A stretch of 64,000 nt of DNA from Paramacrobiotus metropolitanus. Lineage: Eukaryota; Tardigrada; Eutardigrada; Parachela; Macrobiotidae. This document shows positions 1 through 64,000 of this stretch, piece by piece (position 1 is the first letter of the stretch; each line of letters begins with the position of its first letter). The stretch covers positions 310,001 to 374,000 of the forward strand of contig NW_026570328.1 of the NCBI RefSeq assembly GCF_019649055.1. Direction: 5' to 3'. Under the pieces are notes generated by a model that did not search any database, was not told where the DNA came from, and was given only the letters and a program-made list of their open reading frames with translations. The position numbers and the translations under genes are program-made.

Positions 1-528
1 AACGAAATCAATAACCACTAGAGTAGTGGTCCATTGCAAGCGGTGTAAGGGCGCAGTACCTACTACCGACGATCCCTGGATGCATAAGCCAAATTAATTT
101 ACGGCTGCTTGCTTCGCTCACCGTGATTTTAGCCCCGAAAATATATTCCACCCATTCTCAAGCGCCGAAGAATTTCGGAATTGGCGTTTTAATATTTCAA
201 AGTTTTTTTCATAAAAGGTCTGCACATTCTAGTTCAAATTTCAATGACGTTTTTCACATCCTCGAAATAAAAACCCAGAAAATATTTAAAGGCAAATCCA
301 GTATAGAACTCTAGCTGAACCCTTACTCGTTAAATATCATCAGAATCAGACACGCGAATGCCACGATCCCCTTTTTATACAACCCTTTTTCCACGCAATA
401 CCAAAAACTATTTAAAAAAAGAGCGAACATTACCGCAGACAATGCTTTTGCAGGTACAGTCTACCTTCTGCAATTCTATTCGGATTTGCCTAATATGCCG
501 ATGTGGCTGGCCATGAGGGTTTACGTAC
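1..528 (-). other. Intron 1 of the TM9SF3 gene (incomplete)
   Basis: This AT-rich stretch begins with the splice donor of the TM9SF3 first exon. I searched it for the next conserved TM9SF block after NNYWFQ and found none. The small ORF at 123-314 on the plus strand has no recognisable features. Confidence 0.5.
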
Positions 529-912
529 CTGGAACCAGTAGTTGTTCTTTATGGCGTACATGAAGGAATTCAACATATCCTTGTCTAAATTATCAATCTT
601 GCAGAACTCCAACTTGGTCTGTGTCGTTTTGAATTTGATGTCCAGCCCGCTGTTCTCCAGATCAATCCCCTGCAGGTCCTCGGCCATGGACTCATGGTAA
701 TGCTCCAGTTTGTGCTTGTCGCCCTGACAGAAGTGCAGGGAGAAGAAGGAATAGGTTTCCTGCCGATTGGCATATGGGCCCACTGTGTTCATCCATAAGA
801 TCACTTCTTCCTTATCATCATACGTATGACTGTGCTCATCGGCTAAACTTCGAAAACACTGGATAAAAATTAACACAGATATAAAAAAGAATGACGGCTT
901 AAAGGATTTCAT
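529..912 (-). CDS. TM9SF3: Transmembrane 9 superfamily member 3, first exon (partial gene)
   Basis: TM9SF proteins are nine-pass membrane proteins of endosomes and Golgi with a large luminal N-terminus. The exon reads from the ATG at 912 to a GTACGTAA donor whose first base is 528, and encodes about 128 residues. It opens with a hydrophobic signal peptide ([13 protein letters not shown]) and continues into the luminal domain with family motifs [27 protein letters not shown] and [10 protein letters not shown]. The match is closer to TM9SF3 than to other members as I remember them. The remaining exons, including all nine membrane segments, must lie beyond the left edge. Bases 1-528 hold no recognisable further exon and are taken as intron 1. 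The ORF seems to run on to 490, but that part is read-through into the intron. Confidence 0.9.
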
Positions 913-2724
913 GGCTGTGAAATCCCCGAGCAGAAAACCCTCCCAAATGAACCAGAGGAGAAGCTCCCAAGCGTCTACAGATTCAACAACAAACCATGCC
1001 GTCGATGCGCAAGTTCAAGGTCGATGATACGACGGCGGAGATTCATGTAAGACCGGTCACAACATTCGCGAAATATAATCATACATCGGCTAAATATTCG
1101 CAGATAGATCATCAAGGTAAATTTTGTAAAGAAAACAAATGCTACTCGTAGTAGGCAGCACAAATGCACTACGTGGATATGGTAATGGACGAAGCGTACG
1201 TTTTTGGCCACGTGTCGATCGCGATCTGCGAAGTTCTGTACACAGTTCACAGTTGCAGGCCGAGAAAAGCAACACGCATTGGATAGTACAGGGAATTCTC
1301 CTCTGCAGTCGCTTCAACGATGCCGCTTTGTTATTTCGCCTTATACTCCTGTAAATCTCAGAATTTTTCAAAAAGAAAGAAGCATCCTGGAAAGTGGAAA
1401 GTATTTACCTAATGGATTAACATATGAAATATGTATGTTCTTTCACCATTTATCGTATAGTTCTTAATGAATAATAAAAGCTGAAATAATGTTCAAAACT
1501 TACCAGTGAGTAAACTTTATTTTAGTAACAAACTCAAAAAACCGATAATAGCATCATTATGATTTGATAATAATTTTATTCAATTAATTTTTACCACAAG
1601 CTAATACTTAAATTAGGAACATCAAAGCTACATAACATGATATTCACTCAAAATTCTACCGATACTGTCTAAAATCATATATCTCTAGTCCTCGCAGTTG
1701 CATTGACGAATAAGCATGTACTGCACAATGTACAGAGTCCTTTAATTAGTTTTAATTAGTTTTGTTGATTTGATTTGTAATGAAACATTACTAAAAGTCT
1801 GTAATAAACTTAACTTTATAACAAAACTGTGTAAGCTGGTATGAAGAACATAATAAAATACATCAAGTTACTAAGAGACTTGCTGGATATGCAATTGCTG
1901 AATTGTTCGTCGTTTTTCGAAAAACACCAAGCATTAGAAAAATTCGGAACTATATAATACAACTTTACGGTAAGTAACTTCATTTAAATACCAATGGAAA
2001 ATGGTTAATTGTCAAATTCCTGTTCGTTTCTCTGTTTTGTTTTTGTTGGCGATTTCTCGCGTTAAATGAGCGCAAAAAAACGCTGTAAGACAATACGCAT
2101 TATTTTCGTAAAACCCAACTGCAGCATGCAAATAATTTGACAGGTTTACTGCAAAAATTACTGCAATCGCAAAAACGCTCGCGCGCGATTTACCATAAAC
2201 TATTGTACAACACATTATGTGCAGAAAGTTGGTATTTTTTAGATGGTCTGAACTGTGATTAACATTAAACCTTATTGTCAGTTTGTCTATGTTCCTACTG
2301 CATGCATTGTTAAACCATTATTAACCGATCTGTCCAAGATCAGTAATTAACGATTTTATGCCTTTACTACACGAAAACAAGATTATTTACGTGCACTGAT
2401 TTATAATGGACTAAAGCATGCCTCGCCACAAGCTGGAATGCTCTGTCGTGCAGTCTGTGGAACAATATTATCTTACATTAATCATTATCAATGAATGTTA
2501 ACAACAAAAATGGATAGCATTGTTAACAGTGTGCTGGGAAATTATTCATTAGACTTGTTTGGTAGAGATACTCGTGTTTCATTATTAAATTTTACGTTCT
2601 ATACTCGTAGTGCAGTACAAGTATTTCCATCATTTTGCTACCACGCGCTGGCATGGGTGATGTTCAGAGCACGATTAGGAAGTTCATCCATTCTTAATGC
2701 AAATTAAAACACTGATGAGATGGA
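913..2724. other. Divergent intergenic region between TM9SF3 (-) and SLC22 (+)
   Basis: About 1.8 kb lies between two divergently transcribed genes and should contain both promoters. Overlapping ORFs of 60-93 codons at 975-1467 occur in several frames of both strands without a domain, signal peptide or splice support. I treat them as chance. No repeat or RNA gene was seen. Confidence 0.5.
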
Positions 2725-5700
2725 ATGCCCGTGTTACTTGAGGTAGACGGTGCACGGAATGGTCAGACAAATAATGCCCAGGACGCGTCAGACGTATCTT
2801 CGGGCTCCACTTCCCAGACGGGATCGGAATTGCTCCCGGATGATCCGGGAGAACTGCTCGAAGACCTCCTAACACCAATACACGGCAATGGACGCTATCA
2901 GCGTTTAATCGCTTGGATAATCATATTTCCATCTTTCTTTGGATTATCCTTCATACAATCGCTTGTGGTAAGCAGTCAGCTATTTATTTCCTATGACATC
3001 AGTTTTAAAACTAATATAATTAAGCCTTCGCACTTTTTCCATGAGTGCTTATCTTTTAACGGAATATAAAGGTCACGGTCGAAAACTTTACAAACATTTT
3101 GCAGTACTTTGTGATCCCGATTCCCAATGATTATCGGTGCCGACTACCAAATCAAAATGGTTTTAAATCCGGTTATGCCTTGCTTCCACCTTCCGTTGAC
3201 AATGCTACGTCAAATTCCCAGTGTGAAATGTACGATGTGGACTACGGTCAGTATACGGTGAACAGCACGCTAAACGAAACAGCGCTGTCAGAATATCTGC
3301 AACATTTCAAAGGAAATCTTTCCACCGTACGTTGTCAACATGGATGGATCTACGATACGTCCATCTACGAAAGCACTATTGTCACCGAATGGGACTTGGT
3401 ATGCGGACGAACATTTTTGCCGACACTAGCCTACATTCTGACATCTATCGGCGGCGGACTGGGCATTGCGGCTGGCGGCTACTTTGCCGATCATTATGGG
3501 AGAAAAAACACGTATTTCCTGGCTCTGCTGATCATTGTATCGTTTGGTACTGCCACGGCCTTCTCGTCGTCATACGAGGTCTATGTTGTATTAACAACAT
3601 TGTTGGCTACCGGAAGCAATTCATTCTACCAAGTGCCGTACACCATCGGAGTGGAAATTCTGGCGCCGAAACACCGATCGGGATTTTCCGTCGGGGTCAC
3701 CGTTGCATTTGCAGGTGCAGTACTGTATTGTTACATCGGGTTTGAACTTTTATATTGTACACAAATACACAATCGTACCAATACTCTCCCATTTTCAAAA
3801 TGTGCTCACATCATAAGTTTGCAACAAAAATCTTCCTCAAAAGTAGTCGTTTGTGTTCGCTCTGTATAATCATACAAGAGTCATCTTCGGCTTCGCCTCA
3901 GATGCTCTTGTGGTCTAAAGTCAATTCCTTTGAAAAGTAATTCTTTATCATTTATCCTTTAAGTCTGATTTGAGTGAACGTTTTTACAGTAATTACCAAA
4001 TTTGCACCCCTGGGGTGCAAAAGTTCAAACGTTCCGGAGGAGGGGAGCATATTTGGGGGAGGGACGCAATTTCGGGGGGTGGTACTATTTTTCAAACAGT
4101 ATTTTTCGGAGGGGGCTGTCATTTTTCAAAAAACTTCGCATCAAACAATCCGTCATTTTTCAAACAATCCTGTTCTGTTGAAAAAGAACACAGTAGATAC
4201 CGGTATTTGCAATTTCACAACCTTGCGAGCAGCATTCTGGAGCATAGCACCACATTATTTTTGTGCCGTTTACTGTTTATATATATTAAGTACAAGATCT
4301 ATACTACGCGCGGCGCCCCATAGTTTTCAGATCTCCATAACCAAACCGTTTTTTTGAAAAACTGACAACGCCAGTAGATCGGCCTTGGTCTAGAACTGGC
4401 CGACATGATTTTCTTTTTTAAATTCGTTCGACCAGAATCGTGCCGGCACGATGCCGAAAGCGATCTAACCCGCTTTCAAGGTGACCTTGGGACTTAGAAA
4501 AAATTTGCTTGGATACAATACAATACTTAACATAAACTAATTTGTAGCTCGGTCACCCATCTAACTAACGGGATCTAAGCACTGGACAGTAATGGTAGCT
4601 CAGTCACTCGTTCCCCTTAAGGGTTGTGTGCACTGGACAGTAGTTGTAGCTCGGTCACTAGTTCACCTAACGGGCTCTGTGCACTGGACAGTAGCGGTAG
4701 CTCGGTCACTAGTTCACCTAACGGGATCTAAGCATTGGACAGTAATTCGAGCTACCACTACAGTCCAGTGCGCACAGCCCTTTAGTGGAACGAGTGACTG
4801 AGCTACAATTACTGTCCAATGCTTAGATCCCGTTAGGTAGATGGGTGACCGAGATACCACTACTGTCCAGTGCAAACAACCCTTAAGGAGACCGAGTGAC
4901 TGAACTACCATTACTGTCCAGTGCTTAGATCCCGTTAGGTAGATGGGTGACCGAGATACCAATAATGTCCAGTGCACAGAGCCCGTTAGGTGAACTAGTG
5001 ACCGAGCTACCACTACAGTCCAGTGCACACAGCCCATTAAGTGAACGCGTGACCGAGCTACCACTAATGTCCAGTGCACGGAGCCCATTAGATAGATGGG
5101 TGACCGAGCTACCAATACTGTCCACTGTCCAGTTCATAGAGCCCGTTAGGTGAACGTATAACCAAACTGCAATTACTGAAAAAATAGTACAGAGCTCGCT
5201 AAGTTGTTAGTTTGTGATCAAACTGGCACCAGTGTCCAAGTCTGAGCTTCCTTTTAGTTTGTAATGTAGTACTCTCGTGGTTGATTAGATTAACGTATGT
5301 ATATTTAAATATACAAAAAATCTAAACCTTGAAATTACCTTAAATACCAAAAAAGTTGGGAATGTCTGGTTCGGTGTAAAACGACATATTAATACTCTTA
5401 CTCATGCGCTTACATGCAAAATTTGTATAAAATATACACATAAATTTATGTGTTTTAAAATGTACTGAGTATAATGTATGTAACTCGCGAAAGCTAAAAA
5501 GTTCCGGTGCATGTGCCTAATGGTAAGTACGTAATGACACGTGCATCAATTTGGTTCCATGTACCGACAAACTTAAGTCTGTTTATGAAGGCTTCCGGGC
5601 GAAAAAATTTTGAATAATTTGGCCTTTTTGGTACTACATGAAATTAATGAAATGAACTGTATTCAGTGAACATTTAGAGTTCTTTATTTAGAGTCCTTTT

Positions 5701-7294
5701 TATAGTTAATATTTACAGTATTTGTTGCTAGCTCTAAAGCGAATTTCTTTGCTTTAAAACATTTTGTAGAAGCGTGACAAAGTGAAAAAGTTTTCGAAGT
5801 TTATTTGAAAAAATTCAGTTTTTTATTACACTACATACTTTTAACTCTGTATTTGAATATTAGCTGCTCCAAGCAATAGTGTTTTATGTTAAAGGCCTTT
5901 CAAGGTCACCTTGAATTGATGCCTGTACCGGTACCGGCATTCGAGCGATGGTCCCGGGGCAGATATTTTTGAAAACAAAATGCATGTGGGACCCTTTTGG
6001 AACATGCTCAGTTTATTGGTGAAATCGGTTTTTGAATTTGCTTAGCGGTTTTTTCTAGCCAAGTTCCACGGGGCGGCCGATCATAATATAGATCTATTTC
6101 CTTGATATTTCCTTGATATGTTATTTTGTTAGGTTTTTAGTTTTTACCTACCCTGTAGTACAGATACAGTCAATTTATGCAGTCAGTTTATATGAGAACA
6201 TATATTTATAACAATTCTATAAAATTTCTGGCTGCAATAAAATCCAGCTCACAGCAGAGTTTTCGCAAATACAATCATTTTTCTTGAAGGGTCAAAAGTA
6301 ATTCAGAGCCTTTCGAATTTCAGCTGGAGGACTCGGATTGGCGGGTTTGGCGTATTTCATCCGATCGTGGCGGATGTTGACCATCGCTGGAACGGTTCCT
6401 TTTGCCATATTCTTCCTCTTCTGGTTTATCATGCCGGAATCTCCGCATTGGCTTCTAACACAAAATCGTCTGGATACTCTAGAAACACTCTTACGCAAAA
6501 TGGCAAAAATTAACAAAGCGGAAAATTTCCTCCCCGACGCAATACTGAACATCCAGAGCATCAAAAAGTACCACCAGGCTACGCAAAACGCCAAACACCG
6601 CGCCCGCAACCGCTTCAAGTGGCTGGGATTATTTCGTGGCCGCTTCCTACGCCGGCAGACAATAATTCTATCGTATTTAAGCTGCGCCGTGCAGATTTGC
6701 TACAGCGGTCTAAATTATTATGCACCCTCCTTAGGTGATGATCCTTATTTGAGTTTCTTCCTATCCTCGCTAATTGAACTGCCCGGCTCGATATTCACCG
6801 GCTTCGTTGCCGACCGCCTGGGCCGGCGTTTAACCACGGTGCTGTGTTTTATCGGCAGTTCGGCCGGGTGCTTTGGTATTCTAGGTGTTAGTGATAACTA
6901 CTGGGGCCTCCTAGGTGTGTTTCTGCTGGCCAAGATGCTGGTTACCAGCGGATTTATGACACAGGAACTGATGTTGTATGAAGCCTTTCCCACGGAGATT
7001 CGCGCTGAGGGCGTGGCCTTTGTTACAACGGTTTCCTATGTGGCGTCCAACCTGGGTCCGGTGATTGTATATCTGCGTTTCAGTGAGCCGGTATTGCCCT
7101 TTGTTGTATTCGGAGCGATTTCCTTGGTTGGGATAGTGAGTGTACTGTTTGTACCGGAAACGCATAATACCAATTTACCCGATACAATCGAAGAGTGTGA
7201 GCGCCGAGGACGTCCTGTTACGTTAAAATCGCTTTTGATTTCAAAATTCAGAAAGAGGGCACAAACAGGAATGCTTCTACTGTTTTCATTGTAG
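2725..7294 (+). CDS. SLC22-family organic cation/anion transporter
   Basis: Twelve-pass major-facilitator transporter that would move organic cations, carnitine or organic anions across the plasma membrane. Exons: 2725-2967, 3105-3714, 6324-7294; phases agree and give 607 codons plus stop. Exon 1 has an acidic Ser-rich N-terminus and TM1. Exon 2 carries the large extracellular loop (CRLPNQN, then the SLC22 hallmark YDTSIYESTIVTEWDLVC), the MFS loop DHYGRKNTY and several membrane spans. Exon 3 has AYFIRSWRML, PESPHWLL, the second MFS motif DRLGRRLTT, and ends PETHNTNLPDTIEE, normal for the family. The exon 2 donor (GTGCAG after 3714) was chosen because it restores the TM6 spacing seen in SLC22 proteins. 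Intron 2 (2.6 kb) is unusually long and repeat-filled. The substrate cannot be assigned. Confidence 0.93.
3874..3911 (+). repeat. Short hairpin element, copy 1
   Basis: ACAAGAG (3874-3880) pairs with CTCTTGT (3905-3911) and CATCT (3882-3886) with AGATG (3900-3904), with one bulged T. The tip GGC-TTC-GCC can pair too. The flanks read CAT on the left and GGTC on the right. A second copy with different stem bases lies at 8420-8457 in opposite orientation. It sits in SLC22 intron 2. Confidence 0.6.
4544..5163. repeat. 51-bp minisatellite, inverted array (about 12 units)
   Basis: Four units read in plus orientation (unit start GTAGCTCGGTCAC, unit end GCACTGGACAGTA) from 4544 to about 4747. The orientation then flips and eight units read as the reverse complement (GAGCTACCACTACAGTCCAG and so on) to about 5163. 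Units are close to 51 bp, so ORFs of 69-133 codons run through both strands as a 17-residue repeat (VARSLVHLTGSVHWTV). These are periodicity artefacts, not genes. The array lies in SLC22 intron 2. Confidence 0.9.
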
Positions 7295-7689
7295 AAAGCA
7301 CTCAAATGTAGAAAATGGGCCAGTTATCATGTGCTAGCTTCAATGACTACTCAGTATTTGTCGAGATCGAGATTCCACATACTGTATATGACTGAAAATT
7401 TAAATCGTTCTTTATTTTTTCCATATCCAGATTCAGATCTATATTGCCACGAATGGGATACACCAAAGCCGGCAAACAAGAAAAGACTGACCAACACCAA
7501 TATTATATTCTGAAAGCCCGTAGTCGAAAACCAACTATGTAAACCATGTAAACCAAGTAAAATATAGTTAAAAAATGAAAGTATTTTCCACTAATTAAGT
7601 TGAGCAAGTGAAAGAAATACCATCATATTCTGAGGGTAGGCACACTTCGGGACATTAGTGACAGATACGTACAACAGCGATAGTGCAAT

Positions 7690-8165
7690 CAGTTGCAGTG
7701 CGATAGTGCGACATCGGTAGGTTAGCGGGGGATCGCGGTGTCACTACTGTCCGGTGCAGAGACCCCGGTAGGTGAGCGGGTGACCGAGATGTCACTAACG
7801 TTCAGTGTACAAAGCCCGTGAGAACGAGTGACTGAGCTACCACTACCGTTCGTGCACAGAGTCCGGTAGGTAAGCGGGTGACCGAGCTGTCATTATTGTA
7901 CAGTGTATATGAGTGACCGAATTACCACTGCTGTCCGGCGCAGAAAGCCCGTTAGGTGATACGAGTGACCGAGCTACCATTACTGTTGAGTGCCCAGATC
8001 CGTTAGGTGAGTTGCCGACCGAGCTACCACTACTGTCCTTCGAAAGGAACCGGTTAGGTAAGCAAGTATTCGAGGTACCACTAATGATCCGGATCTACAC
8101 TATCGGGCACCCACCACTTTCCAGTGAAAAGAACCAGTGAAGTGACGAGTCACCGAACTAGTGAT
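7690..8165 (-). repeat. Second, degenerate array of the 51-bp minisatellite family
   Basis: About nine diverged units with the same core words (GTGACCGAGCTACCACTACTGTCC, CCGTTAGGTGA) as the second half of the array at 4.5-5.2 kb, all in that orientation. It lies downstream of the SLC22 stop codon. Unit lengths vary and substitutions are common, so it looks older than the first array. Confidence 0.8.
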
Positions 8166-8419
8166 CCAGTGCACTATCACTGTTTCGAATTTCATACCTT
8201 ATAGACTGCTATTTCGGCTTTCTTTTTCGAGTAGGGGATATCGTAAAAATTATCTGCATGTACAGCCAAAGGGAATGCTTTCAAGGTTGAGAGAATCATG
8301 AACTGATTTTCATATAAAATTCGTGTTTGCCCTATTGCATGTACCGATCATGTTTCGACGAAATATAGATGTAATTCTAATAAATAGTCATTCAAATTCA
8401 AATAAAATGGCCATGGACC

Positions 8420-8457
8420 ACAAGAAATGCGGAGGCGAAGCCGAGGTTGTTTCTTGT
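8420..8457 (-). repeat. Short hairpin element, copy 2
   Basis: ACAAGAAA (8420-8427) pairs with TTTCTTGT (8450-8457). The loop contains GGCGAAGCC, the reverse complement of the copy-1 tip. Read on the minus strand the flanks are GAT and GGTCC, matching copy 1. The stem bases next to ACAAGA differ from copy 1 but stay paired. Confidence 0.55.
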
Positions 8458-9093
8458 ATCTTTTATGAAGGGGTAATGCTATTTTTACAAGGATTTTATA
8501 ATGTTAAAAAACAAAGACAACGCTCGTACATGCTTTACAAACAAAAGACGTTCTTGTACAAGGTATCTTCCTTTCAATCCCAGCCCGCGGTATGCGGAAC
8601 AATTACAGTGCTATTACACTTGTCAGTGTGTTGCTCGTACATGTTAGCGAATTATTATTGTGGCACACAACTTTCCATAAGCGTATAAATACGAGATATA
8701 TAATATACTTCTACTTTGTGGTTCCAAAAATAAATACTCGCAAATTATCATTGTGTGCGCGCATCTCCTCCATGATCCTTGTCCACAAGACTTCGGAAAA
8801 TTAGTTTTTGTGCTTTTTCACAGACTGCATGTCTGCGACGGACAGGAAGTGCTTATCGGCAACTGGATTCAAGTGTTTAATTTGGTCAGGTAGGTAATAT
8901 TATCGTGCCGGTTGCAATTCGGAAAGACTTAGCCAGTATGTATCCATGTTCCCTTTTCCCTAAGTAGTAAAAAATAAAATTCCACATTTATCATCCATAT
9001 TTAAAAAAATAATGCATTTAATCGCAAGCGTCGGTCTGAAATCATTTTACCAATAGAAAAGAAGTCTTACTTAAAAATATTACTATGATTTTT

Positions 9094-12000
9094 TTACTTC
9101 GAATAAACCATAAACACCTTGATCGGAACTTGACCCCGGTGTGTCAACTGGAAGTCGTGACTAGGCAAGTTTTTCGTAATGCACCGTGCTGTCGCTTCCG
9201 AAATGTGTATACGCAGAGCTAAAAACAAACGCAATTGTCATTAAAATTTAATTTGCAGAAAACTTATTCTTAATTATGATGGAGAAGTTTGGTGTAGGCA
9301 GTTCGCACAACCGCACCTTCGCCAAAAGAATTCATCCTGGAAGCAGTGTTTACGGTATCACCAAATCTACACAAAAACAGACGATCAAGTGAAAGCATAA
9401 GTGGTTTCGATTAGTGTGCTTGGTGTAGTAGTACGAGTAATTACAGACAAAATCTTGGATTTGTATGACCAACGATTGCAGCGGCACATGGCCCTAAAAA
9501 CAACAAATGTAGCTCGTAATTTTATAGCTCTTTTTATCATTGCTATCCAGTTCCTAATCTTGATGAGTTTGCATAATGCGTATAACCTGTGGCAATTCCT
9601 ATGCGCAGCTGCAACTGTCCGAATCGGTTTCCTCGAAAGGTCAATTCTTTTGATTCGTCTATCATGACAACAGACATTTTCCCGATTTCGCTCACATGGG
9701 CGTTGTCGTTGCGTTCAGGTAAACCGCTCACAACCTATTCACACGGCATTTAGTGTGATATTTCGTTGGTAAAATAATTATATTCGTTCAGTTGCGCAAA
9801 AATACTCTATGGCTATTTATCCCTAATTTTATTCAGTTGTTGCGTACCAGGAAGTTAATACTCGCTTAAGGTTTTTTCGCTGTAAGTTGTTAATTATTTT
9901 GTTTCCGTACCAAATATGAATCACCAACAGTTTCCACTTTGTAAACCGCATACTGCTCGATAATTTTATCCAGCATAGTGAAGGCATCGTTCAAATAAGC
10001 CACAACCGAAAGCGGCGAATCGTGACCAATAATGATGGCAAAATCGGAAATTGAGGTGAAGCACACCGTGACCTCTTCAAACTCTTCCGGCGGTACGTTG
10101 ACACCACGCTGGAGTTTGCTCACTATGGATCTGCAGAAACGAATAACAGGAAGCGATCAGTAACCAACTCCTTAAAATAGGAGAAAACTGACCTGGGATA
10201 AATTTGACAGAGGATCGCATCAGTCCGCTCCTTTTCTTGTTCGTATTCCGCTGTTCGAGTTGCGACATCCGCTTCCAACTTCTTCGCAAACAGTTCCAGG
10301 CGCTCCATTATGGAGTCGACTAGTGAGGCATTAGAATCGACACCGGGAACAAAAGCCAGCCTCTGCCGCACTTGATAGAAACCCAACCGAGTGTCGGGAT
10401 TTTCGGCCCAACACTCCTTCATCAGCGATATAAAGCCGAGGTCAACTTTATGGTTTGGTGGAATTAATGGACGATAAGGAGAAATGTTTGCCTGCTTTAC
10501 CATGTCGACAGCTTCTACAAAAATATAGTAGAAGCTATAAATTTATGCGCTTTAATATTTCAAAACCATCATTTTTAAAGGACATAATATATCTGTACTT
10601 CAAATATATTAAGCAGTATTTTACCGGCACTGATTTGCATGTGCTTATCTGTAAAAGACAGCTTACATACCATCTAACTCTATCATCCATTTATCATTTC
10701 CAATCCAAAACGGTCCACAACGAAAAAGAATTTGATGCAGTATTATCCCAAAGGCATAAATATCCACTTTGTAATATTTAGCGGCTGTTTCCGGTAACGC
10801 GCCACTTCGTAGGACTTCCGGGGCCAAGTACAGTGCAGATCTGTCGTACGTGTTGACAACCGTATCGTTGCTGGCGTCACTCACATTTTCTTTTATTGTG
10901 CGATCCAAAATTGGTTTCAACCCAAAATCTGTCAAACGAATGGACAAACGTTGGTCGACCAAGCAGTTGCTGGGTTTGAGCCTGCCATGATATGCAACGG
11001 AAGAGGCTTGGATAAAACACATTCCCTGAAAATATTACATGCGTATGTATATAATTACCAAACTCGGAAATGCGCCTTAACGGTTAAGACTTAACCAGAC
11101 TCGGAAAACAGTGTACATGCTTAAATATAATGTTTAGCTTTCAAGCATTATAAATAATTATGTAAATATTTTTCCTGGAAAGTATGCAGATCTATGTAGA
11201 GTAACAGCATAGAATATAAGTTCACCCGGCAGTCTGCAGTTTTAATTTATAAACCATACTTAATAGTTTTATTCATAATTCTCTCGACTACAACCAGACG
11301 CTACTGTTTTAAAATTTTAATTTTAGCCTCACCTCAACTATTCCTTTGAGGAACGAATACGTCAGTTCGGGTGTTTGATTAAGAGTGGCAGCTTCCAAGA
11401 TATCATCTAAAGATCCTTTACGAGCAAATTCCGATATAATATTCAATTCTGTGCCATTAACGACGATTCCATAAAACCATGCGATGTTGAGGTGTTCCAT
11501 TCTCATTCTCTGAAAGACGCGTACAATATAATTAGTATAATTTTGACAATGGTTCCTAAATTGAATCGCATACCGCGAGCACAAGCTGCTGCTCATTCTT
11601 CGAAAATTGAAACTTATCCACTGTAGTGTGGTACAGCTTGGACCATGCAAACTTCGCCTTCCACCGCACAAGATGACCTTTCCCTTGTGAAACAATGGAA
11701 ATACTGTGCTGCTCGGCGGCCTGAAGATCGACAAAAATTAACATGTTTATAAAGAAATGCGGGTATGTTTCTTTGACAATGTCAGAAAGCCGGTTCAGTT
11801 CGTAGTTACTTTGAATAATCTCGACCTGGACACGGATAATGTCTTGGCAAAATGAGATCTTGCTAAATTCTCCACGTCGGTAGCTTGTATTAGCCAAGCA
11901 TCTGCTTCTTTGTTCCTTCGATTGCTATTTGTGAACCAGATCTTGCTTTACACAGGATGACTGTATAATTATCCAATACTGGCCTTATCATTGCATATAC

Positions 12001-15000
12001 TCCGCTGTTGTCATATTTTTCACAGCAGGTGGAGAAAGTTTCTATAATTCTATAAATCCAATACCTTACCGGATATGCAGGAAAATCCATCCAAGAAGAA
12101 ACAGCAGAATCACGATCGGCGTAACGATGTAAATGGGCAACAGACGTCTAAGATCCTGTTTATCTATAGATGAGCATAAGTCTTTTATAAAAAGAATATA
12201 GTATCGATTTTTTGGTCGATTTAACGCATGCCGAAATGGTGATCTTATGCTATCTGTCGAACGCGCTTTGCACAAGAGTGGATGTAAAAAATATGTGACA
12301 CAAAAACGAGTGGGGAAAATATACCGTTCTTTTACGTCATTTTGTGACAAAACATTCCGGTTTAAGTGGAAGACATGCAATCAGCAATTCAGATCCTATG
12401 CGTGAAAATATTTTTAATCTGCGTTACTTTCACATCCTTCCTGGGTAGCTGAATACTGGCATTCTGGAAAATCTGGAGGAAGACTATATTCGCGGTACCA
12501 AGTTATATTTCCTTCTGCGTAATAGAGAGCACGAGATCCATCATACGAGTCGTAATATAAATATTCCTGCAACAAGAACCATGAACGGTTAACCAAATTT
12601 TAATATTTTAAGTAATTTTTATATGAAATTGCACGCGCTGCAAAGACAAGCGCAGATGGATTTTGTGATTTCCCTTACTCGTGAAATCTTTGTACTAAAT
12701 TAGGCAATGCAAGAAAACAGTGCTATTGTAATTAATTAATCATCCGGTTGCCAAAAATCTGTTACTCTATGCCGAAAAAAAAAACTGAATACCTCCAGTT
12801 CAGTGCCATTTGTTGTAACAGCTAATACGGTGTACACCGCATCACGATCACCGTTGCCATCCATCTTAAAGGGCAAACCGGATACCGCGTCAAAGGAACG
12901 GTTGTACATCAGGCGACTGAAGGCACTTCCGTTCGGAAGTTCGGTTAGATTGCCATTGACAGAGTTTTCATTGATTATCTGTCCAGAAAAAAATAAACAT
13001 GGAAATTTTGCCAACATCTCGTAGATATGCTGAAAGTATTTATTTTAATGTACTACGATGTTCTAGGAAAACCATGTTAAGGTAAATTTCATACTTCAGC
13101 AAATGCGTGAACGGCGGTGTGCATACAAACGGCCATCAGCTGGGTCTGCAACAGTTGTAGCTTTTTTTAATTTTTAACTCATGAAAATTAATTGCAGTAC
13201 ATAATTAACTGCAACAAATTGCAGACGTGTAAATGGGTTTACCTCCTCTGTTATTGCATTGCTAACATTGTATTCTTGGCTGGCGGTCTGATTAATGATT
13301 TGTAAAAACTGGATATATTTGGGACTTTGGACCGGATGAGCAAGTGAAATGACCAGGAGAGATTTGAGCTGGGTTTGAGCAATCTGTAGAAACACTTATT
13401 TGCTAATGTACTTTAAACTGTGCATATTAAGCAGGACATGCTAATGATAACACAGAACTGTTTTAACCGGTTAGTGTTTACCTCGTCATCGGAATCATTG
13501 CGCATCCAGTGCAAAGATCCTCGAAGAGGAGTATCGTAGTTGTAATTCAAAGTTGCAATGTATACCTACAGCAGAGAAGTTATAACCTCTGCTTCTGCTC
13601 AGAAAAAAATATAACATTGACAAGACAAATTCTTACGTAGGCACTGTTGTTCATTCCAATCTTCCATGCTGTTATCTGTGATATGACATAAAGTTATACT
13701 GTACATTCACACTACTAACAACTACGAGTACATATGGCTATTAACAAAGTTAACAAGCAAATTAATAACTTCTTCAGCTTACTAATGTCTCTCGGACACG
13801 GTCCAAATGAGCAATGACGACAATAACTGTAAACAGAGCGAAATATTTACATACGCACGAAAATATGATTTATAACATTTTTTGATAATGGTTTCTATAA
13901 ATTGTACGTGCAGATGCACAATAATGTGTATTTACTTTGAAGTGTAAAGTACAGGCTATAAAATAAAATATCTGAGTTAGCCGCTGTCGAAATTTAATTT
14001 TTAAAATGACTTTGCATAAGTGTGACAAAATCTGCCACGGTAAAAGCACGGTAATTCATGATTGTGACTCTTTTTGGAAAGCACGGAATACTGCAATGGA
14101 TAAATTCGTGGAACTGCATTCACTGTTTAAAGGTGGTAATTATGGCACATAAATTACCTCGACTGCGTGAACGGGCATCTTCCAGAGCTTTAACGCGCTG
14201 AGAATCTATGGATAGATTGGCATTGATGGTATAGGTCACGTCAGGCTGTCTTTGTTGACCAAGTGACGCAATTAGCACTTTCTCAAAGTCACCACACGTC
14301 TGTTGAAAAAATGGATCGTAGCTGGATGCGGGGTCACAAATAATGGCTATTCTACGCCATCGGTAATGTCGCAGTAGCCGGGCAAAACATTTAGAGTATT
14401 CTGCAATCTGAGATGGTAGCAACCGAACCAGCGTGGGGAAACGGCGTTTATTCTGCAGTTTGCTATCAGTTCCCGCGCTAATAAATACGAAAATTTGGAA
14501 TAAGAATAATTTACAAAGTATTGTGTAGTGTGCGTACCAATACTGTAAAAACTCATACCTTGTTATCAATGGCACATTCCATTCTAAAAATACCGCGATA
14601 TGAAATAAAATTTATTTTCTAGGATAAAAATTTCTGGAAGAGATCTGGAGGAAATTATTGACAATAAGCGTGTCTGTAGCTATATATAAATAATAACATG
14701 TTCTAGATCTTGTGTATCATCCGCATTTTTCCACATCAATATTTTAGTACCGTGCATCGTACAGTTAGGTGCTTACCTCTGGCAAAATCGGCCTGGATTT
14801 CAATGTAGTTGCTGCACCCTGCAAGGTGTTCATTTCAAGTTCAAAGTAATACAAAAGTTTTTAATATTAAGTTGGATTTTCTCCTTGATGCAAACAACAT
14901 GGATAAAAACGTCATACGTAGTTACATGTACAGTCGCTCAACTTTTTTACTTTCCCCGTAGTAAATGGTTAATTAAGTTAAGATAGGAACCTTACCTGCG

Positions 15001-15368
15001 CCTAGCAAAATGAAATAATCATATTTAACCGCTTGTTCATAATAGAACTTTGTCAGAGTTCCACTAATATCGGGCTCAAACGTTTGACAGCCTGGAATTT
15101 GTGCGATAGCCAAGGTGAACTGCACATCGGACGTATTATTTAAGTCATTCCACGCAAGTTTTAATGCGGGAACAATTACTTCCGGATTGTAAACCAGCAT
15201 GGCCAACACAATTACGCGATACTTTGTAATTGAGCTGTTAGTGTGGGAAACAGCATGAATGGTCGCGGTAGGCTTCGTTAGTACTTGTTGTAATCCTTGC
15301 CACAATCCGACGCATAAGATCAGCTGGCGGCGATGGATCTCATGGAAGCGAAATAAGTATAACAACAT
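9094..15368 (-). CDS. Receptor-type guanylate cyclase (natriuretic-peptide-receptor architecture)
   Basis: Single-pass receptor that would make cGMP from GTP. Exons: 15368-14996, 14818-14777, 14583-14559, 14477-14158, 13826-13783, 13675-13637, 13565-13482, 13383-13243, 13145-13095, 12978-12793, 12566-12428, 12163-12070, 11862 (or 11901)-11574, 11509-11333, 11025-10671, 10514-10193, 10130-9911, 9734-9587, 9493-9445, 9366-9317, 9218-9094; about 1,090 residues, all phases consistent. Residues 1 to about 485 form the ligand-binding domain (WNVPLITS, AWKIGMNNSAYVYI, PPDFPEC just before the membrane). One TM lies near 488-510. A kinase-homology domain (HGRLKPSNCLVD, LTDFG, ECWAENPDTR), a coiled-coil linker and the cyclase domain follow. 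KVETVGDSYL, FCLFGDTVNTASRM and ALRIHISEAT are conserved, but the first metal-binding Asp is Ser (about residue 920). The N-terminal start and the exon after the TM are the least certain parts. Confidence 0.92.
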
Positions 15369-16919
15369 CCCAAAGCAGTCAATCTTATTTTTATTGTGCC
15401 CAACACATTATGCTTATGGAGAAAATTGAATCTGCAATCTTTCCGCTCATGTAGATCTATAGAACGGTGACACTTGCAGATACGGAAAGGTCAACTTAAC
15501 CCCAAAAAACCAGAACAATAAAAATAAACTTGGGTGGCAGAGATTATGAAAGCCATATTTATTCCGCATCCGGTTCTATGACTTCGGTTGACTACCTTGG
15601 CGGTATGGAGGAAAGACAAGTCATCCAAATTAATAATTACGCCTTTGCAGCCTACACCCGCACCGAAGGGCAACATAGAGAAGGGTTGGAAAAGAACACT
15701 TGCGATCGTACATCGTACCGGCAATTAGCTCGATATTGCTTCTGGTGTTTAATCGTTACGAGCTTCCGACAACTTGCGTCTTTTTTCCCGGCAAACCACC
15801 GCTCGATCCCTGCGAAAGGTATGCAAAGAACCGCCCACTTCTGTAGAAGGAATAGGCCGGTATTAGTGAGTAGCAGGTCCAGGAATTCATCGATAGTACG
15901 CGTATGTACACATAGCGTAGACGTATGTGCACTAAAGTATATCAAACCCGTCAATAAAGAGAATCTAAAAGGAAATAAGTCAACAGCATCTCAGAAAACC
16001 ATTAATATTTAATGCCACCAACAATCTTGTGGGTGCCAAACAGGCAAAAATATCCGTAAAACTCGAGTTGTTACAAGTTAAGGAAGGCTGCATCTATCAA
16101 GTAAAAAAACAGTTAGGAATTACAGCACCCCACCTGCCCAAGGTGAATGTTTTTTCGTTCGTACCGCACCGTAGTGGAGATTCTACCTGACTGTGAATAA
16201 ATCTGGCAAAAAAATTACTATTACAGTAAATAAATGTTTTGCTAAATTTACAACGAAATAATTTTCTTCACAAATGCGTCCGGCCTAACGCACAATGCCG
16301 TGAACCGGCGCAATGCCGTGAACCATTATGCACAGTGCGGGCTTTATGCACAGTGCGAGCTTTATGCACATTATGCACAGTGCGGGCTTTAATTTGCAAA
16401 AAATCCTTTTATTCGCGATACACCGGGGCTGAAAAAAATGGCGAAATGGCAACGCATCCTTCAGCTTGTACTAACGGCAAAGCTTTGGTACAGGATAATC
16501 CCGCTGTGGTTTGCGTATAACTTTGCGCTAGCTTATGAGGCATTGGGCAGACACTGGTCCTGTAGCAGATGCCACAGCAAAAGCCGCGGAGCAAGGGAAA
16601 AACCGAGAAGTATGCATCGGTCAGTGGTCGCTCCTGTTTTACATAGATTCATATCATCAGTTGAACAGTTAATGTGGACCCAACAAGCTGAATTTTCTGA
16701 GTGACTTGGTCAGACGTATTTAGCTGCAGACCAGGCAAGGCTAAATCAGCAGTTTTTATTTTTTATCGAATTCATTTTGTGGCTGTTATTGTGGTTATAT
16801 TTGCCGTTATTTTTTAGGCAATTCTGTACAAATAAATAAATTCAAGTGAGCACACTACTAGAGCATTTGTGAGCTAAACCGTTATCAGTAGATAGAGACG
16901 TGAAGTTAGATTAACAACG
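15369..16919. other. Intergenic region between guanylate cyclase (-) and SLC4 (-)
   Basis: Should contain the cyclase promoter and 5' UTR. Overlapping ORFs at 15491-16012 occur on both strands, with no domain and no splice link to the receptor. A short tandem repeat lies at 16282-16395. Nothing else was recognised. Confidence 0.45.
16282..16395. repeat. Two nested short tandem repeats
   Basis: Two copies of an 18-mer around CGCAATGCCGTGAACC are followed by three copies of TTATGCACAGTGCGGGCT with small variations. The block is about 110 bp and has no coding context. Confidence 0.7.
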
Positions 16920-19900
16920 TCAAGTACTACGGTGCTCTTTGTAAGGCGGTGGCACTTCCATTTGCAGCATGGGATCAGATTCCACGTCGGAACCGTCAGG
17001 TACAGGACTGAGTCCATCCTGGTCACCGGTCCGGGTGGATTCCGTACGCCGCTTGCTACAATATATACAGTCACAATGTCATTATTATTTACTGACACGG
17101 TACGATGTGACAGGAATATTATATATCGGTACTTATTGCATGACTACTGTTATGTACTACGGTTATGAAAATTACAGCTGGTCAAATGTTTACTGGAACT
17201 GCATAATTTACATGCTTTCCAAAACCAAAAATCAGTCTATAGGTCGATTTGCAGTATTCGACTTGTCTTTTCGTCCGTACGCGCATTTTCGACTACAGCT
17301 GCAAGTCTAGACATGCATACAGTATGAATTTTGCAGGGATCCTACTGCGTTAAATAATATGTTTTTACATATAGAATATACCGGCTTTTTGGCAGCTCCA
17401 GTGTGTTGGTGTTCGACGTCTCCCGGCTCCTGTATTCCTCCATTTCATTAACCTGACTCAATAAATTTGCCGAAGAGATGTTTTTCCATAAGCCGGTTTT
17501 ATTGACTGCACTGGTAAAATCCAGAGCTTCGGAGCTTTGTGATACAGAACTGTGGTTTTTCTTTACAGGAATAGACAGGACGTTGCCGTTTGGTAAACAT
17601 ATCTTCATGAAGTTTTCATCGACAGTTGTTGGTGTGGTTATTGTTTTCTAAAATAAATGTTTTCAGCATGGATATGCTAAACCAGAAAAATCGTCATTTC
17701 AGTTGGACATATCGGCAACCGAAATACCTCATCGTCATCCTTTTGAACGTCTTCTTTCTTTCGTTTGACATTTTCCGGCATTATGTCATCCAAGAAACTG
17801 AGTTCATATTGCGTGAAAACATAATCCATGAGTTTCCTTACTCCAACCAGTGCACCAACCTAATCGTAAAACAATAAAAAAGTTTGCCTATATTATTACA
17901 AAACAAAACAAGTGCTTTCTATAAACGTTACGAAGAAAGTAAGCTGATGTACAGAGTAGGTACTTGTTGCTATGCATACCATCAAGGGGAACAGCATAGC
18001 GGTTTCCAGAAAACTCTTTAGCAGCCACAGAAAAACCAAGCACAGTAGCTGAATAAACGTGTAAAGGTGGACGCGCTTGATCTTCACGTGCCGGAGGTAT
18101 GCGTAATCGGGCTGGTATTTAAGGGGCATAAAGGCCAACTTCAGTCGGTCGGTAAACTACAGGTCGAAAAAGAAGAAAACGATTATTATTGTTCTTTTAC
18201 ATTGCTTCAGTAACACTTACTTGGAGGCCGTTTAAGGCATTCAGTCCCATAAACAAGAAAACACCGAACAGAACCGGCATAGGAATGATGCGAAGGAAAC
18301 TTGTCATGAATATCGATGCACCAATAACAATCTGTCACGATTAGAACCGTTAACCTTTATTTTTAACAACTTGTTTTGCATAATAAAGTGTAATTACGGA
18401 AATGGCGATGTTCGTTATCCGTTGTTCTCTAACGCCTAGGAAGGTCGGTCTTTCCCCCGGCGCAGCCACTTCCGATTCCATTCTCAAACTGGCAACATGG
18501 GTGAGCGAGAGCACCGTATCGGCTACCTGCACAAGATTTTAATTCTCAAAAGAGCAACATTATGCAAGCGAAGGAATATATATTATAGCGCCTTAACTGA
18601 CTCACCATCCAAGGCATTCCCAAAAAGGACGAAATTAATGTCAACACAGAGACAACGAATAAGTCCAGATGATAGCCGATTCCTTTACGGAAGCGATTTT
18701 CCTTGCGATTAATAATCACAGTGGTTATCTGTTGGTCCATGAATATCAGAATAGTCACAAGGATCCCGGGAAGCACGGCGGCAATGGCAGTCCACCATTG
18801 ATTTCTGTCGCCGAAAAAAGGCACAATCCATGAACCACCTCGTGGCGTATATGTCGGCTAGAAATGTAAAGATACTGTTAACTTTCCACATTAACAACTA
18901 CACATCATCCTTTATAAACTGCAATTTGCCGAAAACCAAAATTATCACCCACTCAGTAATCGTAGATGAACAATAAAATATCAGTAAGTTATACACTTGT
19001 AATGGTTTGGCTATTTTTAAGATTTAGGAGAATATTTCATGTGAGCGCAGTGCGTCTATGCTAGACTGGTGTGAAACCGTTTTTTATACGGGTATTAGGT
19101 ACATTAGGTTACCTTATGGTTAGTACAAAATGAATCAAGTAATTGTTGCAGTTAACGCACTCAGCATTTTAGTTGCATGACATACAGTTCCGGTAACATT
19201 TGATTAAGTCTTCTAACGAAATATCGAAAAAAAGTGTTGATAATACTGCATGTGCATTTTACACTTCACCTCAAGCTGATCGGGCACGCCCAGTTTGGGA
19301 GTAGGGATACCCAAGGCGTAGTCCACTCCAACAAAAACGCCAATCGAAATAATCACCGCAAAGTCACTGACGAACTGGCGTAATTTGTTGGTGAAAAACG
19401 GAGAAACCTTGAAGTCTTTTAAAGTTCTGGCCATAAAATACGTTCCAAAAAATAATACCACAGACAATAAAAAGGCATCCGGAACATAGTGCGTGCAACC
19501 ATCACCAAAGAACGCAGTGCCGATTCCGGCTGTTGCGTTCTTTTCCTTGGTACAGTCCTCCTTGGAAAAATTTGCGTCTATTGGAATGTGGACGGAATAA
19601 TTGTTCACCGGTGACTTTATCACACAATCACAGATATCACTCGTATTGGATATGATACCGGGATTAGTACGTAAAGGCTCTTCTTCGGCGATATGGAATA
19701 ATTTTTTAAAGGCCTCGTAAACAAATATTGCGGAGACTAGTGCGGCAAAGCTTTCTTCTGTAAACCGGGTGATGTAGCTCACCAGCGAACTGAGATCAAA
19801 TACTACCATCAGCAGCAGTAGAATAGTTGCCCAAATGCCTATCCATAACCTCATTGGTAGATAGTCTATGTCCATTGATCTGTAATAAAATGTGATACTT

Positions 19901-22870
19901 CGAAACAAAATAGCGGCAAAACGTCTGTAACTGAGTACTGACCATTTATGAAGTACTTCAATTTAGAATGTTCAGTTTCAACATAATTTTCGAATTTTCA
20001 AGCTATAAAGTAACGCTAGGTTAAATTAAATAATTATCCACCTAGAAAAATGGAAAACTAAACAACCTATGCATTTAATTAATTCGTAGAATTTGATTCC
20101 AAGTACCTGTAACTAACCAAATAATTTAACCATGCAAAAATCAATCTTGAAAAATAGTAAAGCGCGGATTTACTGTAGCTTGCTTTTGGGTTATAATGTA
20201 CTAAACTTTTAACGATAAAACTTCAAGGTAAATTAAAAGATGACTTACTCGCACATGTTGAAACTGATAAGCTCGAATACAAGAATCGGTCCAGTGCTGC
20301 CCAGAATGACCATCGGCTGACCCGCGGTCAAGCCCCATGCGATACCGGAAAAGGCACGCGCCAGGATCGTTTCAACAGCGCCCTGCAATTCATTTTCTGC
20401 ATTAGCAAATGTTTTAAATCCAGAAAACGTGGGAATCAACTTACCATTCTTCGTTTCAGAAGATCGCTCATAAGACCGCCAAATGTTATAAGTGGCGTCA
20501 TCGATGCGAAATACAGAAAGATAAAAGAGGCAAGGCACTGAATATGTAAGGCATCTTTGAAATCACTGACATAGAAGGGTATTTTCCTTTTAATGTCATC
20601 CACGAATCCTCCAAACAATCTAAACGCACGCAAAACTTGCTGAAGTTTGTTGAATAATTTTATCAATCATAAATTATAATTAGTGTTTGATTAAGCTAGG
20701 CATAGCCATTATCTGTACACTCCATTTGGTAAATTTTCGACTGGACACTCCAAATGGTAAAAATAATTTTATAAGAAAAATGAAGAGATATTAAGTTTAC
20801 CTCCCTGTCCGACGAATTCCGGCGCCATGATCGGATTTACCACTGTGTTCACTGCTCTCCAGTGCCTGCAGCACATCGGTACTGCCCGTTCGTCTAAGTT
20901 TATCAATCATGCGCGACTCCTGCGACTGGACACAAGCCGGTGGTTCAATACGAATTTTGGGATCCCACTCCCCGGGCGGTAGCACCGTGGAGGCGCCCAA
21001 AAAATCGTCCGTAGCTGATAAAATATCTTCCCGGTCTTTTGCTTTGTAAATGACTTGTTGAAAAAGCTAAAGAAGATCAAATTAAACATAAATGAAGAGA
21101 TGCCGATCATGCAAAACAGTGGAAACACTTAGCTACCTCGTCCGAAAAGAGGGTTCCCATCGTTCGGCCGATTTGATGATAGCGGTCACCCACCGCTTTG
21201 GGGCCCAGTAGCACGAACAAGTAGCGCGTGGGAACCGGCACTTCCGTTAGACTGCCCAGGAAGGTGGGACGGCTTAGCCGAACGAACGCACAAAGCGGAA
21301 AGGGCGGCAGGAAATCCAGTTCGGCTACTAATATATTGGCGGCTTCGGTTCCCGTTGGTAACTTTTTCAAAAAGTGTATATTGGCCTAAAAAAACGAGGT
21401 TTTTTGTTCATCTAATAAAGCCACATAGGTACATCTTATTATGGCTGCACGAAACTATACATTACCGGCAAGTTTTCTATATGTACAGACTGTATGTATA
21501 TGCCTGCCATATTTTGAAATAAATATTATGTCTCTTTAATCTCCTAATAGTTAACTCGTACGCATCGTATAAAACATAGTTATTTTCACAACGTCGTATG
21601 TACGCACACGGTGCACTGTCTATGAAACCGCGCGTTACAGTGGATGTACAGTAATTAAACTTCGTTCTCCATTAAGGATTCAATTACACATTCAGCTTCC
21701 GGTAGACACATACTCGGCTTTCTTCCCGCGTCAACCCTTCCAGATTCGCATTACTCGGCAGTCCACCGCTATCCTTTCCGCTGTCGTTACGTTCCAACAG
21801 ATTACTGCTGCTGTTACGCAGCAGCTGGGAAAACGATCGCGTCTTGGTACTGTCCTGATCTTTACTGCCGATTTTGCGCATGCGCCGTTGGTTGAGATGC
21901 TTCGGCCGTTGCAGCAGTGTCCCGAGCACCGCGTCCCGATAATTATCCGGCAGACAGCCGCTATTGACCCACTGCTGTATCACTTCCGTCCACAGTTCGT
22001 GCAGGTTGGACGCGTCCAAATCCGAGTAGTATCAAGCCGGTGGTGAAGTGATTGCGCAGTTCCAGTAAGGAGTGCAACGACAGACTGGCAACAAAGGGCT
22101 TCGACCATCGATTGCCGCCCTCTTCCACATCCTCTTCAAACTTCACCCACCTTCAGTCAATCAGTAACGGATAAACACTGCATGGTCATTGTTATTGTTA
22201 CCCGTTGTTTGTTAAGAATTTCACATGTCACCTGTCTCGCTTGTCTGGAGATTCGATAAAAAATATAAAATTGCTGTCACATTTTCAAAACGAGCATTCA
22301 GCAAGTATTAACCTGCTAAAAGTTAAGTAATAACGCTTTTAACTAATTCGATCTAGTACAGTACAATAATTAATTCTGTAGAAACCGCTGCGATATAATC
22401 CGGTAATTAAAAACGTCATGTTGCATGATTTTATGTGCGTCGCTTCCTGGCTTGTAATCATTATAAACACCGTAAATAAAGGGCATTTAAAAAAGCAACC
22501 AGCGTGGTACCAAAGCATTTATGATCATAAAAACTTTAAAACCGTTAGCTTGCCAACACCGAGCGGAACATCGGAGAGCGGAAATCCAACAAAGTGAATA
22601 CTGAATGATCAGTATCGAGCAAAGTAATTATATCAACTGCCCACGTCCATGTATATCTCTATGTTACCTGGCTGTTTCGCGCCACTCCGGCTCGCCACCG
22701 GCTCCGCGCTTCTTATTGAATTTCAGTTCGGTCATTTCGCAGAACAAGGTGTGTTTGTCCTTATGGAGGTGATCCTCGGCATCCTGCCCGGTGTCATCAC
22801 CGAGCTTGAACTTGATTCCGTGCGTGGTAATGGCTAATAAGCGATGTTCGTGCGTAACATCATTCATCAT
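16920..22870 (-). CDS. SLC4 Na+-coupled bicarbonate transporter, one internal frameshift
   Basis: Plasma-membrane HCO3- transporter controlling intracellular pH. Exons: 22870 (or 22833)-22668, 22150-21714, 21385-21137, 21066-20801, 20619-20445, 20382-20249, 19879-19270, 18857-18606, 18526-18398, 18331-18221, 18156-17980, 17859-17728, 17647-17382, 17055-16920; about 1,090 residues. Cytoplasmic domain: [53 protein letters not shown]. Membrane domain: [33 protein letters not shown], a large four-cysteine extracellular loop with N-glycosylation sites, [32 protein letters not shown]. The tail is basic then acidic and ends with PPPY. The sequence resembles the Na+-driven NBC/NDCBE branch more than AE exchangers. 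Exon 22150-21714 has one extra base near 22022-22023. Additional N-terminal residues may sit in an upstream exon. Confidence 0.92.
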
Positions 22871-25800
22871 TATAGCCAAAAGCGTAGGTTTTCACATTTA
22901 TTAATATGTACACATACTGGAATTCGTTCTCGATCGGTCCTTTCCGAAATTCGGTTCCATTGTTCTTGGTGTTCGTGTTCCTGGCTTTTTTTTAGAGAAA
23001 ATCACTCCAGTCAGCGATCCGGTGGCAAACGGAAGTAGTGTATTCCGCAGCGGCTTTTTCCGTCATTAACGTTGTCGGCTTCTGCGCGGATAATACGATG
23101 TCAGCCAAGCTTCCTGTTTTAAGAAAGAGGCTTTCTTAGAAAGACGATAATTATGCAGTTATTCCCACTCACGAGTCTGTGCAAATTCATGTTAGGCTCG
23201 AATGCAAAATAGTAAATATTTCTTTCTGCAGATCGCCAGTATTTTAGAGTAGTATCTGCGGTAATAATTCGTGAACGCTAATTATTAGGTAAGTACTGTA
23301 ACTGTTAGCACAAGCAGATCCGTGCAAAGACGACAACATTGATAAGGTAGTAATTTATGGATGATTGTTGAGTACGAACGGAATCATTTGTAGGCTTCAG
23401 CGGAGTCTGCCGCGCTGATAACTTGATTAAACATTCATAAGTTCTATTCGATATAATATTGGCAAATCCGCCACATAGTGCCATACGGCATACAGTATCA
23501 CAGGTACTAATCCTAAATCAGTTACCACACATTTGCACAAAGCGCGAAAAGCCACTTAAAACGCCAATTTTGCCGCATTTTTCTCGGTTGTGACAATGCA
23601 AGTACACGCAGCGGAACCCGAGCCAACTGCTCTCTCAAGTGGCTGCAATGTGTACAGTACTATGCAGCCAATGTGGGACCGGGATCTATCGTTACCTGTC
23701 GATAATGGAGGTCGAAAGGTACCGGTAGTGCGGAAATCTATAACTTCATTTGCAATTCATGAGCTGAGCTGATAAAAAGAACAGAATTATATCCGTACAC
23801 TGCGACAAAAAAAGACGAATTATTTATTGATCTTGTCTGCCGAAAATGGCGTTTATTACTTATTTGTTGCCCGAAACTCATTTGACCGTATAAAACAACA
23901 ATGTAACACATAATACTGAGTACAAAGCTACAATAATACAATGTATAATCACAACAATGCAGCTCTCAACTATTCACATCTGCCAATTACCATTCTGGAC
24001 GGATTAAAATGAAACTTTGTAATCATTAATAGTATTTATTTATGGTAGCATATGCGGCTGAAACTGCATTAAGAGAAACATTAGACTATTATCCTAATAC
24101 GCTGTAATTAATTGCCGTATTAACTGTACATGTAAGTCTGTACTAAATCAGTTAATTATTGAGAAATCTGCCTCATTACGTTCCAAGTGCTATACTTCGA
24201 AGTGCTTTTCATTCTGCAATCTGAAATTAAATAAGACTATCCTATGCGGCTGCAGGTGACGTCCCCGGAATTTTCTGTATCTACGAGTAGTGGCTGTACT
24301 ATACTGGCTTGCAACTGATCTTCGAAATATTAGTGACCTTTATACCTGAGCCACACACTAGTAAATAGTAGGAACAGCCAGATCAGTGTCTGATATGGCA
24401 CTGCAGAGATATTTCCGTGTGTTTGGCGAAATCCCATTTCAATAATCGTTCTCCGTTTGCGCTTATGCCGTTAATCGACGTAGACGTAACAAAATATTCA
24501 GGTCAGCTATGTTTGTGGGTCCAATGTGGGATACCATGTATGATTGATGGATATACAAAAAATATTGAGTTTTATACTTTATAGGTACAAAGTGACAAAC
24601 AAACACTACAAACTACAAAGGGCTTGCTTATTCAAAGATCTAGTTTGATCATTTAATGTCATGATTTTGTTAAACACTTGCACAACAGCAAATACCGCAG
24701 ATTTTAAATTTAAACCCATATAATTCATGGCTGGTACTGCAACCTTGCCTCATTAATTTGGAGTTATTTGTTAATGATTTTGATAATAACACTTTTTTTA
24801 GCGACACTCAACAACCGCAACCGTTTGGTCACAGTGCTCTATATTTCGTTACAACATTGTAAGAAATCCAATGAATTTTTATCGAATATCTATATGTAAT
24901 AGTCAGATACTGTAAGCTCCGTATCGTACTCGTACCTTCAGTGTGGATCATGGAATGATGCCGGCATTAGCGCAAAATTGTGCCCATTATCCACATAATA
25001 GGCAGATCACAATAAATATACATTGCACAGCCCGGTTAAGCGTATTGCACTTAGTTATCCAAATGGAGAAAAACCAGATCCAGTTAACTCGCGGAAAATA
25101 CTTTGGTGAAGAGCAGAAGTACGATGTGTAGTCCTGGAGAAATAATATGGCTGCTGCACACAGATATCGGGTGTAACAATATTCGCCGTGCCAAACGTAT
25201 AAATAAACAAAGTCACCATCTAAGTTTGGCATGACGACCGCGATTAACATTTACCGTCGTCCGCAAAAAATTCCCTGCTTTCTTGAGCTGATCGACTAAT
25301 TCGTAAACGCCGATACTTCCTGATTTTTTTGCTGAAAACAAAAAGTTATAAGTGGTTTCAGGAGAAAGTTTATTGCGTACGTTAAGATTGTTGCCGTTCC
25401 GGCAAAACGAGTGGTTCGTAAACAGCGGCTTACAGCTGGTTTCGGCGTGGACCATGTACCACTTTGTAATTATAGATCTAGAGCTGGATTATATGATCAT
25501 CGTGTCATAAGCAAAATAAAACACTGCATTGATCGTACACGATAGATGCGCTATACTACACTAAAACTGCTTACGTCAATGGTCAGAAAAATTAATCATT
25601 AGAACCACGCGCTATACGAATACTGTGCATGTGTGTGATGATGTTCTGTAAGCAACTAGCAAACATCTGCTGCGAAAACTGACACAAAAAAGCCTAAAAA
25701 TAAGTTTTTCATGGACGATGCTATTTACGGTTCAGGAAGACTCGTTACGGTTCATCATCGGTTAAATGTTAACTGCTACAATTAGCGCGGTGATGATTTG

Positions 25801-28020
25801 CAAACGATTGTTTACTTGCCCTAAACTGGTGGATTTTGTAAAGTATTCCACGCATACTTCAAAAGAAACTATCTGCATGTACCAACTTCCGTTAAAAATT
25901 ATCATAATTGTCCGTTGTGCAGCAGTTGTGGTTTCGATAGCTGTTTGGTCTTAAGTTATTAACCAATTGGCATATATTAACTTACTTGTCTTTTAATCAT
26001 GCAGCACGAAGACAAGACGAAAAAAATCAACACAATCACCGGCAACTTACGAGTAGTCAACAGTGCACTTGTATGTCGACTGTGTTTTCATGTGTACTGC
26101 AACAGAATATAGATAATATATTAACTACGTTATATAAATAATACAAATATTTTACCTTCCAGTAGCAACATTTTTCCATACGAGAAAGGAAGAACGAGGT
26201 TTGCGAAAATAACTCAAACGCACGCCAGTCTCCGCATTGCTCCAACATTTTTTGTCGAATTTTGCATTATTTTTGTTTTAACTACCTGGTACCTGAAAAT
26301 CCATAAAAATGACGTAGAAAGGATTCTAAAATATTGGGAATTAAAACAATACCGAAGTAGCCGACGCCTGCCCGCATGCGCACCCTAAGCGCACTGAAAC
26401 AGTGAAAAAGTTGTACCATAAAAATATCCATTTTTTGTTGATACCAACATGTTATACAGTACTTACACATAAGGACGTACACATGCAGATACGCGTGATG
26501 TGATCGCTGGACCGCTTCACGTCAGTTTGAAACTTCGAAGTTGTGTGGCCAGTTACTTCTTGCTTTCGAAATGAAATTTGTATGCTTCATAATTTCGAAT
26601 TTGTATTTTGTAATACTCGAAATTCTTGATAAAGTCGTTACTCGTATTTTCAGTGCTCGCAAGATCTTCTTCTCAATAAGTAACTGACCAAGAAGTATGC
26701 AAGGCGTTGTAACTGACAACGCGGCTATGCATATTGTAACAGTGGCCTATCTGGCTACTGTTCTAGTGGGGTGGCGATCAGCCTTTACCACGATTAAACG
26801 GCTGTTGGTGTGAAAGGTGGCACGGCCGGCAACGATGCTGGCCGAGGACGCTCTTACTGATGTACACAATTACACAGGTGGCTCCGATTGGGATGACGCT
26901 AGTTCATCCCAAGCGGTCAAACGCAACAACGTAACTCAAGGCATGTTTAATGACAAGGGAATCAAGAACACAGCAAGGTTGTAAGCAAGGGTTTCTGCAA
27001 GAGGAACAATCAAGTAGATGCAAGCTGTAGCAAGCTGAGCACAAGACTGAATTCTAGAAATTCATGAGAAAGGAAACTAGCCGGTAAAGTGGACACAAAT
27101 TCATAACGCGATGGAATGAATCATAACTGGGCGGTCTTATCGTTCGTACAAATACTATCGCTACAATATGGACATGCGCTTCTGGGTTGTGCTAAACAAA
27201 TGAACACCGGCATTTCCCCGGAAAAAGTTTTCTCTTTTAATATTTAGATTTGCTATTTGTATTTAAAAACTGAACTGCTTTCTTTCGATTGGAATCCGAT
27301 GTTGGAAACGTCTTTTAACAGACACTTCCGGTAGCCATTTACTACCACCCCTTTGTGCCTTATGTTTCGCAGCGATTGTGGCAGCAGCCTGCAGGGGGGA
27401 GTGCGCATAAAATTAGATCACGTGACTTTGCCATAACAAGCGCACGTGGTTTAGTTGGCCCAATGCCGTTATTCCACATTTTGGCAAGCGTGCAGTCCAG
27501 TGTTGCAGATCAACGTGCGTCACGATCTTTCCCCATCCACAAAAGATCGACGGAAGTGCGGAACATCAAAATTTTCATCCACGCGTGGACGAAATCATGT
27601 GTGATCCATGTTTCCACTGCCAACTTATAATAAGACTCCTTATGCAATTTTGAGGATTGAATATTGGTGAATTTAAATGCGCACATGTCAGCAAACGGGT
27701 CCGACTTCGATGGATGGATTTCAACGTTGTTGATCATTGAGAAATAACTTATGTTGCCTGAGGAGAAAACGCGCATTAATTGGTTTTTTGCTTAAATTTC
27801 GCTTTTCAGTGGCATTTAGCTGGTGGACAAAATTTATCTCGGACTACCTGGAGACGCAAAGTCCCGAAAGCATGTCGATGAGTAGCTGTAACTTTCACTG
27901 GAGTCATTTTAGCGAAGATCTGAGATTCCAGGCGTGCTTCATCTGGTTTCTGGAATCTGGATAACAATAATTTTGTTTTTGGAGACAGCGTTTGTTTATC
28001 ATAATCAAGTGTACTCGACA
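22871..28020. other. Poorly annotated 5-kb region upstream of SLC4 (-) and LMBR1 (+)
   Basis: This divergent interval should carry promoters for both neighbours. Apart from two coding-like minus-strand segments (listed separately) I see only short ORFs without domains. The ORFs at 23590-23772, 27355-27630 and 27737-27964 are not supported. No RNA gene or long repeat was recognised. Confidence 0.4.
25252..25940 (-). CDS. Unidentified coding-like exons (hypothetical)
   Basis: Two minus-strand segments read like exons. One is 25940-25816, with an acceptor before 25940 and a GTAAAC donor after 25816; it contains FNGSWYMQIVSFEVCVEYFT. The other ends at a GTAAATG donor at about 25252 and contains SCKPLFTNHSFCRNG, KLSPETTYNFLFSA and YELVDQLKKAG. 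Both are cysteine-containing and look extracellular. I could not match them to a family, and their phases do not join cleanly with the acceptors I can see, so an exon or a base may be missing. A third possible segment at 26248-26156 (GDWRAFELFSQTSFFLSRME) precedes a GTAAAA donor. This may be one small secreted or membrane gene, or chance. Confidence 0.3.
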
Positions 28021-31000
28021 ATGGATGGACAGCGAAATTTTCGAGGGAACCGCTTTAATCCAAACGATATCGACAAATTTCACGATACCACGAGAGATAT
28101 TACAGTAAGCTTGCTTTTTAGTATTAGTTGTGGCTTTACTTGGTTATTAGTCTACATGCCTAACGCATGCTCGAAAGATGAACATTAGCACCGTTAAATT
28201 ATTTTATTTTTTGCGGTTTTTGTGTGTTAATGTTCGGTGGTAGATATTTTAGTTTTCTGCATCAGTATACGAAGATTTTTGCGTGCTGCAGCGGGCTGAT
28301 TTTAGATGTTGTCAGTTGTTGTCCTTTTAATATGTCTGATGGTTATGACATGCTTTTGATCTGCGTGTAGGTCATATTTACATTTCTGTTGCCGCTGGGA
28401 TGCATCGCGTATTTTTTGATATGCAAATACAGACGACGTCAGGATGTGGAACTGGAGGTGTCACACAGTGTGCACATTGTGGACGATGACGCCTTCGCAA
28501 GCAGATTTGTGTAAGCTAAAATTCGCACTTTGCTGTAAAATGAATTCCTGTTTTTGGAGAATGAAAAAAGGTTTTGCCGGTGTACGGATATTGTCTGCAT
28601 TTTGTCTGGTACTGCATGTTTTGTTGCAAACATTAACTTTGTGAGCTCCTGAATTTCGATAATTTGCCAAAATTAAATCAGACTGAACAATTTCTAGTTT
28701 TGCTTACGGGTGTTTTACTAAAATTTTATTTGCGTTCATTTGGACCATCTAATGCGGACGGTAGTGCCGCACCCATACGATTTTTTGTATGTGGTACAGT
28801 TGCTTGCTTGGAGGCAATTTAATATAATTATTGTTTGATTGATTGGTACCACTTTGTGTAGGATGTACTTTTCTAGGATACTTGCCAGTACCATTGGATT
28901 GACGGTTTCTCAGGGAGCGATTCTGTTGTTACCATGCTCTGTCCTGGCCAACGAAATTATACATTCCTTTCCGGATAACTTTTATTTTCAGTGGCTGAAC
29001 ACATCCGTTATTCATGGTTTGTCTATTTGGTTTTATTTTTGGTTTTAGTGACCAAAAGGACGATTTCTTTCAGATTTATGGAATCTCATCACAACTTTAT
29101 CAAATATTTCATTGGTCACGCTTATCTATGGGTATTTCCTTTCCGAATCTGAAGGCTTTGACGGTTCTCGAAAAGTAAGGCTGTTAATTAATGACTTTTA
29201 ATTGGTCAGTTTGTAATTTGTTTAATTGAAACTGAGTGCTTAATTTTATGCAAGGTACTGTATTTCTGTGGTGTTTGTTGCACCAGTTTGTGGTAAGTAA
29301 CTAAGTTGCTAGTACAAGTTAGTAAGAAGTCCCTGTCGTCGGCTAACTGTAAAATTTTTATTGTTTATTCTCGTGGTAGGAAAATTGATAAAATTATTTG
29401 ATATGATCGTTCGTTATAATCGGTCGTTTGATAAAATTAATACGATTACGCAAATTTTTGGAATAGCTTTTAATGTTGTAAGTGTAAGTTATTTTTAGGA
29501 TCTCATTTTACCATTATATGCCTCTTTGCTTTGGATTTCGGTGTAACTTGTAAAAGGGTTTTTATGGAAACGTTTGGTGAGATGTCGTTCAGAGTACAGT
29601 ATTTATGCATTCCTGTTCTATGTAATATTGGGACGACATTCGAAAGGTCAAAGGTAGACGTGTTATTTTTACAGGGCCTATCTAGTCGCGTGAAAGAAGC
29701 TCTTGTTACCATTCTTTATGCCTTGGTGTTCGTTTCGGGAGTGCTGATATTGCTGTACCACTTTTTGAATTACGACACGTGGGATTTCTTGTCACTCGAC
29801 AGTAAGTGTTCGTGTTATCGTGGCTTTTCAGAGGATGATAACCCGTTGGCCTGGTGAGCCTTGACCAGTAACACCTTTTGTTGCACTGCAGAATTGATGA
29901 ATCTGCATAAACTCGTCCTTCCGTGGTTTCATACCTGCTTGTCTTTCCTGGGAGCCGTCATTTTGTTGAGTACGTCAGTGGATTATTTCATCCTGAAAAG
30001 GCGTAAATTATGGAAGCGTTAGAAGATTTTTGAATTTCTTCGTGCAAAAGACTTCAAAAACATCAGAAAAAATCAATTCGTTCACTACATAAAGGCAACA
30101 CGATAAGACTTACAATTACTTCTTAGTTCTTTGTACGTACACATTAACTAGATGTTTTTCGTGATAGTATCAACGCCTTGTGGATACGCCAGAATGTTCA
30201 CCGTAGTTGGAAAACTCGTGAAGCGTCCCTTGGTAAGCGCGGTTGACAGCAGCATAAATTCCTTACACGTCGCAGCTACACCTAGAAAATTTTAATGACA
30301 GCTGGCTGCGGATGCGTCGGATCTGAATATTAGTTCCGAACGTTCCAGTGGTTTTGGCAATGCACACGAAGATCTCACTATTCTGGAAGAGCACTTCGAA
30401 GAGCATTTGAATCCTTCGTTCTTTCGCCGGACTCTACTGTATCCGGTCCTCATGCTTCTGATGCTGTTATGGACGGTAATATACTGGTGCTTCGCTGATC
30501 CGTATTCCGTACTACTTGGGAATATTATTAAAAGATTTACTTTTTTAGAGTTTTTGTATTCTGGTCTGCTTTTGGAATCTGGTGAAAATGACGTTAGGAT
30601 TTCGCGATCTCCCTGGTGTTTCCCGGTTGGCTGACGTTGGAATCACCTCGCTTTCTAGTCTCGGATTAGTCGGAGCATTTCTGGAAATACTTATCATTGG
30701 GTGAGTTTGCCATACCATTTTTTGTTATTCTGTATTCAGGGTTAAAAATGTGTCCAACCCGCATAAAGGAACGGTTTTCCAAATTAGTATGAATTTCACA
30801 GCTTACGTAAGTACAGAACTTACTACTAGTACTTTCCGGTGGAGCCCAACATTAGGAAATACGATAACTTCATGTTCTTCAAATGTTGGGCACTATAAGC
30901 AAAGCTGGTTTTAATATTTTCAACTGGCTTTGATATTTAAATTAAAAACCAGTAATGTGGAAGGCCGCTTGGATCGATAATGAGATCAAAATAAGCTGTG

Positions 31001-32711
31001 TGAAATGTGAATCAGCTGATATGAATAACGAAGCCGTACTTAGACATGCTATACGGAACAGGAATAGCATTCAATTCGAAGCCCCGTTGGCTCAGTTGGT
31101 AGAGCGCAGGTCTCATAATCCTGAGGTCGACAGTTCGATCCTGTCACGGGGCATTTTTTTCTCTTTTTCACTTTTTTTAACAGTCTACAGAAACTCTTGT
31201 ATAGGTTTAAGTTGCATTCAATCATTATTTATTCAGCTTTTAGGAAACTTTTTATTCTCAGTTGTAATTTGTGCAGTTTCAGAAATGCATATCGGTATAA
31301 GGAGATACCGCGCATGTACTAACCTCACAAAATCAGTATCTTAATACTTACTTGTACTCTGTTTACTTAAGTTTCTGTCTGACTGGCGTGAATCACAATT
31401 AATTTTAGCTGGCGCACATATTGCAGCTTATTACGGTAATTAAATATCGGTAGCTGGCTTACGGGATAGGTAATTGTTTTTAGGATTACAGAGTAGTTAC
31501 TTATATGGTTACACAGTTTGCATTTTGTTTGCAGATATATAGTTCTTGCATTCTTTGTGGGATTTTATTCTCTGCCTTGGATCGGGGCATCCGACCGCGT
31601 TTGCGCGATACATCCTTGCCACAGATAGTTGCCAACTGCACTATAATTCTGCTTCTTAGTTCATCTTTGCCGTTGTTTGTCCGCGTCCTAGGTAAGCAGC
31701 CACTACTGCAACGGTCGGGCTATCTGTTTTTCTTTTTGACTGAAATATGTCGCATTAACTCGATATGCTTGACAATCAAGAGAAATTTGAACTGCTTAAT
31801 CCTAGCGGGAATCTTTGGCAGGTATTACGAATTTCGATCTGCTGGGCAGCTTTGTCCATGTCAGCTGGCTTCGAAATTTGCGTGTTATTGTTGGGTAAGC
31901 ATCATTGCACATGAATCACAATGAAAGCCGACGCGCTTTACAATCTGCCATAAGATTATTTATGGACGGCGGTCGAATCAACTTTCGCTTTTTATTACGA
32001 AACCTTTACTACCAGTAGCGTTGCAGCACGCTTGTCGAAGTGGCTCTAGCAAATTAACAGCGAAAAATTCGTATAAATGATAAAGTACAGTTCCATACGA
32101 TTTGGGTATTATGTTGCCTACGTAATTAGAATTCTGAAGACAGTGCATCTTTTAATGTTTTCTAATTTATTTCAAAAATATTTATTTCCGGCCAGATGAA
32201 GTGGTATAATAGCCTTAACTTTGAATACGCAGAAATTATTTTGAAAATTTAATTGCACTGCTTTGAAAGTTTTTGGTTAGAGTTTCCATAGTATGCATCT
32301 ATGTTAAACTTCTAAAAATGAATTCACAAACAGTTAAGCGTTTGTCCATTAATCTATGAAAACTGATTTTTTATATCTATCTGCTATATATAAATTTTAA
32401 CCTGTTAATAAACCGTCATTTAATTCGTTGTTGTTAATTCGTTGTTGTTTTGATTCACGATCAGGATTCCCATGTATTGCAGGTATAATATTTTATATCT
32501 TGTGGCATCCGTACTGGTATTGACCGCCCATGCCACCCGAGCTGTTTGGCAAGCGATCTGTGAACGACTGAAAATTGGTACCAACGGTATAAAAAAAGTT
32601 GCTGCCCGGCGATCGGGCAATTCGGCCTTTAAGGAGTGTCTAATCGAGCCAGTTACGTCCAAGCTATTGCAGCTGTCAACAAAAAATGGATACCTGAAGA
32701 AGCACAGCTAG
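28021..32711 (+). CDS. LMBR1/LMBR1L-type multipass membrane protein, one internal frameshift
   Basis: LMBR1-family proteins are nine-pass membrane proteins; the vertebrate LMBR1L member was described as a lipocalin receptor and Wnt regulator. Exons: 28021-28104, 28371-28510, 28862-29016, 29074-29174, 29675-29801, 29892-29969, 30168-30232, 30302-30475, 30549-30700, 31535-31691, 31822-31894, 32483-32711. All phases fit if one base is restored in exon 10, giving about 511 residues against roughly 490 in the human protein. Family landmarks: GAILLLPCSVLANEI, FYFQWLNTSVIH, LWNLITTLSN, YFLSESEGFDGSRK, STPCGYARMFTVVGKLV, VGFYS, RPRLRDTSLPQIVANC, NFDLLGSF. The loop after exon 7 is shorter than in vertebrates. 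A tRNA gene sits in intron 9. AATAAA at 33127-33132 is a plausible poly(A) signal. Confidence 0.92.
31081..31153 (+). tRNA. tRNA-Met (CAU), elongator type
   Basis: A 73-base cloverleaf. The seven-base acceptor stem GCCCCGT pairs with ACGGGGC, with discriminator A. The D arm is GCTC...GAGC. The anticodon loop CTCATAA carries CAT. The T arm contains GTTCGATCC (B box), and TGGCTCAGTTGG is the A box. A run of seven T follows directly as a Pol III terminator. No intron. The anticodon stem resembles elongator rather than initiator tRNA-Met. It lies on the sense strand inside intron 9 (30701-31534) of the LMBR1-like gene. Confidence 0.96.
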
Positions 32712-35050
32712 ACCATCGATTTCAAAAGGATGGATGTAATTTGCTGGCAGGTTTGTTTTGATCGCTGTACAATTGGACGGGCGCGGTGTAGCGTTACGAC
32801 GGCCAGGACATATTGTATGGTTTTAAGTTTTGTACCTTCTTGGAGATTTTATGCTTTTACAACCTGCAAAATAGCGGTTATTACGTTTCTTACCGACCAA
32901 GGTCGATGTATTGAGTATTGACCGTTTCACGCGCAATACATGTTGTGGATATTTTTCTCATACTCGTGTTGGTTATTGTTCTTTGGACGGATCAGTTTTG
33001 ATTTCTCTTTGCCAAAGTTTTTGCTTATTTTTATATTATGCATTTTTAAGTTATTAATTGTACTTAAGTTTACTGCCGATTATACAGATACGTCTGATTC
33101 GACGGAAAGAAAGCAGTGGATGGCTCAATAAAAAAATACGAAATGAAATGTTGTTATGTATCGTATGCTGTATTAGTGCAGTACACATGTGCAGGAAGAA
33201 ATACTTGGCTGCGCATCCGGTAAAATAATTACGGTCTGCTCGATGGTTAACAAAAAAAGCGCATAAAACTTAAAAAAAGTAATGTCAGTGAACCGTTTTC
33301 TTTATGATAAAATATATATTATCAAGTTCTCTTGTTTGTAGCCGCGCTATTCGTACGATGACAATAGATATGCAAGATGGTTTACGCATGTATTGACAGT
33401 ATTGTTATACAGACCTTGAGTTATTGTCATCACATCAGTCGTCCCATAAAGCCGATGTGTGATGAATAATGCGTGATCGATGTTTTTATCTGAGGAATTA
33501 ATCTTGGACCCTCCGGTTAGCGGAGGAGCCTAATTAATGTGGCTGTGTTCCTTGGCGGGTCTCTTAATGGCCTCTAACCGTCTTTGTTAAACGGCTGAGG
33601 TATGTGTTTTGTCTTTCGGAGGTCGAATTTCATTCTGCTGCACAAGCACTACATTTCTCTTTGGATACATGCGTCCATTCAGTAGCATACGACTTTATTA
33701 GTGTTCGTATTTGTTCTTCGCTACCATAATGAGGTCTATTCAGGAGAGCACTGACTACTGTTCGGACGTTACCGGGCATTCAGGGACGCCTGATAGAGAA
33801 ATTAATTGCAGTAAAGGAATGTTTGAACAGCTTATTGTAGTGCTGACCACTTGACTATTCCAGATCTAATTCATACAAAATCCATTGCTGCACTTCACAG
33901 CCACCATTGATCCCTTCCTACATTCGTTCAAAAGTGGTACTCTAATTACGCATTTCTTGTTGAAATAGGTTACTTTTTACACGCTTATCTCAAAGGTTAC
34001 TTTTTCATTATTTCACAACATAATTATTTTTCTTATACTATTGATTTTTGTGCAAATAAATTGATTACCACAGTTAAATTCTGTCTTTTCTTGAAAAAAT
34101 TAAGTTATCGTCAGTGGCCGTTATCGGCTGGAGACATGTTGTGTTATAACACATACTATGGACGGCAAATGCCAAATAATTAATTTTTTTATAAGAAGTC
34201 TAAAAAAGTTGTTGCTTATGGGGCAGAATAAATCTATTTTGTAAAAAAATGATACCGCACCGCCACCATGTATCTGTAATTGTATGAAAATGCATTTGCT
34301 TATTTTCAGAATAATTTTAAACTGGATGTGGTAGAGCTCATCTTGTTCTGTTCTGCACAATTAAAGTTTTGATTTTAAAACGTTGCGAAATCTCTCACGC
34401 TGATATGGACATGGGCCGGAAGAGTGCTGATGCCGGTAGGTAGAAATCGATCGGCGTGGGCTACTCTAGTTTGGCTGGTCGTTCGGGCTCGGACATGTTG
34501 CGAAATTAGCCCTGTATTCCTGTATCTATCTCTCCGCCCGGCGTTGTAGCTGTATCAGGCAGGCAGCAGCAGCACTTTGTAGCCATCAGTCCGCGACGGC
34601 CGTCCCCATCCGCTCGATCGTTTCTGTCCATCGCGAAGCCCCTCAATTGAACAATCAAAATGTTAACGTTAATGTTACGAGCGAAGGAGTTGGTTTCATG
34701 TTACACTTACCTGCCTGCATCGTTACTCTGCACAGTGGCCGGCAATTCTCTGTATTATACTGCGGCTGCTGCTACTTGCTGGCAGCCACTTTTCTACACT
34801 GTTATTTGGTGAAAGCCAACAGTTGGTTAGATAGCGGTAACACGAGCTGCTTGAATATTCATTTCCCCCAACCAAGTTCAACGAGTTAATTTGGTCAGTT
34901 TGACAAAGATCACTACCGTACACTGCGTCGGTTGTGGGTATGCAGAGCGGATTAAGCCAATTCTATGGCCTTAAAATGATTTTCAGTGATCCTATACGAA
35001 ATATCGTGTGAAATCCGGCATCTTTCTGACGCTTCACAAGGATTACCAAA
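32712..35050. other. Intergenic region, 3' UTR of LMBR1 and 5' region of the cysteine-rich gene
   Basis: AATAAA at 33127-33132 may end the LMBR1 transcript. The stretch 34380-34640 is clearly richer in GC than its surroundings and precedes the first exon at 35051, so it is a candidate promoter or 5' UTR. A six-base perfect hairpin lies at 33510-33526. The ORF at 34647-34889 has no recognised domain. Confidence 0.45.
34380..34640 (+). promoter_or_regulatory. GC-rich candidate promoter/5' UTR
   Basis: A GC-rich block in an AT-rich region, ending about 400 bases before the ATG at 35051 and in the right orientation for the cysteine-rich gene. There is no defined TATA element or mapped start, so the call rests only on composition and position. 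Confidence 0.3.
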
Positions 35051-38000
35051 ATGCCGCACTGGAAGTCGCTGCTGGACTGTCCCGGTATGCAGCTGCCGTT
35101 CGTTTCCGGTCTTCTATCCAAAGTGATTGTGATTTTTTGCATAACGTGTCCACGTTATGCCGATGCCAGAGGTAAGACAGACTATTTGTTTTGTAGATTG
35201 TGCTTAATGTTTGTGGTCAGTATAATGACTAATTACGTTATTTATGAACCACAAAACGTTAACAATCTTACCGGTGGCCTTGTATAAGGAAAACAGTTTT
35301 AACCACGCATATTGCTTCCTTCATAGGCATTTTAGCAGAAAAAAACGACAACAGATAAAAAGTAAAATTTTGGGATACGTACATGTGATATAATTATATT
35401 TTCACTTATCATGAAGCAGTAGAAATGCAGAACTGAGATCATCCTGATCGAATTATATGAATTAGGCATTTCGAGAGCAGCTATCAGCAGCCGAGATGCC
35501 ACTGATAGCAGTGTCTGCTGTGACAACATTTTGATTTCTGAATTTGTAATTTGTTTTGCACATATATAAGTATCCTGTGCTCTTGATCTACGGGTTCTGT
35601 TTATCACTACATTCTATCTGCAGTTGTGCGAAAATGTTTATTTAATGTGCTAAACTCGGACAGAGCGTTGTGAGCCTAATGAAAGATGCATTTACGGATT
35701 TACCTGATCAAGAAGTTAGTCATTATGCAAAGCGTGTCTGTCATAATGTACAGCCGTTTACCTTGCTTCCGGTAGCTGTATATTGCCGGACTTACAGCCA
35801 TAAAATCTTGCCAATGTCCCTGTCTGGACACTGCCCAGCGACTGCTTAACATCTTGATATATCTACATTTTAGCGCGTTTTACGCTGTTAATTTCCCTCC
35901 AATAAAAATGCTTTCCACTAGACGAACGTCGCTCTCACTAATGCATCATTTCATCAAACGCAGCCAATTTGCACACTTACCGGGAAAATGCAGGTTTTGA
36001 TATCTTCGACTTCTGATTAAGTGCATGTTGTAGCGCAAAATGGTGGGCCTGACGGGGCGTGTGCGTTGTGGGTATGAATTTGATAAAAGTTACATTTTGC
36101 CGAATTCCACCATGGGCCGGAGTTCAATTTTGTTGATTATATATTTTATGGTCATAGTGCAAAAGAGTGACCGCTCTGTTAAGTGGCTCGGGATAGATTT
36201 CTTTGGGCTACTCAAGAGGTTTGCTCAATAATAAAGTGGCGGTGTGTGAGTATGACGAGGGAAGATGAATAGTATCGTTATCTGTCTACTTGATAAACAA
36301 TTCCGTCTTATGATAAAGTGCCTAACAACATGCTCCCCTACTAGGCTAGGTGTACTACTACGGGCCGATTGCAAAACAAGCCCCGCCGGTTTATAACCCG
36401 GCTTTATTAACACGGCAGTGTTTGTGTAGAGCCCCCTTCTTATCCATCATATGGACGAGGGAATTATACAGATTATAAAAGATAAAATTAAAGGAATCTG
36501 CCACTAAACATAATAGTGTTTCAGCTTAAGAGTTGTAGGAGTTGCAGCTGCATCCCGCTTATTCTAATCCGTCAACCACACGTATACGTAGCCTTATCTA
36601 CGGATCGTTTACCAAGCGGCCCACGGTCACTTTATGCTGGGCTGCATTATTATTGCATTGCTGATGCTGCAGAGCCTGCACTATCGCTAACCGGCGCAGG
36701 TGATGCTATCGATGATTTGATTAAAACAGTGCGGTGCTGTGGTTAACACACGTATAGTCATACAATAAACAGATAATAATCATACTGATAATAAACATTT
36801 CGAAATGAATTGGCTCGAAATAATAAATTTGCTCTCATCAAAGTATGTAGTATGGTTTACTAGCTGGATATAATTATATTTTTTCGAATATCAAAATTCT
36901 TACTGCGGTAATTTCGTTGCTTGCGAAAATATTAAATAAAATGTTTATAAAGTATGAATTTCCGGAGTTTATTTGCTTTTGCCAGTACAACGCTGGTCGA
37001 TCAGCTGCTTTTACCGGGCAATGTAAGTACAATATGAGCAATGAACACACATAAGTTGTTGATGTTTTGTAAATGCTGTATGCCCACTGAAGCGAATTAG
37101 ATCCTTTCATCGGAGGGAAATTGCCATTAATAATTCGTAAAGCCATGCAAAGTGCGCATGAATATGTATGGAAAAATCATGATCAGGTGCGTTGGAACAC
37201 TATGCTCGGGCGGACAATGGCTGGGCCGGGGTAATTCAGCATGCAATCCATGGACCATAATTCCATGCTGTGAAATGTATTACACGTATTTAATTATTAA
37301 TGTAATTCATCAAGCCGGGCCAGCACGGTATTGTTCTTTCCTACACACCTCCTTGCCACTTGAACTGACCAGCGTGGCGTGCTGCTTACGGCTGCTGCTG
37401 CTGTGTGTGTGCACATGCAGTGCGAAGGGTGCCTCTTTTGATCACAATGGACTGCCAATGCGCCGGCCACCGCAGGGCCCTTTCCACCGCCCCTCCCCTG
37501 GTTGTCCAGTTAGACGTCTATATTTTTGCTCCGATAATTACTCTTTTTGGCCTCCACCATTATATACGGAATCCAATGAAAATATTGAAATCACGGGTCA
37601 CTGCGCGGAGAAAAGTGAATGAAGGGCAGTTAGATTTTACGATAATGGTACGTCGCTCTTCGACATACTCGTCTATTGCGCATTCGGTAGCGCACCACAT
37701 CGCTCATTCAGCATCCAGCATAACAAAGCAATCTAGCTGCCACTTTACGATCAACAGCCACTAAACTACGGGATTGTAAAAGCTAACAGCAGGATAGATA
37801 CCGTACATTTTGTATGACGCATTAAAGCGTATGTACGTATACAAGAAATTTCTTACGTCAATAAATTCTTGATGTCATATTTATGATATATAACAGTTAT
37901 TAGACACTGAAGCAAATTTATTTGTATAAAATACGCGCCAAACAAGCCAAGTTTACCTGAACAGCTATGAAATAAACATTCAGCTACGAAATACGACTGA

Positions 38001-41000
38001 ATATTTAAGGCAAATATGTTGTTATATTTTGGTAGTATAGCATATTTTTGTTACAAATTTCGACTACTTCGAAGTACTTCACGGAAAGTGCACCAAAGTA
38101 GTTATACGAAATTTTTAACTCTCTGCATGCCCTTTATTACCTGAAGTCGCACATAATGCATTCATAATTCTGCAACTGAATGAGATGTTGGCGGTGTCTT
38201 ATTTCCATTTTATTTGTTGATGAAATTGCAAACCAGCGGCCAGAATGGAATTTCCTGTGTGTTCATCTCGCCAAATTCTTCCTCGCACCTGGCCGTCATA
38301 AAGTTACAGAGGTAGCAGCAGCAGTACCACTTCACATATATCGATTAGAGGCACACGTGCATTCTCAAAGCTGACCGGGTAATTTGGGGGAAATATGACG
38401 GAGTACACATTTGACAATATGATTTCATCATTCACGGTGTGATAGCTAAATAGGCTGATACAGCCGGGCAATATCCTATTTGAATGTAATTTGATACCGT
38501 GCATGCTGGTGGTCATTTTTGTCATCAATAATGCAATGCCGGTGGTAGCCACGCTGACCGGCAGCAGCCATTGCAGCAGCTGCTTTTCCAACCATGCACC
38601 CAACATTACGGAACGCCGCGCTTTATGGTCACGTCATGTTTTGTTCCCGAAATATTTATTGTTGACTTTGTGTTCACACAGGTATAAGTGGATCGGATGC
38701 GGATATCCTCCCGGCCGCGGGAGCTAGTCAGGTAGCGGCAGATGCTATCCGGTCTCTTGTCAACGCCACCGATGATCAGCGCCGCAACACATCGTTAACT
38801 TTCGCCCGTGATGATGCGGCCCCATTATCTACATCAGGCTCATTATTAAGTCCATATTCAGCATGGTCCGGGAATGCTAGCACGACAGTACCGTTGACAG
38901 TCCATCTTCCATTTAGCGGTGCAGATCAAGCGGCCCCACCCCGTCCGAATATGACGGTCACGGCCAGTCCCAGTACTGTTCAGCAGCGGAAGAATGGCAG
39001 CAATTGTTACTTCCCCTCGGAATATCAGGGCATTTATCAGGTGCAATCATCCATTGATCCGCAAGGCCGCGTGCAATATGATCAGGTAGAAATTGGACCA
39101 CAAGACATCTCCGTCTGGGGCACCTGCCACTCCCTGGTCGGCCAACATGTTCTGCTGCATATCGGGTATGTACGGTCACTGTATGGTGAGCGGTTTAGTA
39201 CAGTGGACAACGACTGGCTGATCATTACGCTTCCTTATCGTCTCAGGAGCGCTAAAGAAATAGGCGGTGACAAATCCCATTATTCATTTCATTGCACACT
39301 TTGTAAGATCAACATGCTATTTTGACCCTTCCTTAAATTTCCTCCCTTTCTACACTCCTTTTCTGGTGGAGAGTTGTTCTCACTTAATGAATCGGATTAT
39401 TTAAGCCGATTACTAACGATTGCTAATTAAGCGGTTCAATCACGACCTGTCAGTCGTGAATGCGAGTTGTGCATAATTATGCAGAATCAGGCAGTGAAGT
39501 GCAAACATTTGATAAATATTATGTACCCCTCATTTTTAAAAAAACCTGTGACATTTCTGGCGATTTATATTGGGTACTTATGTATTACTCGTATATTGCT
39601 CTTCTGTACAATGGTCTCATGATTCATACTGTATACTCATGAGAACCACATATTTTATACTAAAATATACATCTGTAGATTATTTATTGCTGTATTCGAA
39701 ATGTTTTCTGAAGATATTTATCATGTAACTTACCACTGTTTTATCATGTAACTTACAATTTTTATATTAGTGTCTGCAACTTCAACATCGTTCTTCGTAA
39801 GGATTCGGAATTATGCCTTAATGATGGCTCATGATGTTTTTTTTTCAGGGGAGAAGCCGGTGACTGTTTCCGGTGCATTCATCTGTCCATGAAAACTCCA
39901 TCAGTGCTGCAGGTCTTTCCCGAAGGTAATGTTATGGTTTTATTAAATACTGTGTGTGCGTATCTTACAGACCGTAATTTCAATGTTGATTTCACTTTAT
40001 AGGTTTGCAAGATAAATGTTATACAAACGAAGAAGCTGCTCGATCAAAGTGTCCCCAGCTCGCTTCTCTCCGACCGGGCGATGGTATTTTTCTTTGGCGT
40101 AAGTTATTGACTGATTGTACATTGAGACTGTATTTTGAAGAATGGAAAACGCAAAGTTAAACAGACAAAACGATTGGGTTTTCCATGAAAAAGCCGTCTT
40201 CTGTGTAGCAAAGATTATTGATACACCCTATTTAATTTATCGTGCACATGGTTCCAGTCCAAATATTCGTTTCATGAGGGGCCTCGTATTTGAACAGGAA
40301 AATCAGGTTCCATTGAACCGGCGACTTTGGTAACGGGGCAAAATATTTACCGAACGCTTTGTCCATTGGAAGGGGAGTTCACGTTTAAATATTATCTGAA
40401 TGGCCGGCCGCTGTGCGAAACCGGAAATGCGCCAGTCAATATTCTGGACGGTCCGGAATGGAGCACAAATACTCCACAGCAGCCGCATAATGCCGCAGCG
40501 CCAACTATTAGCCAGCGCAGTGCTGCAAATCTGGAACAAAGTGATTTCGAACAGCCATTATCCTTCATTAGCACATGTCCATCCAGGGACATTTTGCACG
40601 CTACATTTCGGACGTGCGACATTACTGACCGAGGTAATATAAAGCGTATGCTGCGTAACCATCGTCATATCTACGTACAAATGTACAAGGAATGTTAAAA
40701 TACATACATACGTAACCATATAGGAACATCGACGATAAAATATTTAATAAACAATATAATTCTGTTCAGATTTCATAGTTCCAACTTTAATTTTCTCACA
40801 ATCAGTTTGAATCTTTCACATCTCTTAGCATTAGAATTAATCCACATGCGCTTTCGACAGACAAACGCACTTTAGAGTAATGAACCTTTTAAATGCTGCG
40901 AAAGTTGTAACTGGTTAACGGCTAACGACTAATTAGAGATGGAAGATCTGCATGGGCGCCTGAACTTGTTGTGCCGGAAATGAAGCGTTGCGAACTCGCG

Positions 41001-44000
41001 CACACAGACGGTGTAACATGTAACATCTTTAAATGCCACTTAACCGGATCTGCAGCAAATTGCTATCCAACGACGTTACTTTTTGTTGTTCTAATGGAAA
41101 ATCTTTCTGAAAATGAACAGGAAAGCAAACAAAATGCACAGACATTAAACCCATTCCGCACAATTCTCGAACAAGTACCATCAAACTGTCTGATTCTTTG
41201 TTTCCGTTATGTTGGATTAAGTGCCCATGTAAAATCAATGCCATGCTGTTAAGTGACCTTTTCAAAGATACTCATCTAATTACAGCGACGCTCATTATTT
41301 ATGCAAATGCATACGTAGAATGAATTTTTAATTTGCAGAAACGAACTTCAAATGTTTGGGAACATGGCCTGGCGAAGATGGGCAATCGTACATCGGTCTA
41401 ATGGATTTCTACGACGATTCATATGCTAAATATCGTTGCGCAGTAAGCAACCAATTTCTAATAAATTACAAGTAATAACGTATGCTGGATTTTATAAAGA
41501 CATATTCCGTAAAGCAAATTACTTACTGCTCCGGTCTAGTCTATGCATTTGTGGGCTTTTACGTTTTTACGTTATAAATGTCGAAATTACGACCATGCAG
41601 TCGCGTTTAATTTAGTACCGGGAAACGTTTACAATAAAATACGATATCTACAAATAAATCTTGGATTCGGCGCGCTGACCAGCTTCATACTGCGTTAGTC
41701 GTTTGCAACGATTTGCTTTATATAAACGTCGAAATTTTGAGTTTATTTTTTATTATGTTATTTTTAACATTTTTTGCACTCGTTATGTACGAAAAATGTT
41801 GAATTATTGCAGTTGTTCAAGGAGGAAAAGATCCACTCTGTGACCAACGGAGTACCACTAACAAGTTCCGTCTTCCATGTTTCTCTCTCACCGGACTCAA
41901 GCTGCAACAATGAATTGTATAATGCCACGGTTGGATACGAAACCCTTTCCTTGTTTCCCGTACAGAAATTTAACAAACGAAAGATCAAAGCCAAACTGTG
42001 GGAACTGAAACGTCGATTAGCCATGGAGAATTCGTTGTCGAGCGGGAACGATGAGCATGGAACTAATAAACCGCTGGGTCGTTTGCTTTTTGCGGGTGGC
42101 AAAAATCCTATGTTTGGTCGACCACCAAAATGTACGGGATAGAGGCGTTATTCGTAAATTGTCGCGGTTGTTCAAATTGTATTTCCGTATATCTCCGACA
42201 TAGTGAAAATTTAAAATGATCTTTATTTTCAGATGGAATGGACAACATGGAAGAAAATGTGACATGCCGCTTTCCAGAATGGATGCAAGGAAACTGGCAG
42301 TATTTCTCTGTACAAAACGATGATCTGTATACCAAAGAAGCACTGGATAGTGCGGATGCGTACATGTACAGTGATACCGGCAAACAGCGATATCTCTGTG
42401 TTGGACGAGACGTTAAAGCATTCGGCCAGGATGAGAGCATTGTACTGTACTCGCAAACAAGCTGGTAAATATTCTTTAACTATCACCTCAACGAAAAAGA
42501 TCACGAAACCTGTATAAAGAAATCAAAAAATCAAATCAAATCAAATCTTTAAATATTTTGCTGTTTGCAGCGGTGAAGAAAGCATTGCTTGCTTATGGGT
42601 GCGTAAAAGGGCACCGGCACCATGGAATTTCGAAAAGGTAAGTAATTACGATATGTTTTTTTTTTGCAAAATGATTATGTGGTAAAGATTGTGCGTTTCG
42701 CATAGGTCATCCAATACCATTTGCCGATGCCACTGTGCTAAAGCGTCACACCGGTGTGGCAACCGACGGTTCATCTGGGCCGTCGGTATTTCCGCCTTTT
42801 GACGTCTGTGAAGAATCTTTCTTCCTTGGATCCGCATGGAACACTCAAATCAGTGCGTGCCGGTTGTCTGGCGAGAAGCGAACAAATTATGGTAATGACT
42901 TTCATTTACAGATCTGGACAGCGGTGTAAATGAGAAGATTGAGACGTCCACGTGTCCGTTTTCCGGTGAACTGGAGGCGTACATGGGAAATGGCGAGAAA
43001 TGCACCGCATTTTCCTCCCATTGTGGCACGCCGGATGTCTTTGAATATAAGCTGCGTACCTGTAAACAGAATTCCAGTCCGAAAGATGTCGTAATTTATG
43101 ATGGTAAGACATTTCGAGTAATAATGTGTTGTGCTGATAAAGAGTAGCATGAATTACAATCATTCCGTCAATTTTTTCTTTGAAGTACGAATATGCAGAT
43201 TATTAAAGGTTTGTGGTGCTTTCTTCTTAGAGCGACATTTTCGATGCGTGTCAACATGGAACAGCAACGGTTACATCTTGTTCTTAACGGAGCTGTTAAA
43301 ACCAGAAGATCTGGAAACATCTGTGGTCTCCGCAGCTCGAAGGAACAATTCCAGAAGTAGCAATTTTGGATCTAACAATATCCAGACACAGTGTTTCGTA
43401 AGTCGACGAGCTTGCGAGTAGGTTGCCACATTACAGTACTCTGTACCCGTACATTTATTATACAATTTTATTACACAGGTAATGAAGGCGCTACCCGATG
43501 AACACGGATATGTGATAGCATCGTTGAATTCCAATTGTCGGCACGTTAGCGTGGAAGAATCCGAGTGGGATCAGCTTTTATCACAATCTGGATTGAAGTT
43601 TACTCTAACAGGTGAAATACGGCTAAAAAACGACAACGAAGTTATTGTCAGTGTAAATACGTCACTGTTTAAATAAGCACTGAAGAACAGACGGAGAAGA
43701 AAATTTACAATGGACTTGTAAAGTACTCTGTACATCTAGTAATCTACCGCACATATATACGATCTTATATGTGTGTATTAGTATCTTCATGATTTACAGT
43801 ACAATATATGCTTATTTTAAACATTCCTATCCGGATAGATTTAAATTTAACCGACTTAAACAGTTATAATAAGCCAGCTCTTTGACGCTGCTGAGTACAC
43901 GTTCGAGTCATTTTAAGAGAATTTTGATCTTGAACAACATTACTATGTCGTATCATGTATGTGTCTGTACTATGATCACCTCTTCTAAACTTCTAATTTG

Positions 44001-44353
44001 TCTATTTTTACAGCAAATTGTTCCTCATCACCGGCAAGCCAAATGAACGTTTTGAGTAACGATAATGCTTCCAATGAAATTCCAAGCACACTATACGGTC
44101 GTTATCACCCTCCGAAATTACGGCATAATGGATGGAATAACGAAACTGACGATGATTTTAATGCAATTTCAAACGCAATTACCAAGAGCGGTACGTTGAG
44201 ACATTTCTTTAACCAGTTGAGTTATAGCTGGGTTTTCTCGTTGCAGCGTCCAGCTCCAACTCAATATTCCAAAATTCCCAACGAGCAGCAAGGTTGCTGG
44301 CAGTTGTTGTATTGACTGTGATTTGTTTACGGAAAGACTTTATTTACTTATAA
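35051..44353 (+). CDS. Large secreted/membrane-anchored cysteine-rich protein (DUF7042-7045-like repeats)
   Basis: Function unknown. Exons: 35051-35171, 38682-39165, 39849-39925, 40003-40083, 40307-40633, 41339-41442, 41813-42131, 42233-42464, 42571-42637, 42706-42891, 42912-43103, 43231-43397, 43479-43611, 44014-44190, 44247-44353; about 924 residues if one base is restored at the exon 9/10 junction. A signal peptide (SKVIVIFCITCPRYADA) is followed by a Ser/Thr/Ala-rich stretch and cysteine domains that open with CYFPSEYQGIY, CPLEGEF, CRFPEWMQGNW and CPFSGELEAYMG. This pattern recalls the DUF7042-DUF7045 protein family. The C-terminus is hydrophobic (AARLLAVVVLTVICL), giving a type I or GPI anchor. 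Exon 1 is the weakest assignment: it is 3.5 kb away, but phase and signal peptide fit. Exons 10-15 are duplicated at 55.4-57.1 kb. Confidence 0.72.
40972..41303 (+). repeat. Intronic segment also present at 55.1-55.5 kb
   Basis: This part of intron 5 of the cysteine-rich gene carries a 93-codon ORF (40971-41252) and is closely repeated at 55134-55450. The ORF is interrupted in the second copy and has no splice support. It is the 5' end of the partial gene duplication, not an exon. Confidence 0.75.
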
Positions 44354-46263
44354 TTGTGTACAAAATATCTTTGTTGTTGTTCTTTTGTTTTGATTTCATT
44401 GGGGATGTTAAATTCACAATCAATTTGACACGTGAATTGAAGAGTCTGGCCTTCTTGAATGGTGCAGTAATTGTGTGGTTAACAATGGTATTACATAAAG
44501 GTGCGCATTTAATCGTGTATTTCTAAAATCTGGCAGTACATATTAATACATATTAATTAAAAACATTATTATTATAGTTAACGTTTATCAATATGCATAA
44601 TTATTTCCGTAGCTTAATCAACACTTTTCAATCCAGTTTAGTCGCGCACGCAGTGCATACATATATTGCAGAAATGAATCTGAAAGTAGTGTAAATGCTA
44701 ATCCCAAGGATCCCAAGAATATATCAATGTACCTTTACTGCTTTCCGATTCTCCAAAAAACAAAACAGAACTTGAATCATCCATCAGCTGGATCGGCGAC
44801 GGGAATAAGCAGTTAGTAAAACCCACTGTATTGTACAAGTACAGGTATAAGCACAATATGTATTGTATACTTTAATTTCTATTGCTACTCGCTAGTACTA
44901 TTGTTAGCTACTCGTATACGATCTTGGGCAGCGTACTGTATAACTGACCACGAGCAGCAGTTAATATTGTGTTTGACCATAGCGTGAGCATTGAGCAGTG
45001 CTAGGTATACGGTATCTGCGGCCATCAGAAGTACTGGCGATTGCTTGAATAGATAGTCGGTATTCTCCATTTGAATTTTTTAATTTGACGGTGTATTGAA
45101 AATCTTTAAATTTTAAATTTTTTATATTTTTACGCCCTTTGCTAGGTTCTGATGGAAAGATTGATTCTTCGGTTTCCTCCAGGTACTACATTCATCGACA
45201 ATGAGTTTCTCTACTTTTATTTCCGGGTTAAATATTTTTGAACATTAATTCCCTTGCATAGGTTTCCAAGTTTTTGTTAGGGATGGCGCGGAAGACTACA
45301 TTTATTTGCTGGAATCTCTACTCATCACGGATTTGCAACATCATTTCCAGCCCGCTCTGGAAATTGATGGTGACCGAATTTTTCTTACACCAGTCAGCGA
45401 CAGGAGCATACAATATATCAACAGAATTATGGCCCCATCTCTGCGGTATGACTAATATTTCACTGATTTGTGAGAAATTAGTGTTAGAAAACAAGCATTA
45501 AGAAACTCTGACAATGCTTGAAACGAAATGAATGTTCAAAGAAAATTAAATAAGCACTTTAACGTAATATGGACTTTGATTAATCGATATCAGTTAACCT
45601 TGAATTACAGTCCGCGTCTGCTCCTATCTTGGGTGGACGTCGGCTGGGAAGGAGGATGGAATCTCGGCATCCAGATTCCATAGCCGATCTCTGTCGAGGA
45701 ATTTCGAAATGGCCCCCAAAGATCTTATCGAAACTGGTACGAACTGCTTTACGGAAATCATTGGTTTTGCTTCGTCTGTGTTTTTATCGGGGTAAGCTGC
45801 AGCTGCTGTTTATATTATCTGCTGCCGCCACCTGAAATTACCATTCGTTCGTATTTTTTCCTTGATTTTCGCTGGATTGTGAGTATTATTGTTTATTGTA
45901 TTTTGAACTTTGAAGCGTTAATAAATACTAAAATTCTGAATGGGAACTGGTCTTTTATTTTTTGACAAACAAATCTACCAAATTAGGAATCTGGCACAGC
46001 TTACGGTGATAATAATCTTGCAATTGTATGGACGACTGACTTTGAAAGTCTAACCGACTTACGTATTTCTTATGCGGAAAGCCACAGTAATTGTTTCTCT
46101 TTGTCCGTTGCCATTAGAGTTTGCAAGAGTTACCGTTTCCGCAAGGCGGTTACTTGTACTTCAAAGCTGAGTATAACAGCTCGTCGGTCGATTTTGATGT
46201 GTGTTTTCGTGTAGTTCTGTTTGAGTTTGTTCTGTATTTTTTGTGTTATCTTTTTCTTCGCAG
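44354..46263 (+). other. Region with unassigned coding-like segments before exportin-7
   Basis: Several plus-strand stretches look protein-like but do not join into a recognised product. One is 45269-45456 (DGAEDYIYLLESLL, DGDRIFLTPVSDRS); with phase-2 splicing it continues at 45612 as PRLLLSWVDVGW and stops soon after. The other is 45988-46220 (WTTDFESLTDLRISYAE, overlapped in another frame by LPFPQGGYLYFKAEYNSSS). None resembles the missing N-terminal half of exportin-7, and the 1.9 kb is too short to hold it. These may be remnants of another gene. Confidence 0.3.
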
Positions 46264-48734
46264 ATTTCGGGGAGTCACAGGTGTTCCCCCACTATAGCTT
46301 AAAATTTTGGGGGAACAGCGACAGCGTCGTATCCCGTAGTCTGCAGCTTCTCAACGATCTTTCTATGGGATACAGCAGTATTCGACGTATGGTCAAGCTG
46401 GATGAAGTTCAGTTTTTGCTGAAAAATCATACGGTTAGCGACTGGTTTATCAAAACGCAAATCCGTATACTTGGCCGGTTATTTTGTATTGAACTTGCAT
46501 GTGCCTACTCCTAGAGTGGGTGCTGCTAACGTGCTAGCTAGTTGCTGCTAACTAGTTTTCCGATTTCAGAGTGAACATTTCTCGTTTTTGGGCGCTAATT
46601 CTACATTGGGTGATTTGAAATGCCGTACTGCATTCTACGCCTCCTTAACGCGGCTGTTAATCATTGAACTGGCAGAGGATGAGGATAAACTGGATGAGTT
46701 CATGCGGCCAATCGGAGGTACGGTGTATTTCTCTGCGCTCCTTTTGGCAAATGATATTGGTAGGGCACTGACAGTACAGTATACTTAAAGGATAGCTTGA
46801 TCAGAGAATATCAGAACATCGAACTTCAGGGATTTGCTTAATTTCTAATTTTGCAGTGGAGTTTGAGGAACTGGGCAGACTTATGACACACGCCGCTACT
46901 GCCATGTTTAACGAGCGCGAAGCAAAACTGGCGGCAATCGGCATCGCGAGAGATCTCCGAGGAATTTCATCCGCTTTGCTGAACCGTACATCGTATATTT
47001 TATTCTTTGACTGGATGTAAGTGATGTTTCTTTAATTTATCGATTTGTCGGATGAAACGATATGTCGCTTTCGATTAACTAAGAAAATTTTAAATAGTTT
47101 TGTATTTAACAGAATGATGATGATATATTACCATTTTACAGTGTTGTTCGGTATTTTGCAGATATCCCAAGTACCTTAACGTGTGCCAGCGCGTTGTTGA
47201 ATATTGGTATTCGGACCCCGCTGTGACGACACCTATGTTGAAATTCATGGCGGAATTGGCACAGAATCGCTCGCAGCGGATACAATTTGATATCTCGTCT
47301 CCAAACGGGATCTTGCTCTTTAAAGAAATTAGCAAGATGTTCACCGTCTACGGTATGAGGTTGTCTGCTCTGCTCATCTTTAACCTGACTACGAATTCTA
47401 AGGGATTCTATCCTAGGTACGCGTATGCTGACCATTAGTGACATTCCAAAGCAGGATTTATATCCCCGCAAGTTGAAGGGCGTCGCCGTGGCCCTCACCA
47501 TGTTCAAATACGCTCTCATGGGCAATTACTGCAATTTTGGTGTTTTTCTGCTCTACGGTGATCGCACGCTGGACGAGGCGCTACAAGTTCTCATTAAACT
47601 GATCACTTCAGTTTCCCACTCTGATCTCCTGGTATGACGTGCTTTTCCCTGCCTGTTGCACTAATTGGATATTCATTCAATTTGCCTGTTGTATTTGGTA
47701 GGAATATCCAAAACTCGGTCAGGCATATTACTCTTTACTCGACGTTGTCTCTCTGAACCACATTGACTTCCTGATCAATGTGGATCCCCCAGTGTTTTTA
47801 TACATTCTTACCAGTATTTCCGAAGGGATAAATTCTCTCGGTAGGTTAATTGTGCATGTAATTTTTAATATCTTTACCGTTGCCAGACAGTTTCAAGCGT
47901 TCAAAAGCACCGTGAAAATGCACATGTGTGCTGTTTTAGAAACTGTTGTGAATTCAGCCAGCTGCTCCTCGTTGGACAACATCATCACGGCTTTATATAG
48001 GGAAATTCAGCGTCGCCACAAGCATCCTGAATTGGCTGCCACGGAAAATCGTTCCTCTGTGTTGCGCATCTACGAAGTGCAGCCGCAGCTTTTCCAGCAG
48101 CTGATGACAACAATCTTACGCATTGCTGTGTTCGAAGAAGGACGCAATCACTGGTCTTTCACGACCGTTATTGGGTCTGGTCCTTCTCTGCGATCAGGTA
48201 TAACTGACAGATTTGCAAGCTTATGATTTTAAACCATCTGCAGTATTTTTTTTATTATAGTGAAAGTACTCTCAGATATTGATAAAGTTTTCATTTAGCA
48301 TTTCCAAGAATTGCAACCGCGCATTATACAATCATTTCCCGAAGACAAACGGGGTCAGGTTGCCAACTGCTTTATCATCTTGATGGATGGGGTGGAGCGG
48401 AATTTATCGAATAAGACTCGCGACAGGTACAATTATCTTGAATAGAACAAGTGTTATCCCCCGTTTGTAATTTGTAAAGATTTATTTTTGATTATTTTAC
48501 GTAGTAACCGAAGGCTTACACATTACCGTTTGGGTAATGATGTGAACACTTGCTTACAGATTTACACAGAATTTATCTTTATTCCGTCGCGAATTAAACG
48601 AGACGCAGAAAGGGCTGGACAGTAGTAATCCCATGCTGGACTGGATTGCTGTGCGTGAAGAGCTGGATAAATTTTGGCTGCGTCTGAACTCCGAGTTCAC
48701 CGGCAGTGGAGGTGTGTTCGTCGATTTTAAATGA
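46264..48734 (+). CDS. XPO7: Exportin-7 (RanBP16), C-terminal half only, one internal frameshift
   Basis: Exportin-7 is an importin-beta-family nuclear transport receptor of about 1,090 residues. Exons here: 46264-46433, 46570-46717, 46857-47016, 47162-47352, 47417-47631, 47702-48197, 48299-48426, 48560-48734, about 559 residues covering the C-terminal half. Diagnostic blocks: [21 protein letters not shown] then [53 protein letters not shown] then [43 protein letters not shown]. Exon 46264 starts in mid-codon, so at least one upstream exon existed. No N-terminal half is present. Exon 47702-48197 contains one extra base near 48161, and an insertion of about 30 residues after SISEGINSL that could hide a tiny intron. 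The C-terminus extends past the human end; a further exon is possible. Confidence 0.9.
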
Positions 48735-50081
48735 AAAAACAATGGATTGAATGGCGCATGCGATGTTAGTAAGATGTTGACTTCTGTTTGCTTGATGCTT
48801 AACGGGATATATATTCGGTGTATTACGCAGGTGAATTGGTTCTGATTTACGAACCACCATCCAGCAAGACTGTGAGTTTTCTCATGTGACATGCTGTGGC
48901 ACTGGACACGGCCATTCCCAGTTTATATTAATTGTTTGTCGTTTTTGGCGGGCATTTTTGTGGACTACAGAATTTTTCTTAGTTTTTACGCTTTATTTGT
49001 CATTTGTTGCAGGCTGCACCCACTTGCAGTGGCATGCGGTTCAGGCCTTTCGGTTTTTGTATAGGATGAACCTGCTCACAGTGCAGCTCTCGGAAACGAA
49101 TATACTACTGAATTTTTATGTTCGATGTACTGCGAGACGGGGGGCTGGTTATTTCGAGTTGATATCTGTGAATCTACAACAAAAACGACGGTTCCGTTGC
49201 TTTATACAATGCTTCCATGTCGGTTCTTACACATCGGTTTTGTTCATCTCGTTTAATTTATTTTACGAGTACGTAATAATTACCAGCACTGCGCTATGCG
49301 CTGATGTGAAACTAACACTATCTGGTATTATACTTTTCAGAAGAAGATTTACAAAGGATATTTGATCATTATAATTAGCTTTAATCTGCGCAAGCGTATT
49401 GTCACGTGTACTGGCTGTTGCCGAAAAAAGATACTTGTATATTTATTTACAGCTAATCAGTAATGACTAATACAGTAACTGTAGAATTGAATTTCACTAA
49501 ATGTGAACTTTTCAAACACAGAAAATATTGTTTGATGTAAATTTTATTTTCTTAGTCGATATCCTATCACGAGGCGTAAAACAAAAATCAAAATCTGAAA
49601 ATTCAATGCGCAGTGCTAGTCTGGCGAACTTCTGGGCCAGAACTAGAAGTACTCAAGCAGCGCGCTTTAGTTTATAATGTCATACACTGCCACTCCATGG
49701 CGGCCTACCATGGCTCGATAAGAGATGGTTAATCCATAAGGGAAATGGCCCGGTACATAGCGTCAAGAATGGGATACACGCACAAAAACTTTCGCTTTCG
49801 CACACTACGAATCACTTTTTTGTAAAACTTCATGTCATTTTAAAGCTAAATGATTTGTATACATTGTTCCGAAACCCGTTTCCCTTAAGCTATGGATATG
49901 GACAGGACAGTATGGTGTCTTTTTAGTCTTGCCCAAAGCGTCTGTTAAAGTTATAATATTATAATTATTGTTTTTCTCCTTTACCGTAAAGGCTTTACCC
50001 TGGGATAACGTTAAACGTGGTGTTATGAAAAGCAAAATTCTCGTGGTCCTTCTGAGCTTTTGGTAACTTACCGCAACCACA
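48735..50081. other. Intergenic region between exportin-7 and the ABCF2/RTF1 composite
   Basis: Mostly AT-rich sequence without genes. An ORF at 48886-49365 has no recognisable domain. A diverged repeat copy lies at about 49728-49890. The composite gene's promoter should be close to 50 kb. Confidence 0.45.
49728..49890 (+). repeat. Diverged copy of the 53-kb palindrome arm
   Basis: Aligns with 53229-53375: both run from AAGGGAA-TGG-CCGGTACA through CTTTCGC-CACT and GATTTGTATACA to a GAAACCCGTTT/GAAAACCGTTT word. The many mismatches suggest an older copy of the same dispersed element. Confidence 0.6.
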
Positions 50082-53000
50082 ATGTCTAGCGTTTCCAAGA
50101 AGCGCGAGGCCGAGAACACGGCCGCGACTGCTACTGCGCCTAAGAAGATCAAGATGATGGAATCGCAGGGATCAGGAATTATTAATGGCCATGCTCCCAC
50201 TGGCAGTGAAATCGCGACAGTCGGCGATAGCAAACCAGGTAAGAGAATTCCATCTCAGTTCCCATTAAACTAATAAAGAGCGCAATCGGCCAATGGCTTT
50301 ATTTAGTGACGAAAGTGGAAGTTGAACTTAAGGAACAAGATATGGCCAGCCTGTCTCGCACGTGTACCGGGGTCCTGGCCAGCCCGTCGCAGTCGCGCGA
50401 TCTGAAAATCCACAATTTCTCCGTGAATTGCCACGGGTTTGAGTTGTTGGGCGACACGCATCTGGAGTTGAACGCCGGCAATCGGTATGGTCTGATCGGA
50501 CTGAGCGGCTGCGGGAAGAGTACGCTGCTGGCGGTTATCGCTCACCGCGAGATACCCATCCCCGCGGGACTGGATATCTTCCATCTGCACCGCGAGATGG
50601 CCCCCGTGGATAAGACTGCGCTACAGTGTGTGATGGAGATCAATGAGGAAAGGATGCGACTGGAGAAAGAGGCAGAGGAGCTCGCGCACGCTTATCCTGA
50701 AGGTACGCTCATTGTCGTATGAAAATAAGATCAGTGTTTCGTGCACAGCTATTTTTAAGTTGTTTTTTTTTTGCTAATCAGCTAATACGTATTTACGGTA
50801 TTAATGTATTTAATTCTTTTGTTGCGTTCCGGTAATTGTCCTATTTGAATTTCTGTAGCCTCGCACGATAAATTGATGGATTTTTATGAGCGCCTGGACG
50901 AAATTGGAGAAAAAGGTGCAGAAACTCGTGCAGCGGATATCTTGCATGGTTTAGGCTTCACCAAACAGATGCAGCAGACCAAAGTCAAGGAATTTTCTGT
51001 CGGCTGGCGTACGCGCCTTACCCTGGCCCGCGCCCTGTATCTTAAACCTGCTATTCTACTTTTAGATGAACCGGTATGGTTGGTTAATTGTTCGTTTTTC
51101 TCGGTAATACCATTTACATTTATTTTAGTAGTATTTTTTCATAAGCATGGGAAGAGTTATGTAAGTACTTATTATAATAATTACTATTCCGTATTCAAAT
51201 TTTCTGATAATACAATAATTTCAAGATAAAGTATAAAATTTTCTCAGCAGTCACTAGCTTACCTTTGCCAATAAATATGCAGACAATAAGTCGCGATCTC
51301 ACATACTTTCGCGTAATGAACTGCTAAGGGCTGATTACAATGCCAATAACGTTCCTTTGTGTGGCTTGCACAGAGTTTTTAGCCAAAAGATTTTGTTTGC
51401 AGTATGAGACCAGTACTTGTTGTTTGGAATTTGGAAATTTATGTGCACAAGTCAGATGTATATGTCACAATGTGAAATCGTTAATTTTTTGAAATCTTTT
51501 TACAATCAGGAAATCTGAATGCGCAGGTGATTCGTTGTTCGAAATGTATGTCAGACTGATCCGTTGTTGAGAAAAGTCGAAGTACATACTTACTGATACC
51601 GTCGTCGCGGTTTGCGTTGGTAGTTTTGCAGCCAGTTTGGGTATCTCAGTTTTCGATCTTCTGAACGTTTCTTTTAATTGTCATCCGATTTTTTAGCCCA
51701 TCGTATTTGAAATATTTCACGTTTTTTATGAACTTATATGAATATGAACGGGCAGACGAAGTCCTGTAGCTTTTTGTGTCTATGTTCTCAGTTGATTTCC
51801 TTGTGCTGGTTTTCAGACAAACCATCTGGATCTGAATGCCTGCGCATGGTTAGAAGAGGAGCTGAAATCGTATGCATGAGTCTGGCTGTCACCTTGTCGT
51901 GGCGACTATTTAATAATTTTGCAGGTATAAGAAAATTCTTGTTGTGATTTCTCATTCGCAAAACTTCCTAAACAGCGTATGTACCCACACTATTAATCTG
52001 GATCAAAAGCAGCTGAGATACTACGGCGGTAATTATGAATTTTTCGCGCGAACACGGGCAGACGAAGTGAGAAGCCTACTCAAACCGGTTAGCCAAACTT
52101 ATTTGGTATTGTGTTAATTTTATAACCTTATGTTGTTTGTAGCGCAAATGGGAAGATGAACAAATCGATCATATGAAGGTTTGGTTATTACCACTGAGAT
52201 AAAATGGTTTTTGAAATCTGTATAATGCGATGTGGATGTTAAAAGTTCGCTGCATTGACCAGACTTGCTTGCATTGCACTCAATGCACTGTTCTTTAATT
52301 AAGCTGTTTAACGCATTGATGAGAAATTTCGTCGAAATGCAACTTTTTAACAGCTTGCAACTATAGAAGTATGTTGATTGACAGGCTTTGGAAAAGATGA
52401 GTCTGGACAAAGCTACCCTGGTCAGCTGGTGCTATCAAAACTTTTTTCCAAAACTTGTGCTCGGCTGTTTCGTAAAAGTTGATGTGCAGAAGTATGGCGT
52501 GGATTTCGAAAGTGTTCGGCCCACTTATCAGGTAATAGTGGATTTATAGTGTCTGTTTTCCACTTGACAGAAAAAGTTCTGTTCTTGACAGAAAAGTTTT
52601 TCTGTTTTCCCAAAAAAACATTTCTTCTATTTTGATTGTGTACACTTTTTTTCTGTATAAAGCATTTGATTTTTCAAAACATTGGGTCAAACAGATGATG
52701 CATTAAAAAAATAATAACTGTTCTGCACCTTGGGTGTGTTCATACTTCCTGTGTGTACGCCCATAGAAAAACTTCTTCCCTTGTCCTCATACTTTTCCAC
52801 ATGTTTCCACTGTTTTGCCTGCTTCGGAGAAAATAGAAAAATATAAATTCAGCGTAATCAGAATAAGTACAGTAAATGTTTTTGATCAAATTGTGTTACT
52901 ATTTTTGCCAACTGCGCAAGAACTGGGTTAAGCAGTCAGAAAGTTGTTAGTTATCCATATTTGCGTAATCGTACATTCGTACGTGAAGAAAGACGGGAAT

Positions 53001-54570
53001 CGAAATCGTAGCAATTGTAACCTAGTAATTCACTTCCTGATTACAACTATAGATTGGCCGAATTGTGGGAATAAGCGAACTAAAATCACCGTATTGGATA
53101 ACTACTAGCTTGTCACCTGGAGGGCCACCATCAGATACTAGGACAAATTGGAATCTTGTGGTTAGGTGAGCGAAGGAACAAAATGCGAATTTACGTTTCA
53201 CTAAGGAATCGACTTTTAAGTGAATTTAAGGGAAGTGGGCCGGTACAAGGTACAGAATTCGTGTACCTGCACGAAAACTTACACTTTCGCGCACTCCCAA
53301 ACACATTTTTGTTTCGGTTTATGACTTTCTGTAGGCCCGAAGATTTGTATACACTGGTGTGAAAACCGTTTGTGCGCGCAACATCCGGTTCGGGAGTTAT
53401 GGCTTTTAGAAAATTCCAAAAAGTTTAAATGCATTCAGTTGTACCAAAAGTCTCATTATGGACCGATCTTCCTCAAATTTTGTACTTAAATGCGCATGTC
53501 CATGAAGATCGTTTTTACACCGATTTAAACTTTTTGGAATTTTCTAACAGCCATAACTCCGGAACCGGATGTTGCGCGCACAAACGGTTTTCACGCCAGT
53601 GTATACAAATCTTCGGGCTGCAGAAAGTCATAAACCGAAACAAAAATGTGTTTGGGAGTGCGCGAAAGTATAAGTTTTCGTGCATGTACACGAATTTGGT
53701 ACCATGTACCGGCCCACTTCCCTTAAGTGTTACGCCCATTTTGCAGCATTTGCATGAATTTTTTGGTTTAACTTTAGATTTGCTGATGGAAAAAGTGACT
53801 TTTTATTGGATGACGTGTCAAGACAAAAGGGCACCGGGCAAGAAGTTGCCGCTTATCTCGATTCTTTGGAAAGAGACGGTTTTGTTATCACTGACCATCG
53901 AAAAATGGAAAGCAAGATGAATGAGCTGGACGAGATCGTCGGCCGCCCGACAACTGACGAAGATTTTCAGGAATTCTTAGCGAATCAACGGAAATGCCTT
54001 TCATATCCCTGGACATTGTCCATCCGTGAATTGCACGATTTGTTGCCTATGCGGAAGCTAAAAGCTGTTCAATCTAAGGACTTCAAGCGCGCGGTGCGTA
54101 TACAAGAGCAGTTAGATGATTTACTGGCATACCGGCCCGAGCTGGATGAAACCAATGCGGCTAGCTGGAATCCACCGGTGATTGTTGACAAAAAAACCGT
54201 AAGTAGCAGGAGTGATAGTCATAAAGTTTTGACTCATTGCTGTTGTAAAAATCTGATTATGGTTTTACGTAACCCACTTTAACAGAGGATGGACGAAGTG
54301 TATTACGTAGTAAAGTGATTTACTGCGTGATTTTATGTTTCACTGATGAGAACTTACTTTTAACATGCAGCGGTATAGTTTTCAATATTGCGGCATTTTG
54401 AAATTAACAGTTATTATGTGACGGTTACTAGTTTTCCAGTCGGTATTGTTGTCAGAGTCTCAGACGTGACATTCAGACTGTTTTTCGCTTCTTAGCGTCA
54501 AGAGCGTATTCGGAAGCAAATTGGACGTCGCCGTTCCATGTCCGATGCCAAGGATTATCCATTTTGTTAG
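50082..54570 (+). CDS. In-frame composite: ABCF2-like first ATPase cassette joined to RTF1 Plus3 half
   Basis: Exons 50082-50238, 50307-50702, 50859-51073, 51817-51869, 51925-52066, 52143-52178 encode 333 residues like the N-terminal half of ABCF2, a ribosome-associated ABC ATPase. They show RTCTGVL, Walker [10 protein letters not shown], signature [15 protein letters not shown] (Val for the usual first Gly), Walker B ILLLDEP then TNHLDL, H-loop [10 protein letters not shown], ending EQIDHMK. Exons 52385-52531, 53053-53165, 53778-54198, 54496-54570 encode 251 residues like RTF1 of the Paf1 transcription-elongation complex: [30 protein letters not shown] then [10 protein letters not shown], then the helical region after Plus3. 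All ten exons keep one frame (584 codons plus stop). The second ABC cassette and the RTF1 N- and C-terminal parts are absent. It could be one fusion gene or two truncated genes side by side; ATG at 52396 could start the RTF1 part alone. Confidence 0.8.
53226..53726. repeat. Inverted repeat (about 204-bp arms, 94-bp spacer)
   Basis: Left arm 53226-53429 and right arm 53524-53726 are near-perfect reverse complements, from TTAAGGGAAGTGGGCCGGTAC at the outside to AATTCCAAAAAGTTTAAA at the inside. The whole lies in the intron between the second and third RTF1-like exons, so the pre-mRNA could form a long hairpin. ORFs on both strands across the arms are shadows of the repeat. Confidence 0.9.
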
Positions 54571-55133
54571 GATACGGAATTGGAAACTTGTTGGTCTAAA
54601 TTCTCTGGAAGTCTGGCGTGTAAATTCGCTGCTTTTTAAAACAACAGCTCTGAAATTTTTAGGAATAGTTCTGCTGAAATTGTGACATTTCGACATGAAG
54701 TTATCTGCAATTCAGTCTCAGCTTTCTGGCATTACAGCCCGTTTGTGTACACTTGTTAGAATTTACGCTAATTATTGCAATGTTTTTTTAAGCAGTCTGG
54801 CTTCTCTGTGGAGTGTTTTGTTAAAACCACAAAATTCTTTGGGAAAGAGCAAACTTGTAAATACCTACTCCATCTATTCTTTACTCGTATAATAATTTTA
54901 ACAATAATTTATTGAACTTTAATTATCGGAATAACACATAAAGTTAAAGATCGATATGCAGCTATTGTACTTAGTCAAGACTTGATTATATAGAGAATGC
55001 CGTTTGTCGTGAGTACAGATTTGTCTCAAAATTTAACAGTGTACAATATAAATCAACAGCAGGAATGGAACAACAGCCTATCCTTCTTTCTGCAAAACAG
55101 CCCACTGTGCAAGGCGAAGTGGACTGAAATGAC
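54571..55133. other. Spacer after the composite gene
   Basis: AT-rich with no gene. The last part (55005-55125) is a repeat shared with 58765-58950. No clear AATAAA was seen directly after the composite gene's stop codon. Confidence 0.4.
55005..55125 (+). repeat. Dispersed repeat, copy 1
   Basis: Contains ACAGATTTGTCTCAAAATTT, ATCAACAGCAGGAATGGAAC and CCACTGTGCAAG, matched in order and in the same orientation at 58765-58950. It abuts the start of the duplicated gene fragment at 55134. Confidence 0.7.
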
Positions 55134-57070
55134 GAAATAAAGCGTTGCGAACTCGCGCACACAGACGGGTAACATGTAACCTCTTCCACTTTACCGGATC
55201 CGTAGCAATTACTGTCCAACGATGTTACATTTTGTTGTTCTAATGGAAAATCTTATCTTTCTGAATTGCGAGGAAAGCAGACAGAATGCACAGACGTTAG
55301 ACGCATCCCGCACAGTTCTCGAACAAGTAGCATCAAACAGTCTCATGTTTTGTTTCTGTTATACTGGAATAATTGTTCAAGTAAAAGCAGCGCCATGCTG
55401 TTAAGCTTTTCAAACGTACTCACTAACTACAGCGACGCTTATTATTTATGCGTCTGCGAAGAGTCATTCTTCCTTTGATCAGCATGGAACACCCAAATCA
55501 GTGCGTACCTGTTGTCCGGCGAAAATGTGAACAAATTATGTAATGACTTTCATTTGCAGATCTGGATAACGGTGTAAATGAGAAGATTGAAACGTCGACG
55601 TGTCCGTTTTCCGGTGAACTGGAAGCATACATGGGAAATGGCGAGAAATGCACCGCGTTTTCCTCCCATTGCGGCACGCCGGATGTCTTTGAATACAAGC
55701 TGCGTACCTGTAAACAGAATTCCAGTCCAAAAGATGTCGTTATTTATGATGGTAAGACATTTCGAGTAATAATGTGTTGTGCTTATAAAGGCTAGCACGA
55801 ATTACAATTCATTCCGTTAATGTTTTCTTTGAAGTACGAATATGCAGATTATTAAAGGTTTGTGGTGTTTTTTTTTAGAGCGGCATTTTCGATGCGTGTC
55901 AACATGGAACAGCAACGGTTACATCTTGTTCTTAACGGAGCTGTTAAAACCAGAAGATCTGGAATCATCTGTGGTCTCCGCAGCTCGAAGGAACAATTCC
56001 AGAAGTAGCAATTTTGGATCTAACAATATCCAAACACAGTGTTTCGTAAGTCGGAGGGTGCGAGTAGGCTGCCACAGTACAGTATATACTCGTATATATT
56101 TTTAGTATTACTCGTTATACTACTCGTATTACTCGCATTTTATGTTACACAACTAATGAAGGCTGTACCAGATGAACATGGATATGTGATAGCATCGTTG
56201 AATTCCAAGTGTCGGCACGTTAGCGTGGAAGAATCCGAGTGGGACCAGCTTTTATCACACTGGATTAACGTTTACTCTAACAGGTAAAATACGACCGAAA
56301 AACGACAACGAAGTTATTCTCAGCTGTAGAAAATGCGTCACTGTTTAAATAAGCCTTGAACAACAGACAGAGAAGAAATTTTATAATGGACTTGTAAAGT
56401 AATGATGACAAAACGTAAATACATCTACCGCACATGCAATACGTGTGCATTAGTATCTTGCATGATTTATTGTACATGCTTGTTTTAATCGTAAGTATTC
56501 GTATCCGTAGAGTTTTAAATCTAACCGATTTGAACAGATAATTATAATAAGCTAGCTCTTGTGAACGCTGCTGAATAAAAGTTTGAGTCATTTTAAGAGA
56601 ATATTCAACAACATTACTATGTAATAAACGTGTTGATCAACGATACTGCTTCCAATGAAATTCCTAGCACATTGTACGGTCTTTATCACCCCCTAAAACT
56701 ACGGCATAATGGATGGAGCAACGAAACCGACGATGATTTTAATGCAATTTCAAATGCATTTACCAAGAGCGGTACGTTGAGGAATTTCTTTGTAGCGGTA
56801 TATGTACCAGTTGACAATGAGTTGCAGTTTTGTTTTCTCATTGCAGCTTCCAGCTCCAGCTCAATATTCCAAAATTCCCATCGAGCAGCATGGTTGCTCG
56901 CAGTTTCTGTATTGACTGTGATTTGTGTACGGATAAACTTTATTTGCTTATAATTGTGTACAGAATATCTTTGTTGTTATTCTTTTGTTTTGATTTCATT
57001 TGGGATGTTAAATATTCACAAGCAGTTTAACGCGTGAATGGTATAGTTTGGTTTTGTAAATGGTGCAGTT
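55134..57070 (+). pseudogene. Partial, decayed duplicate of the cysteine-rich gene (exons 10-15)
   Basis: Closely similar to 40972-41303 and then, after a jump near 55452, to about 42803-44470 of the cysteine-rich gene, so exons 6-9 and part of exon 10 are deleted. Copies of exon 11 (CPFSGELEAYMGNGEKC intact), exon 12 (GYILFLTELLKPEDLE), exon 13, exon 14 and exon 15 are recognisable. Damage: the exon 13 acceptor CAG has become CAA, a two-base deletion in exon 13 shifts the frame after DQLLSH, the first cysteines of exon 14 are missing, and the exon 10 donor has lost a G. There is no start codon or signal peptide. Much intronic sequence is preserved too, so this was a DNA-level duplication and fairly recent. 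Confidence 0.85.
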
Positions 57071-59542
57071 AAGCAATGGGTTTATTTATGCCGCACTCCA
57101 AGTGATGGAAGAAGGAGATATTGTTTTTTTGTTTCGGATTTTGTTTAGGAAAAACAGAAAGCAATAAAGATGCGCTGTACTATTCGTAGTATCGTTAATA
57201 TCACGAAAGGAACATGAAAGTACGACGAACACATCTCGACCTAACCATAAGGGACCACTGGCTAATAACTACACTGCGGCAACGAAAATATATACAAATG
57301 CTACGCGTAATAAATATATAGCATAAATAACACTAAGCCAAATATAGATAAGTACAAAACTCTTTTACTAAGACCACCGGTTGCGTAAACCTTGTATGAT
57401 ACTTACCAGCTGCCTGTTTGGAACTTATTATAAGTAACGCTATGGGTAAAAAAAGAACCTTTACTAGTCGGGATATCTGGGTTATTATGGCTTAACTGTC
57501 AGTTGATTGCATAATTAAACAGTCGAGGCCGAAAGAGCGGACATAGCACTGTTTTAAGCCACCGTCATACGCGCGCGGCTTTGCTGCAGTCGGCATTGAA
57601 ACGAACCTAGAGCCTACTAGTGTATCCCAAACCGATGACAAACGCCCCGAAGGGTTACATTGGTACCGTGGGAGAGAAAAGAATTTAGTATGGGGCGTCA
57701 GGTACATTTCCACGGTAGCTAGCGAATAGCGATACGTTTATCACATAGCGCGGCACAAGCGACGCTAGGTGGCACGCGCGCAGTGCAAAATAAAGTGATG
57801 AAATGTTGGAGCAATACTCAGGAGTCTTGAACTTGATGGTCTTGAGTAATGACTATCATATTATGCCCTGTCCATTAGGCTCGAGACATTTGGATTTGCG
57901 GATCGGAAGCCTCTCGTTGATCTCCGAACTCAGGAAGAAGATACGACACGGAACTGGTCAGATCTGTGGCAGCGGATCAGCATGGAAATCTAACGCCGAA
58001 GCGCGACTCCTGCCACACAGAGAACAATTTCACAATTTAGGTGAAACGTTCTGTGTGATTAGGCTACCTAGTACCTACTTCCGTTGTCGGCTGAGGTTAT
58101 GTAATGAACGATGGCCTTTCACTTAATTTGAAAGGAAGCGCAGTTGTTGAAAGTTGCAACTGCTGCCACGGCCAAAGATTCAAAAATCAGTTTATGTTTA
58201 ATTCTAAAGTTAAGACACGAAATCTTTAATTTTGTTGGTTATATGTAATCGACAGTGCTCACGGTAGTATCAAGTTATAAAGTTATTGAAAAAGTTATTG
58301 TGCGAAGAAACGCTCATACAAATATATGCGTCACCCTGCATCTTCCCATGTCATATGGCACTAAATTAAAGAATTTATCTATTTTCTGGGTTTTTTCGAA
58401 GGCTGCGGTCGATGCCAACTGTTACTGCGCCTTGCACAACCAAATTTGCTTTAATTATTTACTTCTGAAATAACTACTTTCCTTTCCTCAAAACTGTTTT
58501 CTGATTTTGGCCTCATTTACATTTCTGTGTATTTTATTTTTTTGAAATTTTTAAAAAAAACTGAACACGTTATGATCTTAATAAGTCAACTTGTTTGATA
58601 TTATCAATTTTACGATCTCTTCTGCAGTACATATGTTGGTGTCTAATTCTATTTGTTGTTATACATTTACACATTAAACATCGATTTAGAACTGATGTAG
58701 ACTAGCTGTACAGATTTCCTACGCCGTGGAATAAGGGAAAAATAAGGATACAACAATGTTGTCGTGAACACAGATTTGTCCCAAAATTTAACAGTGTAAA
58801 TATATATCAACAGCAGGAATAGAACAACTAACCCGTACAGTGAAAGCCAAAAAATATAACCATCGTCAAACACTTTGGAAGACAATAGGAAAACACTAAA
58901 AAACACTATCCGTCTTTTTGCAAAACGGTCCACTGTGCAAGTTCACCAACCAACGAAGTGGACTTTACAACATCAACAATCGACATAGAAAACTACACTC
59001 CAATAAGGTATAAAATCAGGTTAAAAACAAAGTGAAAAAAGAAATCTATAACCCATCGTCGATATAGAGCAAATGTGCCATATTAACAACTATCTAGGCA
59101 AGAGTATTGCGAACAAAGAGAAAACACACCCACATATATAACGAATCTAACCACCAATAATCAACGGCCTGCAGTCTTGTTTCCGGCTTTGCGCACTTCG
59201 TCCATGTCAATCAACGTGGAAACAAAAACCCCGGAAAAAACGAAAGCGGGATACACTGCCGACACCACGGCGGCATCCAAACAGATAGGAACCGGTCAGA
59301 GAATAACGCATCCCCACGGGAAAACGGGAAGCACACACAGCGAGACAATTTACGTCGTCATTGTCGTTCAGGATTGAGCAAAAATCTCATGTGTCATGGG
59401 ATGTGCGATTACCATTAGGAACACACATTTAGAGGCCTGCAAGGAAATGGTCCGAGGTTAAAACTAGAAAAGAAAGAAAAAAAGGTCAGGGCATGCAGAG
59501 AAAAGGTCAAGGCCGGGAAAAATCAGAAGAAACAGAGATTTT
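57071..59542. other. Intergenic region between the pseudogene and GATA
   Basis: Contains the second copy of the dispersed repeat (58765-58950) and AT-rich sequence. The ORF at 57803-58126 has no domain or splice support. A possible alternative last GATA exon acceptor (pyrimidine tract then GCAG) lies on the minus strand near 59437, which would add only a residue or two before a stop. Confidence 0.4.
58765..58950 (+). repeat. Dispersed repeat, copy 2
   Basis: Matches 55005-55125 (ACAGATTTGTCCCAAAATTT, ATCAACAGCAGGAATAGAAC, CCACTGTGCAAG) with an insertion of about 70 bp between the last two words. Confidence 0.65.
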
Positions 59543-62500
59543 TTAGTTACCTGTCATATTCTGTCCAGCAAAACCGGAGAAGGTGGCCTGCGGATTCTGT
59601 AGCATGCTGGTCTGGGCGCTTAAATGGTCCAAATTGCTCTGGATCTGGCTGGGATGCTGCACATGGGTCAGACCGTGGATGCCGTAGGGATAGGTCGGCA
59701 TATTGCCCGGATAGGCCATCATGGAATGCGGCGCGGTATGACTGAGAGTCGGCACGGCGGAGAAGCGGAACTGTGACTTGTCAAACGCGTGCAACGGCTT
59801 CATTAGCTCAATATTCATTCCACTCCGCACTAATCCCTTCTTGCTCTTCGACGACAATTTCCGGTTACGGGTCTGGATGCCGTCTTTCTTCATGGTAATT
59901 GGTCGGCTCACCTGCAATGGATTAAGCAGCTGTAGGAGGAAATCAGATTGGAAAAGATCATACCAAGCAATTTTGGAAATATTTACACCAACTGTAATTT
60001 TTCGTACTTCGATTTTTGCATACAGATACTATAAATAATTTCAGCATGCACTACAATCGTAATTGCATTAGATTTAATAGTACGACGAAAGTTTAATTTC
60101 TTAAAACAAATTAAGAAAACTCGAAAAACTGTAAAACTTAAAACAGTTCACTGCATTTCACAGATTCCTTTCGCAAGTTCCTAACACATATACAATGCCG
60201 GTAACTTAAAGGTAGCGCAATTACAGAGTGTACACACAAGTCACAACTATGTTTTGAAAACCTGGCTTTCTGACGCGTTTGTAAAGCTGGAAATTACTAT
60301 GCTGCAGTATTTAGTCTGTAGTAGACAATAATTTCAATCACCGTCTTCGACGTATCGCTTAAATTAGCAAAGCTTTTCCGCCAGAGACTTAACTGCATTT
60401 TTCAGAGTATCTTTTCTAATTCATCCGGCTGACGCTTCGGACAGACAGTCCATAATTACCGAATAGCTACGCTTGACTTTAGAGAAAATTCCGGGCGTCG
60501 AAGAAAAGTGCATACATTATGAGCTGACTGCATTCTACATTTCTGCCGTCCATCTTCTCTGTATTAATAACATCATTGCCAAATATTTTACTTGCTCCTA
60601 TGGTCGTGATAAGCGAGATGGATGATAATCGCTCTTCCATTTGGAGTAGTCCTCAGACTCACAGTACTGAACTGCCTGGATGCGTATTTTCCGGCTTGCA
60701 TTACGACAAGACTCTTCGCTACAGGCACTTTCTAACCAGCGATTGGAATTCGATAACGATTTCACTACTAATCATTCCGTAATTGCGTATAGCTGTAAGC
60801 TGTTTCGGTATGGAATATGTATTTTGTACCAGATTTTACTTGTCCACAAGACTTACTTATGGACAGTTATGGTAAGCTATTGCAATAAACTGCAGTCTGA
60901 TTAGCGTGCAAAAAAGCAAAGAAATTTTATAAGACGATGCAAGTTAAAATATATAAAACATTTTAATGCGAAAGCCATAGTAAAATGGGCTTCCTCAATC
61001 GTAGCCATTTAACAGAACGAACGAAGGAAAAATTAAATATATAAAAAATATTGTGAATAACCCAATATAACTTCTTCACTAATAAAAAGGCCGGCGCATA
61101 GTATTGAAAGTCCGAATACTGGCAATGAGCCATAGTCCAGTCTGCGATGCTGCCGGTAGTAAATAAACTGCTGCTCAATTTCAATCGGAAGTCATCTGAC
61201 GAAGGCCAGATATGGCTACACTGTTTGTGGCCAGATAATTGTCACAAGCAGAGAAACTCGAAACAGTGACCAGACATAATTAGCAACACTGGAGGACATC
61301 CACACTGGCTGGCTGCTGACCGAAGGATCCATCAGCACATTACCATTCATGCACATCAGATAACACGACAAACGGATGAACTACCACAGATCATTAATTT
61401 ACAGAAACTTCTCAAAACGATAACAGTGTTTACCGGCAGACTGGTTATCGGATCTCGTGCACGCGGTAGTCGCTGTGTTGACGCTATAAACAGATCATCG
61501 CCGAATTTATCTTAGAAGTTGGAACAATCAAAACATAATATCAGCCGCATCAGACCCTTACTAAAACATTAAAACATTATTATTTCCCGTACGAGATATA
61601 CAGATTTTAATTCGAAAAGACCTCAATATTTAACGCCACGAAAAGACAACCAAAGGCAGTTTAAAAGTATCCATAATGGAAATTAAATTACTGCGGGTAC
61701 GTCATGCTACAAGTTTTGCACACACACATAAAACAGACCGTCACCTTTAGTGCACAAAATCAGAATTGTCAAATATATGAACGTACGGTAATCTCCGTGA
61801 ACTCTCAGATGAATAATCTACTTTGGGGTCAGTTTTCACAAAAGTTGTTCCGCCATTTTTAATCCTAATGAACAGCACGGACAAACCGATAATTAGGTAC
61901 GGAAAACGACTAATTAGAAAATAATGCGGGGCTGGCTGCAACGCCTCTTTTGACAAGATACGTGAAAAGCCAACCTGAGCTGCTATGAAATCTGCTTCGC
62001 TGCTCCACAATACAATCAAGTAACACAAAATTTAATGCACATCGTACACAATACATCAGAAATTTGAAACGATTTTCAGTGCAGTGCGCTAAACTGGTAC
62101 GTAGAGCACTTCATCGCGGATAAAACACGTTTTCGTTTATTAGTCATAACAGTGATTTATTTTTGCGAACGAAAAGAAAGCCTGTTGAATGGATTGAACC
62201 ACCATTACTTCATAGGTATCGTCCCAACAACCATCTGATCATCAAGCGAAAACTTGTGGCTTTCTATCGCATAATGGATTTTCCGAATCATTAGCTGCCA
62301 GTATGCGGAAGCGTCAATCTGGCCATTTTAAAATTTAATGCATTTCGCCAGCCACAAAACTATTACTACCCTCCTCCATAATTACAACAGTTTGTGCCGC
62401 AAGACTACAAAAGTGCATCGCATACCCTTCTGCCTGCTTGCACATTGAGTCATTCATCACGGGAATGAATCGCCGTTTCATGTCCAGCATTTTCAAACCG

Positions 62501-63856
62501 GGAGACAGACAAAACTGACAAGTACAGGGAATCCGAGATGGGGACGAATTATATTATCGGCTGACAGTGGCGGCCAGAAATACGCACGCACACACATACC
62601 CGCTAAAAGTCAGGCGGAAAGTCGCCCGGCTCGCACACAAGGGGCGACGACGGTACCCCACCCAGATCGTTAGTACAAGCTGTGCCTGCTGTCTAATGAT
62701 AGCCAATTGATGCGGCCACATGCTGAGCCGCCACTCGACAGGTACCACAACTTTGCGGGGATAACAATTCAGCTGTCGCCAGACAAATGAGCAACAATAA
62801 GACAGCCCAGCCGCGAGAGCTGTCTGCCCACCAGATTTTCCTTTTCCGACCACATTTTCCCTCCGACACAGTACGTCATGCCTAGTGCTTTTTTAATTCG
62901 CCTCATTATCTCTGACTTTCCATTCCTGCATGCAGTTGCACACTGTCCCTGATTAAAACTACACAGACACTGCGCCGAATAAGCACAGCTGGTCAAGTCC
63001 GACCCCGGCGATCATTAAACCCTAAATTATCGTCACCATTACCACTGCAGTCAGAGCGAGGAGATCCGAGTCAATACCATAAATCAATTATGCCGAATAA
63101 ATACTTTCCCCACAACCGGCAACTTAAAATCTCTTACCAAACCAGAAAATTTTACGCGACAGTTACATCGGAGTAAAACTGGTCATAAAAATTAATCGAC
63201 TGAATCAGACGTTTTAAATCATCTTATCTCAACCACAAATATTCAGCCACTTGTATAAACATTACGTCAACATTATTACTTTGCTTTGTGAAATGATTAA
63301 ATAAGGGGGTAAAAAAATTCTTAACAAAAAGTATAAAAAAATTTACGTAGCAGACATAACAAAAAGGTGCACAATAGCACCGCTGCGTTTTTTTTCAAAT
63401 AGAGGAAAACTGACAGCTTTTTCTAACAGATACGCGCCCACCCAGACACAACGCAGCGTGCCGAATACACAAAGCGACATTTGCCAGTCGGTGGCTGACG
63501 TCCTTATTGGCGACTACTGCACTAACTACACCGTCAACCCCGTGTGTTGATGGATGGAAAAACAACTTACCCCATGCAGTTTGAAGTAGAGACCACAAGC
63601 ATTGCAGACCGGATTGCCTTTGGAATCTCTGCGCCACAAGGTGGTTTTGTCGGTTTTGCAGTTGGCGCACGCCGTTCCTGTGCGTTTGGATGCCACCTGA
63701 AATGCAGACCGGCAGACTGTCAAAGCAAAGCGCATAAAAGGTTACCGCATATCTCGCGCACAAAACGCTATGGCGACTTATTTCCTTGGCTCACTCATGA
63801 TGGCCCGGGTAAACTTACCAAGCGACGTTTCGGCTTGATCAACGGCCGACTTGAGC
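59543..63856 (-). CDS. GATA-family zinc-finger transcription factor, 3' exons (partial)
   Basis: Nuclear factor binding WGATAR sites, typically in endoderm, blood or epidermal development. Exons on the minus strand: 63856-63819, 63696-63571, 59911-59543; phases agree. The first encodes the inter-finger basic linker [12 protein letters not shown]. The second is the complete C-terminal finger, [20 protein letters not shown] followed by [13 protein letters not shown], four cysteines with CX2C-X17-CX2C spacing. The third continues with [17 protein letters not shown] and SSKSKKG, then a Met/Pro/His/Gln-rich tail to the stop at 59543. The N-terminal finger and start lie beyond the right edge. The donor-like ACAG/GTAACT just before the stop allows an alternative ending. 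The subfamily (GATA1/2/3 versus 4/5/6) is not assigned. Confidence 0.93.
59912..63570 (-). other. Long intron of the GATA gene
   Basis: A 3.66-kb intron directly behind the C-terminal finger, far longer than most introns in the window. I found no exon, tRNA or strong repeat in it. The 99-codon ORF at 62554-62853 shows no domain. Intronic enhancers are plausible for a GATA gene, but nothing in the sequence proves one. Confidence 0.5.
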
Positions 63857-64000
63857 CTGCAGGGGAAACGTGCGTCAAATTATGGATTTTGGCATTTAGT
63901 CAGCTCAAGTATTATGACGATAATACATATGATGCCTACCATTCATTTTATGGTAAAGTCCACATGCATTACACAAGTATTGTCCATTCCCGTCGCGACG

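Follow-up and report, generated by a model that had tools for sequence, protein, structure and literature searches.

A tardigrade ABCF2–RTF1 fusion probably belongs to a set of five chimeras that carry a duplicated RTF1-type tail

Does the locus at positions 50,082–54,570 of a 64,000-nt stretch of Paramacrobiotus metropolitanus DNA (the window, part of contig C108), where the first half of a gene for ABCF2, a ribosome-associated ATPase, runs into the Plus3 half of an RTF1 gene, encode a real chimeric protein, and does it stand alone? A single odd fusion needs checking against the rest of its genome, here an assembly of 169.8 Mb (169,799,020 nt) in 533 contigs; the G+C content of the window is 40.4%, compared with 43.46% reported for the whole genome. 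Re-derivation of the exons from the window sequence gave a plus-strand gene with ten exons in one open frame, nine introns that all have GT...AG ends (9/9) and both Pfam domains in place (Table 1), in agreement with an earlier note on this DNA that had proposed an in-frame union of the two halves. It also reproduced the six exons ending in EQIDHMK, the 206-nt intron that follows and the 0/0 phases at the junction; only the length needed amending, as the frame has 591 codons plus stop rather than 584. Without splicing, the frame of exon 6 meets a stop shortly past the junction.

Table 1 Exons of the ABCF2–Plus3 gene (window coordinates) and loci of three further Plus3 chimeras (contig positions; values after domain names are those of Pfam matches)
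Feature	Location	Strand	Content
Exon 1	50082..50238	+	ABCF2-derived N-terminal tail; blastn match to parent ABCF2 starts at 50067
Exon 2	50307..50702	+	ABCF2 first cassette; Walker A, GLSGCGKST
Exon 3	50859..51073	+	Altered ABC signature, FSVGW; Walker B, LLLDEP
Exon 4	51817..51869	+	D-loop region, TNHLDL
Exon 5	51925..52087	+	H-loop region, SHSQ
Exon 6	52143..52178	+	Last ABCF2-derived exon; ends EQIDHMK; phase 0
Fusion intron	52179..52384	+	206 nt, GT...AG, phase 0; blastn match to ABCF2 intron 6 stops at 52204
Exon 7	52385..52531	+	Plus3 domain start
Exon 8	53053..53165	+	Plus3 domain
Exon 9	53778..54198	+	Plus3 end and RTF1-like C-terminal region
Exon 10	54496..54570	+	Basic C-terminus and stop
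UFC1-Plus3 (L018)	C108 near 138 kb		UFC1 3.8e-83 (all 155 profile positions); Plus-3 9.4e-12
GKAP-Plus3 (L019)	C26 near 766 kb		GKAP 1.1e-11 (positions 172-270/344); Plus-3 1.7e-14
A20-Plus3 (L016)	C26 near 177 kb		zf-A20 4.8e-5; zf-AN1 0.0078, below cut-off; Plus-3 4e-7

The predicted protein consists of the first ABCF2 ATPase cassette (Pfam ABC_tran, 1.9e-21, residues 102–258), the first half of the linker that follows it (ABC_tran_Xtn, 7.6e-6, residues 298–341, profile positions 2–45 of 85, barely above the cut-off), and an RTF1-type tail made of the Plus3 domain (Plus-3, 1.8e-14, residues 342–457, above the cut-off) and a C-terminal region. Its first half has yeast ARB1 as closest relative of solved structure (1.5e-73), and residues 342–568 match an RTF1 homologue (1.1e-12). 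The head thus resembles ABCF2/ARB1 in its cassette, in its half linker and in exon boundaries that are those of the genome's own ABCF2, and differs from it by the added tail, by the lack of a second cassette, two being typical of ABC-F proteins, and by an ABC signature that reads SVGW (SKGW in a second copy described below) instead of the SGGW of the genome's own ABCF2. The tail, in turn, resembles RTF1 of the Paf1 complex in the Plus3 domain, the C-terminal region and the Plus3 intron positions (phases 0 and 2, as in the genome's own RTF1), and differs in that an unrelated head replaces the RTF1 N-terminal half. The earlier note had stated that neither missing part fits in the gap, and searches of the whole 64,000-nt window at E 0.01 found neither: the RTF1 N-terminal half gave no match, and the sole match to the ABCF2 second half (29% identity) is to the first cassette, its paralogue, so that no second-half exon was found. 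The gene consequently has no charged RTF1 N-terminus with its histone-modification domain, which we take to lie in the N-terminal half of RTF1.

Near 1,047 kb of contig C26 lies a second ABCF2–Plus3 gene, with the same order of parts and an identical junction. Exon 1 of this copy is disrupted, but an open frame of 594 codons starts at an internal ATG in exon 2. The copy has lost further catalytic residues, the Walker B motif reading DDP and the D-loop TKYLDL. This copy bears directly on the concern that two adjacent genes were merged on paper, or two sequences misjoined in assembly, a concern made pertinent by a study of helminth genomes in which many of the new fusions in the annotation are considered likely artefacts (PMC12964723). 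The two fusions lie on different contigs and have diverged to 69.1% identity in their heads and 63.6% in their tails, and yet they have the same junction; moreover, the junction intron of the C26 copy measures only 64 nt. Since two diverged loci agree in this way, both outcomes that the earlier note had named as fatal to a fusion, two separate genes or a misjoin, appear very unlikely on sequence grounds, and we give them scarcely any credence.

The ABCF2–Plus3 pair is itself part of a larger set. Six Plus3 genes were found in the genome, namely RTF1 and five chimeras whose heads derive from ABCF2 (twice), a complete UFC1, part of a GKAP/DLGAP domain and an A20/AN1 protein. The Pfam family served as query, as did five tails (all but that of the C26 ABCF2 chimera), and no Plus3 gene beyond these six was found; searches were run exon by exon, so that weak matches can escape, and the Pfam search alone missed both the window gene and A20-Plus3. 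The architecture that had seemed unusual to the earlier note is therefore real in the sequence but not a lone case. UFC1-Plus3 is joined inside a single open exon (804 nt) and GKAP-Plus3 inside its second exon; neither join needs a splice, which again speaks against merged genes or a misjoin. A20-Plus3 is joined across an intron of 35 nt; because the other 45 of the 46 modelled introns are all at least 55 nt long, this junction is the least certain of the set, and a longer in-frame intron sought there by eye was not found. We consider it very probable that the window locus encodes a true chimeric protein and is one of five genes in which a duplicated RTF1-type tail stands behind a borrowed 5' part. 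In the mechanism that we propose, such a tail, comprising Plus3 and the C-terminal region without the charged N-terminus, would have been placed after the 5' part of another duplicated gene, and the set suggests that the tail has repeatedly gained new fronts.

The search for complete ABCF2 and RTF1 genes that the earlier note had recommended found both. ABCF2 is encoded on C157 (640 codons, 14 exons) and RTF1 on C26 (606 codons as modelled, with a charged N-terminus), so the window fusion is an extra gene and not a replacement. With the C-terminal half of ABCF2 as query, six exon matches fall on C157 (82–99% identity), and five matches at other loci (29–48%) belong to other ABC proteins. With the N-terminal half of the genome's own RTF1 as query, the whole genome yields matches to the RTF1 gene only; this half was not found at any of the five chimera loci, including the window, which speaks against an RTF1 gene merged into its neighbour.

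Each head type likewise has a free-standing relative, far closer to it than the tails are to the genome's own RTF1 (27–37% identity). UFC1 has one other match in the genome, a free copy on C108 at a distance of 31 kb; for GKAP, a free copy lies on C26 and C24 holds one further partial match; and A20 has four other loci above cut-off, of which the closest among three compared is on C26 and is followed downstream by a matching AN1 exon (51%). Amino-acid identity between head and free relative amounts to 98.8% for UFC1 (166 codons), 94.0% for GKAP (134 codons) and 80.6% for A20 exon 1 (108 codons), and to 81.5% and 81.1% for the window and C26 ABCF2 heads, respectively (259 codons). Nine of the ten genes formed by the six Plus3 genes and the four head relatives are located on C26 and C108, although these two contigs together span just 1.78 Mb of the 169.8-Mb assembly; only ABCF2, on C157, lies elsewhere.

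Comparison with the free relatives also indicates how the joins arose. Canonical ABCF2 has a phase-0 intron, intron 6, at the exact fusion point (between HMK and EYIARFGH), and blastn similarity to ABCF2 ends, as calculated from coordinates, 26 nt (window) or 32 nt (C26) into this intron, with some more matching bases beyond that end in an alignment. The parent thus possesses the phase-matched intron required for a chimera made by intron recombination, and the sequence shows the ABCF2 join to have been made by recombination inside intron 6; as the join lies between phase-0 exon ends, splicing keeps the frame. The ABCF2 head must have been copied from DNA and not from mRNA, because parent introns 1, 4 and 5 fall inside the blocks of similarity with the fusions. 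Parent introns are common to heads and relatives not only for ABCF2, but also for GKAP and A20, and in the case of the intronless UFC1 head the fused and free copies have in common an upstream flank, a block of 77% identity that includes part of a neighbouring open frame to which no Pfam family could be assigned. Together, these features show that the heads were duplicated at the DNA level. The UFC1 and GKAP joins lie inside one exon, before a linker in which Ser and acidic residues abound and which, as judged by eye, resembles the RTF1 linker preceding Plus3.

Selection was evaluated as NG86 omega with 100 bootstraps, heads being compared pairwise with their free relatives, a measure that mixes the fused and parent branches except for UFC1, where almost nothing has changed. 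Omega equals 0.025 (0–0.068) for the UFC1 head (dS 0.20), 0.114 (0.020–0.191) for the GKAP head (dS 0.25) and 0.58 (0.31–1.29, a range that includes 1) for A20 head exon 1 (dS 0.16). Relative to their parent, the ABCF2 heads have values of 0.184 (0.125–0.293) in the window and 0.157 (0.098–0.236) on C26, with dS of 0.51 and 0.63, and comparison of the two heads with each other gives 0.286 (0.186–0.404). For tails, the estimate covers the two ABCF2 chimeras (dS 0.99, omega 0.241 (0.141–0.347)), those of the UFC1, GKAP and A20 chimeras being too diverged. YN00 values differ in size from those of NG86 (UFC1, 0.048; GKAP, 0.150; A20, 0.587; ABCF2 heads, 0.281 and 0.203; tails, 0.290). If the fused UFC1 branch had been neutral, about 39 replacements would be expected, as against two seen in all (2/166 residues). 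These estimates show purifying selection on the two ABCF2-chimera tails and on three of the four head types, A20 being the one left out.

They also bear on whether the fusion could be a decaying pseudogene, as might be thought from the altered ABC signature in both ABCF2 copies and, on C26, from the DDP Walker B and the disrupted exon 1. All ten exons of the window gene are open and flanked by GT-AG splice sites, and omega lies between 0.16 and 0.29 in the four comparisons of ABCF2 heads and tails, so that neither a broken frame nor neutral evolution is found; we regard decay as highly improbable.

The same comparisons raise the matter of age. Tail dS of 0.99 against head dS of 0.51–0.63 implies that the ABCF2-chimera tails are older than their heads, or that the heads underwent gene conversion from the parent genes. 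Generalized to all five genes, the latter would mean that the fusions are old and that conversion, not a recent swap, explains why their heads are still close to the parents, a substantial possibility, if not one we favour, that agrees with the even lower dS of the other heads (0.16–0.25). A tree of seven tail sequences, calculated both for the full tail and for Plus3 alone, argues to the contrary: the UFC1 and GKAP tails form one group (support 99; 97 with Plus3 alone) although they carry different heads, which requires that a head was changed or gained at least once after the tail had been duplicated. In the same tree, the placement of the genome's own RTF1 is unsupported (60; 53 with Plus3 alone), as is even the union of the two ABCF2 tails to the exclusion of A20 (52 with the full tail; Plus3 alone gives a different grouping, 48). 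The two ABCF2 tails are nevertheless taken to belong together, because they are 63% identical to each other, against 33–34% to A20, and have a common junction. A phase-0 intron immediately ahead of Plus3, absent from RTF1, UFC1-Plus3 and GKAP-Plus3, would also be common to the ABCF2 and A20 tails, provided that the 35-nt intron exists. With the two ABCF2 chimeras counted as one event, the four head kinds point to at least four head acquisitions.

Both kinds of architecture have precedents in other lineages, where RTF1-like paralogues are already known, as are proteins that combine Plus3 with other domains; the set of five chimeras was not found described among the literature matches listed. 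Plus3 is joined to other domains in plant ZMP proteins, according to the available text (PMC9699677), and, among the matches listed, in plant TZP; the partners there differ from those found here, being zinc finger, SWIB and GYF domains. Drosophila tPlus3a and tPlus3b, as presented in the accessible part of their description, are RTF1-like proteins that have Plus3 and a C-terminal interaction region without a histone-modification domain, are expressed in testis and act in the male germline (PMC6405060). Like them, the window gene has Plus3 and a C-terminal region and lacks the N-terminus of RTF1; it differs by its borrowed head, of which that part of the paper makes no mention for tPlus3a/b (PMC6405060). 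Among the literature matches listed, titles and abstract openings contained no description of the present fusions, and the main text of a 2026 survey of elongation factors includes neither "fusion" nor "tardigrad" (PMC13289920). By analogy with tPlus3a/b, a germline-restricted role would be a guess for the tardigrade chimeras.

What the heads contribute may differ from gene to gene. One account holds that the tail is what matters and that the head is a passenger which brought a new start and perhaps a promoter, with little of its own function kept. No common function is known among the heads, the window ABCF2 head combines an SVGW signature with the lack of a second cassette, the A20 head has an omega of 0.58, and similarity to the parent continues upstream of the ATG for about 189 nt in UFC1 and 224 nt in A20. 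A shared promoter is not evident for the other heads, with 15 nt plus a separate 25-nt block above the ATG for the window ABCF2 gene and 23 nt for GKAP, and a passenger role sits poorly with the nearly frozen UFC1 head, which retains an intact GGKICLTDHF, presumably the catalytic-Cys region of UFC1. For the set as a whole, we judge this account plausible without preferring it; the A20 head may be a passenger, whereas the strong conservation of the UFC1 head suggests that its own activity is probably used. As for ABCF2, the absence of a partner cassette and the altered signature make a binding domain more likely than an ATPase, and the window cassette probably binds nucleotides or acts as a scaffold instead of working as a normal ABCF ATPase. 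The earlier note was correct about the SVGW replacement, which fits a lost paired-cassette ATPase function; the changed role that it had suggested is not shown by the signature alone.

Our preferred reading, in which tails of one kind have received different fronts, leads to a possible division of labour: the tail would dock each chimera on the elongation machinery, through Spt5 and/or partners in the Paf1 complex (Paf1C), and the head would add or replace an N-terminal function. A bolder version, which we consider unlikely, makes the Plus3 tail of this tardigrade lineage a plug-in docking module whereby four unrelated head kinds, one of them a UFM1-conjugating enzyme that appears intact, would bring new activities, for example UFMylation, to transcribing RNA polymerase II. 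The interest of the set rests on its recurrence and on the intact UFC1 head: five chimeras with four head kinds in one genome constitute a natural series on Plus3 as a portable recruitment module and on how repeated head exchange between genes works, and UFC1-Plus3 would make co-transcriptional UFMylation directly testable.

In RTF1, a conserved elongation factor, the Plus3 domain is known to read phosphorylated Spt5, and human R366 and F441 are, we assume, residues of its phospho-Spt5 pocket. At the column of R366, which would correspond to R227, the window tail has K and the five remaining Plus3 genes have R. The column of F441 contains F in the genome's own RTF1 and D, D, E, N and N in the five chimera tails, so that Spt5 binding by the latter may be changed or lost, and contacts with Paf1C or nucleic acid are alternatives to docking on Spt5.

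Intron 8 of the ABCF2-Plus3 fusion gene carries a nearly palindromic foldback element, and a diverged relative of this element, complementary to one of its arms, lies directly upstream of the gene. In the second, diverged ABCF2-Plus3 fusion, located on contig C26, the final exon is extended, with an in-frame partial second copy of exon-9 sequence.

The upstream flanks of the UFC1-Plus3 chimera (L018) and the free UFC1 copy (L021) have a block in common, which contains part of a neighbouring open frame; compared with free UFC1, the fused copy has about 1.5 kb of additional sequence. In the window, arrays of a 51-bp tandem repeat sit between and after open frames with MFS/sugar transporter matches.

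Features of the window and of the related fusion and UFC1 loci
Feature	Location	Strand	Details
Foldback element	window 53226-53726		intron 8 of fusion gene; arm complementarity 94-97%
Diverged foldback relative	window 49730-49881		upstream of fusion gene; 71-83% complementary to one arm
Extended last exon with partial repeat of exon-9 sequence	L013 (C26 fusion) 2194-1916	minus	last exon
Shared UFC1 upstream block	L018 915-1506 (reverse-complement coordinates) / L021 479-1030		77% identity
51-bp tandem repeat arrays	window 4544-5124 and 7715-7892		
Open frame, bicarbonate transporter domain match	window 19216-19962	minus	HCO3_cotransp 2e-57
tRNA-Met gene	window 31081-31153
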